Position numbers and translations under genes: made by a program. DNA of 64,000 nt, from assembly GCA_029262855.1 (NCBI GenBank), contig JAJCYP010000126.1, forward strand, positions 1-64,000. The letters run 5' to 3'. Below the pieces are notes generated by a model. It had not been told where the DNA came from and searched no databases. It was given only the letters and a program-made list of their open reading frames with translations. Origin of the DNA: Bacteroidota bacterium. GTDB taxonomy: Bacteria > Bacteroidota > Rhodothermia > Rhodothermales > UBA10348. Below, in pieces: positions 1 to 64,000 of the stretch. Within the stretch, counting starts at the first letter, position 1. Each line of letters opens with the position of its first letter.

Positions 1-1
1 G

Positions 2-310
2 GCCTACTACGTCCTCTGGCACATGCGCCAAGCGCTGGCTCCGCTGCTGTTCCAGGACGAGTTCCCCGAAGAGGACGAGCGGGACTCGGTCGTCGCCCCA
101 GCGGTTCGCTCCGCGCATGCGCTCCAGAAAGTGCAGACCAAGCGCACCGAGGACGGCTTTCCCGTGAGCAGTATGAATACACTCCTCCAGGCGTTGGCCA
201 CGCTGAGCAAGAACCGGATGCGCTTCGGCGAACACACCTTCGAGAAGGTGACGACCCCGACACCGCTTCAAAAGCGAGCCTTCGAACTGCTCCAAGTCCC
301 CAGTCCGTGA
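2..310 (+). CDS. IS transposase, C-terminal part (IS1634/IS4-like), cut by window start
   Basis: The open frame enters from the left edge and gives the last 102 residues of a protein. The text ALAPLLF-DE, then VAPAVRSA, a mid-part ending in LATLSKNRMRF, and a TPTPLQKRAFELL ending matches what I recall of the C-terminus of IS1634-type DDE transposases (IS4 superfamily). The catalytic D and E residues would lie outside the window or at its edge, so activity cannot be judged. It runs convergently towards clpP and ends 86 bases from the clpP stop. No clear terminal inverted repeat was recognised in the 310-396 gap. The family call rests on remembered sequence style, not a search. Confidence 0.6.
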   Translation, partial: AYYVLWHMRQALAPLLFQDEFPEEDERDSVVAPAVRSAHALQKVQTKRTEDGFPVSSMNTLLQALATLSKNRMRFGEHTFEKVTTPTPLQKRAFELLQVPSP

Positions 311-396
311 CTGTTCCCAGGAGCGCGTAGCCCCATACACGGCCTTAACCGTTGCCCACCAGGCACTTACAGGCTTCTTGAATTCCGAACTTCAGT

Positions 397-1110
397 CTAG
401 CCCTTCTTGTCCTTGCCGCCCCCTTCTGCGGCGCGCGCAGACGCCGGCGTCAGCACGTTATCAATCAGACCATAGTCCTTGGCTTCAGCTGCGCTGAGCC
501 AATGATCGCGATCGCCATCGGCCTCGATCTGCTCTTTGGTCTGACCGGAGTGGTCAGCCAGAATCTGGTAGAGCGTCTGCTTCATCTTGACGATCTCACG
601 AGCATGGATCTCGATGTCAGACGCCTGGCCCTGTACACCGCCCATCCAGGGCTGATGAATCATCACGCGGGAGTTGGGCAGCGCAGCGCGCTTTCCGTTC
701 TCTCCGGCAGCGAGCAGGACAGAGCCCATCGAAGCCGCCAGCCCAATACAGATGGTCGAGCAATGGGGCTTGATGTACTGCATCGTGTCGTAGATGGCCA
801 GACCACTATCGATCGAGCCGCCGGGCGAGTTGACGTAGATGTTGATGTCCCGATCAGGATCCTCGCTGGTCAGGTACAGCAGCTGGGCAACCATGAGGTT
901 GGCCACGGCATCGTTGATGCCGGTACCCAGCATGATGATACGCTCCTTGAGGAGGCGGCTGAAGATGTCGTAGGCCCGCTCACCGCGGGAAGACTGTTCC
1001 ACAACCATCGGCACCAAAGTGCCCATTGCTCCCTTGTCGAGGGGGCCGCTGTAGATTTCGCTCGGAATGTGGTCAAGTCCCTTTGCGAACTTGATGAACT
1101 GGTCGACCAT
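397..1110 (-). CDS. clpP: ATP-dependent Clp protease proteolytic subunit
   Basis: ClpP is the self-compartmentalising serine protease that degrades unfolded cytoplasmic proteins with a Clp ATPase. From the chosen ATG the protein is 237 residues. The triad is visible: Ser127 in GLAASMGS, His152 in RVMIHQP and Asp202 in [14 protein letters not shown] at about 94-99 forms the oxyanion region. The start at 1110 ([11 protein letters not shown]) was chosen because Bacteroidota ClpP carries a similar extended N-terminus. An in-frame extension to 1176 and a shorter start at 1026 are possible, and no strong Shine-Dalgarno decides. It lies 95 bases downstream of tig. The usual third gene, clpX, is not next; a transposase end is there instead. 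Confidence 0.96.
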
Positions 1111-1205
1111 GTCGTTTATCCCGTGGGTTTTCGGCGTCGAATAACCGGGCCGATATGGGCCGGTTCCTACCGACACGCAACCGGCGTGCCGTGTTCGTAA
1201 CTGAG

Positions 1206-2510
1206 CTATTCTCCGCGTTCGGCGGCGGCTTCTGCCTGGATGGCCTCGCGGTCCTTTCCGACTACGGTGGCCTGGGCGGCAAAAAAGTCCAACACCTTCC
1301 TGGTGACCAGCATGTCGTCCAGCTGACGCATCATCTGCGGCATGGACCGATAATACTGCATCATGAAGTCCGCCGTCAGGCCGTCTCCGGTAACGGTCTC
1401 CTCGAAGTACGCCATCCGATCCTCTTCGGTCACCTCGAGGCCCTCGTCAGCCACGACCCGGTCCCGAATGAACATCCACCGGGCCTGACGCTCGGCGTCG
1501 TCCCAGCCGGCATCCAGGTAGACGCTCTCGTCGAAGTCTTCGGGAAGGCGGTCTCCGGCCTGCTTCTTGAACTCCACCAGGCGACCCTCCAGGTACATGT
1601 CGACAATCGACTCGGGGACGTCGAAAGCGTTCTTGCTCAGGACGGCGCGGATAAGCCCGCCCTCGAAGAGCTCACGGCTGGAGTGATCCACGGACTTCTG
1701 CATCCGCTCCTTCAGCTGGGTGCGCAGTTCGTCCAGCGTCTCGACCGAGCCTTTCGAGGCCGACTTGGCGAAGTCGTCATCGAGCTCGGGCAGCTCCCGG
1801 AGCTTGTTCTCCTTGATCCGGACCTCAAAAATCTGAGCCTCGTCGTCATCGTGCCTCACCAGCTTGACGCGTACCGCGTCACCCTCGTAGACGCCCGTCA
1901 GGGCCTTTTTGGAGTCTTCCAGCAGCTCATCGCCGCCGAGCCAGAACGCCACATCGCGACGGTGCTCGCCGGTGAGTTCGCCGGACTCATCGTCCACCTC
2001 GTAGATGTCCGTCAGAAGGAAGCTGTCGGCGGTAGTCGGGCCCTCCATGGGCGTCAGATCGGCATCGCGCTCCCGCATGCGTTCCAACTCCTCGTCGACC
2101 TCGGTCTCCTCCACGGTGTGCTCCAGGCGAGACACCTCGACACCAGCAAGGTCGTGCAGGTTGAACTCCGGACGGACGCCGAAGCGGACTTTCGCCTTCA
2201 GGCCCCCACCGTATTCGTAGTCCAACTCGGTGATGGTCGGCTGCCCCAGGACGTGGTACTCATCCTGGTCAAGGATCTCGGCCTTGTAGGTTCGCTGCAC
2301 CGTGTCTTCGGCCACACCGTAGGCGAGCGCTTTTCCGTACATCTTGCGGACAAGCTGTGAGGGGACCTTGCCCGGACGGAAGCCTTTCATGGAAGTGCGC
2401 GCGCGCTGCTTCCGGATTGCTGCATCCAAGTCTGGAGCAAGCTCGTCGGCCGAAGCCTCCACCTCGAGTTCGTACTCTACGTCACTCAGGCGGTTGATCG
2501 TGTGGGGCAT
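1206..2510 (-). CDS. tig: Trigger factor, ribosome-associated chaperone
   Basis: Trigger factor binds at the ribosome exit tunnel and folds nascent chains. The 434-residue protein begins [20 protein letters not shown] and carries the ribosome-binding signature as KGFRPGKVP near residue 43. The middle region where other trigger factors have an FKBP-type prolyl isomerase is divergent, with no obvious active-site aromatics, as is common in Bacteroidota. The C-terminal part is the long helical substrate-binding domain. An in-frame GTG at 2537 sits behind a G-rich stretch that could be a Shine-Dalgarno, adding nine residues; family alignment favours 2510. It is followed by clpP on the same strand, the classic tig-clpP order. 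Confidence 0.95.
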
Positions 2511-2582
2511 GTTGCCATCGAAAAGTTCTAAGCCCACAAGAACCCCCCGAGTGCACTGAAGGTTTTCGTGCGATCACGGTTT

Positions 2583-2604
2583 CACCGCGATTCCACCGCG
2601 ATTC
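2583..2604. repeat. Two tandem 11-bp direct repeats upstream of tig
   Basis: CACCGCGATTC occurs twice head to tail at 2583-2593 and 2594-2604, followed by a degenerate third CGG-containing unit. They lie in the roughly 95-base gap between the stop of the large outer-membrane protein gene and tig. Eleven base pairs is about one helical turn, so a protein could contact both copies on one face. The role is inferred from position only. Confidence 0.4.
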
Positions 2605-2632
2605 TACTGCGGCCCGGCTCAGTGCGGAAGGC

Positions 2633-5600
2633 CTAAAAGTCGAGCCCGAGCGAGATATACGTCTTGCGGCTTCCAAACCGCTGGCCGTCGTACGGCCAAG
2701 CGAAGTCGAAACGGATGGGATAACCCAGGAAGATGGTTCGGACACCAAAGCCGGCAGACGTCAGCAGGTCATCGAAGACCGATTCGCCCTCGGCGTTGGT
2801 GGTCCGCCACGACAGGTCGCCGGCCGATCCCCGCCCACCCCAGACGACACCGGCATCCGCAAACACCTGTCCCTGGATGTTGTAGAGAGGCAGGAACGGC
2901 ACGGGGCCGGGGAGCATGGCCGCGATCAGCGGGAAACGGAATTCAGCGTTCAGCAGCCCGAAATAGGACCCGTTCCGCGCATTGATATCGAAACCGCGGA
3001 GGGGGAGAATGGGCGTCGCGAGAATGAAATCCGAGGCATCCTCAATCGGGAGGCCGTTCAGGTCATCAAAAGTGCGATTGATCCAGTTGAGTACACCCGA
3101 GGTGTAGAACAACTGCTGCTGGGGGCCGAATGAGGCCGCACCCGAGGCCCGGAGGGCGAAGGTGTAGGACCCCCGAAAAATCGACGAGTAGCTCCGATAG
3201 TCGCCGAGCACAGTGAAGAACCGCGCCGGCTTTCGGCTGAGACCGAAAGGGCTCCCGGAAACGGAAACTGCCACCCGGGATCCGTCGATGGGATAGAGAT
3301 AACCGGGGGTAGTCACATCCCGCGTGTACGTGAGGCGCGGAATGATGAGCGACCTCGTGGCCGATGGGCGCAGCGCATCGGTGATATCGGTCTGATTGAC
3401 TCCTACGAGCGAAATCTCGGCGTCGACGCGCTTGAACTTCGACAACGGATAGCTGGCCGCAACAGACGCACCGAACTGGCGGTAGCGGTAATAGGTGGGG
3501 CGATCGCCTCCGAAGTCCGCCAACAGCCGGGAGATGTGGAACCCCGAGGTCGTCCAGTCGATGCGCTCCGGCAGGTAGGCGTACGAGAGGATATAGTCTG
3601 AATTTCGCAGATCAAGAAGCAGGTTGGTGGCCACGACGATCCGGTGATTTCCGAGCATGTCGGAAAACATCATCTGGGTCACGCCTTGCACACCGTAGAG
3701 GGCGTCGTAGCCTGCCGCGCCGTGCACAATGTCCGGAGAAAAGTCCAGCTTGTAGCGGCGCGGTGCATACTCGCCCTGATCGTCCACCACCGCGCGGGCG
3801 GACAGCTGGGGGCCGAGACGGGAGCCGCGCGGCGAAAACTCCCGTGCGGCTTCCGAAAAAGCCGGGCTGAAGGTGTAGTTGCGGAAGTCGACCTTCAGAT
3901 CTGTCAGGAGCGTGTCGGCCGCCATCTCGTCTGACGGCAGCTCATGGATCCGGTCTGCATCCCCGCCGAGGCCGGCCGCAAGGGAAAGCGGGGGCCGGGG
4001 GGAGCCAGCGGCGGCCCGCATGAACGGATTGCTCCGCTGCTGATTCGATCCTGCCAGCGTAAGCGCTGCGGGTTGGACATCACCTGACGGGTCGGCCCGC
4101 TGTGCCCAGATGTTTGGCCGAAGCCGATCTGTCTCCGAGGGCGTCCGGTCAAATGGCGTCCGAAGGACGTAAATGGAAGGAGTCCCTTCATGGAGACTGA
4201 CCAGCGCCGCCCGCTGGCCGTTGGCGGCGACCGACATCTGCATCACGCCGACTGTGACATCACTCCTCGGGCGTTCCAGGCCCGTGGTCAAGTCTTTCTC
4301 GTAGATGTTGGTGATGCCGTTCCGGTCGGAAAGGAAGAGGAATCGATCGGAATCCGGCCCGAACTGAGGTCGGCGGTCGTCCCATCGGCCCGAGTTCGTC
4401 AGTCGATCCACGTACCCACGCCCGGGCACCAGTCGGTAGAGGCTTCGCTGCGAGTAGTCATGGTCAAGCATCCGAACGCCACGCTCCGCATCCAGCCCAA
4501 GGAGGGTGCGTTCGCCTCGATCAGACTGGAAGACAATGAACTTGCCGTCCGGACTCCACGCGGGCTCGTGGTCGCTGAACACGTCGTTGGTGAGGTTCAC
4601 CGTCCGGCGTCCCTCCACGTCTACGACGAAAATATCGGAGCGGGCACCCTGGGCGGCTGCAACGGCCAGCTTCTTTCCTCCCGGATGCCAGGCGACCGAG
4701 GAGATCTGCTCCGCTCCTGCAACCTCGATGTGTCTTGCCTTGCCGGAGGCGATATCGATCAAGGCCACGGCGTCGGTTTCGCCGTGTTTGACCGCGATGG
4801 CCAGGGTGCTCCCATCGGGACTCCAGGCCAAACTCGGGGTCAGCACCTTGAAGCTCTCGAACGCCGATGAGGTCTGACCCTGGATCAAGCGCCGCTCGAT
4901 TTTCGCATCGGCCACATTGGCCAGATAGACATCGAAAAGCCCGCTCCTGGTGGTGATGAAGGCAATGCGGTCCCCCTGCGGCGATAGGGCCGGGCTGGTA
5001 TTGTAGAAGCCGTGCTCACGCGTCACAATCGCCTGTCCAACGTCATTCAGATCCTCCCTGGCGGCCACCTCCGGGAAGTAGATCTCGCGCAGTGACCGAT
5101 GCCACCGGTCGGACAGATCATCCAGAGTCAGGCCTACTGCGCGCTTGAAGCTGGCCTCCACCGACCTGCTCAGCCTGAGCCGCTGAAGGATTTCAGCAAT
5201 CTTCTCCTCGCCATACTGCTGGGCCACGTAATCCCAGACCCCCTGTCCACCTCGATAGGCAAAGAAGCCTCCGAGTCGGCCAATCTCAGCGAGATTATCC
5301 TCAAGGACGGCCTCGCGGACGTACATGTCGGACTCCGTATCCCACCCGCCCGCAGCCGAATACTCGGCGAGCCCCTCGTTGAACCAGAGCGGGATGCGCG
5401 TCTGGATGTTGTTGGCGATGATGGACTGGATGGATCCGCCGTAGTAGATGTCATTGATCACCGCGTGAACCAGCTCGTGGTGGATCACGTGGCGGAACTC
5501 CTGATAGTCCCCGGTGAACGGAACGGCCACCCGATTCTTGAACAGCTCGGTCACACCCCCGATGCCGTCCGAATAGGTGGGCAACTCAACCGCGTTCGTT

Positions 5601-5899
5601 ACCGCGAAGGCATTGTGGCTGGTGTATACCAGCATCGGAATGGGGCCCTGAGGCTCATAGCGGAAGAGATCCGCCACCCGCTCATAGGCCTCTTCGGCCG
5701 CATGCGCCGCGAAGTCGGCCAGCTCCTCGCCTCCCTCGTAGTAGTAGACGTCGAAGTGATCCGTTCGCAGGTAGAACCACGCCCGGTTCTCGTAGTGAAC
5801 CTTGTTCTTGCCGTATCGGAAATACTGCGCCTGGGTTGCGGGCGTGGCGCAAAAGGCCACGGCCGCCACGACCGTCAGAATGAGCAGGCTGCGCAGCAT
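2633..5899 (-). CDS. Outer-membrane protein: HExxH peptidase + TolB-like propeller + Omp85-like barrel
   Basis: From ATG 5899 the product is 1088 residues with a Sec signal (MLRSLLILT, cleavage near ATQA-Q at about 24). Residues about 35-200 look like a peptidase-MA gluzincin: HELVH at 141-145 and a WFNEGLAEY glutamate at 176 complete a zinc site. Residues about 270-600 hold repeated WSPDG-type units of a TolB/WD40-like propeller (AWSPDGSTLAI, AWSPDGKFIVF, FGPDSDRFLFLSDR). The C-terminal 400 residues are aromatic- and glycine-rich and end in YISLGLDF, with FGVRTIFLGYPIRFDFAW just before, as in BamA/TamA-type barrels. Substrate and partner are unknown. An in-frame start seven codons upstream is possible. 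Confidence 0.85.
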   Translation of the reverse strand: MLRSLLILTVVAAVAFCATPATQAQYFRYGKNKVHYENRAWFYLRTDHFDVYYYEGGEELADFAAHAAEEAYERVADLFRYEPQGPIPMLVYTSHNAFAVTNAVELPTYSDGIGGVTELFKNRVAVPFTGDYQEFRHVIHHELVHAVINDIYYGGSIQSIIANNIQTRIPLWFNEGLAEYSAAGGWDTESDMYVREAVLEDNLAEIGRLGGFFAYRGGQGVWDYVAQQYGEEKIAEILQRLRLSRSVEASFKRAVGLTLDDLSDRWHRSLREIYFPEVAAREDLNDVGQAIVTREHGFYNTSPALSPQGDRIAFITTRSGLFDVYLANVADAKIERRLIQGQTSSAFESFKVLTPSLAWSPDGSTLAIAVKHGETDAVALIDIASGKARHIEVAGAEQISSVAWHPGGKKLAVAAAQGARSDIFVVDVEGRRTVNLTNDVFSDHEPAWSPDGKFIVFQSDRGERTLLGLDAERGVRMLDHDYSQRSLYRLVPGRGYVDRLTNSGRWDDRRPQFGPDSDRFLFLSDRNGITNIYEKDLTTGLERPRSDVTVGVMQMSVAANGQRAALVSLHEGTPSIYVLRTPFDRTPSETDRLRPNIWAQRADPSGDVQPAALTLAGSNQQRSNPFMRAAAGSPRPPLSLAAGLGGDADRIHELPSDEMAADTLLTDLKVDFRNYTFSPAFSEAAREFSPRGSRLGPQLSARAVVDDQGEYAPRRYKLDFSPDIVHGAAGYDALYGVQGVTQMMFSDMLGNHRIVVATNLLLDLRNSDYILSYAYLPERIDWTTSGFHISRLLADFGGDRPTYYRYRQFGASVAASYPLSKFKRVDAEISLVGVNQTDITDALRPSATRSLIIPRLTYTRDVTTPGYLYPIDGSRVAVSVSGSPFGLSRKPARFFTVLGDYRSYSSIFRGSYTFALRASGAASFGPQQQLFYTSGVLNWINRTFDDLNGLPIEDASDFILATPILPLRGFDINARNGSYFGLLNAEFRFPLIAAMLPGPVPFLPLYNIQGQVFADAGVVWGGRGSAGDLSWRTTNAEGESVFDDLLTSAGFGVRTIFLGYPIRFDFAWPYDGQRFGSRKTYISLGLDF

Positions 5900-5983
5900 G
5901 CCAGGGTTCACTGGGACCAAGCACGGTGGAGTGGGCCGGCTTGGACGCGTTCACGGGTATCCCCGCAAGGTGCGGGCGATGGG

Positions 5984-6002
5984 GTTTCCTAGTTAAGGAA
6001 AC
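5984..6002. promoter_or_regulatory. Palindrome upstream of the peptidase-barrel gene
   Basis: GTTTCCT, then the spacer agtta, then AGGAAAC: a perfect 7-bp dyad centred about 94 bases upstream of the 5899 start, in a 169-base gap after the ABC permease stop. It has the size and symmetry of a dimeric repressor or activator site. It is too short and has no T-run to be a good terminator for either strand. Confidence 0.35.
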
Positions 6003-6068
6003 GAATCAGGTTCCGAAAGTTGCGGCGAAGTGCCCTGTCCGGCGCAAGTCGCAAGGGCTCCGTGCGCG

Positions 6069-7367
6069 CTACGCGTAGCGGATCCACTTGATGAGGTCGC
6101 GCAGTTTTGGCTTCTTGCCATACATCAGGATGCCGACCCGATAGATCCGGGCGCTCACCCATACAGCGCCGAGGAACGTCCCCACCAACAGGAGGAACGA
6201 CCCACCAACCTGCCAGAGCGGCACCTCGGTGACGGCCACCCGGACCACCATCGGAACCGGGCTGAAGAACGGAATCATCGAGAGAGCCACAGCCAGGGTC
6301 GAGTTGGGCTCTTCAATAATGGGCTGAATGAACACGATGGACAGGATGATGGGCATCATCAGCGGAAGCATGAAACCCTGGGCATCAGCCTCCTGATCGA
6401 CGGCGGAGCCGACCGCTGCGAAGAGACTGGCATAGAGCAGGTACCCCGCGAGGAAGAAAAGCACGAACCAGATGAATACGTCCGCACCCAACTGCGGCGG
6501 CTGAAAATCCATCGCCGCCATGATCTCGTCCTGACTGGCACTCGCGGGCAGATTGACCGCCGAGGGGTCCAGGAACAGGGCAATGATGAAGCTGGAGCCC
6601 ACCGTTCCGGCCATGATCAAGCCGGCCCAGACGGTCATCTGCATGAGACCCATCGCCCCGATTCCAAGCACCTTTCCAAGGAGCAACTCAAAGGGTCTGA
6701 CCGAAGAGACGATGATCTCAACCACCCGACTGGTCTTCTCTGCGATCACGCCGCGCATCACCACGGATCCGTACACCAGCATGGCGATGTAGATCAGGAA
6801 GCCCATGATGAATCCGACCGCGGCATAGGCTCCGGCATCACCGGCTTCCTCGCCCTCGCTGGTCAGCACCGTCGTGTTTACCCGGATCCGGTCTTCCAGG
6901 ATTTCACGGACCTCAGGCGTGACCTGGGCCCGATCGAGCCGAACCTCCTCCACCACGCTTTCGACCCGGCGCTCGAGCGATCGCTGGAAGACGCTGCCGA
7001 TTCCGCCGTCAACGGTCGAGTACTTGACTTCCACCGAGCCGGTGAGTGCTGCCGCCGGGATGACGAGGTATCCGTCGTAGATCCCGGTCAGCACGCGGGC
7101 GTGCACGGAATCGACGGGCATGTTCGGCTGAACAAACACATACCGGTCGTCCTCGCCTTCAACCAGGCGGTCAAACAGGACGCCCGTCTCGTCGATGACT
7201 GCGACTGTCCGGGCCTCGCTCTCGGTCATCGACTGAACCGAAACAAAGGCCACGATGCCGATGAAGGCGACAAAGGCAATCGGTCCCAGGAGCGTTGTCA
7301 GGATGAAGGCCTTGGTCCTCACCCGCTTGACGAACTCGTTCTTGGCTACGATCCACATCTTGCTCAT
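6069..7367 (-). CDS. ABC-2 type transporter permease (NatB-like)
   Basis: This 432-residue inner-membrane protein starts with MSKMWIVAKNEFVKRVRTKAF and a first transmembrane segment at about 22-45. A large extracytoplasmic domain of about 130 residues follows, then five or six more hydrophobic helices in the C-terminal half. This layout is that of NatB/ABC-2 permeases that pair with NatA-type ATPases for export of sodium or small compounds. The motif ITEKTSRVVEIIVSSVRPFELLLGK, here starting VIAEKTSR, is typical of the family. Its ATG overlaps the ATPase gene stop by four bases (ATGA), so the two are translationally coupled. The substrate cannot be read from the sequence. Confidence 0.9.
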   Translation of the reverse strand: MSKMWIVAKNEFVKRVRTKAFILTTLLGPIAFVAFIGIVAFVSVQSMTESEARTVAVIDETGVLFDRLVEGEDDRYVFVQPNMPVDSVHARVLTGIYDGYLVIPAAALTGSVEVKYSTVDGGIGSVFQRSLERRVESVVEEVRLDRAQVTPEVREILEDRIRVNTTVLTSEGEEAGDAGAYAAVGFIMGFLIYIAMLVYGSVVMRGVIAEKTSRVVEIIVSSVRPFELLLGKVLGIGAMGLMQMTVWAGLIMAGTVGSSFIIALFLDPSAVNLPASASQDEIMAAMDFQPPQLGADVFIWFVLFFLAGYLLYASLFAAVGSAVDQEADAQGFMLPLMMPIILSIVFIQPIIEEPNSTLAVALSMIPFFSPVPMVVRVAVTEVPLWQVGGSFLLLVGTFLGAVWVSARIYRVGILMYGKKPKLRDLIKWIRYA

Positions 7368-8284
7368 GCTACCACCTCCTGCATGCCGGCCACCTGGACG
7401 AAAATCTCCCGTAGCGGAGGCTCGACCAATTCAAATCTCGAAATTTCATCTACCGATCCGAGTGCGCGCTCCAGCACGACCCGCGGCGCCGTTCCGTTCA
7501 GCAGGCGAACCTCAGCGTGGGCCCCGCTCCGGACGGTAACCTTGACCAGCCCATCCCGCTCGAGGTTGTCCAGAAAGGCGTTCGAGCCTTCGAAGTCGAG
7601 TTGGACGGTGTCCTTGCCGAATTGGCGCTTGATGTCCCGAAGGGGTCCGTCGAGGACCTTCCGGCCCCCGGATATCATGCAGATATCGTCGCACAGCTGC
7701 TCGACCTGCTCCATCCGGTGGGAAGCAAACAGGATGGTTCGTCCGTCCGATTTCAGCTCCATGATGACATCTCGCAGGAGATCGGCGTTGATGGGGTCGA
7801 GTCCGCCGAAGGGCTCGTCCAGAATCAGGAGATCAGGCTGGTGCAGGATGGTCGCGACGAACTGGACCTTCTGCTGCATCCCCTTGGAGAGCTCCTGCGT
7901 CCTGCGATTGAACCAGTCCTTCCCCCCAAACCGCTCAAGCCAGTGCTTGGAGGTCTTGATGGCGTCCTTGCGCGAGAGACCCTTCAACTCGCCGAAGTAG
8001 GTCAATTGCTCGCCGACCTTCATCTTTGGATAGAGTCCGCGTTCCTCCGGCAGATATCCCATTCGCATCTGGCTCCAGGGCCCGACGCGTTTTCCATCGA
8101 GGACAATCTGACCCGAGTCTGGCACCGTGATGTAGGTGATCATTCGGATGGCCGTTGTCTTTCCGGCTCCGTTGGGTCCAAGGATGCCGAGAATGCGACC
8201 GGATGTGGCCTCGAAGGAGACGCGGTCCACAGCGAGGACTTTGTCATACCGTTTCGTGACCTCTTCTACGCGAAGATGAGGCAT
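7364..8284 (-). CDS. ABC transporter ATP-binding protein (NatA-like)
   Basis: This 306-residue ATPase powers the coupled permease at 6069-7367. Walker A is GPNGAGKTT near residue 38, the signature is LSKGMQQKVQ (a variant of LSGGQ, common in the NatA/CcmA group), and Walker B is LLILDEPFGGLDP followed by the switch histidine in FASHRM. The last 80 residues form a regulatory tail after the nucleotide-binding domain, also typical of exporters in this group. The gene overlaps the permease start by ATGA and lies 34 bases downstream of the CIA30-like lipoprotein gene, so the three may be co-transcribed. Confidence 0.93.
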   Translation of the reverse strand: MPHLRVEEVTKRYDKVLAVDRVSFEATSGRILGILGPNGAGKTTAIRMITYITVPDSGQIVLDGKRVGPWSQMRMGYLPEERGLYPKMKVGEQLTYFGELKGLSRKDAIKTSKHWLERFGGKDWFNRRTQELSKGMQQKVQFVATILHQPDLLILDEPFGGLDPINADLLRDVIMELKSDGRTILFASHRMEQVEQLCDDICMISGGRKVLDGPLRDIKRQFGKDTVQLDFEGSNAFLDNLERDGLVKVTVRSGAHAEVRLLNGTAPRVVLERALGSVDEISRFELVEPPLREIFVQVAGMQEVVA

Positions 8285-8318
8285 GGTGGGGAAGTAAGGT
8301 CAGGCAGGGCCTGAGGGG

Positions 8319-8948
8319 TCAATTCTGATAGAAGCGAACATCATCAATCCCGAAGTCGAAATAACCTTCGAGATTGGCAAAGACCGCGATGTGAGTGGCA
8401 TCGCGACCGGTCCAGGGAATGGGCGCCCCGAAGCCTTCCTGACGGAACGACGAGAATGGAAGCCTGAACTCAGCCCAGTCGTCGGACACTTCGACGTACG
8501 CATTGTAGTTGTCGAAGTCTTTGACGGAGGCCGAGCCGAGTTGAATAATGTAGGTGCCGGGAGAACCCCTCAGTGACAGGGCAAGGCCGGCGTAGCCTGT
8601 GACATCTCGCGGAATCGGCGCCCGCGACGGATCTGCGGCCGGTGGAAACTCGGCAATGGAACTCCGCACTCCGGCGACACTCGACCCGCCAGTGCCTTCC
8701 GGCCGCACGCCGACCACCTCAAGATGGTGCTTGGAGATATTGAAAAAACCGCCGGGCTGAACCTCAATGCCCGCACGGGTACCGGCACCTTCAGCTATTG
8801 CTTCCCAGGGAAGGTCCGCGTTGTTGAGGTGGTTGCCGTCCTCAAAGGTATCTACGCTGCCGCTGACCAACGGGATGGAGCGGGGCTGATCGGAGCAGGC
8901 GGCAACAAGCAGAACCAGGAGGGCCGACAGGGCTCGGGTCAGATTCAT
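8319..8948 (-). CDS. Lipoprotein with CIA30-like (galactose-binding fold) domain
   Basis: From ATG 8948 the 209-residue protein has a lipoprotein signal: MNLTRALSALLVLLVAAC with the acylated Cys at 18. The rest resembles CIA30/CBM11-type beta-sandwiches: an early FEDGN motif, a central YAGLALSLRG-type strand, DDWAEFRLPFSSF and the ending FDFGIDDVRFYQ. In known members this fold binds carbohydrate or acts as an assembly factor. A longer in-frame start at 9035 would put 29 charged residues before the lipobox and is unlikely. It is the first gene of a probable run with the ABC exporter. Function is unassigned. Confidence 0.75.
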   Translation of the reverse strand: MNLTRALSALLVLLVAACSDQPRSIPLVSGSVDTFEDGNHLNNADLPWEAIAEGAGTRAGIEVQPGGFFNISKHHLEVVGVRPEGTGGSSVAGVRSSIAEFPPAADPSRAPIPRDVTGYAGLALSLRGSPGTYIIQLGSASVKDFDNYNAYVEVSDDWAEFRLPFSSFRQEGFGAPIPWTGRDATHIAVFANLEGYFDFGIDDVRFYQN

Positions 8949-9050
8949 CGGGGAGCGGAATGCAGGGTGGGAGGGAAATGGGGTACGGGAGAATGCTTCG
9001 CAGGATTCGCTCCGTCGGGAAGCGAACTCCAGCAAAGGTCGGGCCTCTTG

Positions 9051-9323
9051 CTAGAGCATGCCGAGTGTTCTTTGGGGAATCGGAATCAGATACTCCGGCT
9101 TAAACATGTCCTCGTGAACGCCAAACTGACCGGTGCCGCGAAAGTCGACAGCGATGAACCCGTCAAGGACGTGCTTGACCTCGCCGATGCCGTAATACGC
9201 CGGACTCGGTCCGTAGTAAACCAGCTGACCCTGGCCCAATTCCTTGGCACGGCGGGCCTTTCGGTGGAACGCAGGGATCACCGGGAGCAGTTCGAGACGG
9301 TATGGAAGAGATATATTGAACAT
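9051..9323 (-). CDS. Conserved-looking small protein, function unknown
   Basis: Ninety residues from ATG 9323 (MFNISLPYRLELLPV). A TTG ten codons upstream is the only longer option. The second half, with GEVKHVLDGFIAVDF, GVHEDMFKPEYLIPIP, has the composition of a real folded domain, small and beta-rich, and there is no signal peptide or membrane segment. It could be a small SH3-like or KOW-like fold, since it reads as alternating short strands, but I do not recognise a family. It lies about 100 bases upstream of the lipoprotein gene on the same strand. Confidence 0.55.
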   Translation of the reverse strand: MFNISLPYRLELLPVIPAFHRKARRAKELGQGQLVYYGPSPAYYGIGEVKHVLDGFIAVDFRGTGQFGVHEDMFKPEYLIPIPQRTLGML

Positions 9324-9470
9324 CGGCCCGTGGAACGTAACCCCGAATAGCAAGGTTCACGCCAACCTCGGTGACCTTTTTGAGTCGCACGAAGGCACAC
9401 ATCGTATTATTTCCGGGCAGTCCGCGCACGTCTTCGCGACTTACACCCCCCGGGTCCGCATCGCAGCTAC

Positions 9471-9917
9471 ATGGAATACAAGGATAAGATCGTAGACAAA
9501 CAGGTTGGCCGAAACTCGGATCTGTACGCGCAGTCAATCGCTGAGCTGAAGACGCCCGAAGAGCGCTATCCCCATCTGCGGATCCTCGTCAGCATCATCG
9601 AGCAGGCGCATCCGGAATGGAATCAGGCCCCCCACAAGGACCGTCAGGTAGCCAACATCGTGTTCAAGATGTCCCGAGCCGCCATCGGCGTCGAAGAGGT
9701 GGCTGAAATCGTACGGCTGCGCGACGCCGAGAGGGGATACGGTCCGCTGCCGGATGACGATCGGTCCCGCAGGAGTCGGAACACAGAACCGTCCGACGAC
9801 GACGATCGAACCTCAAACAGCAAAGCCGACGCGGCCAACGCAGCCAAGGCTGACAGCGAGAAGCCGGAAGCCGATGCCAAGGAAGCCCCCGACGCCAAGA
9901 AGGGCGACAAGTCGTAG
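9471..9917 (+). CDS. DUF4290-like protein with acidic disordered tail
   Basis: The first 80 residues (MEYKDKIVDKQVGRNSDLYAQS, PHLRILVSIIEQAHPEW, ANIVFKMSRAAI) resemble the N-terminal helical region of DUF4290, a Bacteroidota-restricted cytoplasmic family of unknown role. Residues about 88-148 are low-complexity, rich in Asp, Ala, Lys and Glu, and probably unstructured. There is no signal peptide. It is a single gene, convergent with ruvC (14 bases between stops). The family match is from memory and moderate; the phylogenetic hint is useful for placing the organism. Confidence 0.65.
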   Translation: MEYKDKIVDKQVGRNSDLYAQSIAELKTPEERYPHLRILVSIIEQAHPEWNQAPHKDRQVANIVFKMSRAAIGVEEVAEIVRLRDAERGYGPLPDDDRSRRSRNTEPSDDDDRTSNSKADAANAAKADSEKPEADAKEAPDAKKGDKS

Positions 9918-9931
9918 TCGTTCGGGCGGAA

Positions 9932-10477
9932 TCAGCCCCCCAGGCGTCCCGGGTTCTGTTTGACGAACTGCGCCCAACCGGAATACTTCGCTCCGGTTGA
10001 CTTCGCTCCCCGGTGAGCGTGGCAGAGGCTGACGGCCAGCGCATCTGACGCGTCCAGGCCCATTTTGGGGTCTTGTTCCGTGACAGAAAGCATGGAGCGA
10101 ACCATGAACCATACCTGCTGCTTCGAGGCATTTCCGTTCCCGGTGACGGACTTCTTGACCTCCTTGGGCGTGTACTCGATCACGGGTATGTCGCGGGCGA
10201 GGGCGGCCAACATGGCGGCCGCCTGGGCCCGCCCGAGCTTCAACATGGACTGGGCGTTGTTGCCGTAGATGGGCATTTCGATCGCACAGGCATCCGGCAG
10301 GCACCGGTCGATCACGGCAAGCAATCGATCATGAATCTGCTTCAGGCGGAGCTGATGCGAATCGGTCCCGTCAAAGGTCAGGACACCGTACTCAATCAGC
10401 GTCTCTTTTCCGGCGCTGACTTCAATGACACCGAAGCCGGTGATGCGGGAGCCGGGGTCAACGCCCAATACAATCAT
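9932..10477 (-). CDS. ruvC: Holliday junction resolvase RuvC
   Basis: RuvC cuts four-way DNA junctions made by RuvAB during recombinational repair. The 181-residue product begins MIVLGVDPGSRITGFGVIE with the first catalytic Asp at 7. The second acidic residue is in AIEMPIYGNN and the last pair lies in LDASDALAVSLCHAH. Length and motifs are standard. It starts directly after the yebC stop with no spacer, so it is translated from the same message; yebC-ruvC linkage is common in bacteria. RuvB is 16 kb away at 26710-27750; ruvA was not seen. Confidence 0.96.
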   Translation of the reverse strand: MIVLGVDPGSRITGFGVIEVSAGKETLIEYGVLTFDGTDSHQLRLKQIHDRLLAVIDRCLPDACAIEMPIYGNNAQSMLKLGRAQAAAMLAALARDIPVIEYTPKEVKKSVTGNGNASKQQVWFMVRSMLSVTEQDPKMGLDASDALAVSLCHAHRGAKSTGAKYSGWAQFVKQNPGRLGG

Positions 10478-11224
10478 TTACCCGAGAGCGGCCACGAGTT
10501 CTTCGTCGAACTCCAGCGTTGAGTTGACGGTCTGGACATCCTGGTGGTCTTCAATTTTTTCCAGGAGCGCGGCTACCTTTTGGGCCTCGTCTACCTGAAG
10601 CGTCTTGGTCATGGTCGGAATGCGCTGCAGATTTGCGTCCTCCACCGGAATGCCCGCCGCTTCGAGTGCGGACTGAACGGCACCGAAGGCCTCGACCGGC
10701 GTCGTGACAATGAACTGGTCCTCTTCCTGAACCAGATCCTCGGCCCCGGCATCGGCCACCAGTTCAAACAGGTCCAACTCATCCTGGCCTTCTGCCTTGA
10801 CCTCGAAGATCCCTTTCTGGTCGAAGAGAAAGGCCACCGAACCGGAGTTTCCCAGTTGCCCGCCTGCCTTCGAGAACATCGCACGCAGATCTGAAACCGT
10901 TCGGTTGGTGTTGTCGGTCAGGGCGTCGACAAATATGGCGATTCCGTTGGGGGCATAGCCCTCGTAGGACACCTCTTCGTAGTCCGCACCCTGGATTTCG
11001 CCCGTACCACGCTTGATGGCCCGCGTGATGTTGTCCTTGGGCATGTTCTCGGCCTTCGCCTTGTCCACGGACAGGGCCAGCCGGGCGTTCATGCCTGGAT
11101 CACCACCACCTTCGCGCGCGGCGACCATGATGTCCCGTGTAATCCGGGCCCATACTTTGGAGCGCCGGTGGTCTGTGACGGCCTTCTGGCGTTTGATCTT
11201 GGACCATTTACTGTGGCCAGACAT
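10478..11224 (-). CDS. yebC: YebC/PmpR/TACO1-family protein
   Basis: The 248-residue product begins MSGHSKWSKIKRQKAVTDHRR, the hallmark N-terminus, followed by the GGGDPGMNARLALSVDKAKAENMPKDNI stretch typical of the family. Members act as DNA-binding regulators and, in recent work on YebC/TACO1, as factors that help ribosomes through proline-rich stretches. It stops immediately before the ruvC start. A 66-base gap separates it from the divergently transcribed ribD. Confidence 0.96.
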   Translation of the reverse strand: MSGHSKWSKIKRQKAVTDHRRSKVWARITRDIMVAAREGGGDPGMNARLALSVDKAKAENMPKDNITRAIKRGTGEIQGADYEEVSYEGYAPNGIAIFVDALTDNTNRTVSDLRAMFSKAGGQLGNSGSVAFLFDQKGIFEVKAEGQDELDLFELVADAGAEDLVQEEDQFIVTTPVEAFGAVQSALEAAGIPVEDANLQRIPTMTKTLQVDEAQKVAALLEKIEDHQDVQTVNSTLEFDEELVAALG

Positions 11225-11290
11225 ACCTGATGCGTTGGTGATCGTGGTGGTCTAAACTTATGAGTCGCTGCGGGGTTTTCCTCAATAGTA

Positions 11291-12319
11291 ATGGAAGCCG
11301 GCGATATTCAATGGATGCGGCGGGCATTGGAGCTCGCGAGCCGGGGTGGACGGGAGGTTCGCCCCAATCCGCTGGTGGGATGCATCGTGGTGGGGGCGGC
11401 CGGCGAGGTTCTGGGTGCCGGATGGCACGGGCAGTTTGGCGGGCCTCACGCGGAGGTCATGGCCCTCAAGGACCTGGTTGGGGTCGACCTGTCTGAGGCG
11501 ACCCTCTACGTAAACCTGGAGCCATGCAATCACCACGGAAAGACTCCTCCGTGCACTGATCTGCTCTTGAGCCGCGGCGTGGGTACCGTAGTGGTTGGTG
11601 CCATGGACCCCAATCCCCGCGTCTCAGGCGAAGGTATTCGGCACCTGAGGGAGTCCGGTGTCGAGGTGCGAACCGGATGTCTCGACGAGGAGTGCACGGC
11701 CGTAAATGCGGGGTTCTTCCGACGGATGTTGACCGGGCGCCCACACGTTACGCTGAAGATCGCGCAGTCGTTGGACGGCTACGTCGCCCCGCGGGTCGGC
11801 TCGTCCCAATGGATCACGGGAGAGGCTTCGATCAAGCGTGTCCACGCGATGCGTGCCGAGGCCGATGCGGTGCTAACGGGAACGGGTACGGTTCTGGCCG
11901 ATGATCCCAGCCTGACGGTCCGCCTCGTGGAAGGACCCAATCCCATCCGGCTCGTTCTGGATCGGCGGGGCGTCCTGCCCGTCAGTGCGCGCGTTTTGAG
12001 CGACGGCGGTCGAACCACGGTTATTCGTGGACCCGTTGTCAATGAGCGCATTGATTTGTCCGCCGCGTTGACCGCGTTACCGGAGGAAATCCTGTACCTG
12101 ATGGTGGAGGCCGGCCCCCGCCTTACAAGCTCCATGCTTTCCGATGGGCTGGTGGACGAACTCCACGTGTTCACGGCGCCGGTTCTCCTGGGCGGAGGCA
12201 GGCGTGCCTTTGACGATCCGGCGCGGGAAACGTTGGCAGACGCCCTGCGTGCCACCGCCGTCGAATACGAGCGGGTCGGCCTGGATATGCTGACCCGCAT
12301 CACTCTCAGGGAGCCATAG
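11291..12319 (+). CDS. ribD: Bifunctional riboflavin deaminase/reductase RibD
   Basis: RibD does the second and third steps of riboflavin synthesis: deamination of the pyrimidine, then reduction of the ribose side chain. The N-terminal deaminase has the zinc motif HAE near residue 54 and PCNHHGKTPPC around 77-87. The reductase begins near residue 150 (PHVTLKIAQSLDGYVA) and has the TGTGTVLADDPSLTVR substrate loop. At 342 residues it is of normal length. It begins a plus-strand series, with ribE four bases downstream. No FMN riboswitch fits in the 66-base leader. Confidence 0.96.
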   Translation: MEAGDIQWMRRALELASRGGREVRPNPLVGCIVVGAAGEVLGAGWHGQFGGPHAEVMALKDLVGVDLSEATLYVNLEPCNHHGKTPPCTDLLLSRGVGTVVVGAMDPNPRVSGEGIRHLRESGVEVRTGCLDEECTAVNAGFFRRMLTGRPHVTLKIAQSLDGYVAPRVGSSQWITGEASIKRVHAMRAEADAVLTGTGTVLADDPSLTVRLVEGPNPIRLVLDRRGVLPVSARVLSDGGRTTVIRGPVVNERIDLSAALTALPEEILYLMVEAGPRLTSSMLSDGLVDELHVFTAPVLLGGGRRAFDDPARETLADALRATAVEYERVGLDMLTRITLREP

Positions 12320-12323
12320 CACT

Positions 12324-12965
12324 GTGTTTACCGGAATTATCGAAGCAACGGGTCGCGTCGCAGCCGTGACGGGTCGAGGCGGCGGCGTCCGTTTTCGTGT
12401 GGAAGCGCCTTTCGCCTCGGAGTTGCGCGTCGACGAGAGCGTGTCGGTGAACGGGGTCTGCCAGACCGTGGTCTCCTGCGACGCCCGGGGCTTTGAGGTC
12501 CAGGCGATCGAGGAGACCCTCGCCAAGACGAATCTCGGTACCCTCAAGCCAGGGTCGGCCGTCAATCTGGAACGCGCCATGCAGATCGGTGGCCGTCTGG
12601 ACGGACATCTTGTTCAGGGGCATGTTGATGCCACCGGTACCGTACGGGAAATCGAGACGCTGGAGACGAGTTGGCTGTACACCGTCCAGTTCGAGGACCG
12701 ATTCCGGTCCTACGTAATTCCGGTCGGATCCATCTGTCTGAACGGGATCAGTCTCACGGTCGCGCGCCTGGACGGGAATCGGCTCACCGTTGCCATCATT
12801 CCGCACACGTTCGAGAACACCACCGTCTCCGGCTGGAAGGTTGGAACCGCCCTCAACATGGAGTTTGATATGGTGGGCAAGTATGTGGTGGGGTTCCTGG
12901 AAAACCAGAAGTCCGTGCCGGGCGTCGGGATGACCGGATCGTGGCTGCGAGAGCAGGGGTTCTAG
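12324..12965 (+). CDS. ribE: Riboflavin synthase alpha chain
   Basis: Riboflavin synthase dismutates two molecules of 6,7-dimethyl-8-ribityllumazine. The 213-residue protein starts at a GTG ([12 protein letters not shown] in translation) and has two tandem lumazine-binding barrels; the second begins around residue 97 at the GHVDATG repeat of the first barrel's features. SVNGVCQTV and [11 protein letters not shown] are the two equivalent internal motifs. The start follows the ribD stop by four bases, so the pair is likely co-translated. Lumazine synthase (ribH) and ribAB are not in this window. Confidence 0.95.
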
Positions 12966-13065
12966 TCTTCTGCCATTTTGTCACGACTCTCCGAACCCGC
13001 ATCGAGGAGGGACGTTACACGCTGCTGGCCCCACGTTGAGAAGGGCCCAAAGCAAATCCCACCTG

Positions 13066-14496
13066 ATGCATAATCTGCTCACTGATATCCCTGTCCTCGA
13101 CGGCACCGAGGATCTGGACGCGCCCAAGACCGCAGGAATCGAGGTCAGCGGTCGCAAGGCGGTCTACCTGGAGACCTATGGCTGCCAGATGAATGTGTCC
13201 GATTCCGAAATCGTGGCATCCGTGTTGCGAAACGCTGGATTCGGTCTGACGCACAACGAGGCCGAAGCCGACATCATTCTTCTCAACACGTGCGCAATCC
13301 GGGAGAACGCCGAACAGAAGGTGCGTCGCCGCCTGGATGCGCTGCGCGCCGATAAGCGTCGGAACCGTCCCGATCTCAAGCTTGGGATCCTGGGCTGCAT
13401 GGCCGAGCGCCTCCGCCACAAGCTGCTCGAGCAGGAGAAACTGGTTGATCTCGTCGTCGGCCCCGATGCGTACCGGGATATTCCGAGACTCCTGGATGAG
13501 TCGGCGGAGTCCGGTCAGGCTGCGGTCAACGTCCAGCTCTCGCGAGAGGAGACCTACGCCGACATCGCACCGGTTCGGTACGACACCAACGGCGTCTCGG
13601 CCTTCGTCAGCATCATGCGCGGGTGCGACAACATGTGTGCGTTCTGCGTGGTGCCGTTCACCCGGGGCCGGGAGCGCAGTCGTCCGGTATCCAGCATTCT
13701 GGGCGAATGCCGTGAGCTGGTCGATGGCGGGTTCAAGGAAGTCACGGTATTGGGCCAGAACGTCAATTCGTACCGGTACGACGACAACGGGTCGGCCGTC
13801 AGTTTCGCCGAACTACTGCATCGTATCAGCCTGATCAGCTCGGAACTGCGGATTCGTTATTCCACCAGCCATCCGAAGGACTGTTCAGACGAATTGCTCC
13901 ACGTCCATGCCGAGCGTGACAACGTCTGCAACTACATCCACCTGCCGGTGCAGCACGGAAATACCAATGTGCTGCAGCGGATGAAACGGACCTACACCCG
14001 TGCCGAGTATCTCGCGCTGGTGGATCGCGCCAGAAATATCGTACCGGGCATTTCATTCTCGACCGACCTCATCGCAGGATTCTGTGACGAAACCGAGGCA
14101 GAGCATCAGGACACGCTGAGTCTCATGGAGACGGTGCGCTACGACCACGCGTACATGTTCATGTACAGCGAGCGGCCCGACACATATGCTGCCCGCAAGT
14201 ACCTGGACAATGTGCCAGAGGACGTCAAGAAGCGGCGGCTGAACGAGATCATCCAGCTCCAGAGCCGGATCTCGGGCGAAAACAATCGGCAGGATATCGG
14301 GACCGAGCACGTGGTGCTGATCGAGGGCACCAGCAAGCGTAGCGAGGACCAGCTGAAGGGCCGGACTGACACGAACAAGATGGTTGTATTCGACAAGGTT
14401 GGGATGCTTGCCAAGGGCGACTACGCACGAGTCACCATCGAAGACTGTACGTCAGCCACGCTCAGGGGCCGGGTCCTGACCCCGGTGGTGGCCTGA
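13066..14496 (+). CDS. miaB: tRNA methylthiotransferase MiaB
   Basis: MiaB is a radical-SAM enzyme with two iron-sulfur clusters that adds a methylthio group to i6A37 of tRNA. From ATG 13066 the product is 476 residues. The auxiliary cluster cysteines are Cys40 (YGCQMN), Cys76 ([10 protein letters not shown]) and Cys111 (GCMAERL). The radical-SAM triplet is Cys187, Cys191 and Cys194 in [14 protein letters not shown] domain covers the last 60 residues or so. A TTG ten codons upstream (13036) also lies in frame. The sigma-54 activator gene starts one base after its stop. Confidence 0.95.
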
Positions 14497-14497
14497 G

Positions 14498-15727
14498 ATG
14501 GATCGCATCTCACTACAGGAACGATTCGGCATCATCGGCCGGTCCGATGCCATTCGGCAGGTGATCGACCGGGTGCGCCAGGTGGCCAAGACCGAGATCA
14601 CGATCCTCGTCCAGGGCGAGAGTGGCGTCGGGAAAGAGCTGATTGCCCAGGCCCTGCACCAGCTCTCAGAGCGGCGTCACAAGGGGCTGCAGATTGTCAA
14701 TTGCGGCGCCATCCCCGAGGGCCTGATTGAGTCGGAGCTTTTTGGTGCGGAGAAGGGTGCCTACACCGGGTCGGTGGATCGACGGGCAGGTTATTTCGAG
14801 GAGGCATCGGGCGGGACCATCTTCCTGGATGAGATTGGCGAGATGCCGCTGACGGCCCAAGTTCGACTCCTTCGGGTTCTGGAAAACGGAGAGTTCAGCC
14901 GTGTTGGCAGCTCCAAGGTCCTCAGGACCGACGTCCGCGTGCTGGCGGCCACGAACAAGGATCTGGGCCGCGAAGTCCAGGCAGGCCGGTTTCGCGAGGA
15001 CCTCTACTACCGTCTGTCCACGGTCATTATTCGCGTCCCCCCGCTTCGCGAGCGCAAGGAGGACATCCTTCAACTGTTCGAACATTTCCAGCACCGGTTC
15101 GCGCAGCAGTACAACACCAGTTCAAACCAACTCAGTGATGACGCGCGGCGTCTGCTGATGAGATATCGGTGGCCCGGAAATATCCGCGAGCTCCGCAACG
15201 TGGCTGAGCAGAGTGCGGTCCTGCTGGAGGGCGATGCCATCAGCGAAACGGAGTTGCGCTCTTTTCTCCGGGGGGTGTCGGCCTCTCAGGACGGGCTGCT
15301 GCCTGTAGTCTCGCCCGGTTCAGAGGAAAAGGAGCCGGACCGGGAGCGCGAGCTCATTTACAGGGCACTGCTGGAGATTCGCCTTGAGATGCGGGGGCTG
15401 AAGGACCAGATGTCGGCGCTGCTGGGGACGTTCCAGGGCAGTTCGAGCAAGGCCATGGTGGTGCATCGTGACTCGATTCGCCGCGAAATCCAGGAAATGG
15501 TCGAAGACATTCCCTTCGAAATCGAAGGCGACGCCGATCTGGATGCCAATGGGTATGATCCCGATCCGCAGGACGAGCCGCTGCCTTCACTGGAGGATGC
15601 CGAGCGAAAGCTGATCACCGAGGCACTGAAGCGTTTTGAGGGCAACCGCAGGCAAACGGCGAAGGCGTTGGGTATCTCGGAGCGCACGCTCTACCGCAAG
15701 ATCAAGGAGTTCGAGGATGCTGAGTAG
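14498..15727 (+). CDS. Sigma-54-dependent transcriptional activator without sensory domain
   Basis: This 409-residue AAA+ enhancer-binding protein opens sigma-54 promoters. The AAA+ domain begins almost at the N-terminus (residue about 10), so there is no receiver, GAF or PAS input domain. Walker A is GESGVGKE at 40-47; the sigma-54 contact loop is GAYTGS at 87-92 instead of the usual GAFTGA; Walker B is IFLDE at 108-112; arginines follow in REDLYYRL. A linker of about 90 residues with a coiled-coil-like piece precedes a Fis-type helix-turn-helix (NRRQTAKALGISERTLYRKIKEF). RpoN itself is encoded at 28465. It overlaps lptE by 11 bases. Confidence 0.92.
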   Translation: MDRISLQERFGIIGRSDAIRQVIDRVRQVAKTEITILVQGESGVGKELIAQALHQLSERRHKGLQIVNCGAIPEGLIESELFGAEKGAYTGSVDRRAGYFEEASGGTIFLDEIGEMPLTAQVRLLRVLENGEFSRVGSSKVLRTDVRVLAATNKDLGREVQAGRFREDLYYRLSTVIIRVPPLRERKEDILQLFEHFQHRFAQQYNTSSNQLSDDARRLLMRYRWPGNIRELRNVAEQSAVLLEGDAISETELRSFLRGVSASQDGLLPVVSPGSEEKEPDRERELIYRALLEIRLEMRGLKDQMSALLGTFQGSSSKAMVVHRDSIRREIQEMVEDIPFEIEGDADLDANGYDPDPQDEPLPSLEDAERKLITEALKRFEGNRRQTAKALGISERTLYRKIKEFEDAE

Positions 15728-16244
15728 CCCGCGATCAGGAATGCGATGGGGCAGCAGTCTGCTTCTGGCGGCCATATGCCTGACGCCGGTCTCGTGCTGG
15801 TTCTACAGCTTCAGCGGAGCCACCATCCCCAGCCATCTTTCCACAGTTGCGATTCCGCTCGCCGATGACCGGACGGTGAGCACCGTTTCGGGCCTTGACG
15901 AGCGACTCACTCAGCTGTTCATTGATCGCTTCGTAGGCCAGACCCGTCTGTCGCTGTCCACCTCGCAGCAAGAGGCAGACGTGGTCCTGCGCTCCACGAT
16001 CCAGAACTATCAGAACCAGCCCACTTCCGTTGGCGGCGACGAACGGGCCACTCGCAACCGGGTAACGGTCTCGGTGAACGTGGTCTACTTCGACTCGAAA
16101 CGCAATCAGGAAATTCTCTCGCGGACGTTTTCGGGATTTGAGGAGTACGATCCACTCGATCCGAATCTCGAGGAGGAGGCCGCCATCGCGGCGCTGGAGA
16201 AAATCGCGGATGACGTCTTTACGGCGGCAACCTCCAACTGGTAG
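15717..16244 (+). CDS. lptE: LptE-like lipoprotein for LPS assembly
   Basis: The 175-residue product has a lipoprotein signal with the probable lipid Cys in LTPVSCWFYSF near residue 27, followed by the SGATIPSHLSTVAIPL stretch that marks Bacteroidota LptE. LptE plugs the LptD barrel in the outer membrane and delivers LPS to the surface. The ATG lies inside the end of the activator gene (11-base overlap), and the stop TAG shares its last base with the GTG start of the next gene, so all three are tightly coupled. No lptD is visible. The LptE call rests on signal, size and motif. Confidence 0.8.
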   Translation: MLSSPRSGMRWGSSLLLAAICLTPVSCWFYSFSGATIPSHLSTVAIPLADDRTVSTVSGLDERLTQLFIDRFVGQTRLSLSTSQQEADVVLRSTIQNYQNQPTSVGGDERATRNRVTVSVNVVYFDSKRNQEILSRTFSGFEEYDPLDPNLEEEAAIAALEKIADDVFTAATSNW

Positions 16245-17746
16245 TGGCCGCCCTCTACGCGATCGCCCTGGGCGTGATCACGCTTCTTGGACTCAATCAT
16301 TTCTGGTTGTCGTGGCGGTTTGCGCGGACCCGCCGCTTGATTGAGGGCCCGGTCCCGGAGGAGCGCCCGGCCGAAGAACCGGCAGAGTGGCCCCGGATTA
16401 CCGTCCAGATCCCGCTCTACAACGAGGCGTTGGTAGCCGATCGGGTGATTGCGGCCTGTGCGCGCCTGGACTATCCCGCGAGCAGGCTTGAGATCCAGGT
16501 ACTCGACGACTCGACCGATGAGACGGTCAAGGTGGCCGCGGACTCCGTCCGATTCTGGCGACGGCAGGGGATCAACATGGTGCACCTGCACCGGACGCAT
16601 CGACGTGGCTACAAGGCGGGTGCCCTGGCGGATGGGCTACGCGTTGCCCGGGGCGAGTTCATTGCCATGTTTGATGCCGACTTCGTCCCACCACGCAACT
16701 TCCTGCGAACACTGATCGGGCGATTTCAACCTGCTGATGTGGGCCTCGTGCAGGCCCGCTGGGGGCACCTGAATGACGGCGCAGGTCTCCTGACGCGCCT
16801 CCAGGGATTTGGCCTGGACGCACATTTTGCGGTGGAGCAGGAATCGAGAACAGCCTCCGGCTATCCCGCAGGTTTCAACGGGACGGCGGGCATCTGGCGA
16901 CGGGCTTGTATCGACGACGCGGGGGGCTGGAGTGCGGATACGCTCACCGAGGACCTGGATTTGAGCTACCGGGCGCAGCTAAAGGGTTGGCGAATGGTGT
17001 ACGTCACCGACCTGGTCGTGCCGGCCGAGTTGCCCATCGAGATGGGGGGATTCCGGGCGCAGCAGCATCGGTGGACCAAGGGCGCCGTCCAGACCGCCAT
17101 GAAGCTCGCCGGATCCGTGGCTCGAAGTGATCATTCGGCCGCTTTCCGCATGCAGGGACTCATTCATCTCACGGCCAATGCAGGCTTCCCCTTCGTCCTT
17201 GTCGTGGCCCTGCTTCACGCTCCACTGGCCTACCAGAAGGCGGTGGGCACGGGTCCGGGCGAAGCCTACTTCGCGCTTCTCGGCGTGGGTATCGCCGGCT
17301 TCGGTGGTTTCTTTGCGGCGCACCTGACCGCGCAGCGGGCCCTGTACCCCGACTGGGGGCGGCGGATGTGGCGCTTCCCGATCCTGCTTGCCGCCTCTCT
17401 CGGGATGGCGCTCTCAAACACGCTGGCCGTGGTTGAGGCCCTGGCGCGCCGGTCCTCACCCTTTGTTCGGACTCCCAAGTTCAACAGCGTTGACACGACG
17501 GAAGCCTCGGCATGGTGGCGCACCGCCTATGCCGGCTCCAGCCTGAAGCCCGCCGTTTTCCTTGAGGCCTTGATGGCCTTGTACACGACTGCAGGATTGG
17601 CAGTCCTTGTCTCGTCGGGTGCCTGGGGAGCGATTCCTTTTCAGTTGGTGTTCGCTCTGGGGTTCTGGTTGGTCTTCGGCTTTTCAGTCCGGGACGCCGG
17701 CCTGACCCGACGCGCGCTTCCCTTGCACAGTCCAGCGACTAAATAG
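16244..17746 (+). CDS. Membrane glycosyltransferase family 2 (cellulose synthase-like)
   Basis: This 500-residue processive-type GT2 has an N-terminal membrane helix (residues 3-22). The catalytic domain shows DDS at 88-90, DAD at 144-146, an EDLDLSYR motif near 235 and QQHRW near 273, the D,D,D,QxxRW set of CesA-like enzymes. Four or more membrane helices lie in the C-terminal 180 residues. It starts at a GTG that overlaps the lptE stop by one base. There is no PilZ domain. The sugar donor and product are unknown; beta-mannan or glucan synthases and dolichyl-type enzymes share this form. Confidence 0.88.
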   Translation: MAALYAIALGVITLLGLNHFWLSWRFARTRRLIEGPVPEERPAEEPAEWPRITVQIPLYNEALVADRVIAACARLDYPASRLEIQVLDDSTDETVKVAADSVRFWRRQGINMVHLHRTHRRGYKAGALADGLRVARGEFIAMFDADFVPPRNFLRTLIGRFQPADVGLVQARWGHLNDGAGLLTRLQGFGLDAHFAVEQESRTASGYPAGFNGTAGIWRRACIDDAGGWSADTLTEDLDLSYRAQLKGWRMVYVTDLVVPAELPIEMGGFRAQQHRWTKGAVQTAMKLAGSVARSDHSAAFRMQGLIHLTANAGFPFVLVVALLHAPLAYQKAVGTGPGEAYFALLGVGIAGFGGFFAAHLTAQRALYPDWGRRMWRFPILLAASLGMALSNTLAVVEALARRSSPFVRTPKFNSVDTTEASAWWRTAYAGSSLKPAVFLEALMALYTTAGLAVLVSSGAWGAIPFQLVFALGFWLVFGFSVRDAGLTRRALPLHSPATK

Positions 17747-17774
17747 ACGTATCTTACCCGCAGTATTCCCTGGA

Positions 17775-18371
17775 ATGACGGACTCGATGGCAAGACCAGA
17801 TCTGCGTGAACTAACAAGAAGGCTCGAGGAGGGGCAGGCTGCCGAGGTGGTTGCTGCGCTCACCGGGCCCGTTGCCGAAGAGCCCGGTCACGTGGCCTGC
17901 ATCGTGGTACTGGCGCGTGCGCTCGAGGCATCCGACAGACCCCTCGAGGCGCTCGCACGCTGGCGGGCCGCGTATGCGCTCTGTCCGGACAGTCCGGTGA
18001 TTCGGGACGACCTGCGCCGTCTTGCCGCATCTGTGGCCTGCGTGGCGGCCGCGGAAACTCGAACGAGTCGCGCCTTGGAAGCCGCAGACCAGTCGCTCCG
18101 GGAAGACGAGCCCTATCACGAGTTGGACGAGTTGATCAAAGAACTGGAGACGGCACGGATTGTCCCGGATCCCAAGCTCGAGCCCATCGACGCAGGGCGA
18201 TTGGTGCCGGATGTGGAAGACGTAGTCTCCGAAACGCTCGCCAAGATCTACGCCAATCAGAAGTTCTACGAGGAAGCGGCCAGGGTCTACGAAAAGCTGG
18301 CCGTGCAACAGAAGGACCGGAAGGATGAGTTCATCCAGAAGGCCTCCGACATCCGGCAGCGGGCCTCCTAA
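17775..18371 (+). CDS. TPR-like protein, function unknown
   Basis: The 198-residue product is soluble, without a signal peptide. Two helical-repeat regions are visible: residues about 20-80 (AAEVVAALTGPVAEEPGH, RPLEALARWRAAYALCPDSP) and the C-terminal 45 residues (VSETLAKIYANQKFYEEAARVYEKLAVQQKDR), both of TPR type, joined by an acidic middle. The end of the protein looks like the C-terminal repeat of several Bacteroidota TPR proteins. A second ATG at 17787 would remove four residues. It sits between the GT2 gene and anmK, three bases before the latter, so it is probably in the same operon. Confidence 0.7.
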   Translation: MTDSMARPDLRELTRRLEEGQAAEVVAALTGPVAEEPGHVACIVVLARALEASDRPLEALARWRAAYALCPDSPVIRDDLRRLAASVACVAAAETRTSRALEAADQSLREDEPYHELDELIKELETARIVPDPKLEPIDAGRLVPDVEDVVSETLAKIYANQKFYEEAARVYEKLAVQQKDRKDEFIQKASDIRQRAS

Positions 18372-18374
18372 CCG

Positions 18375-19559
18375 GTGAGCCGCTGGGCGCGATTGTTTGA
18401 TGCCAGAGGTCCGCGGCGGGTTGCGGGGATCATGTCGGGCACCTCGCTCGACGGCATCGACATTGCCATCGTCACTCTCAAAGGGAGTGGCCGCGACATG
18501 GAGTTTCAACTGGACGCGACGGGCTCAGCGGGTTTTCCGCCTCAGTTGGCCGCCGAATTACGTCACGCCGCCGAGGATGCCTCCTATCCGGTCGACCACT
18601 TTGCGCTGCTGGGTCCGCGTTTGGCCGAGGTTTACGCGGAGGCTATCCACCATGTTTGTGGGGTTGGCGGAATCGACCTGGAGCACATCGACTTGGTGGG
18701 CTGCCACGGTCAGACCATCCGGCACCAGCCGGAGCCCCGGCCATTTGGTGGTGGAGCCACCGCCGGCACCCTTCAAATGGGGAGCGGAGCCGTGCTGTCT
18801 GCCCTGCTGAATACTCCCGTCGTTTCTGATTTTCGGGCCGCGGACGTGGCGCTCGGTGGCCAGGGGGCGCCCTTGGTGCCTTATCTCGACTTCGTCCTTC
18901 TGTCGTCGCCAACCGAAAACCGGATAGCCCTGAATCTCGGCGGGATTGCCAACATCACTGCGCTGAGGGCGGGAGGCGGTCTGACCGAGGTCAGCGCTTT
19001 TGACACGGGTCCGGCCAACATGGTGATGGACGCTCTGGCCAGGTCGCTTCTGGGGGAGCCGTTTGACCGGGATGGCCAGACGGCATCGGAAGGCCGGGTT
19101 CTGCCCTCCGTGCTGGAACGGGCGCTGGGCCACCCTTATTTCGATCGGGCACCCCCGAAATCGGCGGGTCGCCAGACGGGCGACGCAGGCTTCGGGTCGG
19201 CGTTCGCCACCCAGTTCCTGGAGTGGGGGACTGGCGAATCGACGCCGGACCTCCTTGCCACTGCCGCGGAACTGACGGTGGAGTCCATAGCCACCGCCAT
19301 CGAGCGATTCGTTCCGTTTGCGCCGGACCAGATCGTGGTTTCTGGAGGAGGGACACGAAATCGATTCCTGATGCGGCGGCTGCCGGAGCGCCTCGGCCCC
19401 GTTGCCGTATCCGATGAATTTGGCGTCCACTCGCACTTCAAGGAGGCTCTGGCCTTCGCGGTGATGGCACATGAGGCGGTCAACGGAGTTGAAACGGGCA
19501 TGCCGAGCGTGACGGGAGCTTCCCGACCCACGGTTCTCGGTTCTATTTCCTGGCCCTGA
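18375..19559 (+). CDS. anmK: Anhydro-N-acetylmuramic acid kinase
   Basis: AnmK phosphorylates and opens 1,6-anhydro-MurNAc during peptidoglycan recycling. The 394-residue protein begins at a GTG and has the ATP-binding motif GIMSGTSLDGIDIA near residues 18-29, the catalytic Asp in GASVVSDFRAADVALGGQGAPLVP-type context (here VVSDFRAADVALGGQG), and the NLGGIANIT and FDTGPANMVMDA motifs. NagZ, which supplies substrate in some pathways, is encoded at 43802. It is followed by thiL 25 bases downstream. Confidence 0.95.
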   Translation: MSRWARLFDARGPRRVAGIMSGTSLDGIDIAIVTLKGSGRDMEFQLDATGSAGFPPQLAAELRHAAEDASYPVDHFALLGPRLAEVYAEAIHHVCGVGGIDLEHIDLVGCHGQTIRHQPEPRPFGGGATAGTLQMGSGAVLSALLNTPVVSDFRAADVALGGQGAPLVPYLDFVLLSSPTENRIALNLGGIANITALRAGGGLTEVSAFDTGPANMVMDALARSLLGEPFDRDGQTASEGRVLPSVLERALGHPYFDRAPPKSAGRQTGDAGFGSAFATQFLEWGTGESTPDLLATAAELTVESIATAIERFVPFAPDQIVVSGGGTRNRFLMRRLPERLGPVAVSDEFGVHSHFKEALAFAVMAHEAVNGVETGMPSVTGASRPTVLGSISWP

Positions 19560-19584
19560 TCGGTCGGACGCACCAGCTCGAAGT

Positions 19585-20643
19585 ATGTCCCAGCAGTTCA
19601 CGCCCGTCTCCCACTTGGGAGAGTTTGGTCTCATTGATCGCATGAGAATCCGTCTGGGGCAAGAGTCCTCGCCCGATCTGTTGCTCGGCATCGGGGATGA
19701 CGCGGCAGTCTACCGGATCTCGGAGGAGCGCAGTCACGTGGTTACCACCGACGCCCTGGTAGAGGGCGTCCACTTCGATCGGTCCTTCGTGCCCATGGGC
19801 CATCTCGGGCGAAAGGCCATTGCCGTCAACGTCTCGGACGTGGTCGCAATGAACGCCAAGCCGCGCTACGCCACCGTGACGCTGGGCATGCCCAGAAACC
19901 TGTCGGTCGAGATGGTGGAGGCGCTGTACGACGGGATGGCGGAGGCCTGCGCGCTCTACGGTCTCGAGATAGTGGGCGGCGATACCACGGCCTCTCCGCA
20001 GCTGGTCATCTCGGTCACGGTGATCGGCGAGTGTCGCACCGAGGATCTGATCTTTCGCCGGGGCGCCAACGCCGGAGACCTGTTGTGCCTCTCAGGCAAT
20101 GTCGGAGCGGCCTTCGCCGGCCTCCAGGTCCTGTTGGATCAGCGCAAGGAGATGCAGGAACTGGGCCCGGCATTCGAGCCAAATATCGAACCCTATCGCT
20201 ACGTCATCGGTCGCCAACTCACGCCGATTGCCCGGCTCGATGCGCTGTCCTCCTGGCGCGCCAGCGGGATCCGTCCGCGAGCGCTGATCGATGTCTCCGA
20301 TGGCGTTGCCAGCGAGATCCACCACCTCTGTGCGGCGAGCGGATGCGGAGCCATTCTCGAGGCGATGTCACTGCCGATCCATGCCGAGACGGCGGCCGCG
20401 GCGGCAGAGCGCATGGCCGATCTGGATACCTTCGCGCTCTTCGGTGGCGAGGACTATGAGCTGCTGTTTGCCCTGGACCCGGACGACGTGGAAAAGCTGG
20501 ACGACGATATGTTCACCGTCATTGGCCAGTTCACGCCTGCCGATGAGGGCATCGTGGTACGCGGCGAAGACGGCCACGACATTCCACTGACCGCCTCAGG
20601 CTACAACCACTTTGAGCCCGGCGGCGACGGAGCAGCGGAGTAG
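19585..20643 (+). CDS. thiL: Thiamine-monophosphate kinase
   Basis: ThiL makes thiamine diphosphate from thiamine monophosphate with ATP. At 352 residues it shows the family markers: GIGDDAAVY near 39, TTDALVEGVHF near 55, the conserved NVSDVVAMNAKPRYA run and IDVSDGVASEIHHL, plus GGEDYELLFAL near 289. It is the last gene of the plus-strand series begun at ribD and converges with a metalloprotease gene nine bases beyond its stop. Confidence 0.95.
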   Translation: MSQQFTPVSHLGEFGLIDRMRIRLGQESSPDLLLGIGDDAAVYRISEERSHVVTTDALVEGVHFDRSFVPMGHLGRKAIAVNVSDVVAMNAKPRYATVTLGMPRNLSVEMVEALYDGMAEACALYGLEIVGGDTTASPQLVISVTVIGECRTEDLIFRRGANAGDLLCLSGNVGAAFAGLQVLLDQRKEMQELGPAFEPNIEPYRYVIGRQLTPIARLDALSSWRASGIRPRALIDVSDGVASEIHHLCAASGCGAILEAMSLPIHAETAAAAAERMADLDTFALFGGEDYELLFALDPDDVEKLDDDMFTVIGQFTPADEGIVVRGEDGHDIPLTASGYNHFEPGGDGAAE

Positions 20644-20652
20644 TAGACTGAT

Positions 20653-23205
20653 TCAGTGAGCGCCCCGTCGGGCCTGGTCATCCAGACTGCACCAATGCGT
20701 GCCCTCGGTCCAGGACGCGAGCCACGCTCTTCTGAGCGCATCCCGTTCGATGGGGTCCCGGCCCGAGCTCAGCAGTTCCAGGCCCTGAGCGTCCATCCCG
20801 ATCGGTGATCCGGGCGGGGTTGTGGATCGGGGCGCCTGCTCTTCGGCTGTGTAATCGCGTAGGAAGTACCGCTCCAGCTCTGCCAGCGTATGACCGCGAT
20901 GCGCCTGGTCCTCATAGCTGCGCCCCGGGTTGTCGGCCAGCCAATCGGCCACCTCCTGAAGATGGGCCCAGAGGCGGTCGCGTACGCCCGGCGCTGCGCG
21001 GCGGTCTGAGGCTGCGGCTACCAGCGCATCCGTCCAGACCGTTCGGGTTATTCGCTGAATTTCGCTCAGGTACGAATCCGATGAGGTCTCCGCATCCCAG
21101 ACAGTCTCGGAGACCTGGGCGAGGACATCGCTCAGGCTGGGCATGGATCCGTCCGCATCGGCCTGATACATCAGTCGAGCCATCCGCTCCCGCGCCAGGA
21201 TCTGGCTGAAGACGGCATTGGCCCCTACTTCTGCCGGCACGTAGGGGTCAAACAGGGGCGCCGAGTAACTGGCGAACAGCTCGCGGGTCGAGCCGTAGCC
21301 CGGGGGTCGCGGGGGGATGCGGTTGCGGAAGGCAACGGGCAGAGCCAGCGTCGACGGGCTGACCGACTGCAAGAGGGCCTGAAGGGCGCGCCGCTGCTCC
21401 CTCGGCGGAACCGGCGTGGGCAACGTCCTCATGTCGCCCCGCAGGGCATAATCGTAGGTCGAGCCCGCCAACATCTTGGCGGCGGCATCCACCTGATAGC
21501 GGTGGTGCAGATAGAGCGGTACCAGGACCTCCTGCAGCGTGGCCAGCGGCTCGCCTTCACGAATGCTGGAAAGGCCGAACCGGTTCATGGCAACCGCGCG
21601 GATGCGGAGTTCAGTCTCCAACTGCTCGGCAGGATTCGCTCCGTTGTCCCAGAGACTGGCGGTTGGATGTGCCGCGCCGGCGGGCCGTGCGTCACTGTCG
21701 GTGATGTAGCGAAGGCCGGCGTTGTAGGCGTCGGCCAGGATCTGGTCGAGTGCCGCGGACTCGTTCACGCTGTCCGGGAATACCTGATACCCGTACTTGA
21801 TGGTGACCACGTCCCATTCACCGATGCCCGTATCGTAGGCGCGGTTGAAATGGAGCGTTTCCTCGTCGTCCATGGTGACCATGGGCGCCGGATAGTCCAT
21901 CACCGAAGCGCGGTCATTGACCGAGGCTGCAAAATTATGGGAGATGCCGAGCGTGTGACCGATCTCATGGGCCGACAACTGGCGAATCCGATCCAGTGAC
22001 ACGGCGAGCATCGGATCCGGATCGAGCGTCGACGTGCCGTCGTAAGGAGACAGCAGCCCCTCCATGATGAGGTAGTCCTGCCGCACGCGAAGACTGCCCA
22101 ACAAAACGTGCCCCTTGATGATTTCCCCTGTCCGCGGGTCAGTGACGCTGGACCCGTAGCTCCAGCCACGGGTGGAGCGGTGCACCCAGTTGATCATGTT
22201 GTAGCGGACATCGAGCGGGTCCGCGCCGTCGGGGAGAACCTCAACCTGGAATGCGTTGATGAAACCCGCCTGGTCAAACGCCTGATTCCACCAGCGGCCA
22301 CCATCCAGAAGCGCCGTGCGAACGGGCTCCGGAGTGCCGTTGTCCAGGTAATAAACGATGGGCTCGACGGCCTCTGAGCGAGTCGCAGCCGGGTTCTTTT
22401 TCTCGAGCCGATGCCGGCGGATGAAGCGTTTCTGCATATCCGGCCCGATGGCACTGGCATAGTCCGCATAGGTCAATGCCCCGTACCCGCTCCGTGGATC
22501 GAACTCCCGGGGCGTGTAACCGGCGTCGGGCAGTCGGATGAAACTGTGCCGGATGTTGAGGGACACCGCGGTCGGATCGGCGGCCACGGATCGAACGAAT
22601 GCGCCGGGCCGATCGGTCACGAACGTCAACCGCCCCTCCATTTCCGTGTTGTCCGGAAAGGCCTTCAGCACGTCTGGATTTGGAGCCGACCGGTCCTTGT
22701 CGACACGGTACGTTCCCTGACTCCGCAGGCGTCCGATCACTCCATGGGCATCGCTCAGAATGAAATCGGTTGCATCCACCAGATACCGGTCGCCCGTCCG
22801 GGCCGCGGCGGTGAAGGACCAGATGACTCCCTCGGCAAACGCCTCGCGAACCGAGGCGACCTCAAGCGGATTGTCCGATTCCGCGCGGAATCGCAGGTTC
22901 GGGGCCACCAGCAGGAGCTTTCGGCCGACCCGCTCGAACCTGACCACCTTCGAACCACCAAGCTGATTGCGATCGAGTCCGACGTCATTGGACCCCAGGC
23001 CGCGAGCGAGCGAGACGCCGTAGAGAAACTCCTCGTCGGTAGTCGGGATCTCCAGCCAGACCTTGCCCTGGTCATCATCCCAGTAGAGCGGGAAGAAGCC
23101 GTCTCGGCCGTCGAGTTTTTCGGTCTTGGATTCAATGGTCGGCAGCTCCTGGGCAAAGGCCGGGATGGCGATAAGCAGGAGCAGGAGGGAGGCAGTCAAG
23201 CGCAT
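20653..23205 (-). CDS. Secreted zinc metalloprotease (metzincin type, DUF5117/DUF4953-like)
   Basis: From ATG 23205 the product is 850 residues with a Sec signal (MRLTASLLLLLIAIPAFAQ). The zinc-binding motif HEIGHTLGISH (HExxHxxGxxH) is followed by SVMDYP, a methionine turn, so this is a metzincin. The N-terminal third (LDGRDGFFPLYWDDDQGKVWLEI) and the long tail match the large Bacteroidota/Rhodothermota family annotated as zinc-dependent metalloprotease with DUF5117 and DUF4953. It is probably periplasmic or secreted; the substrate is unknown. An upstream in-frame start at 23262 lacks a signal-like N-terminus. Monocistronic, convergent with thiL. Confidence 0.88.
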   Translation of the reverse strand: MRLTASLLLLLIAIPAFAQELPTIESKTEKLDGRDGFFPLYWDDDQGKVWLEIPTTDEEFLYGVSLARGLGSNDVGLDRNQLGGSKVVRFERVGRKLLLVAPNLRFRAESDNPLEVASVREAFAEGVIWSFTAAARTGDRYLVDATDFILSDAHGVIGRLRSQGTYRVDKDRSAPNPDVLKAFPDNTEMEGRLTFVTDRPGAFVRSVAADPTAVSLNIRHSFIRLPDAGYTPREFDPRSGYGALTYADYASAIGPDMQKRFIRRHRLEKKNPAATRSEAVEPIVYYLDNGTPEPVRTALLDGGRWWNQAFDQAGFINAFQVEVLPDGADPLDVRYNMINWVHRSTRGWSYGSSVTDPRTGEIIKGHVLLGSLRVRQDYLIMEGLLSPYDGTSTLDPDPMLAVSLDRIRQLSAHEIGHTLGISHNFAASVNDRASVMDYPAPMVTMDDEETLHFNRAYDTGIGEWDVVTIKYGYQVFPDSVNESAALDQILADAYNAGLRYITDSDARPAGAAHPTASLWDNGANPAEQLETELRIRAVAMNRFGLSSIREGEPLATLQEVLVPLYLHHRYQVDAAAKMLAGSTYDYALRGDMRTLPTPVPPREQRRALQALLQSVSPSTLALPVAFRNRIPPRPPGYGSTRELFASYSAPLFDPYVPAEVGANAVFSQILARERMARLMYQADADGSMPSLSDVLAQVSETVWDAETSSDSYLSEIQRITRTVWTDALVAAASDRRAAPGVRDRLWAHLQEVADWLADNPGRSYEDQAHRGHTLAELERYFLRDYTAEEQAPRSTTPPGSPIGMDAQGLELLSSGRDPIERDALRRAWLASWTEGTHWCSLDDQARRGAH

Positions 23206-23336
23206 GGCGGCAAAAGATTGATGCGGCCCGGAATCTACGCGCTCACACACCCTCAACCCCAAATTCCCCGAGCCTTAACGATCTGCAGGGGATATGGGTC
23301 GTTGACCGTCAACTACCCCAGAGAGGCGGGTTGTAA

Positions 23337-24875
<1,539 letters not shown>

Positions 24876-24888
24876 ACCTTCCGGAGCC

Positions 24889-25305
24889 ATGGCAGACAAT
24901 CTGAACGTTGAAATCGTCTCGCCCGCCGGGCGGGTCTTCCGTGGTGACGCCAAGGGCCTGATTGCGCCTGGTGTCGACGGATCCTTCGAGGTCCTGAAGA
25001 ACCACGCTCCGTTGATAGCGGCCTTCGAGGTCGGCAGATTGACCATTCGAGGCCTCACCGGTGACTCGATTGAGTTCGCAACCGGCGGCGGATTCGTGGA
25101 AGTGTTGAACAACCACGTGACCGTTCTCGCTGAGTCCGCGGAGCCTCTCGATCAGATTGACGTGGACCGTGCCAAGGCAGCCGAGGCGCGTGCACTGGAG
25201 CGCTTGTCCCAGTCCGCTTCTGAAGCGGAAAAGCAGGCTGCCGCGGAGGCGCTTGAGCGCGCTCGAAACCGCCTGCGTTCGGCGATGGGATCGATCGGGA
25301 ATTAG
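24889..25305 (+). CDS. atpC: ATP synthase F1 epsilon subunit
   Basis: This 138-residue protein begins MADNLNVEIVSPAGRVFRGDA, with GGAG-type bases just before the start (GGAG at 24883-24886). The N-terminal beta sandwich (residues 1-85, including the VDGSFEVLKNHAPLIAAFEVG motif) sits at the c-ring, and the C-terminal helical hairpin (90-138, Ala/Glu-rich) can inhibit rotation. Many Bacteroidota epsilon subunits lack the hairpin; here it is full length. Partner of atpD upstream. Confidence 0.97.
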   Translation: MADNLNVEIVSPAGRVFRGDAKGLIAPGVDGSFEVLKNHAPLIAAFEVGRLTIRGLTGDSIEFATGGGFVEVLNNHVTVLAESAEPLDQIDVDRAKAAEARALERLSQSASEAEKQAAAEALERARNRLRSAMGSIGN

Positions 25306-25322
25306 TGCGGCGGGCAGAAGCC

Positions 25323-25466
25323 CTACCGCTTCTTTTCCCAGATCGCCCCTGCGATCACTCCCACGGGGACCCAGATCAACAGTGATCCGAGCAGAAGGCC
25401 AAGCGCCGCGCCTCCGGCTATGCCCATGGCGATTCGGCTTCCAGAGCGGTCGGTAAAAGAACTCAT
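25323..25466 (-). CDS. Tiny membrane protein (47 aa), glycine-zipper-like
   Basis: Reading the minus strand from ATG 25466 gives MSSFTDRSGSRIAMGIAGGA, then a hydrophobic stretch (ALGLLLGSLLIWVPVGVIAGAIW) and the basic end EKKR, stop at 25323. The pattern is a short charged N-terminus, one long or two short membrane helices with small-xxx-small glycine spacing, and a positive C-terminus. It fills the gap between atpC (18 bases away, convergent) and the aldolase-like gene. AtpI-type or AtpZ-type subunits are larger but have a similar glycine-rich helix. No Shine-Dalgarno is present. Confidence 0.6.
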   Translation of the reverse strand: MSSFTDRSGSRIAMGIAGGAALGLLLGSLLIWVPVGVIAGAIWEKKR

Positions 25467-25541
25467 GCGGGTCTGCTGATTTAGGAGGTCTGTGGCAGTC
25501 TACGGAAGGGCGCCGCGTGAGATGCAGTGCTATCTTGCGGA

Positions 25542-26708
25542 ATGACGTGGATTGACGAACTTCCTACTCCCGCCGTTCTGGTCGAGCGCTCGCGCCTGCA
25601 CGACAACATCGCTCGAATGCAGGCTCTTGCCTACCAGCAGGAGGTTGCGCTCCGCCCCCACACCAAGACCCACAAGTCGGTCCGCCTGGCATTGATGCAG
25701 CAAGAGGCGGGAGCTCGCGGCTTGACGGTCGCCAAGGTTGGCGAGGCCGAGGTTCTGGTGGAGGCAGGCTTCGATGACATTCGTTTGGCGTACCCCATCG
25801 TGAGCCAGGACAAACTGTCTCGTCTTCAGCGTCTGGCCGATCGAGCCCGCATTTCCTTCTGTGTGGACACCATCGAAGCCGCGCGGCTGGCCTCCGAGTC
25901 TTATGACAAGGCGGGCCTGACCTGTGAGGTGATGGTCGAGGTTGACGTCGGCTACGGGCGATGCGGAGTCTACTGGGACGACGACGACTCAGTCCGCTTC
26001 GTCAACGAGGTCGCCGCGTTGCCAGCCCTGCATATAGCGGGCATTCTGACGCATGCCGGCCACAGCTACAACGGCCCGGGCGAGTCTGAATCCAAGGAGC
26101 AGGCTCTCCGCCGCGTGATGGCCGAAGAGCGGGACAACATGCTCGCGTTCGCGGCCGCCCTGGGTCGCGCGGGACTGGCTCGTCCAGACTCCCTTGAGGT
26201 GTCCGTAGGCTCGACGCCCTCGATGCGGTACTTCGAAAACGCTGAAGTGGACGGGTTCCGGATCACGGAAATCCGCCCGGGGAATTACGTCTTTCACGAC
26301 GCCATTCAGGAAGCCCTCGGCGTGTGCACCTGGGAGCAGTGCGCGCTGACTGTCAACGCGAGCGTCATCAGCCGTCACCGCAATGACGACGGGAGCGAAC
26401 GCGTATTTCTTGACGCGGGCAAGAAGGTCTTTACCTCGGACCGCGTTCCATCAAGCGGAGAGTTGGGCACGCTGCTCTATAATCCGCGCGTCATGGAGCC
26501 CCTGCCGCACGCCCATCTGCACGCCGCCTCGGAAGAGCATGGCTGGGTGTCGGTTCCCGGCGGCGCCACCCTCCTGGTGGGCGATCAGGTCCGGGTAGTC
26601 CCGGCGCACGCCTGTGTTGTCGTGAACATGCTCGACGTCTTTCACATCGTCGACGGGGATGAGGTTGTCGACACGTGGGAGGTCAGCAGCCGGGGGCGGG
26701 TGAACTGA
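25542..26708 (+). CDS. PLP enzyme of the D-threonine aldolase / D-serine dehydratase family
   Basis: The 388-residue protein has the fold-type III (alanine racemase-like) barrel. RPHTKTHKS near residue 40-48 carries the PLP lysine, and the DVGYGRCGV and TPSMRYF stretches are typical of DSD1/DTA proteins. The C-terminal domain ends with a likely metal site in the VVPAHACVVVNMLDVFHIVDG stretch, where a His and a Cys bind zinc or manganese in D-serine dehydratase and D-threonine aldolase. It probably cleaves a D-beta-hydroxy amino acid to glycine or deaminates D-serine. Which reaction cannot be told from sequence alone. Convergent with ruvB, one base between the stops. Confidence 0.88.
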   Translation: MTWIDELPTPAVLVERSRLHDNIARMQALAYQQEVALRPHTKTHKSVRLALMQQEAGARGLTVAKVGEAEVLVEAGFDDIRLAYPIVSQDKLSRLQRLADRARISFCVDTIEAARLASESYDKAGLTCEVMVEVDVGYGRCGVYWDDDDSVRFVNEVAALPALHIAGILTHAGHSYNGPGESESKEQALRRVMAEERDNMLAFAAALGRAGLARPDSLEVSVGSTPSMRYFENAEVDGFRITEIRPGNYVFHDAIQEALGVCTWEQCALTVNASVISRHRNDDGSERVFLDAGKKVFTSDRVPSSGELGTLLYNPRVMEPLPHAHLHAASEEHGWVSVPGGATLLVGDQVRVVPAHACVVVNMLDVFHIVDGDEVVDTWEVSSRGRVN

Positions 26709-26709
26709 T

Positions 26710-27750
26710 CTAGTCGATGGACTTGCCGGCAAACAGGTCTGCGGGAGATTCGCCCGGCAACTTTCCAAAGCGACGGTAGGCGTTGGTGGTGGCAATCCGC
26801 CCGCGAGCCGTTCGCTCCATCAATCCCTCCTGGATGAGATACGGCTCGTAGACCTCCTCCAGCGTACCGGCATCCTCGCCGACCGATACCGCGAGATTGG
26901 ACAGCCCGGTCGGGCCACCATCGAACTTCTCGATGAGGGTGGTCAGGATTCGAACGTCCATCTCATCCAGTCCGGTCGGATCCACATTCAGCGCATTCAG
27001 GGTGCGATCCGCGATCTCGGAGGTGACGCTGCCATCTCCCTCAACCTCCGCAAAGTCTCGCGCCCGACGCAGCAGCCGGTTGGCGATTCGAGGCGTGCCA
27101 CGGCTCCGACGCGCGATCTCACGCGAGCCATCGGCCGAGATTCCCACTCCCAGCAATCTTGCGGATCGCTCTACGATGCGCTGCAGCAGGTCCGCCGTGT
27201 AGTAGTCATACCGGAAGTCGATGCCGAACCGCGCTCGAAGGGGTGCTGTCAGAAGCCCCTTCCGGGTGGTGGCGCCAACCAACGTGAATGGCGGCAGTTG
27301 AATCTTGACGCTCCGGGCATTGGGGCCCTGATCGATCAGGATGTCTATGTGGTAGTCCTCCATGGCCGCGTAGAGGTATTCCTCCACCACGGGGGCCAGT
27401 CGGTGGATCTCGTCGATGAACAGGACCTCGCCTTCGGTCAGGTTGGTCAGCAAACCAGCGATCGAAGCGGGTTTGTCCAGCACCGGTCCCGAAGTGGTCT
27501 TGATCTTGCCGCCCATCTCCTCGGCAATGATGTATGCCAGGGTGGTCTTCCCCAGACCGGGCGGGCCCGACAGGAGAACGTGGTCAAGGGCCTCGCCCCG
27601 GCCTCGCGCCGCGCTGATGAACACGCGCAGATTGTCCTTGATCTTCTGCTGCCCGATGAACTCGTCCAGGCTCTTCGGGCGGAGGGCCTTTTCGAGATCC
27701 TCATCCCCGCGAACAGGGGTGTTTTCCAGCGCTGGGGTGCGTTCGCTCAT
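26710..27750 (-). CDS. ruvB: Holliday junction branch-migration ATPase RuvB
   Basis: RuvB is the hexameric motor that drives branch migration with RuvA. From ATG 27750 ([12 protein letters not shown]) the product is 346 residues. [11 protein letters not shown] is the N-terminal box, Walker A is [11 protein letters not shown], Walker B is LFIDEIHRL, and sensor regions follow in [11 protein letters not shown] and the arginine finger segment [14 protein letters not shown]. The last domain is the winged helix ending [14 protein letters not shown] much longer open frame extends upstream but lacks family similarity. A 93-base gap separates it from the divergent DUF3109 gene. Confidence 0.97.
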
Positions 27751-27843
27751 ACGCGAAATTGCGGCCTCCGGGCCGATTTGGTGCCAGCCTCCAACAGCGA
27801 GCATTGGTTGACAAACGGGGCCCCTCCACCTACGTTGGCAGCC

Positions 27844-28425
27844 ATGTTTGCCGTCGACAACATACTGATTTCCGATGACCTGATAGCGGCTCCGTTCGCC
27901 TGCAATCTGGGTGCGTGCCACGGTGCCTGCTGTGTGGTGGGAGACTCTGGAGCACCACTTGAAGAGGACGAACTGGACGCGATCGAAGAGGCCTTGGAGA
28001 TCGTCGGGCATACCCTTCGTCCGGAGTCCAGGGCCGTGATTGCGGAGAAGGGGCCGTGGGAAGAAACAAGCCCCGGCTACTATGCCACCACATGCGTGGG
28101 CGAGGCCGAATGCGTATTCGTGACCTACGAGGGGCCGGTGGCCAAGTGCTCTATCCATCAGGCATACAATGACGGCAAACTGGATTTCCCAAAGCCTATT
28201 TCGTGCCATTTGTATCCCATTCGGGTCGAAGACCTGGGCGATTACGAGGCGCTGAACTATGAGCGGGTTCCAATCTGCAAGACCGGAGTGAAACACGGAA
28301 AACGTACCGGGACTCTGCTCCCGAACTTCCTCAAGGAGCCCTTGGTACGGAGGTACGGGGAGGAGTGGTATGCATTATTTGCCGATGCGTGTCGAGAGCG
28401 GCACCGGATCCTTCAGGGCGAGTAG
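27844..28425 (+). CDS. DUF3109-family cysteine-rich protein
   Basis: The 193-residue product starts [22 protein letters not shown]. Cysteines at about 20, 25, 29 and 30 ([11 protein letters not shown]) and later at [15 protein letters not shown] and SCHLYPI form a metal-binding set like YkgJ/DUF3109 proteins, annotated as zinc or iron-sulfur binding. The end of the protein is helical, with [13 protein letters not shown]. Members are common in Bacteroidota and their job is unknown. It is 39 bases before rpoN on the same strand. Confidence 0.88.
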
Positions 28426-28464
28426 AAGATCCAGATTAACCAGTTATAGGATTCCAAAAACCAC

Positions 28465-29949
28465 ATGCTGAATCTTCAACAGAAACTGTCGCAGCAGCAG
28501 AAGCTGTCTCCGCAGCAGATCCAGTATATCAAGCTGCTACAGCTCCCGACGCTGGCGCTGGAGCAGCGGATCAAGTCGGAAATGGAGTCCAACCCCCTCC
28601 TGGAGGAGGGACTGGAGGAAGAGGAGGAGCAGCAGGAGCGCGCAGAGTCCAAGGAGGAAACCAGTAATCAGGAGGACGAGCCAAAGGCCGACGACGAGGA
28701 TTACAACTGGGACGAACTTCTGCCGGACGCCGACGAGCTCTATGGGCACAAGGCGCGGGTGGACAACACTGATGAAGAGGAGCGCCGTGAAATCCCGATG
28801 GCGGCCGGTGTCTCCATGGCCGAGCACCTCAAGGACCAGCTGGCATTTCTGGGCCTGACCGACGAGCAGGAGCTCATTGCCGAGCAGATCATCGGCTCCG
28901 TGGATGAGGACGGCTACCTCCGGCGGCCGCTGGAGAGCATCATTGACGATGTGGCTTTCAACTACGGCGTGCTGGTGGATGAGGATGAGGTCGAGGCCAT
29001 CCTGAAGCGTGTCCAGACCCTTGAGCCTCTCGGAATCGCCTCTCGTGATCTCCGCGAGTGCCTGATGGTCCAGATCGAGGCCATGCCGCCGGAAACCCCC
29101 GGGAAAGGGGCCGCTTTCCGGATGCTGGAGAAGACCTACAAGGAGTTCACCATGAAGCACTTCGACCATATCAAGCGGAAGCTTGATATCGAGTCAGAAG
29201 AGCTCAAGGAGGCCTTCGACCTGGTACAGCGACTCAACCCAAAGCCCGGCGAAGGTGACTTTACGGCAGCACAGAACTACATCACCCCGGACTTCACGGT
29301 CCGGTATGAAGAGGGTGGCGACGATTTCCTGATCAGTCTGAACAGCGGGAACACGCCCGAATTGCGGGTCTCGAAGCAGTATCGCCAGATGCTCGAGCAG
29401 ATCAGTACAGAGAAAAAGAGGGGCTCGGACAGCTCGGCCTTCGACTCCGACACCCGAAACTTCCTGAAGACCAAGCTGGAGTCGGCCAAGTGGTTCATCA
29501 ACTCCATTCACCAGCGTCGCCATACGATGTTGAAGGTGATGGAGGCCATCGTGCAGATCCAGGGCGATTTCTTCCGCCTCGGGCATGGCCACCTGCGCCC
29601 GATGATTCTAAAGGACATCGCCGACATCATCCACATGGACATCTCGACGGTGAGCCGGGTGGTCAACGGGAAGTACGTCCAGTGTGACTTCGGTGTCTTC
29701 GAACTCAAGTACTTCTTCTCCGAGGGTCTCTCGACCGACAGTGGGGAAGAGATCTCCAACAAGGAGGTCAAGGCCATCATCGAAGAGATCATCGGCGGCG
29801 AGAGCAAGCAGAAGCCGCTGTCCGATCAGAAGATCGCCACGATGCTGGAGGCAAAAGGTTTTCAAATTGCCAGACGCACCGTCACCAAGTATCGCGAGCA
29901 GTTGGGCGTCCCCGTTGCTCGCCTGCGGAAGCAGATCGTCCTCTCTTGA
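28465..29949 (+). CDS. rpoN: RNA polymerase sigma-54 factor
   Basis: RpoN directs RNA polymerase to -24/-12 promoters that need an AAA+ activator. The 494-residue protein has the Gln-rich region I (MLNLQQKLSQQQKLSPQQIQYIKLLQL), an acidic region II at about 48-80, the core-binding domain from about 115, the cross-linking and HTH part around 380-410 (ILKDIADIIHMDISTVSRVVNGKYVQ) and the RpoN box (ARRTVTKYREQLG) near 475. The activator at 14498 and a candidate -24/-12 promoter at 34705 in this same window are possible partners. The aminotransferase starts five bases after its stop. Confidence 0.97.
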   Translation: MLNLQQKLSQQQKLSPQQIQYIKLLQLPTLALEQRIKSEMESNPLLEEGLEEEEEQQERAESKEETSNQEDEPKADDEDYNWDELLPDADELYGHKARVDNTDEEERREIPMAAGVSMAEHLKDQLAFLGLTDEQELIAEQIIGSVDEDGYLRRPLESIIDDVAFNYGVLVDEDEVEAILKRVQTLEPLGIASRDLRECLMVQIEAMPPETPGKGAAFRMLEKTYKEFTMKHFDHIKRKLDIESEELKEAFDLVQRLNPKPGEGDFTAAQNYITPDFTVRYEEGGDDFLISLNSGNTPELRVSKQYRQMLEQISTEKKRGSDSSAFDSDTRNFLKTKLESAKWFINSIHQRRHTMLKVMEAIVQIQGDFFRLGHGHLRPMILKDIADIIHMDISTVSRVVNGKYVQCDFGVFELKYFFSEGLSTDSGEEISNKEVKAIIEEIIGGESKQKPLSDQKIATMLEAKGFQIARRTVTKYREQLGVPVARLRKQIVLS

Positions 29950-29954
29950 GCGCT

Positions 29955-31430
29955 ATGTCTACTGAGGCCTACTTCGACCTCTACCGCCGCAACATCGTCG
30001 GGAACGACCTGGAATTTGAGACTCCCTATGGTCGAAAGCCGCTGATCTACGCGGACTGGATTGCATCGGGCCGCCTGTACGGGCCCATCGAAGACCGATT
30101 GGCGAACACGTTCGGTCCCTATGTGGGGAATACCCATTCGGAGTCGAGTGTGACGGGGACCTCGATGACGCGTGCGTACCACGAGGCACGAGCCATCATC
30201 AAGCGTCACGTAAATGCCGGGCCGGATGACGTAATCATTGCCGCCGGAAGCGGAATGACGGGAGTGATCAACAAACTCCAGCGCATCCTCGGACTTCGTG
30301 CCCCAGAGCGTCTGATGGATCAGGTTCGCATTCCGGAGGCCGAGCGGCCGGTTGTGTTCATCACCCACATGGAGCACCACTCCAACCAGACATCCTGGCT
30401 GGAGACCCTTGCGGATGTGGAGTGGGTGCCGCCGATGCCAAACGGCGAGTGTTGCCTTGAGACGCTGGAGGCTGTTGTCAAGAAATTCGGAGATCGCCCA
30501 AAGATCGGCTCGTTTACAGCCTGCTCGAACGTGACCGGAGTGCGGACGCCCTACCACAAGATGGCGCGGGTGATGCATGAGCACGGCGGGCTCTGCTTCA
30601 TCGACTTTGCTGCCTCTGCTCCCTACGATCCCATCGACATGCACCCGGGCGATGAGGCAGAGCGCCTCGATGCGGTGTTCATGTCACCGCACAAGTTTCT
30701 GGGAGGTCCCGGATCGGCCGGCGTTATGGTGTTCGACGCCTCGCTGGACAAGAATCGCGTGCCCGACAACCCCGGTGGAGGCACGGTCGATTGGACCAAT
30801 CCCTGGGGTGAGCACCGTTTCGTCGACGACATCGAGGACCGGGAGGATGGAGGGACGCCTGGATTCCTGCAGACGATGCGGGCGGCGCTGGCCATTCGCC
30901 TGAAGGAAGAGATTGGATGTGACGCCATCCACAAGCGGGAGCAGGAGCTTCTGGCCATGGCTTTTCAGGGTCTCGAGCAGATTCCAGGTCTGGTCATGCT
31001 GGCCGACCATCTGCGGGACCGCCTGGGCGTGATCTCCTTCTACATGGAAGGCATCCACTACAACCTGATCGTGAAACTGCTCAATGATCGGTTTGGTGTG
31101 CAGGTACGCGGCGGATGCTCCTGTGCCGGCACCTACGGGCACTATCTGCTACACGTGGATCCGGACCACTCACACAGCATCACGGATCGTATCAACGCAG
31201 GGGACCTTTCCGCCAAGCCGGGCTGGGTCCGGCTTTCGCTGCATCCCACGATGAGGGACGCCGACCTTGAGACTGTCATCGGGGCGCTGAGTGATATCGC
31301 CCGGAACGTCAAGGCCTGGGAGAACGACTATCGCTACGACCCGCATACGAACGAGTACGTGCATCGGGAGGAGCAGCCGCTGCCCATTGAAGAGTGGTTT
31401 GATCTGAGCTTGGCGGCTGAGACGGTGTGA
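29955..31430 (+). CDS. Class V aminotransferase / cysteine-desulfurase-like PLP enzyme
   Basis: The 491-residue protein is longer than IscS/SufS (about 400). Family features are the HMEHHSNQTSW motif near residue 137, IDFAASAPY near 217 and the PLP lysine in MSPHKFLGGPGS near 240. A GGCSCAGTYGHYLL motif near 390 places cysteines where desulfurases hold the persulfide. It could therefore release sulfur from cysteine or related compounds, but it may equally be a lyase acting on another amino acid. It is translated almost directly after rpoN (5-base gap), an unusual neighbour. A TTG nine bases upstream is also in frame. Confidence 0.85.
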   Translation: MSTEAYFDLYRRNIVGNDLEFETPYGRKPLIYADWIASGRLYGPIEDRLANTFGPYVGNTHSESSVTGTSMTRAYHEARAIIKRHVNAGPDDVIIAAGSGMTGVINKLQRILGLRAPERLMDQVRIPEAERPVVFITHMEHHSNQTSWLETLADVEWVPPMPNGECCLETLEAVVKKFGDRPKIGSFTACSNVTGVRTPYHKMARVMHEHGGLCFIDFAASAPYDPIDMHPGDEAERLDAVFMSPHKFLGGPGSAGVMVFDASLDKNRVPDNPGGGTVDWTNPWGEHRFVDDIEDREDGGTPGFLQTMRAALAIRLKEEIGCDAIHKREQELLAMAFQGLEQIPGLVMLADHLRDRLGVISFYMEGIHYNLIVKLLNDRFGVQVRGGCSCAGTYGHYLLHVDPDHSHSITDRINAGDLSAKPGWVRLSLHPTMRDADLETVIGALSDIARNVKAWENDYRYDPHTNEYVHREEQPLPIEEWFDLSLAAETV

Positions 31431-31492
31431 GAGTAGTCAGGGTGTCTTGTGGGGCCCTGAGTCGAAGGTCACTGGCCCGGCGCCCAGAGATG

Positions 31493-31510
31493 TTGGCCAC
31501 TAGATGCCAA
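31493..31510. promoter_or_regulatory. TTGGC-N8-GCCAA dyad upstream of the peptide cassette
   Basis: TTGGC at 31493-31497 and GCCAA at 31506-31510 form an inverted repeat with an 8-base spacer, in the 171-base gap between the aminotransferase stop and the thioredoxin-fold gene. It lies about 90 bases upstream of that gene. A weaker TCAGGG/CCCTGA dyad at 31437-31460 may be a terminator stem for the aminotransferase, though without a T-run. Operator function is inferred. Confidence 0.35.
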
Positions 31511-31601
31511 TCGCGTCGCAAAAAAAGTACGGAGAAAACTGAAGTCGCCCGGTAACGCGAGCGGTAGGTTCCTCCATTCCGCTTCGCCCCGCCCACTCTC
31601 A

Positions 31602-32156
31602 ATGGCCGTCGCAACAAAACTGTCGACGAGCTCTGCTATGAGAAACGCAGTCAAACTAGTCGCAGGCTCGGCCTTCCTGATTGGCGCATATTTCCTTCAG
31701 CCAGGTCCTGCCACTCCCCCAGAGCCACTGCTTGTTGACCGCGGTATCCACCTCGACGGGTCGACTTGGGAGCGCTTTCCCGTACTCTTTGGACAAACCG
31801 GCACGGCCGGGCTGCCTGCTGAGCTCACGGTATTTCTTACGTATCGCGACTGCCCGCCTTTCGCGGAAATGACTGAGGGACTCGTGGCGCTCACGCAGGA
31901 ATCGGGCACGGACCTGACGACCGTCATCAGCGGTCCCAACGTCAACGGCATCAAGCGGAGTTTTTCGTGGATCGAGGCCCCTCCCGTTGTTTTGGCGGAC
32001 ACGTCGAACTGGGCTTGGGGTCAGCAAGGCCTAGTTCGAACTCCCGCGATCCTGAGGTCTCTGGGTGATGGCACCTACGACGTTGCCTACCCCACGATCG
32101 CTACCAAGGCGCAAGAGATCGTGGATCAGCTTTATCTCTCCGACACCAACCCATAA
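31602..32156 (+). CDS. Membrane-anchored thioredoxin-fold protein (cassette gene 1)
   Basis: This 184-residue product has an N-terminal hydrophobic segment (RNAVKLVAGSAFLIGAYFLQPG) that reads as a signal anchor. The rest is thioredoxin-like: a strand LTVFLTYRDCPPF carries one Cys where redoxins have their active site, and RTPAIL later has the cis-proline position. There is no CxxC pair, so a classical disulfide reductase is unlikely; a single-Cys redoxin or a Cys-free scaffold role is possible. A second ATG at 31638 would start right at the anchor and is equally likely. It is 16 bases upstream of the Cys-rich peptide gene. Confidence 0.6.
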   Translation: MAVATKLSTSSAMRNAVKLVAGSAFLIGAYFLQPGPATPPEPLLVDRGIHLDGSTWERFPVLFGQTGTAGLPAELTVFLTYRDCPPFAEMTEGLVALTQESGTDLTTVISGPNVNGIKRSFSWIEAPPVVLADTSNWAWGQQGLVRTPAILRSLGDGTYDVAYPTIATKAQEIVDQLYLSDTNP

Positions 32157-32172
32157 CCAATCCTTTACGGTC

Positions 32173-32370
32173 ATGAAGAAACTTGTCAATTTCTGCTGCA
32201 CTGCCTTTCTGCTGGCGGCATTTGGGTTCTCTGCAAGCGTTATGCTAGCTCAAAGTCAGCCCATCGAAGCTGCAGAAACCTGTCTTATGATGAGGTATGA
32301 CGGAAAGCCTGGCTCGTGCACTACAGGAACCTGTGGGTGCCCTGCGGCTGATGAAGGCTGCTGCGACTAA
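32173..32370 (+). CDS. Cys-rich secreted small peptide (65 aa; cassette gene 2)
   Basis: The product begins MKKLVNFCCTAFLLAAFGFS, a clear Sec-type signal, with likely cleavage near VMLA-Q or shortly after. The remaining part, about 38 residues, ends in a six-cysteine stretch: ETC, GSC, GTC, GC, GCC with final Asp, spacing C-x11-C-x4-C-x1-C-x6-CC. It resembles in layout the Bacteroidota NVEALA peptides (signal, short linker, Cys-rich end, next to a six-bladed propeller gene), but the NVEALA text itself is absent. Three bases separate it from the propeller gene. Function is unknown. Confidence 0.65.
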   Translation: MKKLVNFCCTAFLLAAFGFSASVMLAQSQPIEAAETCLMMRYDGKPGSCTTGTCGCPAADEGCCD

Positions 32371-32373
32371 CGC

Positions 32374-33450
32374 ATGAAGCGGACTCTTATTGCTGCCCTG
32401 GGCCTTCTCTGCTCCTGCAGCCCTGAGCCGCAGAATCGTGATCTTGTCCACGCAGATTCACCGACGACGCTTGAGTCGTCGGTGAATCTGTCGCTTGTGC
32501 GGTCCATCGATATCGTAGAGGGTGACTCGTTATTCATTGCACAGATTGGCCAGGGAATTGTAACTGAAGACCCGTGGCGCCTGATTGTCTTGGACAATCG
32601 TGGGTCGTTCGGCCTAGTCTTTATAGATTCTACTGGCGTTGTCACAAACCTGGTTGGCAGAGAAGGTGAGGCTCCAGGAGAATTTTCGTTTCCGCCGCTT
32701 GCCGTGCTCGAGACCGGCGATGCGCTCCTAGCCCTTAACCCATTCGGTTATTTTGCGGTTGAGGCGGCCGAGGTACAGCCCATAACGGTCCTCCCATTCG
32801 GGATGTCTATCCGATACAGTTCCCTGCCAGGATTTCAAGTTCTGCACCGAGCAGGGCGCTTCTACGTGGCGACCAGCGTGGCAAGGACTGGCGGCTGGTT
32901 CGCCGAACTTGGATCAGATTGGACGATCAAGAGCGTATTTGGAGATTCGCCGCCGCTCTATCGAGAGGGCCAGCGAGGAGAAAAAAATACATTTTTGGAA
33001 TTGCTCGGGGACCGGCACATTGTGACCAGCAACAACATGGCTGACTATGTCGAGGTCTTCGAGGAGACCGAGGACGGTCCAACACTGACACTGCAGATTC
33101 CGATCGTATCTGCGCCCTTCAGAAAAAAGACTGAGCCCTACGTCGACTTTCGACCTGAAGCTTACATCTGCCAGTATATAGAGAGCTTCTCGGATCACAG
33201 GGGACTCTTTGCGCTCAGTGATGAAGAGTTCCTGTTTGTTTATGGAACACTGCCGCCCCAAGCGTGCACCAGCCGTCGTTATGACACACGACGGTTCTAC
33301 GGACTCATCATGGACATCGCTGGGAATTCGGTCGAAACGGTCGAGCTCCCGGGAGATGTTATCGCGGTCGATAGCCAAAACCGCCTCTACATCTTGGCCT
33401 CCGCCGTCCCCGACGAACGGCAAATTGCTGTGTACGAGCTGAGGCGCTAG
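32374..33450 (+). CDS. Six-bladed beta-propeller lipoprotein (cassette gene 3)
   Basis: The 358-residue product has a lipoprotein signal (MKRTLIAALGLLCSC, with Cys at 13 or 15). The body resembles the Bacteroidota six-bladed propeller lipoproteins (BF3164/TolB-like group): VGREGEAPGEFSFPP is the typical Gly-rich loop, seen elsewhere as IGREGxGPGE, and repeated strand-turn units follow, ending in AVDSQNRLYILAS. It is thought to be surface- or periplasm-exposed. The gene contains a perfect 16-bp inverted repeat at codons 27-39. Third gene of the cassette, with a convergent regulator only seven bases after its stop. Confidence 0.78.
   Translation: MKRTLIAALGLLCSCSPEPQNRDLVHADSPTTLESSVNLSLVRSIDIVEGDSLFIAQIGQGIVTEDPWRLIVLDNRGSFGLVFIDSTGVVTNLVGREGEAPGEFSFPPLAVLETGDALLALNPFGYFAVEAAEVQPITVLPFGMSIRYSSLPGFQVLHRAGRFYVATSVARTGGWFAELGSDWTIKSVFGDSPPLYREGQRGEKNTFLELLGDRHIVTSNNMADYVEVFEETEDGPTLTLQIPIVSAPFRKKTEPYVDFRPEAYICQYIESFSDHRGLFALSDEEFLFVYGTLPPQACTSRRYDTRRFYGLIMDIAGNSVETVELPGDVIAVDSQNRLYILASAVPDERQIAVYELRR
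32453..32490 (+). repeat. Perfect 16-bp inverted repeat with 6-base loop inside a coding region
   Basis: CAGATTCACCGACGAC at 32453-32468, loop gcttga, then its exact complement at 32475-32490. The stem lies about 80 bases into the propeller gene and 83 bases after the peptide stop. A 16-bp perfect stem in coding DNA is far beyond chance. There is no T-run, so it is not a simple intrinsic terminator. It may set differential expression of peptide and propeller by stopping exonucleases or stalling polymerase or ribosomes. Confidence 0.9.
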
Positions 33451-33457
33451 GCGTGGC

Positions 33458-34249
33458 TTAACCTCTCGTTTCTGATGGACGCTTCCCGATGTGCCTCCGA
33501 AAGAATGACGAGAAGGAACTCTCTGAAGAAAACCCGCACCCAAATGCAATCTCGCTGCACGTGGCGGATGTCTGGCAGAGGAGTCTCTCGGCAAGTCTCA
33601 GTCGGTGCCAGGAGACGTACTGCCGAGGCGACCTTCCGACGAAAAAGCGAAATCGTGTAGAGACGTTCTTGTCGGTTATGCCACAGTCTGCCAGGAGTGT
33701 GGCTATCGAAAGCTGGTAATCAAAGAGCCGGAGATTCAGTGCCTCTAGCAGTCTGGCCACATCCCAGGGAGCTTTGCAATCTGGGCCTCCAACCTCTGAT
33801 TGGCAGTATTGGGCAACCTCTTGGTGCACTGTCCGACCGGTCTTCCTCCTCGGCCTAGATTCGGTATTCAACCCAATGGCGAGCCGCCGGATTTGCACTA
33901 CCAAGTCGCCGAGGTCCGCCCCCTTATCCAAGAATCGGTCGGCCCCCGCCCCAACGCACGAGTCTTCTAGATCTAGGAAACCACTATATGCCAGAATCTT
34001 GAGCGACCCGAATCTGCCTCTAAGTTGGCGAATGAGATCTACGCCGACAAGGGCCGTTTCGGCGCCCGCCCGAGGCGGCATTTGCAAGTCTATTAGCGCC
34101 GTGTCGAATGTTTGCGATGCCACAATTGACAATACATCGTGCGCATTGTCAGCCTCGCCGGTAACGGCCAGCCCCGGCTGTTCGTTCAGATGGGCAACCA
34201 CACCTCTTCGAAGTCCCTCGTGGTCGTCTGCTACCAGCACCCGGATCAT
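33458..34249 (-). CDS. Response regulator with AraC-type DNA-binding output
   Basis: From ATG 34249 the product is 263 residues; AGGAG lies five bases before the start, a rare clear Shine-Dalgarno here, and rules out the longer frame. The receiver has Asp8-Asp9, phospho-acceptor Asp54 in ALIDLQMP and Lys109 in FLDKG. The last 90 residues form an AraC-family double helix-turn-helix (SPRQYVSWHRLRLAERLLCQTSATCSEIAFGCGFSSESSFSSFFRRHIG). No histidine kinase is adjacent. It faces the peptide cassette tail to tail and is divergent from the 84-aa gene, so it may control either or itself. Confidence 0.9.
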   Translation of the reverse strand: MIRVLVADDHEGLRRGVVAHLNEQPGLAVTGEADNAHDVLSIVASQTFDTALIDLQMPPRAGAETALVGVDLIRQLRGRFGSLKILAYSGFLDLEDSCVGAGADRFLDKGADLGDLVVQIRRLAIGLNTESRPRRKTGRTVHQEVAQYCQSEVGGPDCKAPWDVARLLEALNLRLFDYQLSIATLLADCGITDKNVSTRFRFFVGRSPRQYVSWHRLRLAERLLCQTSATCSEIAFGCGFSSESSFSSFFRRHIGKRPSETRG

Positions 34250-34351
34250 CGGCTCTCCTCGTTGTCCCGCACTACTGCCGACTACCAGCACCTCAATAGG
34301 GCTCATTGTGCCGAGCCACGCGGGCACGGCTGCAGGATTCGATGGCGGCTA

Positions 34352-34374
34352 TATAGAATATTGGTGCGTCTATA
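34352..34374. promoter_or_regulatory. A/T-rich TATAGA-N11-TCTATA dyad upstream of the response regulator
   Basis: TATAGA at 34352-34357 and TCTATA at 34369-34374 form an inverted repeat in an A/T-rich patch about 105 bases upstream of the regulator start. AraC-type and receiver proteins commonly bind such spaced half-sites near their own promoters. The patch is unusually A/T-rich for this window. Operator or promoter role is inferred. Confidence 0.35.
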
Positions 34375-34597
34375 CAGGAGAACGGAAAAACGCCCGCGTC
34401 AACGACATGCCAGAAAGACAATTCTCCGTAGCGGACAGTTAGCAAACGCGCGCTCATTTGCAATCGGTTTAGCACATTGCGCGACCGCACTGGGAGATCC
34501 TGTCTCAATTGGGGGCACGACTGGCCGCGGGCTCGTCCGATCCCACGGACATCGGGCGGTGGGGCCGGGAAAAAACCGCATTCGAATGAAGTTTGTC

Positions 34598-34700
34598 GCA
34601 TCCAGGCCAAAAGTGCCCTGGATGCCCCGCAAACCCCCATCAGTCCGAGTTCGCGGCGTAAATAACGTGCCCCTGCGTAAAGCAAATGTCGCCCAGGGGC
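34598..34700. promoter_or_regulatory. Two dyads upstream of the sigma-54-like promoter (possible activator sites)
   Basis: GCATCCAGG at 34598-34606 pairs with CCTGGATGC at 34617-34625 (perfect 9 bp, 10-base spacer). GCCCCTG at 34669-34675 pairs with CAGGGGC at 34694-34700. A smaller GTCCG/CGGAC pair lies at 34535-34550. Relative to a start expected near 34732, the first dyad is centred around -120 and the second around -47; upstream activating sites of sigma-54 activators are usually at -80 to -150. The rest of the 516-base gap 34250-34765 shows no gene. Confidence 0.45.
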
Positions 34701-34704
34701 GATC

Positions 34705-34721
34705 TTGGCACGGTGTTCGCT
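34705..34721 (+). promoter_or_regulatory. Sigma-54-type -24/-12 promoter candidate for the 84-aa gene
   Basis: TTGGCACG, four bases (gtgt), then TCGCT. The consensus is TTGGCACR-N4-TTGCW, so there is one mismatch (C for T in the -12 box) and the invariant GG and GC doublets are exactly 12 bases apart. Transcription should start near 34732, about 34 bases before the ATG at 34766. RpoN and an activator gene are present in this window. An AAGCGT/ACGCTT dyad at 34730-34750 overlaps the expected start. Confidence 0.55.
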
Positions 34722-34765
34722 ACTGCTTTAAGCGTATCACATTAACGCTTCCAACGGTGTACGAC

Positions 34766-35020
34766 ATGGCTTCCGCTAAACTCGCCTCCAACAGTTCTTC
34801 CCTCACCATGCTGTTCAACCTGTACATGCAGGGCCAGATCAGCGAACCAGTCTGGAAGCGCATGATGCGCCTCATGGACTCAAAGAAGGCCACCAAGAAC
34901 GAACGCATGGCATTGGCGCGATACGTCCGCGATGTCATGGAAGAGACTGGGGCGGCCTCCCTCAACATGCCCCGGGTCAACGAACTCGGCGACATGCTGA
35001 CTCACGTAAGACATTCCTAA
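34766..35020 (+). CDS. 84-aa helical protein, function unknown
   Basis: MASAKLASNSSSLTMLFNLY opens a basic protein that is probably all helical (QISEPVWKRMMRLMDSKKATKNERMALARYVRDVMEE). There is no signal peptide or membrane segment. I do not recognise the family. The gene stands alone between a sigma-54-like promoter and a structured 3-prime region ending in a strong terminator, so it is a one-gene transcript. An upstream GTG (34757) could add three residues; no Shine-Dalgarno decides. The coding reading is supported by placement and by normal composition, not by homology. Confidence 0.6.
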   Translation: MASAKLASNSSSLTMLFNLYMQGQISEPVWKRMMRLMDSKKATKNERMALARYVRDVMEETGAASLNMPRVNELGDMLTHVRHS

Positions 35021-35021
35021 T

Positions 35022-35114
35022 CGTCGAAGCTGGCAATCCATACACACTACCTCCTCCTGTGTGTTTCGATCGTTCCGTAACGGTGGGTGATACGGACGAT
35101 TTCGCCCTTCGACG
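35022..35114 (+). ncRNA. Predicted three-way-junction RNA element after the 84-aa gene
   Basis: Three nested pairings can be drawn by eye. Outer stem: CGTCGAAG at 35022-35029 with CTTCGACG at 35107-35114 (8 bp). Arm 1: ACACAC 35042-35047 with GTGTGT 35059-35064; its 11-base loop reads TACCTCCTCCT, similar to anti-Shine-Dalgarno sequence. Arm 2: ATCGT-(t)-CCGT 35069-35078 with ACGG-ACGAT 35092-35100, 9 bp with one bulge. A rho-independent terminator starts two bases later. It could be a structured 3-prime UTR or a small RNA released from the transcript. No known RNA family was recognised. Confidence 0.45.
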
Positions 35115-35116
35115 TT

Positions 35117-35158
35117 GAGGCCGGGTGCTTTTGGAAGCAGTACCCGGCCTCTCTTTTT
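35117..35158 (+). terminator. Strong rho-independent terminator
   Basis: GAGGCCGGGT at 35117-35126 pairs with ACCCGGCCTC at 35142-35151 (10 bp). Inside it GCTT/AAGC forms a second short stem, and the run TCTTTTTT follows at once. It ends the transcript of the 84-aa gene on the plus strand. On the minus strand there is no T-run, so it would not serve the convergent membrane-protein gene well. Confidence 0.92.
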
Positions 35159-35180
35159 TCCCCCGCCTTGGGTCAGACCG

Positions 35181-36020
35181 TCAGACTGCGGTGGCTTCCG
35201 CAATGGTCTCCGGGCCGTCAGCATCCTCGAAGAGGGCGACCTGGCTCCCTATCCAGCCGACCGAGACAAAGGAGCGGCCGAGCAGCACCAATTGTTGCAG
35301 CAGAAAAACCCCGATAGAGGCTCCAATAAACATTTCGAGTTCTGTCGGCAGCACCAGCAGGAGCAGGCTTGGAACGAACCACACCAGATAGACCGCCTGG
35401 GCAGCACCTCTGCGCAGCCCATGCCGGAGTCCCATTTTTGCGCTCTCGACCACACCCGAATCGCTCGACACCAAGGCGATCCGCGCGTAGTCCAGCGTAA
35501 GATCGATAGCCGCCATCCCGGTCAGCCACAGAGTGGGAAACGCTACGAGGACCGCCCAGAACCGGGTAACCTCGCTGGAGAGCGTCACCCCGAGGATGAA
35601 GGCAAGCACCGCGACGGCGGCGGTCCAAATACCCATCGGTATCAGGAAGAGGCCGGTCAACCCCACTCCCCGCCAGAAGTATCGGTCCACTCCGGACCAG
35701 AACGAACGGACCCCTCCCTGACGCAGCGCCTGAGGCAGGCCGACTCCGGCGGCCGATGACCAGACGAACAGGACGAGCGTGGCAATCATGAGAAGTCCGA
35801 AAACGGAGGCGAACGCGCCCAGAAGAGCCTCGGGAATATCGGCCAGAAGGGCTATGTCGATTTCCTCGAAGCCCGAGGCGGCAAACGAAGTCTTGAGGGC
35901 TCCGCCGATCGGAGTCGCGATGGAATAGCCCAGCACAGCATGCACCGAGAACAGCAGGACGGCCAGCCAGGGCTGCGCCCGCATCGCATCAATGCCCGCC
36001 TTGAGGTATGTAAATATCAT
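35181..36020 (-). CDS. Multi-pass membrane protein, function unknown
   Basis: The 279-residue product starts MIFTYLKAGIDAMRAQPWLA and has about six hydrophobic segments: near 20-38, 68-92, 120-150, 157-180, 222-242 and 243-258. Layout and the GVGLPQALRQGGVRSFWSGVDRYFWR loop resemble DUF4013-like or glycerophosphoryl-diester-phosphodiesterase membrane domains seen in many bacteria, but I cannot assign it. Its ATG is one base after the M1 peptidase stop, so the two form one transcription unit. A longer open frame upstream overlaps the peptidase and is not used. Confidence 0.8.
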   Translation of the reverse strand: MIFTYLKAGIDAMRAQPWLAVLLFSVHAVLGYSIATPIGGALKTSFAASGFEEIDIALLADIPEALLGAFASVFGLLMIATLVLFVWSSAAGVGLPQALRQGGVRSFWSGVDRYFWRGVGLTGLFLIPMGIWTAAVAVLAFILGVTLSSEVTRFWAVLVAFPTLWLTGMAAIDLTLDYARIALVSSDSGVVESAKMGLRHGLRRGAAQAVYLVWFVPSLLLLVLPTELEMFIGASIGVFLLQQLVLLGRSFVSVGWIGSQVALFEDADGPETIAEATAV

Positions 36021-36021
36021 C

Positions 36022-38043
36022 CTAGAAGAGGGCTGAGATGAGAAGGGCCAGCTGCTGGAACCGGACCGCGAACTTGCGCCGCTCCGTCGGTCCGGGACTG
36101 ACTGGCTGGATCGCGCGACGGTTATTGAGTCGATCCACCTCCAGCCAGAGCAGGCCTTCCGGATCGACAAAGGCGGCCGAGAGTCGCTCGTCGCCGCTGG
36201 CCGTGAACTCCTTCCAGCGGTCCTTGCCATCCCAGGGGATATCGCGGCCAGTGCCGTCTGCGAACTCGAGTCGCAGGACGGTTGGCATGGTCCCGTCGAA
36301 AACGCGCTCCACCACGACACGGTAGTCGTATCTGGCATCCAGGCTGTCGGGAATGGAGCGATCCCGGCTGTACGAAATCGCATCAATCCTGTAGTCCAGG
36401 ACCGCGGATCCATAGACGTACTGCTGAAAGAACCAGTCCAGGTCCTGACCTGATACGGCCTCCACTACATCCTGAAGATCGCGGGTCGTCGGGTGCCGGA
36501 AGCGCCACTCGCTGTAGTACGTTCGCAAGAATGTCCGCATGGTTTCCCACCCCAGATAGCCCTCCAGCGTGTTCATGACAGTCGCGGGTTTTGCATACGA
36601 GTTCTTGGCGTAGTCCGCTCCGAACTGGTACTCCCAACTGCGCGTCGTGAGGTTGCCACTGGAGGGGTTCTGTTTCACGTAGGCCAGTCGCTGCATGTGA
36701 CGGCCGCTGACAGGCAGTCCAGGGATATCCAGAAAGGCCCCCTCTCCGTAGGCGTCATCCATGATCTTGGACTCCACATAGGAATTCATCCCCTCGTCGA
36801 GCCAGGCCTCCTCGAACTCGTTCGAGGCAAGGAGCCCATAGAAATACTGATGCCCGAACTCGTGGATGGTGACCATCTCCGCGACACGGATCCAGCTCGG
36901 CCCCATATAGAGGGTGAGTCCGGTAATGAGGGTTGGGTATTCCATCCCGCTGGCACCGCCGGGCGCGTCCACGATGGTGAGCGTCGTATAAGGATACTCG
37001 CCCACCCAGTCATCGAACCGCTCCAACGCTGCGATGGCGGAGTCCATATGGCGCCGTACCTGGGTCTCGGTATCGTGCGCCGGCCGCAGAAGCAGTCTGA
37101 GCTCAACGTGACGCCACGTCGCTTCATGGACGCGGTACTCTTCGTAGGCAGTCCAGGCGAAGTCGTGCACGTCGTCCGCCCGGTAGCGCAGCGTCTTGAT
37201 GCCATCCTCTGTGGTCTCCTGCACCCGAACCCCGGAAGCCCCGACCACGAAGAACTCCGGGACCCGCATGGTCACATCGTAGGTGCCGAAGTCCGCGTAG
37301 AACTCCGAGTTCGCGTGGAACTGATGGGCATTCCATTGTCCCGTCGGGGCATCCGCAGGCACGTAGCGTTGCCCGGGGATCTCATAGACAGCGATCTTCG
37401 GAAACCACTGCGCGACCATGAAAAAGGGGTTTCCTTGAGCATCCTCCGCAAACCCCGTACGCGCCACGACGCGCGGCATTCTGCTCTCGAAGTCGATGTC
37501 CAGCGCAATGGTCTCACCGGGCAGGACGGGGTTGGGCAGCCGAACGGCCATCACCGTCCTGTCATCCCGGTTGTTGTCGTCCGGCTGAATGAACCGCATG
37601 TTCGGGGTCAGGTCGACCGGCTGGCCTGAGTAGGGCAAGACTCCACCGAGGTCTCCCTCCGGACGGCCGGCAACAGCGAGTCGCTCCACCGTGATGCCTC
37701 CCCATCGATCATCCCGGCTGTCCGAGTTGCCCCGGTGCTCCCCGCCGCTCTCAACCTGAAAGGTGGATCCCGGGGAGAACGCATTCAGATACAGGTGAAA
37801 CTGGAGTTCGTCCACCGGTGAGTTTCCAGGATTTCTCCAGGTGAGCCGCTGGGACCCCGAGACCGTCCGGGCCTCGGGGTCCAGCGTGACATCAATCTGA
37901 TAGGCGACGCGCCGCTCGGATAACGGTTCACTGGAGGTGGTTGACCGCTGCGCCGAGGCGGGGGCCACGGAAAGGACCAACGCGCCGACGGCGAACAGAG
38001 CAAGTCGAAGAGGCCGCGCTCCGGGGAAGAAGGAGTAGAACAT
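36022..38043 (-). CDS. M1-family metallopeptidase (aminopeptidase N-like), secreted
   Basis: From ATG 38043 the product is 673 residues with a signal peptide (FYSFFPGARPLRLALFAVGALVLSVAPASAQ). The M1 substrate motif reads GMEYP at 366-370 in place of GAMEN, as in several M1 subfamilies. The zinc site is HEFGH at 394-398 with the third ligand Glu417 in WLDEGMNSY. The N-terminal saddle domain (YQIDVTLDPEARTVSGSQRLTWRN) is complete. It probably removes N-terminal residues from peptides in the periplasm. It is co-transcribed with the membrane protein downstream. Confidence 0.92.
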   Translation of the reverse strand: MFYSFFPGARPLRLALFAVGALVLSVAPASAQRSTTSSEPLSERRVAYQIDVTLDPEARTVSGSQRLTWRNPGNSPVDELQFHLYLNAFSPGSTFQVESGGEHRGNSDSRDDRWGGITVERLAVAGRPEGDLGGVLPYSGQPVDLTPNMRFIQPDDNNRDDRTVMAVRLPNPVLPGETIALDIDFESRMPRVVARTGFAEDAQGNPFFMVAQWFPKIAVYEIPGQRYVPADAPTGQWNAHQFHANSEFYADFGTYDVTMRVPEFFVVGASGVRVQETTEDGIKTLRYRADDVHDFAWTAYEEYRVHEATWRHVELRLLLRPAHDTETQVRRHMDSAIAALERFDDWVGEYPYTTLTIVDAPGGASGMEYPTLITGLTLYMGPSWIRVAEMVTIHEFGHQYFYGLLASNEFEEAWLDEGMNSYVESKIMDDAYGEGAFLDIPGLPVSGRHMQRLAYVKQNPSSGNLTTRSWEYQFGADYAKNSYAKPATVMNTLEGYLGWETMRTFLRTYYSEWRFRHPTTRDLQDVVEAVSGQDLDWFFQQYVYGSAVLDYRIDAISYSRDRSIPDSLDARYDYRVVVERVFDGTMPTVLRLEFADGTGRDIPWDGKDRWKEFTASGDERLSAAFVDPEGLLWLEVDRLNNRRAIQPVSPGPTERRKFAVRFQQLALLISALF

Positions 38044-38110
38044 TTTGGGGGGGCGTGCAATTACCTGTGAGTCTACAAAAAACACCCTCCACCCACCCCG
38101 TATCCCTCTC

Positions 38111-39001
38111 ATGAACCGCGGTGATTTTGTCGAACTTTGTGAGGTGGGACCCCGCGACGGGTTTCAGTTCGAATCGGTGCCCATCTCCACCCGGTTCAAG
38201 GAGGACGCCATTCGCCGTCTGCTCGGTGCCGGCCTTCCGCGGATTCAGGCTACGTCTTTCGTTCATCCCAGGCGGGTGCCCCAAATGGCCGACGCGGAGG
38301 TGCTCCTGGCAGCGCTGGGAAGCGGGCAGCTACCCGAACTGTCGGCGCTCGCGTTGAACCTCCGCGGCGTGGAGCGCGCGATTGAGGTGGGGGTGACCAC
38401 GGTTGACCTTTCGATCGCCCTGAACGAGCAGCACGCCGCCGACAACGCCAACTCGACCGTCGAAGTCGGCGTCAGGGCTGCCTCGGCGATGATTTCGAGA
38501 GCCAGGGCCGCCGGTCTCCAGGTACAGCTTGGACTCCAGACTGTTTGGGGATACGCAGAGCCGGACGACACGCCCCTTGCCCTGATCGATGCCGTTGTGG
38601 ACGAGTTCGCTGGCGCGGGTCTCGAGTCGCTCTCCCTGGCTGACTCCACGGGGATGGCATCCCCATCCTCCATTGTTCAGGTCGTTGACAGGGTCCGGGA
38701 CCGAGTCGGGGAGACGCCTATTGTTCTGCACCTGCACGACACCCGTGGTCTTGGACTCGCGAACGTCTCGGCCGCGCTGGAGGCAGGAGTGAGACGGTTC
38801 GATACGTCACTGGGCGGCCTCGGCGGGTGTCCCTTCATCCCGGGCGCGACCGGCAATGTGGCAACTGAGGACGTGGCGTATCTGTGCGAGCGCCTGGGCT
38901 ACGAAACCGGCGTGGATATCGCCTCCGTGGCCGCTGTCTCTCGGGACGTGGAGGCCCTGGTCGGGCACCCGCTGTCCGGGAGGATGTACCGACTGGCCTG
39001 A
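38111..39001 (+). CDS. mvaB: Hydroxymethylglutaryl-CoA lyase
   Basis: HMG-CoA lyase splits HMG-CoA into acetoacetate and acetyl-CoA at the end of leucine breakdown. The 296-residue TIM barrel has EVGPRDGFQ near residue 11 with the catalytic Arg and Asp, the metal-binding LHLHDTRGLGLANV near 200-215, and the signature GLGGCPFIPGATGNVATED with the active-site Cys near 237. Start at the only suitable ATG, 38111, divergent from the M1 peptidase with 67 bases between. Relatives such as 2-isopropylmalate synthase lack the GGCPF motif. Confidence 0.93.
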   Translation: MNRGDFVELCEVGPRDGFQFESVPISTRFKEDAIRRLLGAGLPRIQATSFVHPRRVPQMADAEVLLAALGSGQLPELSALALNLRGVERAIEVGVTTVDLSIALNEQHAADNANSTVEVGVRAASAMISRARAAGLQVQLGLQTVWGYAEPDDTPLALIDAVVDEFAGAGLESLSLADSTGMASPSSIVQVVDRVRDRVGETPIVLHLHDTRGLGLANVSAALEAGVRRFDTSLGGLGGCPFIPGATGNVATEDVAYLCERLGYETGVDIASVAAVSRDVEALVGHPLSGRMYRLA

Positions 39002-39056
39002 CGGGGCGGCGCGCTGGTGTGCCCGCGGCGCCCTGAAGTGCCCACGCCGCCGTCGC

Positions 39057-41915
39057 TCAGGCCTGGTCCTGATACGCCTCGATGGGAGGGCATGTGCAGA
39101 TGAGTGTTCGGTCACCCTGCGCATCGTTTACGCGCCGAACCGAAGGCCAAAACTTGTGCTCCCGGGTCCAGGGCGCCGGGTAGGCCGCCTTCTCTCGCGA
39201 GTAAGGATGGTTCCAGTTATCGCTGAGAACCATTCCGGCTGGATGAGGAGCGTTCCGCAGTGGATTGTCCTCCTCGTCGGCGATTCCAAGCTCGACCTCC
39301 TGAATCTCTGCGCGAATGGCAATCATGGCGTCACAGAAACGGTCCAGCTCGGCCTTGGACTCGGACTCGGTCGGCTCGACCATCACGGTACCTACGACTG
39401 GCCACGACATCGTAGGCGCGTGGTATCCGTAGTCCATCAGGCGCTTGGCGACATCCACTTCGGTGAGGGTAGTCTTCTGACGCAGATGCCGGAGGTCAAG
39501 AATGAACTCGTGGGCGACGCGGCCATTCTCACCGGTGTAGAGCACGTCGTAGTGGCCATCCAGGCGCTTGGCCATGTAGTTCGCGTTGAGGATGGCGGTC
39601 TGCGAGGAACGCTTGAGGCCCGGCTCACCCAACATGGCGATATAGGCCCACGAAATGACCAAAACGCCCGCGCTGCCGAAGGGTGCGGATGCCACGGCTC
39701 CGATGGCGTTGCTCCCCCCGGTCTTTATCAGCGGATGGCCGGGCATGAAGGGTGCGAGATGCGGGGCGGCACAGATGGGTCCGATTCCGGGCCCGCCACC
39801 ACCGTGTGGAATGGCAAAGGTCTTGTGCAAGTTGAGATGGCATACATCAGCTCCGAAATCTCCCGGGCGGCAAAGACCCACCTGCGCATTCATGTTGGCT
39901 CCGTCCATGTAGACCTGCCCACCCTGGTCGTGGATGATGCCGCAGATGTCACGGATGCCCTGCTCGAATACACCGTGTGTGGATGGATACGTGATCATCA
40001 GCGCCGCCAGCGAGTCCGCATGCGTGGCCGCCTTCGCGCGCAGGTCCTGGATGTCCACGTTGCCGTGATCGTCACAAGAGACCACGACCACCTTCATTCC
40101 CGCCAGAACCGCGCTCGCCGGGTTTGTGCCATGGGCGGAGCTCGGAATCAGGCAGACATCCCGGTGTCCCTCATTGCGGGAGGCGTGAAACGCACGAATC
40201 GTGAGGAGTCCGGTGTACTCTCCCGCGGCACCACTGTTGGGTTGCAGCGATACGGCCGGAAGCCCGGTGATCTCACCCAGCCAGGCCGCAAGGTCCGAGA
40301 CAATTTTCTGATAGCCGGGTACCTGCTCCAGCGGTGCGAACGGATGAATGGCGTTCAGCCCCGACCACGTAATAGGCATGAGCTCGGCCGTGGCGTTGAG
40401 CTTCATGGTGCAGGAGCCCAGCGGGATCATGCTCGTGGTCAGAGACAGGTCACGGGAAGAGAGGCGCTGCATGTAGCGCATCATGTCCGTTTCGGAGTGA
40501 CTGGAGTTGAACACCGGATGCTCCAGGTAGGCCGTCGTCCGGGGCTTCGCACCGGCGTAACCGGACTCGAGTCTTGCGCCGGCCGCCTCGATATCCGGGC
40601 GTGCGTCCACCAGCACCCGGGTCAGCGTCTCGAGCTCGGCCTCGGTCACCGCCTCGTCCAACGCAACTCCCACCGACCCGTCCTCAAAGTAGCGGAGGTT
40701 GATCCGGGCCCGCTCCGCGCGAAGGCGAACCGCACTCGGGTCAAGACCGTCCAGCCTCAGGGTATCGAAGTAGTCGTCGAATCGTGCGGTCACACCATGC
40801 TCCCCAAGCGCAGTCGCGAGGACGCGCGTGGCATCGTGGATGCGGGTGGCGATGGCCTTCAGGCCTGCCGGCCCATGGTACAGCGCGTACATGCTGGCCG
40901 TCACCGCAAGCAGGACCTGCGCCGTGCAAATATTGGAAGTGGCCTTGTCCCGGCGGATGTGTTGCTCGCGCGTCTGAAGCGCCATGCGAAGCGCCGGGTT
41001 GCCATCGGCATCAACCGTGACTCCGATGATCCGGCCGGGAACGGCACGTTTGAAGGTGTCGTGTGTGGCGAAGAATGCTGCGTGCGGTCCACCGTAGCCC
41101 ATCGGAACGCCAAACCGTTGGCTTGATCCGACCACCACGTCCGCCCCGAATTTGCCGGGGGCCTCGAGAAGCGTCAACGAGAGCAGATCGGCAGCGATGA
41201 CCACGTAGGCGCCTCCCGCGTGGACGGCATCACAAAGTCCCTTGTAGTCGCGAATCTGCCCGTCAGTTGTCGGATACTGGGCGAGCACCCCAAACACCTC
41301 GTCTGCCATCTCGAAATCGTGGTAATCGCCAACCACGACGTTGATGCCGAGGGGCTCTGCCCGGGTCCGTACCACATCAATCGTCTGTGGGTGACAGGCA
41401 TCATCCACAAAAAACGTCTCCCGCCCCCGGTTCTTCCGGAAGAGCATCGTCATGGCCTCGGCCGCCGCCGTGCCCTCATCCAGCAGGGAGGCATTCGCGA
41501 TTTCGAGGCCTGTGAGGTCGCTGACCAGCGTCTGGAAGTTAAGCAGCGCTTCGAGACGGCCCTGGGCAATCTCGGCCTGATAGGGCGTGTACTGGGTGTA
41601 CCAGTTCGGATTCTCCAGGATGCCGCGCTGGATCACGGGCGGCGTCAGGGTGGCATGGTAGCCCAACCCGATAAAGGAGCGGAATTGCTGATTGGTGGCG
41701 GCAATGTCCCGGATGTGCCCGAGCAACTCATGCTCGGTGAGCGCGGCAGGCAGATCCAGTTCACCCTTCAGTCTGATGGAACCCGGAATGGTCTGATGGA
41801 CCAGCTCGTCCATCGAGTCGACCCCAACCAGGGCCAACATGTCACGGACATCGGATTCTGACGGGCCGATATGGCGGTCGGAAAAACGATCGGTGTGTTT
41901 CAGGTCGACAGTCAT
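39057..41915 (-). CDS. gcvP: Glycine dehydrogenase (decarboxylating), P protein
   Basis: The P protein decarboxylates glycine and passes the aminomethyl group to lipoylated GcvH. The 952-residue single-chain form has two homologous halves. The N-terminal half includes [36 protein letters not shown], and the C-terminal half carries the PLP lysine in [18 protein letters not shown]. The start at 41915 ([19 protein letters not shown]) fits the family; an 11-codon extension exists. gcvH lies 8 kb away at 49946; gcvT and lpd were not seen. Confidence 0.97.
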
Positions 41916-42020
41916 CAGAACTCCTGGTTTCCCCGTTGCCCGGGGCATGCGGTGATCGAATGGAATTGCAGTTCGCTGGGCGTGAACCCTCCGTTTCTCA
42001 ATCGGAGCCGGGCAGGCTGT

Positions 42021-42821
42021 TCAGTTTTCGTGGAAAGCGTTGCTGTTCGCATCGGTTTCCTCCGTGCCCCGAAGCATCTCCAGCGCCGAGGCCGCGGCCA
42101 ACTGCTCTGCCTGCTTCTTGCTCTTGCCGAGACCGGTCCCCTCGGGGTTTCCCCGAACCATGACCTGCACCGTGAACCGCCGATTGTGACTGGGCCCGGT
42201 TGCCTCCTCCGTGCGATAAACCGGTTGCGGCCAACCCCTGGCCTGGGCGAATTCCAGCAGGAGGCTCTTGTGGTTGTCTTCCCGGTCCATGAGCGCATCC
42301 AGATCCTGAGAAAGCAGCATCTGCTCAACAATGAACTGGCGCGTTGCGTCGGCCCCCTGATCCAGGTAGAGCGCGCCGATGAGGGCCTCGAAGGCGTCGG
42401 CCATGATGCTGGTCAGTTTCTGTGCCTTCCCCTGCTGCCGGAGGTTGTCCGAGATCATGATGAGCTCGTCAAGCCCGAGTCTTCGGCCATGCGTGGCCAG
42501 GGCCTCTCCGTTGACCAGCTTGGCTCGCAGCCTGGTCAGGAATCCCTCATCCTCATGGGGATAGTTCAGGTACAGGTACTCGGCCGTGACCGCCCCCAGA
42601 ACGGCATCTCCCAAAAACTCCAGTCGCTCGTTCGAATCGATGGCGGAGCCAGGTCGACCACGGAGCAGAGACCGGTGCCGCATGGCGTGCTCGTACAGCG
42701 TGAGATCGCCAACGGGATGGTTGGTGATCCGGGACAGCGCCGCTGCATCCAGTGCGTGCCCTTCAAGCGGGGGCGCCGTATTGCCAGACAACCAGCCACG
42801 AATGCGATCAATCAGGGTCAT
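42021..42821 (-). CDS. rnc: Ribonuclease III
   Basis: RNase III cuts double-stranded RNA in rRNA maturation and mRNA turnover. The 266-residue protein has the signature NERLEFLGDAVLG near residue 64 with the catalytic acids, the second acidic site in ADAFEALIGALYLDQG, and a C-terminal double-stranded RNA-binding domain (about 185-255) with GKSKKQAEQLAAASALEML. The ATG overlaps the stop of the upstream beta-lactamase-like gene by four bases (ATGA). That upstream partner is unusual for rnc; acpP or fabF is the common neighbour. Confidence 0.96.
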   Translation of the reverse strand: MTLIDRIRGWLSGNTAPPLEGHALDAAALSRITNHPVGDLTLYEHAMRHRSLLRGRPGSAIDSNERLEFLGDAVLGAVTAEYLYLNYPHEDEGFLTRLRAKLVNGEALATHGRRLGLDELIMISDNLRQQGKAQKLTSIMADAFEALIGALYLDQGADATRQFIVEQMLLSQDLDALMDREDNHKSLLLEFAQARGWPQPVYRTEEATGPSHNRRFTVQVMVRGNPEGTGLGKSKKQAEQLAAASALEMLRGTEETDANSNAFHEN

Positions 42822-43723
42822 TCGCTCTGCGCTCGGGGGCCCTCAGTCAAGAAGTCGTTCACCGTCCTGGCCACTCGGGCGCCAAGGGCTGCGCTCACCG
42901 TGTCGTCTGCGATGCCCTCCATGAGGATCACCAGAACATAGGGTGACCCGGCGGCGGGGATGACGACGGCCGCGTCATGATGAACAGCCGTGATCTGTCC
43001 GGTCTTGTGGGCGACTCGGGTGCCCGGAGGCAGGCCGGCCGGGATCATCTCGTTGAATTGCTGCCTGGCGAGAATGTCCAGCATGTTGGCGTCCGCCGCG
43101 GCGTTGACGGCGCGGCCCTCCAAGAGCGCGAGCATCAACGCGGCCAGATCAGAGGACGTGGTCCGGTTCGACAGGCCCTGCTCGAAAGCCTTGAGGTCCT
43201 CGACGCCCCGCAGTGTCTCCATGTGCTGGGTTCCAAGACGTTCGCTGGTGGCCTGAACGGCATCCGCGCCCACGAAGTCGATCAGGATATTGGTGGCGAG
43301 ATTGGACGACACCGTGATCATGCTCTCCACGAGCTCCCGGATGGCCATGCGCGATCCGAGATGTTGGTAGATCTCATCATCCGAGTCATCGCCTATGGCG
43401 AACTCGGAGCCGTCAACAATGGATCGAAAGCGGTTCTCCACAAGAAGGGAGTCATCCAGACTAAACGTGCCGATATCGGCCTGCCGAAAGACCTCGATCA
43501 TCACCGGCACTTTCATGGTGCTGGCAGCATGGTAGAGTCGGTCTCCCCTGATGTCGAGCACCACACCGCGCGCTGGTTGCCGGATGGACACCGCGACGAT
43601 GGCCTCCGGCTCAGCAGCGACAACCCGATCAATCCGCCGTTCCAGTTCTTCCATATCCGGCGATTCAGTGCACCCGGCCGAGAAGGCCGCGGCGATGGCG
43701 CACGCGATTGTCAGTGTGCGCAT
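42818..43723 (-). CDS. Serine beta-lactamase-like lipoprotein (class A fold)
   Basis: The 301-residue product has a lipoprotein signal (AAAFSAGC, lipid Cys at 18). Class A motifs are present: Ser68-Thr-Met-Lys71 (SxxK), Ser139-Ser-Asn141 in place of SDN, and Lys240-Thr-Gly (KTG). The omega-loop glutamate that activates water is not clear (GVED at 173-176 is the candidate), so it may be a poor lactamase or a peptidoglycan-active hydrolase. It lies between nagZ and rnc, overlapping rnc by ATGA. Antibiotic resistance is not implied by sequence. Confidence 0.85.
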   Translation of the reverse strand: MRTLTIACAIAAAFSAGCTESPDMEELERRIDRVVAAEPEAIVAVSIRQPARGVVLDIRGDRLYHAASTMKVPVMIEVFRQADIGTFSLDDSLLVENRFRSIVDGSEFAIGDDSDDEIYQHLGSRMAIRELVESMITVSSNLATNILIDFVGADAVQATSERLGTQHMETLRGVEDLKAFEQGLSNRTTSSDLAALMLALLEGRAVNAAADANMLDILARQQFNEMIPAGLPPGTRVAHKTGQITAVHHDAAVVIPAAGSPYVLVILMEGIADDTVSAALGARVARTVNDFLTEGPRAQSE

Positions 43724-43801
43724 GTGGGAAACGAGCTGTGGGATGGTCTACCTCTGCCATTGTTGATGCGCCAAGTTACGTCTCTCCGGTCTCTATGCCG
43801 T

Positions 43802-45340
43802 TCAGGAGCCGGCGGCGGTCTCCAATACCTGGGAAACTGCGCGGACGCTGGCCTCAACATCGCTGTACGAAGCAATTCTGGCCGCCGGATTGGAGAGCGT
43901 GCGGTCGGCGTCGGGGCTTCCCAGTACGCACAGTACTGTCGGGACCGTTCGAAGCACAGCCTCGGCGAATGCGTGCTGCCACGGAAGGAGTCCAAACGCG
44001 TGCCACGCGGCCGGCTTCACCAACAGGGCCAGGACGGCACGGCCCGCAGTCGCAACACGCTCCTGAATCGCCCGGATCTCCGTCTTGGTCGTGTCCGGCC
44101 CCACCTCCCAGAGGACGTACCGGTCCGAAGCCGCCTCAAGAATGGAGGCCGTGTCCGCTCGAGTGGGATCGGGATAGTCCGTATGTGGGCGGATGACGAT
44201 CAGTGGGACCCGATGGCCGCCGGCCAGGACGGCTCCAGGATCTCCCGTGATCTTGATTGCCCTCGCGGCCACGGATCGGGCCAACTCGGCGCCGGCCCGA
44301 GTGCCAGGCAGGGCCGGCGCCACTTTGGTCTTCATGAGCCAGACCCGCTCGAACGCCTCCTGGACCAGCGCTTCGTCGAGCTGCCCGTCCTCGACGGCCG
44401 CGAGTATCGAGGTCAGCGCAATCTCGGGGTGGGAGACATCCAGCAGAACGTCCACGCCGGCTGCGACCAGGTCGGGAGCGCGGGCACTGACTTCCTCGCC
44501 CGCTGCCCCCATGAGGAGGCTGTCTGACACGACGACTCCTCGAAATCTGAGTTCGTCGCGTAGCAGACCCCGCAGAATTGGCGCAGAGAATGTCGCCGGT
44601 GTTCCCGACGGGTCCAGGGAGGGATAGGCCACGTGGGCCGTCATTATGGCGTCGACCCCCGCGGCGATGGCTGCACGAAACGGTGCCAGTTCGACGGCAT
44701 CAAGCTGGGCCCGGGACTTCGACACCGTCGGCAGCGCGTCGTGCGAGTCGGTGTCTGTTTCACCATGTCCCGGAAAGTGTTTGGCGGTGCTGAGTCCCCC
44801 GCCCAGTCGGCACCCCTCGACGAACTCACTGACCAGGCGGGCGCACTGCTCCGGATCCCGGGAGAACGCACGGGTGGAGATGATGGGGTTGACGGGGTTG
44901 GAGTGGACGTCGGCGACCGGCGCGAACAGCCAGCGCACCCCGGCCGACCCGGCCTCTTCCGCCGTGACTCGGGCGGCCTCGCAAACATCGCTCGCTGTCC
45001 CCGCGGGCGTTCCGTCCGCCCCCGCCCCCGAAGCGTGCCCGAACGCCATGGCATGTGGAAAAACGGTGGCGCCGGCCAGCTGCTGTCCCGCACCGCGTTC
45101 GAGATCGGAGGCAAACAGGAGGGGGGTCGGCGAGAGCGCCTGCAGTCTGGCGAGGGCAGGCGGTGTCGCGGCGTATGAACCCCGGAAGATCACAAAGCCT
45201 CCAACAGGCACCGAGGCAAGGAGCCGGGCGGCTCGTTCGGTATCGTCCGCCACGGAAACGGCGGGAGGCATGTTTGAGCCAAGGCGAGGCATCAGGAGTT
45301 GGGCCGCCCGCGCTCGAAGTGATTCGGGTCGTTCAGTCAT
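43802..45340 (-). CDS. nagZ: Glycoside hydrolase family 3, NagZ-like beta-N-acetylhexosaminidase
   Basis: The 512-residue product has the GH3 TIM barrel, with KHFPGHGET at 187-195 followed by DTDSH: the catalytic His200 loop that marks N-acetylglucosaminidases. The nucleophile Asp lies in VVVSDSLLMGA near 276. A second GH3 C-terminal alpha/beta domain covers about 345-505, unlike the single-domain enterobacterial NagZ. There is no signal peptide, so it acts in the cytoplasm on GlcNAc-anhydroMurNAc in peptidoglycan recycling, a step linked to anmK at 18375. Its start overlaps the nadD stop by four bases. Confidence 0.88.
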   Translation of the reverse strand: MTERPESLRARAAQLLMPRLGSNMPPAVSVADDTERAARLLASVPVGGFVIFRGSYAATPPALARLQALSPTPLLFASDLERGAGQQLAGATVFPHAMAFGHASGAGADGTPAGTASDVCEAARVTAEEAGSAGVRWLFAPVADVHSNPVNPIISTRAFSRDPEQCARLVSEFVEGCRLGGGLSTAKHFPGHGETDTDSHDALPTVSKSRAQLDAVELAPFRAAIAAGVDAIMTAHVAYPSLDPSGTPATFSAPILRGLLRDELRFRGVVVSDSLLMGAAGEEVSARAPDLVAAGVDVLLDVSHPEIALTSILAAVEDGQLDEALVQEAFERVWLMKTKVAPALPGTRAGAELARSVAARAIKITGDPGAVLAGGHRVPLIVIRPHTDYPDPTRADTASILEAASDRYVLWEVGPDTTKTEIRAIQERVATAGRAVLALLVKPAAWHAFGLLPWQHAFAEAVLRTVPTVLCVLGSPDADRTLSNPAARIASYSDVEASVRAVSQVLETAAGS

Positions 45341-45915
45341 GCCGTCGGCGCGTAAAGCTCATGAGCTCGGATGTAGTCCAGTACGTCAGTGTTCAACAGG
45401 CCGGCCACCGGCTCAGCCATCGCCAGACGACGGCGAATCTCGGTCGATGAGATGTCCAGCCGCGGCGCCGGAATCAGCGTGGCGGTCCGATCGCTCAGGG
45501 GGCCTGCTGCCGTCGTGTTCCGAGGATACACGGCCACCGAGGCCAGACTGAGAATTCGCTCCGGCTCTCGCCAGCGATCGAAGGAGTCCCAACTGTCCTC
45601 GCCAATCAACAGGTGGAGATCCCAATCCGGATGATCAGAGGCCAGTGATGCCAGGGTGTCAACCGTAAATGACGGGGGTGGTCGGCGAATCTCCATGTCG
45701 GAGACCACGAAAGCCGCGTGGTCGGCGGCGCAGAGACTGGTCATGGCCAGTCGGTGGGCGGCGCTGACCTGCCCGGTGCCTTCTTTCAGAGGAGACTGCC
45801 TGGCCGGAATCCAGATCAACCTGGAGAGCCCCAGCGTCTCTGCGGCCTGCTCGGCGATTACCCGATGTCCAAGGTGCGGAGGGTTGAAGGTGCCACCAAA
45901 AAGTCCGACGCGCAT
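45337..45915 (-). CDS. nadD: Nicotinate-nucleotide adenylyltransferase
   Basis: NadD adenylates nicotinate mononucleotide in NAD synthesis. The 192-residue protein starts MRVGLFGGTFNPPHLGHRV with the nucleotidyltransferase GGTFxPxHxGH motif, and ends with the second motif DISSTEIRRRL near 163. Middle residues (ARQSPLKEG) are the usual substrate loop. It follows bamD by 25 bases and overlaps nagZ by ATGA. Confidence 0.95.
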   Translation of the reverse strand: MRVGLFGGTFNPPHLGHRVIAEQAAETLGLSRLIWIPARQSPLKEGTGQVSAAHRLAMTSLCAADHAAFVVSDMEIRRPPPSFTVDTLASLASDHPDWDLHLLIGEDSWDSFDRWREPERILSLASVAVYPRNTTAAGPLSDRTATLIPAPRLDISSTEIRRRLAMAEPVAGLLNTDVLDYIRAHELYAPTA

Positions 45916-45940
45916 GGGCTGGAGCAGGCTGAAAGCGTGC

Positions 45941-46741
45941 TTACTCCTGCTGGCTTTGCAGGTTTTCCAGGCGCTGCGCTGCGCTACGGTAGACTTCCTC
46001 GGCCTCCTTGATCAGCGGGCTCTCGGGAAAAATCTGAATCAGGCGGTCATACATCTCGATTGCGAGTCGAAGGCGCTCGGGGCGCCGAGTCGGAATGCTC
46101 TGGTCCGCGAAGAGCACGTAAGCCCTCGATGCGGCAACCAGGGCGTCGTCCGCCCAATCCGTGTCGTAGTAGTCGTCGAACACAGACTCGAACGTCAGCG
46201 CTGCAGCCTCGGCATAACCGCGCAACTGGTACTGGTTGCCGGCGGCGTAGCGCTTGCGGGCAAGCTTGCCACGGAGTTCCTCGATGCGCTCCTGTCCCTC
46301 GAAGAACAAGGGGTGATTGGGATAGCGCGTCATGAAGAGCTCGAACTGCGTGATGGCCCGCTCTGTGTCGGTTTGATCCAGCTCGAAGCGGGGAGACCGG
46401 TCGTAATAAGTCATGGCCAACTCGTAGGCGGCATCGGGCACACGCGGATCCGCCCTGTAGATCTGGGTGAACCGCGTGAACTCGTTGGCCGCCAGGAGAT
46501 AGTCCTTGTTGGCGCGATAAGACCGGGCCAGATTCAACTGGGCGTCTGCGGCCCATTCGTGGGTCCGTCCGAAGTCGAAGACTCCCTGGAAAAACTCCGC
46601 CGCACGCTCATAGTCTTCGGCTTCCATCCGTGCGACGCCCTTGTTGAACGCGTCCTCGGGTCCGTCATAAGCCACACGTGACGATCCGGCACAACCGGCG
46701 AGAATCAGCAGGAGGAGAAAGGGGATGACGCGTTGGATCAT
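45941..46741 (-). CDS. bamD: Outer-membrane assembly lipoprotein BamD
   Basis: BamD is the essential lipoprotein of the BAM complex that inserts barrels in the outer membrane. The 266-residue product has a lipobox (LLILAGC, Cys at about 12). Five TPR-type units follow: GVARMEAEDYERAAEFFQGVFD, AQLNLARSYRANKDYLLAANEFTRF, AAYELAMTYYDRSP and others. Start 46741 puts the signal at the N-terminus; five extra codons upstream are possible. It is first in the run bamD-nadD-nagZ-lactamase-like-rnc. A 214-base gap to the next upstream gene has GC-rich repeats but no gene. Confidence 0.9.
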   Translation of the reverse strand: MIQRVIPFLLLLILAGCAGSSRVAYDGPEDAFNKGVARMEAEDYERAAEFFQGVFDFGRTHEWAADAQLNLARSYRANKDYLLAANEFTRFTQIYRADPRVPDAAYELAMTYYDRSPRFELDQTDTERAITQFELFMTRYPNHPLFFEGQERIEELRGKLARKRYAAGNQYQLRGYAEAAALTFESVFDDYYDTDWADDALVAASRAYVLFADQSIPTRRPERLRLAIEMYDRLIQIFPESPLIKEAEEVYRSAAQRLENLQSQQE

Positions 46742-46955
46742 CAGTGGGAACCACAAATTCCGGGGATACGGGCCCGTGAAACGGAAGGCCGACCCCGATT
46801 AGTACAAACACCGCGCTTCGTCGGCAGCGAAGTCGAACCCGATCGGAGCATTTTCAGTTCCGAATGACGGGCGGAGGTTGGCGGCCGGCTGAAGAGACTC
46901 TGGCTGTGCGGGTCGGCGTACGAGCCGCGGCCCGGCCCGGCCGGGCGTGGGTGCG

Positions 46956-48386
46956 TCAGCGCATCAGCTCAAGCCGGCCATCCCGGTAGCGATGGTAGTA
47001 CATCTGCCGGTTGATCTGGCCGCCTCCGAAGAACACCCGCACCCCGACACCCTCGAATGCAGGCGCGCCGAGCAGGCGAGCCCGAACCTCAAGGGCGTCC
47101 TCGGACTCGACCGTGGAAATCAGATAACGCCCCAGGTCGTAGCCCACCACGCCCAGCCGGCCTGGGCTGACGCCCGTCATGGAGCGGTAGCGCCGTGTGA
47201 AGGCCTGCGCCGCGTCAGACGTGCGGTCGAAGTAGAAATCATTCGAATAGGTGACGCCGAAGCGGGAGGCTTCTGTGCGCATGGGGAGGTCGTGCCATTC
47301 GGCGTTGCCCAGCACCCGGAGCCGCGATTGCTCGCTGTCAGTCAAGAGGCCACCAAGCCCGTCCAGGAGTGCGCCAGCCAGTTGGTCGGCGACCGATCCG
47401 GAAAGGGGAGCGTAGATGCCCCGCACGGCCCGCAGGGACTCGGTCGGGATGTGATCTCCGATCGAAAACCAGGAGCGCGCATCGGGCAGCACCTGGACAA
47501 ACCGGACCGTGGCTCCCAGCAGGCGGGCTTCATCGGCGAACGCATCGCCCATTACGCCGGAGATGCCGTGCTCATCGCGCTCGGCCACGACGCCAAGGTC
47601 CCGAAGCCGGAGAGCATTCACGGCAAATCGGGCCATGAGACGCCCACGCATCTCGATAGTCGGATTAGCCTGAAAGGACATACTGCGGTCGCGGGAAACC
47701 TCCTTGTCGGTCGCCAGGGGAGCCACAAAAATCACCCCGAGCCTCTCGGCCTCGGCGGCAGCAGCCCGAGCCTGGTCACTGAAGAGCGCTCCAAATACGG
47801 TGCCCGCGCCCGCCTCGGCGGCGCTGGCCAGGGCTCCCCCGGATCCGAGTTCTCCGATATCCCGAAAGACCATGCGAATGGGCCGTCCTTCTCTCCGGGC
47901 GTTGTGGTCATCGACCGCCATTCGGAAACCGTTGAACAGCGACTGGCTGTCGGACGCCTCGTCGTGGCCCAGCGACAGGATGAGTCCAAGGGTTACGGGG
48001 CTGTTGGCGGTAACCTGAAGCGCGTTGGATGCCAGCTTGCGTGTTCGTTCGGCCTCGGAGACGTAGCGGCTCGACTGATAAACCCTCAGGAAGGCATCGA
48101 AGGCCTCAATGGCCCGCTCGTACGCTCCAGCGCGGTACAGGGCACGGCCCTCCATCAACGCGGCCGCGGTCGTCAGGGTATGCAGTTCGAAGGCGCTTGC
48201 CACACGGGAGAATTGAGCGGCGGCATCCGCATAGTCTCCGGCCTCGAACGTGGATACGGCCTCATCGAATAGCGCCTTGGCCTCAGGCCGTTCACCGACA
48301 CGCGGGTCCAACTGCTGGGCGGATACGGATGCGGCCGACAGCAGAAGTCCCGTCAGGAGAAGAGGAAGCAGTCGTCTTATTCCCAT
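46956..48386 (-). CDS. TPR plus periplasmic-binding-protein domain (LppC/LivK-like)
   Basis: The 476-residue product has a signal peptide (MGIRRLLPLLLTGLLLSAASVSAQ). Residues about 35-125 form TPR-like helices (ALFDEAVSTFEAGDYADAAAQFSRVA, ALYRAGAYERAIEAFDAFLRVY). Residues about 130-470 form a type I periplasmic binding fold of the branched-chain amino acid family (VTLGLILSLGHDEASDSQSLFNGFRMAVDDHN, VVGYDLGRYLISTVES). The fusion recalls LpoA/LppC, which activates a penicillin-binding protein, so it may be a cell-wall regulator rather than a transporter part. It overlaps the end of guaA by 10 bases. Confidence 0.78.
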   Translation of the reverse strand: MGIRRLLPLLLTGLLLSAASVSAQQLDPRVGERPEAKALFDEAVSTFEAGDYADAAAQFSRVASAFELHTLTTAAALMEGRALYRAGAYERAIEAFDAFLRVYQSSRYVSEAERTRKLASNALQVTANSPVTLGLILSLGHDEASDSQSLFNGFRMAVDDHNARREGRPIRMVFRDIGELGSGGALASAAEAGAGTVFGALFSDQARAAAAEAERLGVIFVAPLATDKEVSRDRSMSFQANPTIEMRGRLMARFAVNALRLRDLGVVAERDEHGISGVMGDAFADEARLLGATVRFVQVLPDARSWFSIGDHIPTESLRAVRGIYAPLSGSVADQLAGALLDGLGGLLTDSEQSRLRVLGNAEWHDLPMRTEASRFGVTYSNDFYFDRTSDAAQAFTRRYRSMTGVSPGRLGVVGYDLGRYLISTVESEDALEVRARLLGAPAFEGVGVRVFFGGGQINRQMYYHRYRDGRLELMR

Positions 48387-49942
48387 TCGATCGTCGCCGG
48401 GGGCTTCGAACTGATGTCGTAAACGCACCGGTTGATTCCCCTGATCTCGTTTACAATGCGGTTCGAAACGTGGCCCAGGAATTCGTGGGGCAAATGGGCC
48501 CAATCGGCCGTCATTCCATCAACGCTGGTTACGGCGCGCAGGCCGCAAACGTTCTCGTAGGTGCGCTCATCACCCATGACACCGACCGTCCGAATCGGAA
48601 GGAGCACGGCGAAGGCCTGCCACACCTGATCGTACAGCCCCTGACTCCGAAGCTCCTCGATGAAGATGTTGTCGGCCAGCTGCAGGATGCGCACCTCCTC
48701 GCGGGTCACCGCGCCGAGGATGCGGATACCCAGTCCCGGACCCGGAAATGGGTGTCGGCCAATGATCGACTGCGGGACTTCCAGCAGCTTTCCGATGACG
48801 CGAACTTCGTCCTTGAACAACTCCCGGAAGGGTTCGAGGACTTCCAGGTCCATGTCATCCGGCAAGCCGCCCACGTTGTGGTGACTCTTGATGGTAGCAG
48901 ATGGCCCCTTGAACGAGATGCTCTCAATGACATCAGGGTAAAGTGTGCCCTGGGCCAGGAATCGCGGCTTGATCCCGCTTCGGATAATCACGGACTCGGT
49001 GGCCTGGTCGAAGACCTCAACGAAGGTGTTTCCGATGATGTGCCGTTTCTCCTCGGGGTCAGTGACACCAGCGAGGCGATCCAGGAACAGATCCGAGGCA
49101 TCGACGGCCTCGAGGCGGATCTGATAGTGGTCGCGGAAGGTCTCCTGAACTTGCTCCCACTCGCCGAGTCGCAACAGGCCGTTGTTGACGAAGATGCACG
49201 TCAGCTGATCGCCGATGGCCCGGTGAAGCAGAACGGCCGCAACCGAGGAATCGACGCCTCCGGAGAGGCCCAGGATGACGTGATCGTCGCCGACCGTTCG
49301 GCGGATTTCCTCCGTCTTCTCGTCGATGAACGAGGCGGCGGACCAGTCGCCCCTGCACCCACAGACACCGTGGGTAAAGTTCTTCAGGATGGTCGAGCCG
49401 TGCAGCGTGTGGACCACTTCGGGGTGAAACTGGACGCCGTAGAGCGGGCGTCCGGCAACCTTCACCGCGGCAATGGGGGCGTTGTCCGTCTTCGCGATGA
49501 CCTGGAAATCTTCCGGCAGGCGGGTCAGATGGTCGCCGTGACTCATCCAGACAGTCGTATCGGCGGGAAGGCCCTCAAGCAGTATCGACGGTTCCAGGAC
49601 GTCAAGACGTGCCCGCCCGAACTCGCGGCGATCCGCACGGGCCACCGAGCCGCCGGACACGTGCGCCATGGCCTGGAGGCCATAGCAAATTCCGAGCACC
49701 GGGATGGGTCCATCCGGCCCGGCAAGATCCAGAACGGCCGGGTCCAGGGGCGGCGCCCCATCATCATAAACCGACGAGGGACCGCCTGAGAGGATGATCC
49801 CGGCAGGCTCGAGCGCGGCAATCTCAGTCGTCGGCGTAGTACAGGCGTAGATCTCGGAATACACGCCAGACTCCCGCACCCGCCTGGCTATCAGCTGGGT
49901 GTACTGCGACCCAAAGTCCAGAATGACGATTCGTTGGTGCAT
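48377..49942 (-). CDS. guaA: GMP synthase (glutamine-hydrolysing)
   Basis: GuaA aminates XMP to GMP. The 521-residue protein begins MHQRIVILDFGSQYTQLIARRVRE. The class I amidotransferase domain has the catalytic Cys in GICYGLQAMAH near 86 and the His-Glu pair in VQFHPEVVHT. The ATP-pyrophosphatase loop is GLSGGVDSSVAAVLLHRAIGD near 228. The dimerisation domain ends IEWE. Three bases separate it from gcvH. Confidence 0.98.
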   Translation of the reverse strand: MHQRIVILDFGSQYTQLIARRVRESGVYSEIYACTTPTTEIAALEPAGIILSGGPSSVYDDGAPPLDPAVLDLAGPDGPIPVLGICYGLQAMAHVSGGSVARADRREFGRARLDVLEPSILLEGLPADTTVWMSHGDHLTRLPEDFQVIAKTDNAPIAAVKVAGRPLYGVQFHPEVVHTLHGSTILKNFTHGVCGCRGDWSAASFIDEKTEEIRRTVGDDHVILGLSGGVDSSVAAVLLHRAIGDQLTCIFVNNGLLRLGEWEQVQETFRDHYQIRLEAVDASDLFLDRLAGVTDPEEKRHIIGNTFVEVFDQATESVIIRSGIKPRFLAQGTLYPDVIESISFKGPSATIKSHHNVGGLPDDMDLEVLEPFRELFKDEVRVIGKLLEVPQSIIGRHPFPGPGLGIRILGAVTREEVRILQLADNIFIEELRSQGLYDQVWQAFAVLLPIRTVGVMGDERTYENVCGLRAVTSVDGMTADWAHLPHEFLGHVSNRIVNEIRGINRCVYDISSKPPATIEWE

Positions 49943-49945
49943 CCG

Positions 49946-50329
49946 TCAGCCGGTCATTTCGGCGTACGTGTCGGCGGACAGGAGGCTGTCGAGCTCCGAC
50001 GCATCACTGATGGCAATCTTGATCATCCAACCCTCACCGTAAGGATCGTCGTTGACCAGTTCCGGACTCCCTTCCAAGGCGTCGTTGGCTTCGGAGACCG
50101 TACCGGAGATGGGCATGAACAGCTCGGAGACCGTCTTGACGGCCTCGACCGTGCCAAAGACGTCATCCCGGTCTACCTCCGTGCCGACGGTATCGATGTC
50201 CACGTAGACGATATCGCCGAGCTCATTCTGCGCGAAGTCGGTGATGCCCACCGTGACCGAAGCGCCGTCTTCGGAGACGCGCACCCACTCGTGGTCCTTG
50301 GTGTAGCTAAGTTCCGCGGGGAAGTTCAT
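49946..50329 (-). CDS. gcvH: Glycine cleavage system H protein
   Basis: GcvH carries the lipoyl arm of the glycine cleavage system. It is 127 residues, with the lipoylation lysine Lys65 in [10 protein letters not shown] and the usual end [12 protein letters not shown]. It lies five bases after accC and three before guaA, away from gcvP at 39057. Its place in a lipid/purine operon suggests that it may also serve general lipoate transfer, since H protein donates lipoyl groups in some bacteria. Confidence 0.97.
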
Positions 50330-50334
50330 GAGGG

Positions 50335-51687
50335 TCAGACTGGTTTCAGTTCAAAAGTCTCGAGGAAGCGGGTGTCGAAGTCGCCCGCGCGGAATTTCTC
50401 GTCCCTCAACAGCTGAATGTGGAAGGGAATCGTAGTGTGTACGCCCTCGATTACAAACTCCTCCAGAGCGCGCAGGGCCTTTCGAATGGCCAGGTCACGG
50501 GTCTTGCCCCGAACGATCAGCTTGGCAATCATGGAATCGTAGTACGGAGGAATGACGTATCCGGCGTAGACATGCGTGTCCACACGGACGCCGTGTCCGC
50601 CGGGCGCATGAAAGGCCGTGATCTTCCCCGGAGAAGGCGAGAACCCCCTGAAAGGATTCTCGGCGTTGATCCGGCACTCGATGGCGTGTCCTTCCATTGG
50701 CGGTGTATCGGAGATGATATTCTCGCCCATGGCCACACGGATCTGATACTGGATCAAGTCGCAGTCCGTGACCTCCTCGGTCACGGGATGCTCTACCTGG
50801 ATCCGTGTATTCATCTCCATGAAGTAGAAATTCCTGTCGGCGTCCACCAGGAACTCGACCGTCCCTGCGCCTTCGTACATCACCGCCTCGGAGCCCTTGA
50901 TCGCGGCCTCGCCCATCCGGCGCCGGAGATCCTCATCTACGATTGGGCTGGGTGATTCCTCCAGCAGCTTCTGGTGACGGCGCTGGATGGAGCATTCCCG
51001 CTCGCCAAAGTGAATGACCTTGCCGCGTCCATCGCCCAGTACCTGGATCTCGACGTGGCGGGGGCCCGTCACAAACTTCTCGATGTAGACCTCGCCATTG
51101 CCGAAGGCCGCCTCGGCCTCGTTCGAGGCCATGGTATAGGCCGCCTCGAAGTCCTCGGCAGTCTTCACCATGCGCATCCCCTTGCCACCACCACCGGCGC
51201 TGGCCTTGACGATCACGGGATAGCCTATTCCGTTGGCAATCTTCTTGGCCTCGCGGATATCGGAAACCACGCCGTCGGATCCCGGCACGACAGGGACGCC
51301 GGCCGCACGCATGGTGTCCTTGGCCAGGCTCTTGTCGCCCATCATCCGAATGGTTTCCGGGGAGGGGCCGATGAACTTGATCTGATGATCCTCGCAGATG
51401 GCGCTGAAGTCGGCGTTCTCCGCCAGGAACCCATATCCCGGATGGATGGCGTCCGCGCCGGTGACCTCGGCCGCAGCCAGAATCCGGTCAAACCGCAGGT
51501 AGCTGTCCCGGCTCGCCGGCGGGCCAATACACACGGCTTCGTCCGCAAACCGAACGTGCAGGGAGTCCCGGTCGGCCGTGGAATACACGGCCACCGTCTT
51601 GATTCCCATCTCGTGGCAGGTCCGGATAATGCGAAGGGCAATCTCGCCCCGGTTCGCAATGAGAACCTTGTTGATCTGTCTGGACAT
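50335..51687 (-). CDS. accC: Acetyl-CoA carboxylase, biotin carboxylase subunit
   Basis: AccC carboxylates biotin on AccB, the first step of fatty acid synthesis. The 450-residue ATP-grasp enzyme has [14 protein letters not shown] near residue 159 (ATP lid), HVEIQVLGD near 210, [19 protein letters not shown] near 286 with catalytic glutamates, and a C-terminal SPSPGKI region. It starts 14 bases after accB. Confidence 0.98.
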
Positions 51688-51701
51688 GCGCGACCGACCG
51701 G

Positions 51702-52184
51702 TCAGCTGGGATCGATGAGGAAGAGCGGCTGGTCGAACTCGACCGCCTGCGCATTCTCCACGAGGATCTCTGTGATGGTGCCACTGACCTCACACTCAAT
51801 CTCATTCATCAGCTTCATGGCCTCGATGATGCAGAGTATGTCGCCCGGTTTGACGCGGTCACCAACTGAGACGTAGTCGTCGGAATCGGGGGATGGCGCA
51901 CGATAGAACGTTCCGACGATGGGAGCCCGGATGGGCTCGCCTGCCGGGGCGGCGACTGGAGCAGCCGCAGCTTCGGCCGCGGGCGCAAGTGGAGCCGGAG
52001 GAGCGTGCATGGGCATCCCCTGCTGCGGCATCGGGTAGGGATACGGCGCTGCCGCCTGCTGAACCATGATGGTCGGAGCGGACTTTCGCACGACCAGCTT
52101 GAAGTCTTCGTCGTGTATCTCTACCTCGGCCACGCCGCTGTCGGCAACGACCTGGAGGAGCTCCCGGATGCGATCGATATCCAT
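51702..52184 (-). CDS. accB: Acetyl-CoA carboxylase biotin carboxyl carrier protein
   Basis: The 160-residue carrier has an N-terminal helix, a Pro/Ala-rich linker (about 42-85) and the biotinyl domain, with Lys124 in [12 protein letters not shown] as the biotin attachment site. The first 35 residues ([23 protein letters not shown]) are the AccC-docking region. It follows efp by 20 bases; efp-accB-accC is a widely conserved order. Confidence 0.97.
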
Positions 52185-52204
52185 CAGAAGTGGGTCTTCG
52201 GCGA

Positions 52205-52774
52205 TCAGGAGGTCGAGACACGGGTGACATAATCGCCCTTGTCTGTGGTGACCTTGATCGTATCGCCTTCGTTGATGAACAGGGGCACGAGAACTACCGC
52301 GCCGCTTTCCAGCGTCGCGGGCTTGGTCGCACCCTGGGCGGTGTCACCCTTGAGACCGGGGTCGGTCTGGGTGACCACAAGTTCCACGCTGTTCGGAATC
52401 TCGGTGGTCAGGGCTTGTTCGGTCTCCGCGTGAAACAGAATCTCCAGTGTACCGCCTTCCTTGATGAACTCGCGCCCCGGGACGCTTTCCTCCGGAAGCG
52501 ATATCTGCTCGTAGGTTTCCAGATTCATGAAATGGAGGCCCAAATCGTCCTGGTAGAGATACTGGTAGGTACGCCGCTCAATGCGAGCCGTATCCATTTT
52601 TTCTCCGGCCCGGAACGTGTTGTCCACGATCTTGCCGCTCCGAACGTTCTTCAGCTTGGAGCGGACAAATGCCCCCCCTTTGCCAGGCTTGACGTGCTGG
52701 AATTCGAGGATGGACCACAGGTCACCATTCCAGATCAAAGTCAGTCCGTTTCGGAAGTCGCTGGTATCGGCCAT
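52205..52774 (-). CDS. efp: Translation elongation factor P
   Basis: EF-P rescues ribosomes stalled at polyproline. The 189-residue three-barrel protein has the tip lysine Lys32 in VKPGKGGAF, the site that is often modified, and ends DYVTRVSTS. It heads the six-gene run efp-accB-accC-gcvH-guaA-TPR/binding protein. No EpmA/EpmB genes for beta-lysyl modification are visible. An 80-base gap separates it from the aldehyde dehydrogenase gene upstream on the same strand. Confidence 0.97.
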
Positions 52775-52850
52775 TCACTCAGAGAGTCGTTTCGCGCAAA
52801 GACTTCAAAGGTAGCCGGTTTGGGCCGATTCAGTCAATCAGCCGGGACCG

Positions 52851-54506
52851 TCAGCGTCTGAATTCCCTGACAAGAGCGTCAATCTCGGCGTCGCTCAGAG
52901 CCCCATCCGCGCTGTCCGCTGCTGGTGTGCCTTTTCCGCCGCCCCCAACCGGTGTCTGGGCCGACCGACCCGGGCGTCGCGCTGTAGGCTGGGTACCAGC
53001 AGCTGGATTGCCCGCCCGCGCCCTCAATCGGTCTTCGATCTCCGAGATCCAGGACGTCGGGGCGTCCTTGCCTCCAGTGGGCGTGCTCTTCTTTGATCGA
53101 TGGGTCATGGTGCCTTGTTTCCTTCCCGGAACCGGCGCCTGAGCGGACCGGCCGCGGCTGGTCACGGGGTTGGTTTCAAACGCCACCCGCTTGATGTTCA
53201 GCAGGTGAAGCGGCGAGATGTTGTCGCTGGTGATGGAGCCACCGACCGTGCCGGGTCCCAGGGTCATGGCGGGGAACAGTCTCGTCGTGAGGCCGACGGA
53301 TCCCAGTGCCGAAACGGAGTTCACCACGATGCGCATCGCGGGTTTTTGAATCGCGAAGGCCTCGACGATGCGCTCGTTGGTGGCGTGAATGGCAAGCGTG
53401 TGCCCCATGCCCCCGTACGTCAATATTTCCATGCAGCGATCACAGCCCGCTTCCCAGCCATCAGCCGTGTACAGCGTCAGGATGGGCGAAAGCGTTTCGC
53501 GCGACAGGGGATCGGCAGATCCTACGGCCGTGGCTTCGGCGACCAGCGCCCGAATCCCCCGCGGGATGCGGAACCCACTCATTTCCGCGATAGCTTCGGG
53601 AGAACGGCCGACCTGTTCGATATTCAGGGCTCCGTTGATCACGACAACCGCCTCAAGCAGGGGGCGCTCCTTGTCGGTCACGAGGTGAGCGCCTGCGGCT
53701 CTCAGCTCCTCCAGAAGGGCCTTCTTGACCGGCAGGTCGCAGACAATGCTGCGTTCCGTCGAACAAAGCGTGCCCCAGTCGAAGCTGGCACCATAGACCA
53801 AATCCCGCGCCGCCTTGGCTACATCCGCGCTCCGGTCGACGTACACGGGGACATTTCCCGAACCGACCCCGTAGGCCGGCTTTCCCTTGGAATAGGCAGC
53901 CTTCACCATCGCCGACCCTCCGGTTGCCAGGATGAGGTCAACCTCAGCGTCTTCGAGGAGTGCCTCTGTTCCGGCCAGGCTCACTTCCGTCATGCAGGCG
54001 AACAGGCCTCTTGGAGCGCCCGCCTTGTAGGCCGCCTGGGCTACCACGTCCAGTGCCGCCGCAGTGCAGTTCTTCGCGCGGGGATGCGGGCTCATCACAA
54101 CGGCACAACGGGCCTTGGCTGCAATGATGGCCTTGTACATGGCCGTCGAAGTGGGGTTGGTCGACGGCACCAGGGCTGCCACGACTCCCATCGGACTGGC
54201 CACCTCCCAGATAGTATCGTTTTCCAGCTTCAGGATCACGCCGACCGTTCGCATGCCCGACATCCGCTCGTGGAGGGTTTCGGTGGCGAACAGATTCTTG
54301 GCCTTCTTGCTTTCCGGTCGCCCAAAGCCGGTTTCCTCGTGCGCCATCTTTCCAAGACGATCAGCCTGGGATGCGCCGGCCCTCACCATGGCCGCCACAA
54401 TCCGGTCGACCGCGGCCTGATCGAGCTTCTTGGCCTCATGTTGGGCCGCGCGCGCGGTCCGCAGCAGTTCGCGGGCTTCCTGGATGGAGCGAAGATCTGA
54501 ATCCAT
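52851..54506 (-). CDS. CoA-acylating aldehyde dehydrogenase (EutE/PduP-like) with repeated C-terminal tail
   Basis: Residues 1-447 match the acylating aldehyde dehydrogenases of bacterial microcompartments: TNPTSTAMYKAIIAAKARCAVVMSPHPRA, GGSAMVKAAYSKGKPAYGVGSGNVPVYVD, and the catalytic Cys in WGTLCSTERSIVCD. They turn an aldehyde plus CoA and NAD into acyl-CoA. The last 104 residues are a tail with two copies of GRSAQ-x-PV-linker, each followed by a short amphipathic helix (SWISEIEDRLRARA and SDAEIDALVREFRR). Such helices resemble encapsulation peptides. No shell protein or aldehyde-producing enzyme is visible. Divergent from the anti-sigma-like gene. Confidence 0.88.
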   Translation of the reverse strand: MDSDLRSIQEARELLRTARAAQHEAKKLDQAAVDRIVAAMVRAGASQADRLGKMAHEETGFGRPESKKAKNLFATETLHERMSGMRTVGVILKLENDTIWEVASPMGVVAALVPSTNPTSTAMYKAIIAAKARCAVVMSPHPRAKNCTAAALDVVAQAAYKAGAPRGLFACMTEVSLAGTEALLEDAEVDLILATGGSAMVKAAYSKGKPAYGVGSGNVPVYVDRSADVAKAARDLVYGASFDWGTLCSTERSIVCDLPVKKALLEELRAAGAHLVTDKERPLLEAVVVINGALNIEQVGRSPEAIAEMSGFRIPRGIRALVAEATAVGSADPLSRETLSPILTLYTADGWEAGCDRCMEILTYGGMGHTLAIHATNERIVEAFAIQKPAMRIVVNSVSALGSVGLTTRLFPAMTLGPGTVGGSITSDNISPLHLLNIKRVAFETNPVTSRGRSAQAPVPGRKQGTMTHRSKKSTPTGGKDAPTSWISEIEDRLRARAGNPAAGTQPTARRPGRSAQTPVGGGGKGTPAADSADGALSDAEIDALVREFRR

Positions 54507-54672
54507 GTCCGAAATATGCTTGGAGGATCGGGACCAGTCAAGGGGGTTGTCAGCCAGGCGAGAATCGCTCCACTAACACAAATCGGACACAATTAAGCGT
54601 ACCCAGTCTTGCCGGGACATGCTTCCAACCTGCCCGGTAAAGACCGATGTACACCCACCAAGCCCTTGAACA

Positions 54673-55305
54673 ATGCGACTTGCCGGTCGCGGTATTGACG
54701 AATATACACTGGCGGCCTACCTGGCCGGCAGATTGTCACCCGCCAGGCGAAGCGATGTAGCGGAATTCCTGCGTTCGAACGAGGATGCCCGCGACCTTCT
54801 CTACGCTGCCAATCAACTCATGGAATCGGAAGGCGATGGGCATACCTCTTCGACTCCACTTCTTTCGTCGGTGGCAATTCCACCCCGACGGAAGCCGCTG
54901 CTGACAGCAAGCCGACGACTCGGCGTCCTCCTCTGGACGTTCATCGTACTGGTTTGCCTCACCGCGTTCCTTACGACCGTCGTTGTGGCGTTCAGGGCGG
55001 GCGTTGACCGCGGACTCGCAGAAGTGACCTCCGGAGCGGTCGACCCCTCACGGATGATAGCATTGCAGGGGCCGTTCGTCGCCCTCAACTGGACAGACAT
55101 AGAGGATGCGGCACACTACCGGATCGTGGTCTGGGACGACGAGAAATCCGCGGTCGTAGGCCAGGTACGTTCGGACGTACCGACGCTGGATTTCGATGGC
55201 ATCGCCGGATTCCTGGACGACGACGCCGTCCGGCGCGTTTGGATGGATGCCTTTGATGCCGAGGGGCGACTGCTCGAACGTTCGCGGTCGTTGCTGCTGC
55301 AGTAG
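54673..55305 (+). CDS. Anti-sigma-factor-like single-pass membrane protein
   Basis: The 210-residue product has a cytoplasmic N-terminus of about 80 residues (IDEYTLAAYLAGRLSPARRSDVAEFLRSNEDARDLL) that resembles the helical sigma-binding region of anti-sigma factors but lacks the HxxxCxxC zinc motif. One membrane helix lies at about 84-108 (LLWTFIVLVCLTAFLTTVVVAF). The outer part (LNWTDIEDAAHYRIVVWDDEKSAVV) looks like a fibronectin type III-like strand set. No ECF sigma gene is next to it. The anti-sigma idea is an inference; it could be a general membrane sensor. Confidence 0.6.
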   Translation: MRLAGRGIDEYTLAAYLAGRLSPARRSDVAEFLRSNEDARDLLYAANQLMESEGDGHTSSTPLLSSVAIPPRRKPLLTASRRLGVLLWTFIVLVCLTAFLTTVVVAFRAGVDRGLAEVTSGAVDPSRMIALQGPFVALNWTDIEDAAHYRIVVWDDEKSAVVGQVRSDVPTLDFDGIAGFLDDDAVRRVWMDAFDAEGRLLERSRSLLLQ

Positions 55306-55321
55306 AGTCGCGCGGTTTCGG

Positions 55322-55361
55322 GCAAACGAAAAGCGCCGCTCCTGAGGGAGGAGCGACGCTT
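55322..55361 (-). terminator. Terminator for the PQQ-propeller gene
   Basis: AAGCGCCGCTCCT at 55331-55343 and AGGAGCGACGCTT at 55349-55361 pair over 13 positions with one mismatch and a 5-base loop. Read on the minus strand the stem is followed by TTCGTTTGC, a fair T-rich tail. On the plus strand the following bases are purines, so it terminates only the minus-strand gene ending at 55401. Confidence 0.75.
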
Positions 55362-55400
55362 CGAGGGGAAGAGAGGGAGGGATAGCAGAGGCCAGGCCTG

Positions 55401-57284
55401 CTAGCCGTCGCTGGAGTCGATTCCGATCCTGCCAGTATGGCGGGCGTTCCGGCCGTACATGGGCCACTTGCCTCCTGCCAGTCCGGCCGAGCCAGTGTCG
55501 AGCCCGAAGAGGTGTCCGTTTCGTCCGGCCACGAGCAGTCTGCCTTCCCGGTTGATGGTCGCGGGCGCATCGGCCTCGGTGTTGAGCTGGTATTCCCAGT
55601 TTGGCGTGCCGTTCGTGTTGATGGCCATAACGGTACGTCCGGCCACAAAGTGAATGACCCCGTTGGTGTCGATGGCGGGCATTCCCACATCATCGGCCAC
55701 AAACTTGTAGCGAAGACGAGGCGTCAGCGCATCGGCCGTCTCGTTGAGTGCGAAGAGACCGGTTTCGGTGCCCACGTAGATGGTGCCACCCTCGTCAATG
55801 ATCGGACCGGAGACTTTCGACCCGCCAAGAGCATAGTGCCAGAGCCGTGATCCGTCGAATCCGCTGTAGGCATAGATGCAGCCGTCATCGGACATCACGT
55901 AGACCAGGGCTTCCGTTGACCTCCGGATTTCGCCGGTCGGCAGCTCAACGGTGAGTTGGATCTCCGCCAATGCCATCGGCGCGCGGGCTGCTCCGCCTCC
56001 ACAGGCACCGGATCCCCGGATGTTGGACTGCCAGAGAAGCGTGCCCATCCGGTCAAACCCGGACAAGCGGCCTTGTGAGTCAGCAACAATCACGGTGTGG
56101 TCGCGGGTGATGACGGGAGCCTGCACGATGGAGCCGTCTACGACCTTGACCGGGCTGGACCAGGCAGACAGACCGTTGAAGGAGTTCACCGCGTGGAGGT
56201 TACCAAAGGTATCGCCGAAGTAGAGGACGCCATCGACGCCCATGGCCGGAGATGAACGCAGCGGTGCCGAGCTGTTGTAAGGCACGGCCCACAGATCGTT
56301 GCCCTCTGAGGTGTAGCCCCAGAGTCGGCCGTCCTCACTGGTCACGAAGACGTCTTCATTATTGCCAACGATCGGGGCAGAGCGAATCGGCCCTTTCGTC
56401 TCACGTTGCCAGCGCAGATCGCCATTGTTATTGAAGGCGTAGAGTGTGTTGTTCGACGAGCCAACGTAGATGTCGTCGTTGAAGCCGACGGCTACCGATC
56501 CCTTGACATCACCCGAGAGCCCGGTGCCGCGGAATGCCAGCGATCCCGGACCATCCTGGCCATCAGGATCGTCGCCGTTGACAGTCACGCTGACCGGACC
56601 GTTCAGCCGGAATACGCCCGGGCCGCTGTACGCTTTGATTTCGATAACGTGCGGACCACCCGAAAACTGGGAGGTATCCCAGTCAAATGCGTAGGCATCG
56701 CCTGCAACAGGGGTCGTGGTCGTGTAAAACGGGATGCCGTCAATCACCAGATCCACCCTTGTAACTGGAGGCTGGCCGGATCCCGTCTCCGCCAGGACGC
56801 GAACCGTACCGGAGACTACCTGCCCGTCTTCGGGCTCGATGATGTTCAGGAATGGGCCGTCTCCTGCGCTGACATTCTCGACGTCAACGAAGATGGGCGC
56901 GGAGACACCGCGGGCCTCGAAGCGGTCAAACGCGACGGCTTCCATCCGGTGAGGACCGTCGGCCACTTCAAACGTGTTCAGGCGCAAGGCGTAGCGTCCC
57001 CCGTCCCACTCAGCCTCGCCGATGCGGACGCCGTCCAACTGCACGTTGACGAAGGAAATGAAATTGTCATCCCCCAGCGCCTGGGCATTGACGGCGATGA
57101 TGGTGTTGGCGCCCGTGAGCGTTGAGCCGTCAAACGGACGGTCCAACTGCACGCTGGGAGCGCGCTCATCGAAGGCCTCTCCAAAGATGTCGCATCCCGA
57201 CACGAGAAGAGAGAGAAGGAGAACGCACATCAGCCCGCCATTGCGGGTTGCGGTATTCATCATGGTAAAAGTGCTGCGCTTCAT
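55401..57284 (-). CDS. Lipoprotein with Ig-like domains and PQQ-type beta-propeller
   Basis: From ATG 57284 the 627-residue product has a lipoprotein signal (MCVLLLSLLVSGC, lipid Cys near 30). Residues about 40-130 and 140-240 read as two Ig-like sandwiches (PSVQLDRPFDGSTLTGANTIIAVNA; FLNIIEPEDGQVVSGTVRVLAETG). The C-terminal 370 residues are PQQ-type propeller repeats (IYVGSSNNTLYAFNNNGDLRWQ, IYVGTETGLFALNETAD, LLVAGRNGHLFGLD). It lacks enzymatic residues of PQQ dehydrogenases and probably binds or displays something at the cell surface. It ends at a minus-strand terminator. MM at 57263 is an alternative start. Confidence 0.82.
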   Translation of the reverse strand: MKRSTFTMMNTATRNGGLMCVLLLSLLVSGCDIFGEAFDERAPSVQLDRPFDGSTLTGANTIIAVNAQALGDDNFISFVNVQLDGVRIGEAEWDGGRYALRLNTFEVADGPHRMEAVAFDRFEARGVSAPIFVDVENVSAGDGPFLNIIEPEDGQVVSGTVRVLAETGSGQPPVTRVDLVIDGIPFYTTTTPVAGDAYAFDWDTSQFSGGPHVIEIKAYSGPGVFRLNGPVSVTVNGDDPDGQDGPGSLAFRGTGLSGDVKGSVAVGFNDDIYVGSSNNTLYAFNNNGDLRWQRETKGPIRSAPIVGNNEDVFVTSEDGRLWGYTSEGNDLWAVPYNSSAPLRSSPAMGVDGVLYFGDTFGNLHAVNSFNGLSAWSSPVKVVDGSIVQAPVITRDHTVIVADSQGRLSGFDRMGTLLWQSNIRGSGACGGGAARAPMALAEIQLTVELPTGEIRRSTEALVYVMSDDGCIYAYSGFDGSRLWHYALGGSKVSGPIIDEGGTIYVGTETGLFALNETADALTPRLRYKFVADDVGMPAIDTNGVIHFVAGRTVMAINTNGTPNWEYQLNTEADAPATINREGRLLVAGRNGHLFGLDTGSAGLAGGKWPMYGRNARHTGRIGIDSSDG

Positions 57285-57846
57285 GGCGAGAGTTGGATTC
57301 GTATCCGGGTGGAATCGGATGTCAATGTGATCCGGTGAGGCCGCGGTGCGGTCAGGAATCTTGTTATCAAGGTTCGGGCCAATCTCGTTTCGGTTGCGAC
57401 AAATCGCCTGAATCAGCTCAAAAACGACGATGCATCCTGTGAGATCGATGGATGAGTGGCCGAAATGCAATCATTGTGAGACCGAGAGTGAGCAGGCCGC
57501 GATGGCCGTCCGGCGTGTCTGTGCAAGCACCCTGCCGTTCTCTATTTGACACGGTGGCCTGTCGATGGCCTTGTATTCCCTTACGAGGTTCTGCCTCGTC
57601 AGGACTTCAGGAACCACGAAGTCCGCCGATCCAAACCTATGCGCGCCGGCCTCCAATCCGGGGACCGAAGTGTCGATACCGATCTCAAACAGGGATTGGG
57701 TCAACCGATTTCAAGGCAATGAACAGAGCCAAATCCTACGAAATGACCTGTTTTCGCAGATCCGCAAGGACTCCGCGAATCCCGGCATACCGTTTGATGA
57801 AGGGGGTTCCGGCTCCTAGCTCCATCGAATTCTCTGCCTGCTCATT
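57285..57846. other. Intergenic region without a gene
   Basis: This 562-base stretch separates the divergent propeller lipoprotein and exopolysaccharide locus. Open frames here are short or overlap and have no recognisable start context or domain. It should hold promoters for both directions. A TTGACA at 57546-57551 has no good -10 partner. No convincing terminator, riboswitch or -24/-12 promoter was seen. Confidence 0.6.
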
Positions 57847-59091
57847 ATGAAAGACACGCCTGCAAGCATGTCCGCCTTTGCCGCAATGCTCCCCTCCGGT
57901 ATCGATCCAATCGATGAGGAATGGGGCGGACTCTATCGCGGAGGTGCATACCTCGCCTTCGGCCGCGCCGCTACCGGCCGCGGACTCTTGACGCTGCGCT
58001 ATGCGCAAACCGGTGTTCAGGGTGGCGAGCGCTGCCTGTTCATTGCCTCGGACCGTCCGAAGGACCTGGTCATCCAGGCGGCTTCAATCGGGTTCGACCT
58101 GAAACAGGCACAGCAGGACGGCCTGATCCGGCTCATGCGGATCCCGCCCATGATGAATCCCCAGGCGATGGGCGATGACTCCGTTGCGAAAGCGCTCTGG
58201 GATCTGGTAACCATCATCCGGAAGCAGCGCCCAGACCGCCTCGTCATCAACGACTTCATGCCGTTTGTGATGTTCAGGTCCTTCGACCGCTTCCGCATGG
58301 AGTTCATCCGGATGCTGGAGCAAATTGATTCCCTCGACACCACTGTGGTCGTTGCGCTGCCGGAGCCGGCCAACCCCCAGTCACGTCGCGTCATCGACTT
58401 CATGGCAGGCCAAATGACCGGCGCCGTACATATCGAGTCTGCCGACGAGGAGCTGTCGAGCACAGAACGTCGCCTCACGCTCATCCCGCACATCGGACAG
58501 ATCAAGCGTCAGGTTGTGCGTCACTGGGATCTGGCGGAGATCGTGATGACGCCGGGACAGGTGCCCCCGATTACCGAGGAGTCCCGTCCGAGCCAGCCGG
58601 CTGCTCCGGCTGCCCCCAAGTTTCCGCACGTTTCCACAGAAATGGCGGCACCAGCTGCGCCGGCGCCCGAGAAGGAGGATGTCTTCGAGCGCTATTCAGA
58701 CCGCGGTCCGTTCCGCGATCGGCTCCAGAATTTCTTTGTCAACAGGGAGGACGAGAGCAATCCATTCCTCCTGTTGGCGATGCGCATGGACCAGACCTCG
58801 GAGTCCGGTCCGGTAGACTTCGAATTCATTATCGACCTGGTGGCGGACAGCCTTCGCCCCCAGGACGACATGCTCATCAGCGCGATCAACGAACGCCTCG
58901 TTGTGCTGCTTGCTGAGAGCAAGCCGGAGGAAGCCCAGGGCTTCTTCGCCCGGCTGAAAAACCGACTGCGTGCAGACGCACCCCAGCAGGCAGATCACCT
59001 GCTGCATGCCGTGTCTGCGATCGTGGTCCCCGACGGCCGCCCATTCCAGAGTGCAGATGAATTTCTCACCTATGCGATGGATGAGGCCTAA
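57847..59091 (+). CDS. BcsE-like regulator: degenerate RecA/KaiC fold plus GGDEF-like tail
   Basis: The 414-residue cytoplasmic protein has an N-terminal RecA/KaiC-like domain (about 12-240): SGIDPIDEEWGGLYRGGAYLAFGRA matches the KaiC start, but the P-loop is GRAATGRG (residues 39-46) with the Lys-Ser/Thr lost; a Walker B-like RLVIND follows at 131-136. A Pro/Ala-rich linker (about 240-280) leads to a 130-residue domain whose strands (NPFLLLAMRMDQ, RLVVLLAESKPEEAQGFFARLKNRLRA) resemble a GGDEF domain without its active site. Cellulose-system BcsE combines just such dead modules and binds cyclic-di-GMP. It lies 15 bases before the exporter gene. Confidence 0.6.
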   Translation: MKDTPASMSAFAAMLPSGIDPIDEEWGGLYRGGAYLAFGRAATGRGLLTLRYAQTGVQGGERCLFIASDRPKDLVIQAASIGFDLKQAQQDGLIRLMRIPPMMNPQAMGDDSVAKALWDLVTIIRKQRPDRLVINDFMPFVMFRSFDRFRMEFIRMLEQIDSLDTTVVVALPEPANPQSRRVIDFMAGQMTGAVHIESADEELSSTERRLTLIPHIGQIKRQVVRHWDLAEIVMTPGQVPPITEESRPSQPAAPAAPKFPHVSTEMAAPAAPAPEKEDVFERYSDRGPFRDRLQNFFVNREDESNPFLLLAMRMDQTSESGPVDFEFIIDLVADSLRPQDDMLISAINERLVVLLAESKPEEAQGFFARLKNRLRADAPQQADHLLHAVSAIVVPDGRPFQSADEFLTYAMDEA

Positions 59092-59106
59092 TCCCGACCC
59101 AACGCC

Positions 59107-62100
59107 ATGACCTCATACAGGTACCTATTTGCCAGTCTGGTCGCCGCGATTATCGTGGCGACCTCACCTGTTTCTCTAAACGCCCAGGATGTTGCGGCCC
59201 AGGCGAGAGCGGAAACTGCCATTGAGCAGGGACGCTACGATGAGGCCGTCACCATTCTCGATGGCGTCATCCAGCCCGGGACCATCGATACCCGAGCTCT
59301 GCTCCTGCGGGCTCAGGCCCATCGGTTGCTGGGGAACGAGGCCTCGGCCGAGACCGACTACCGTGCGGTTCTGGAGGTCGATCCCGCCAACCAGGAGGCT
59401 CTGGACGGTCTGCAGGATCTCCGTGGCCAGCGGTCACCCAACACGGGCAACCTGAACAGCCTCAGGCGTCTGGTGGAGGCGAATCCCGACAACCTCTCCT
59501 TCCAGATCCGGTATGCCGACGCTCTCTTCGATGCAGGGTACTACCGCGAGGCGGCCGATCAGTACAGCATCTATCTGGATCAGACGCAGGGAACGCCCGA
59601 TATCGTTCAGCGCTACCTCATCGCCATCGCCAACTATCAGGGTGACAACGCCCTGGGCGAGTCGGTAGCGACCGAGTATGTAGAGATCTACACGACCGAC
59701 GACGACCTCTGGATGCGTCTGGGCTTCTTCCGCCTCTGGCAGGGGAACTACGCCGGGGCACTCGAGGCCTGCGAGCAGTCTCTCCTGCTGAATCCCTCCA
59801 ACAAGGAGTCACAGGATTGTCAGCTTCAGGCTCGCAATCCCGACGTAATTGCGCGGTCATCCACCTTCCCGATCGACGTGGCTTTCCGGGAAGTGCGGGC
59901 AAATCCCGATGATGATGCTCGTCGCTATCAGTTGATTGACCTCCTGATCGAGGCCGAGCGATATTTCGAAGCCCGCCAGCAGTTGGATGTACTTGCCGAT
60001 CGCCGCGGTGGCGAGGCGCAGTGGAAAAGCCGCAGCCAGGCCGTGACCCGAGGCCTTGCTGCCTCTCCGAAGCCGCTGTCTACCTTCCCGATTGACGTCA
60101 AGACCCGGGAGCTGATGGCCGACCCGGGCAAGGACGAAACCCGCTTTGAGCTGGTTGACCTGCTGGTCGGCGATGATCGCTACTTCGAGGCTCGTCAGAA
60201 TCTGGAATACCTGCGAGGCAAGCACAGCGACTCTGATCGCTGGAAGACACGCTGGGCCACGGTATCGACGGCCCTCGCCCGTATGGATGACGGAGGGCGG
60301 TCCCGCCTGTCCACCTATCCGATCGATGTGCTGACCCGCCAGTTGATGTCCAATCCGAACGAGGACGACAAGCGGTTTGAGCTGGTCGGTCTCCTGCTTG
60401 AGAATCGCCGGTACTTCGAAGCCGATCAGAATCTGGACTACCTGGCTCCGCGGCATCGCCGGACCAACCAGTGGCGCCGACTCAATCAGCGTGCCGAGGC
60501 CGGATTGCGCTCGGTTGAACGCCGGGGCCCCGCCCGTCCGGTGCAGGAGTTCATTGTGGATCGCCTGTATCGCGAGCTCAAGGCCAGTCCGAACGATGAC
60601 GAGAAGCGTTTCCGCCTCGTAACCGAACTGATCAAATATAATCGGTACGCCGAAGCGTGGGACCAGCTGAGAACCCTGCAGGCCGCGCACGGCGAGAGCC
60701 GTCGCTGGCTGGCTGCCTTCATTTCAGTGGACGACGGACTGGTACGCGCCGGTACGCCCATCTTCGCCATCGATCGCCTGACCTATCGTCTGGCCTTCGA
60801 TCCGTCAGACTCCAGTGTTCGCCTCCAGTTGGTGGACGCCCTGGCCGATGCCGGCCGCGTCTCCGAAGCACTGGACATCCTCACTGACGCCCGCTACAGC
60901 GACCCGGGAAATCCCGGATACCAGAATCGGCTGCGGACCATCGCAGAAATGCGCCTGACAGTAGCTCAGGAGCGGGTCATGGAACTGGAGGATATCCTGG
61001 TGGCAAATCCGAGTAATCGGGAGGCTCTCAGGGAAATCGCCAATCACTATCTCGTGCTGGGCCGGGACGAAGAGGCTTTCGAGACCTACGCGGCGCTGCT
61101 GAGTGTCGAGCCCGGCAATGATGCGCTCCGGGCGGACTTTGCCGAAGCACTCCAGTCGCGCGGCTACTACGACCAGGCGCTGCTCCAGGCGGACTACCTC
61201 CTGGATCGGCAGCCCGATAACACCGAATTCCAGCGGCTGTTTGTCCTGGCCTCCATATCTCAGGGAGATCTGGATCAGTTGGGAGAAGCCTACGTCGAGA
61301 ATCTCATGGGCAGCGCGGGTCAGACCGACCCCGAACTGCTTCTGGTGCTCGCCGAGTACAGACTGCTTCGCGGAGACGTGGAGACGGCCGACAACTACGT
61401 GCGCGCCGCAGATGCCCTGAACGACTCCCGGTTTGCCATGCGCATCTCGACGGTCGCGCAGTTGGTGGCCCGCGAGCGCATTCGCACGGCCGAAGCCGAC
61501 CGGATCGAGCTCCTCAATACGGCGCGCCGACTCGCCGCATCGCGCAACTTCAACCAGTCGATTGATGCCTACGAGGACTACTTCGAGGCGCAGGGACGTC
61601 GCTCGCGTTCCGAACTGAAGGAGTTGGCCCAGGTGCACTCGGCCGCTGCAGACTACGTTTCGGCCCTCTCGATTCTCAACGCCCTGCAGGAGCAGGCGTG
61701 GGAGTACGATGTGGCCAAGGAAATCGCGCGTAATCAGTTCTATCGTGCAGATTACTCGGGGTCCCTGCGGACGCTTGAGGATCTCGCAACCCGCAACCCA
61801 CGGGACTACGAGGTGCGCTTTCTCCAGGCTGACGCGTACCGCGAATTGGGTCTCTTTACCCAGGCCGAGGCGGTCTATGCGGACGCGCAGCGTCTTGCCG
61901 ACGCCTCGGAGGCGGTCGAGGAGCGGTCCGCTGCTCTTGACCTGAGCATGCGACAGAGTCTGGCGCAAAGCGGCGAATGGCAGGGTATGGACTTTGCCGG
62001 TATAATCGTTCCTGTCGCCGAGGCTGTGATGGCAAGGGGCGGTGGAACCCGCTACGACCGGTGGGCGCAGGGCATGCAGACCCACGTCACGATTCCCTGG

Positions 62101-62973
62101 GGATACGGGACGGTATTCATGGCCGGCGTGAATTCCCACTTCATCGAGGGAACGCGTCAGCTGATTCCAGGCTCGGCGGAGACCAGCGGTCGCGTCAACC
62201 AGGTCTTTGCCGCCGGTTACCGTGACCTCACCCCGCCGGAAGTGCAGTACAACCACGCTTCCTATACGAACCGGCTCTCAGGCGAGCTTGGCCTCTTTGA
62301 CTACGAGGGGGGCCGGACCGTGGGCTTTGGTGGCATCCGCTACCTGCGCCAGGATCCGGGTGTGTACCGCGGTTCAGTGGGCGTCCGGGCTACCGAAGGC
62401 GCAATCGATCTCTGGTCACCGGCCGGCGGCGAATACAACCTGCGACTGACGCAGCTGAACTTCCGCGGTTGGGTGCCAAGCGTGATGCCGGATTCGACCC
62501 TGCGCCTGCACGGCAACATTTCCTTCAATGTCGTGCGGGACAACTTCGGTACGCCCGGCACGACGAACGACACCAACTTCGGCACCAACATCCTGCTCGA
62601 GGCCTCCTACAAGGTGATACCCAATACCTGGTTCGGCCTGACCTACTACCAGATTGACTATCGCTCCCGGACGGACCTCTACTTCTCGCCGCGCAACTAC
62701 TCCTCGTACGACATTTTCCTTGAGCACGAGAAGAACGTCCCCTTCAAATCCTACATCCGCATACGGGGCGCGATGGGCGTCGTTGCCCGCTCGTCGGGCT
62801 TCGTGTCCCGCCGTATCGAGATGGATTGGATCAAGCGACTCGCCGCAAACTGGACATTCAACATGTCAGGTTCGCTCGGACAGTCCACCCGTTCCCTGGG
62901 ATCAGGTGCCACCAGCTTCATCGATCAGTACAACACATTCACGTTGTCTGCAGCGCTCGCCTGGACCCTTTAG
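59107..62973 (+). CDS. TPR and outer-membrane barrel exopolysaccharide exporter (BcsC/PgaA-like)
   Basis: The 1288-residue product has a signal peptide (MTSYRYLFASLVAAIIVATSPVSLNAQ). Residues about 28-950 are helical repeats, first typical TPRs, then five larger units of 71-78 residues beginning FPID or similar (about 251-620), then TPRs again. The last 320 residues, from about 965, are rich in aromatic and alternating strands and end in LSAALAWTL, consistent with an outer-membrane barrel of PgaA/BcsC type. TPRs would guide the polymer through the periplasm to the barrel. It lies between the BcsE-like gene and the PgaC-like synthase. Confidence 0.78.
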   Translation: MTSYRYLFASLVAAIIVATSPVSLNAQDVAAQARAETAIEQGRYDEAVTILDGVIQPGTIDTRALLLRAQAHRLLGNEASAETDYRAVLEVDPANQEALDGLQDLRGQRSPNTGNLNSLRRLVEANPDNLSFQIRYADALFDAGYYREAADQYSIYLDQTQGTPDIVQRYLIAIANYQGDNALGESVATEYVEIYTTDDDLWMRLGFFRLWQGNYAGALEACEQSLLLNPSNKESQDCQLQARNPDVIARSSTFPIDVAFREVRANPDDDARRYQLIDLLIEAERYFEARQQLDVLADRRGGEAQWKSRSQAVTRGLAASPKPLSTFPIDVKTRELMADPGKDETRFELVDLLVGDDRYFEARQNLEYLRGKHSDSDRWKTRWATVSTALARMDDGGRSRLSTYPIDVLTRQLMSNPNEDDKRFELVGLLLENRRYFEADQNLDYLAPRHRRTNQWRRLNQRAEAGLRSVERRGPARPVQEFIVDRLYRELKASPNDDEKRFRLVTELIKYNRYAEAWDQLRTLQAAHGESRRWLAAFISVDDGLVRAGTPIFAIDRLTYRLAFDPSDSSVRLQLVDALADAGRVSEALDILTDARYSDPGNPGYQNRLRTIAEMRLTVAQERVMELEDILVANPSNREALREIANHYLVLGRDEEAFETYAALLSVEPGNDALRADFAEALQSRGYYDQALLQADYLLDRQPDNTEFQRLFVLASISQGDLDQLGEAYVENLMGSAGQTDPELLLVLAEYRLLRGDVETADNYVRAADALNDSRFAMRISTVAQLVARERIRTAEADRIELLNTARRLAASRNFNQSIDAYEDYFEAQGRRSRSELKELAQVHSAAADYVSALSILNALQEQAWEYDVAKEIARNQFYRADYSGSLRTLEDLATRNPRDYEVRFLQADAYRELGLFTQAEAVYADAQRLADASEAVEERSAALDLSMRQSLAQSGEWQGMDFAGIIVPVAEAVMARGGGTRYDRWAQGMQTHVTIPWGYGTVFMAGVNSHFIEGTRQLIPGSAETSGRVNQVFAAGYRDLTPPEVQYNHASYTNRLSGELGLFDYEGGRTVGFGGIRYLRQDPGVYRGSVGVRATEGAIDLWSPAGGEYNLRLTQLNFRGWVPSVMPDSTLRLHGNISFNVVRDNFGTPGTTNDTNFGTNILLEASYKVIPNTWFGLTYYQIDYRSRTDLYFSPRNYSSYDIFLEHEKNVPFKSYIRIRGAMGVVARSSGFVSRRIEMDWIKRLAANWTFNMSGSLGQSTRSLGSGATSFIDQYNTFTLSAALAWTL
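59860..60980 (+). repeat. Five tandem ~75-residue units in the exporter gene
   Basis: Units begin at 59860 (STFPIDVAFRE), 60079 (STFPIDVKTRE), 60310 (STYPIDVLTRQ), 60547 (EFIVDRLYRE) and about 60760 (FAIDRLTYR), spaced 219, 231, about 234 and 213 bases. Each holds a conserved core: PID-x-REL-x-NP-D-x-R-ELVDLL, then YFEARQ-LDYL, then a Trp-containing end. The first three are most alike. They extend a TPR superhelix by recent duplication. Unit borders are read by eye. Confidence 0.8.
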
Positions 62974-63002
62974 GGAATCCCGGCAGCCAAACTGGAATAA
63001 CC

Positions 63003-64000
63003 ATGGCCGACGAAACCAAAAACGAAAACCAGCCTGCAGCTGCGCCTCCGGCCCAGAGAGAGGAATCTCTGAGCCGCACGCAGTTCCAGCCCGTACGCAG
63101 GTCCGATGAGGGCATGCTTGGGCCGCGTGAGAACGAGTCCGTTCTGGTGAGGCGCATCTTCATCTACGGATTCCTCTCGCTCTTGCTCTTCGGGATCATC
63201 TGGTTCTTCATGGAGGATCCAGGCGGATACCTGTCGGGCTGGACCAACAAGCCGGTGTCACTCTCCTGGAGTGGCCTGATTGTGTACTCGTCCATCGTGG
63301 CACTGGTGCTCTTCCTAGTGATCCTGCTGTTCCGGTACCTGAGCCTGATGAACATGGCGTACCTGAACACCACCAAGCACACCATTGAGGAGGGGCACGA
63401 TCCAAACTTCCTGCCACCGGTGTCAATCATTGTGCCGGCCTTCAACGAGGGCAAGCTGCTGCATTCAACGGTAGCCTCTCTGCTCGAGATGGACTATCCG
63501 CAGTACGAAATTCTGCTGGTGGACGATGGCTCAACCGATGATACCCGTGAAGTGGCCCGTGCTCTCGTGGGTATCTACCGGCAGGGCGCCGTCGAGGTAC
63601 GCCTGGTTGAGAAGGCCAATGGCGGCAAGGCCACCGCGCTGAACGCCGGAATCCAGGTATCCCGTTACGACTACGTGCTGAACGTGGACGGCGACTCACA
63701 GCTTTCGCCCGATACCCTCCGGAAGACCATCCGTCACTTTGTGGACCCCCGTCTCGGCGCGATTGCCGGGAACGTGAAAGTTCTCAATCGGGACAATATC
63801 TGGACAACCCTGCAGGCGCTGGAGTACGTGGAAGGCCTGAACATGGCGCGTTCCGCCCAGTCCATTGTCAAGCTGGTCAACATCATCCCCGGTCCTCTGG
63901 GCCTGTTCCGAAAGCAGTCCATTGTGGATGCAGGCTGGTACAGCTCGGATACGTTCGCGGAAGATGCGGACATCACGCTCAAGATCATCCGTGCCGGATG
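63003..64000 (+). CDS. PgaC/IcaA-like GT2 polysaccharide synthase, cut by window end
   Basis: The first 332 residues are visible. A Pro/Glu-rich N-terminal tail of about 45 residues is followed by two membrane helices (51-70 and 91-112). The catalytic domain has DDGS at 174-177, DGDS at 229-232 and AED at 319-321; NGGKATALNAGI at 207-216 and the AGNVKV, QALEY, VPGPLG-type text (here IPGPLG) match poly-N-acetylglucosamine or hyaluronan-type synthases. The QxxRW motif should lie just outside. It starts 29 bases after the exporter gene. No deacetylase or PilZ protein is visible within the window. Confidence 0.88.
   Translation, partial: MADETKNENQPAAAPPAQREESLSRTQFQPVRRSDEGMLGPRENESVLVRRIFIYGFLSLLLFGIIWFFMEDPGGYLSGWTNKPVSLSWSGLIVYSSIVALVLFLVILLFRYLSLMNMAYLNTTKHTIEEGHDPNFLPPVSIIVPAFNEGKLLHSTVASLLEMDYPQYEILLVDDGSTDDTREVARALVGIYRQGAVEVRLVEKANGGKATALNAGIQVSRYDYVLNVDGDSQLSPDTLRKTIRHFVDPRLGAIAGNVKVLNRDNIWTTLQALEYVEGLNMARSAQSIVKLVNIIPGPLGLFRKQSIVDAGWYSSDTFAEDADITLKIIRAG

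Follow-up and report, generated by a model that had tools for sequence, protein, structure and literature searches.

Positions 31602–33450 of the 64,000-nucleotide stretch of Bacteroidota DNA analysed here (the window) hold a real, conserved cassette of three genes, which encode a thioredoxin-fold protein predicted to be membrane-anchored, a small cysteine-rich secreted peptide and a putative beta-propeller lipoprotein. The cassette lies in an insertion, recurs with conserved cysteine spacing in other Rhodothermales, has a strong stem-loop after the peptide gene and, in Rhodothermus, exchanges its peptide core and propeller jointly. At somewhat short of even confidence, we favour a reading in which a polymorphic secreted disulfide peptide is made in excess alongside a cognate propeller, most likely for bacteriocin-like competition between close relatives. 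The pairing of the peptide with its partner is better supported than antagonism. The three genes are as follows:

31602–32156, forward strand: membrane-anchored, single-cysteine thioredoxin-fold protein, predicted from the ORF, homologue alignment and fold search (leave-out profile E 7.9e-5).
32173–32370, forward strand: 65-residue secreted peptide with the pattern C-x11-C-x4-C-x-C-x6-CC, from sequence and family alignment (leave-out profile E 0.0037).
32374–33450, forward strand: beta-propeller lipoprotein with a lipobox-like LLCSC, from an order-wide profile search and AF2/Foldseek (leave-out profile E 8.4e-35).

The ORFs share a strand and are separated by 16 and 3 bases, the tight packing that the original prediction described. 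No Pfam or NCBIfam model names any of the three proteins. Searches with single sequences gave only weak propeller matches in relatives, and chance-level matches for the peptide; reading the neighbourhoods of those propeller matches revealed, in Rhodothermus-like genomes, the identical order of anchored single-cysteine thioredoxin protein, small secreted peptide and propeller. A search with the propeller alignment then revealed a distinct subfamily across Rhodothermales, limited to that order among the genomes searched, and 12 more cassette peptides were read beside its genes. Leave-out profiles, built from other genomes only, were matched to the window's full set of 1,174 stop-to-stop frames; for each profile the top-ranked frame was the corresponding member of the trio, at the E values given above, indicating that the trio is more than chance. 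A literature search did not find the cassette described, and none of the papers it covered names NVEALA or DUF5128.

Of 114 Rhodothermales genomes, 12 encode the thioredoxin-fold protein and the same number encode the peptide, with 11 common to both; all of these have the propeller subfamily, which was counted at E 1e-40 or better and is present in 15 genomes. The co-occurrence of the first two has a Fisher p of ~1e-13 with genomes counted without correction for kinship, and at the level of genera they fall in the same 5 of 49 (p 5e-7). Homologous cassettes with conserved cysteine spacing were found in Rhodothermus, Longimonas and other Rhodothermales, bearing out the suggestion of a cysteine-rich secreted peptide with redox-fold and propeller partners. 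By comparison, 23 other Rhodothermales propeller genes, including further ones from the window's own genome, have no such peptide directly upstream, with one doubtful distant candidate. The distribution is patchy, inserted and multi-copy. In 395 Bacteroidota genomes, the thioredoxin profile matched only Rhodothermales proteins and one ordinary CxxC TlpA-like protein (G370), which we rejected as a family member. A DNA signature for the peptide end, NCFC[DE][IV][IV]I, gave 95 matches over 84,980 species, of which four lie in cassettes, all in Rhodothermales; the others look like chance. The cassettes found by this signature, which is narrower than the family, belong to Rhodothermus, an uncultured Rhodothermaceae genome and Longimonas halophila. 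Beyond Rhodothermales, the cassette was not found in the genomes searched. Four Rhodothermus-like draft contigs (L117, L118, L119 and L073) end at or near cassette copies, as near-identical repeats would give, so copy numbers there are lower bounds.

The thioredoxin-fold protein has 184 residues: a membrane helix at the N terminus is followed by the thioredoxin-fold domain. Translation could instead begin at an internal codon near 31638. Its sole cysteine, C84, occupies the first cysteine position of CxxC. Across eight aligned homologues, C84 and P148 are invariant, and in 8/8 the CxxC active site is incomplete, with one invariant cysteine only. The AF2 model has low confidence (pLDDT 54.6), though its strand and helix order is that of thioredoxin and almost every one of its 50 best PDB matches has a TlpA/ResA/CcmG-like or related thioredoxin fold, in keeping with the anchored single-cysteine thioredoxin fold originally proposed. 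No homologues were found in viral contigs. At a locus in another order (L229, 7763–11635), two anchored TlpA-like CxxC proteins are encoded alongside ABC transporters and a secreted protein whose tail is cysteine-rich, possibly another peptide-export locus.

The window peptide has six cysteines in its mature part, as was predicted, and two more within a signal-peptide-like leader; it ranks best of the 1,174 window frames for the peptide profile. Cassette peptides share a common leader and a core with the pattern C-x(n)-C-x(4-6)-C-x-C. In Rhodothermus, core dN is 0.3–0.6 and dS ranges from ~0.8 to saturated, one near-identical pair excepted. With dN well below dS, these cores are not evolving neutrally but under constraint at the protein level.

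The propeller ORF encodes a putative lipoprotein of 358 residues. Its AF2 model (pLDDT 76, pTM 0.80) finds six-bladed NHL propellers as first PDB matches by Foldseek, consistent with the six-bladed lipoprotein of the original prediction, and the Bacteroides lipoprotein XusB is also near the top. The homologous propeller of the L078 cassette scores 31.6 bits against DUF5128 (PF17170; curated cutoff 22.9); the window propeller has no Pfam match.

Comparison of cassette copies shows that core and propeller change together. Between Rhodothermus copies the leader retains 82–97% DNA identity, while the core and mid-propeller fall to 45–70% in many pairs. L071 and L072 are 98% identical in the core and 88–99% in the propeller but only 86% in the leader, whereas L072 and L073 are 93% identical in the leader and 68% in the core; these contrasts indicate that core and propeller move together. 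Type-B cores always occur with type-B propellers, behind the same thioredoxin gene and leader. A type-A propeller remnant lies downstream of the type-B pair in L117, and a type-A propeller follows in L075 and L122. Some genomes retain propellers only. In L029 (7475–7665) the peptide frame is frameshifted, and the adjoining thioredoxin and propeller genes are intact. Propellers that persist beside a frameshifted, degraded or absent peptide fit retained immunity, though they also admit other readings.

A third type of content occupies the slot between thioredoxin and propeller genes in L031 (9083–10110, reverse strand), L069 (60–900) and L070 (4975–5354, reverse strand). Here a small membrane protein with several helices accompanies a glycine-rich hydrophobic frame, GIGFAQYGAWIGYALALGGISAGTTALVGFAIGVVGAVVCA, which these copies carry in broken or truncated form; by analogy, the two are reminiscent of a bacteriocin–immunity pair.

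Downstream of the peptide gene we found a further element:

32453–32490, forward strand: perfect 16-bp stem with a 6-nt loop, located 82 bases past the peptide stop codon, within the 5′ coding region of the propeller gene.

No other perfect hairpin in the window has a stem of at least 12 bp, and this one, found at a single place in the genome, is probably an mRNA stem-loop element. A stem-loop at least as stable as -23.5 kcal/mol lies in the 150 nt downstream of the peptide stop in 14 of 15 cassettes, compared with 5 of 64 operon-internal control junctions (7.8%), though in Rhodothermus copies the stem lies within the propeller signal-peptide codons, so composition could contribute; -28 kcal/mol is reached by 8/15 cassettes and 0/64 controls. 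Counted by lineage instead of copy, the comparison is 9/10 against 5/64 (p 2e-7). Stem sequences are unrelated between lineages, Rfam gave no match, and the junctions between thioredoxin and peptide genes have no stem-loop. In L116 the stem-loop is followed by six T, like a terminator; the window hairpin has no T-run and is located within the propeller gene, and the common type-B subtype has no hairpin. In bacteriocin operons such as nisA-nisB, a stem-loop placed between precursor and partner genes is taken to favour the peptide over the partner. A separate cluster of propeller genes without a thioredoxin gene occurs in L030 (7458–14279), some preceded by small secreted cysteine-containing peptides, one of which has CPGSGAPCCEE, resembling CPAADEGCCD in the window peptide; a hairpin is present in 2/3 of these peptide-propeller pairs.

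The surroundings of the cassette include two larger features:

31431–34704, no strand: insertion of ~3.3 kb, absent from sister genomes, where the flanking genes are ~0.3–0.4 kb apart.
33458–34327, reverse strand: response regulator with a receiver and an AraC-type HTH (Pfam Response_reg and HTH_18), likely start near 34249.

The insertion, comprising the trio and the response regulator, is missing from four relatives (two congeners and two further members of the family), where its flanking genes are neighbours. It coincides with the A/T-richer island remarked on earlier, with a GC content of 0.52–0.59 against 0.615 for the window; no convincing direct repeats were found at its ends. The original prediction includes neither the hairpin nor the joint core-propeller exchange, nor does it describe an insertion that takes in the response regulator as well. 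The response regulator gene is convergent with the trio and possibly regulates it. AraC-type HTH genes also adjoin the cassettes of L078 and L080, and a regulator may therefore be an optional part of the cassette. In L078 (5293–12295), an HlyD-type adaptor gene on one side and an RND pump gene on the other enclose the cassette and an AraC-type gene; these neighbours could be partners or merely mark an insertion site. The sigma-54-like promoter originally associated with the cassette is a real site (34706–34721, forward strand, TGGCACggtgTTCGCT), but it precedes a small gene at 34808–35020, near rpoN (28465–29949), and is also conserved in G001 and G002, sister genomes without the cassette. We assign it to that flanking gene and reject it as part of the cassette.

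We infer binding, a role in folding, excess expression and antagonism in the following scheme. The Sec-type leader would export the peptide, which would then be trimmed and folded via disulfides, and the anchored single-cysteine thioredoxin-fold protein may aid this folding by forming a mixed disulfide. As cognate binder of the peptide, the propeller lipoprotein encoded downstream would sit on the producer's envelope, while the stem-loop, as a leaky terminator or mRNA stabiliser, would maintain an excess of peptide over propeller. The likeliest use would be bacteriocin-like competition among close relatives, in which the propeller would provide immunity or capture. It is possible, if doubtful, that the cassette represents an undescribed Rhodothermales class of antagonism or kin recognition, in which a Sec-exported disulfide peptide has its specificity matched by a co-inherited propeller lipoprotein, both being swapped together while the leader stays conserved.

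Evidence for the favoured scheme includes the co-occurrence of the three genes, the leave-out profiles and the 23 other propeller genes that lack such a peptide. Also in its favour are the conserved leader with a variable but constrained core, the matched core-propeller exchange, the enrichment of stem-loops at the peptide stop with none at the thioredoxin-peptide junctions, and the patchy, inserted, multi-copy distribution. Against it, the cassette has no conserved dedicated exporter or processing peptidase: neither a dedicated exporter nor a modification enzyme was found in the window insertion or the Rhodothermus cassettes, and RND/HlyD genes flank the L078 cassette. The hairpin is missing in type-B copies and in the window lacks a T-run and sits inside the propeller gene, which also counts against the scheme, and to our knowledge beta-propellers are not an immunity fold. 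The regulator in the insertion weighs on the same side, as it also fits signalling. A peptide pheromone system, with the peptide as signal, the propeller as surface receptor or carrier and the response regulator or AraC gene as output, would account for the receiver and AraC regulator inside the insertion and the AraC-type genes beside the L078 and L080 cassettes, and matched core-propeller pairs would also suit a ligand and its receptor. We nevertheless consider it unlikely: the insertion has no histidine kinase, the Rhodothermus cassettes have no adjoining regulator, and the window regulator is convergent rather than co-transcribed.

Two other functions seem improbable. The C-x-C motif of the cysteine-rich peptide and the XusB match would suit capture of a metal or cofactor, bound outside the cell by the peptide and recaptured by the propeller lipoprotein in the manner of XusB. 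That protein, a siderophore-binding propeller lipoprotein of Bacteroides, is however reported as seven-bladed and paired with a TonB-dependent transporter (PMC13142918), and the cassette has no such transporter. Furthermore, the RND pump beside the f13 cassettes, including that at L078, does not exceed the heavy-metal cutoff, and the hypervariability of the core is unusual for a metal site. Equally improbable is a fixed two-subunit complex in which the peptide, matured by the thioredoxin-fold protein, is a small disulfide-rich subunit of the propeller, like the methylamine dehydrogenase light chain. The mau arrangement combines a redox-fold gene, a cysteine-rich small chain and a propeller, which the cassette gene set resembles, and core and propeller co-vary; yet the cassettes have no MauE-like gene, their peptides have no conserved tryptophan, and a peptide-favouring hairpin and peptide-less propellers misfit a fixed stoichiometry.

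Rhodothermales have many beta-propeller lipoproteins, most of them without an explained role. One subfamily can now be linked to a particular secreted peptide as its partner, together with matched exchange and an RNA element that recurs. This gives such propellers a testable function and points towards disulfide peptides secreted by Gram-negative bacteria that live in hot and salty places.

The cassette was previously likened to NVEALA-type loci. Like the NVEALA peptides of Bacteroides (PF14055), its peptide is small and secreted, with a hydrophobic N-terminus and cysteines, and has a propeller lipoprotein neighbour (for NVEALA, according to the original prediction), encoded directly downstream of the peptide in all cassettes. 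PF14055, however, matches neither the window peptide nor six other cassette peptides, and nothing in the sampled Rhodothermales genomes, including the cassette carriers G000, G028, G052 and G079; the NVEALA motif, already noted as missing, occurs neither in the window peptide nor in any cassette peptide of the alignment. The adjoining propeller gene does not outweigh the lack of both profile match and motif, and the cassette also has a thioredoxin-fold partner and a hairpin. Kinship is thus unsupported, and we reject membership: judged by its sequence, the window peptide is not an NVEALA peptide.

Other known systems share single components. The thioredoxin-fold protein resembles the TlpA/ResA/CcmG membrane-anchored thioredoxins in its N-terminal anchor, thioredoxin fold and proline at the cis-Pro position, but retains only the first cysteine of CxxC and is unmatched by Pfam and NCBIfam models. 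DUF5128 six-bladed propellers have the same predicted fold, and the L078 propeller exceeds the PF17170 cutoff, whereas cassette propellers form a separate, peptide-paired subfamily and the window protein lacks a Pfam match. XusB is likewise a propeller lipoprotein and a match by structure, but it differs in its reported seven blades and TonB-dependent transporter (PMC13142918). In place of the modification enzyme and dedicated ABC exporter of bacteriocin and lanthipeptide operons such as nisA-nisB, the cassette has a Sec-type leader and a propeller lipoprotein partner; with these operons it shares a conserved leader with a variable core, a stem-loop before the partner and a patchy, variable distribution.
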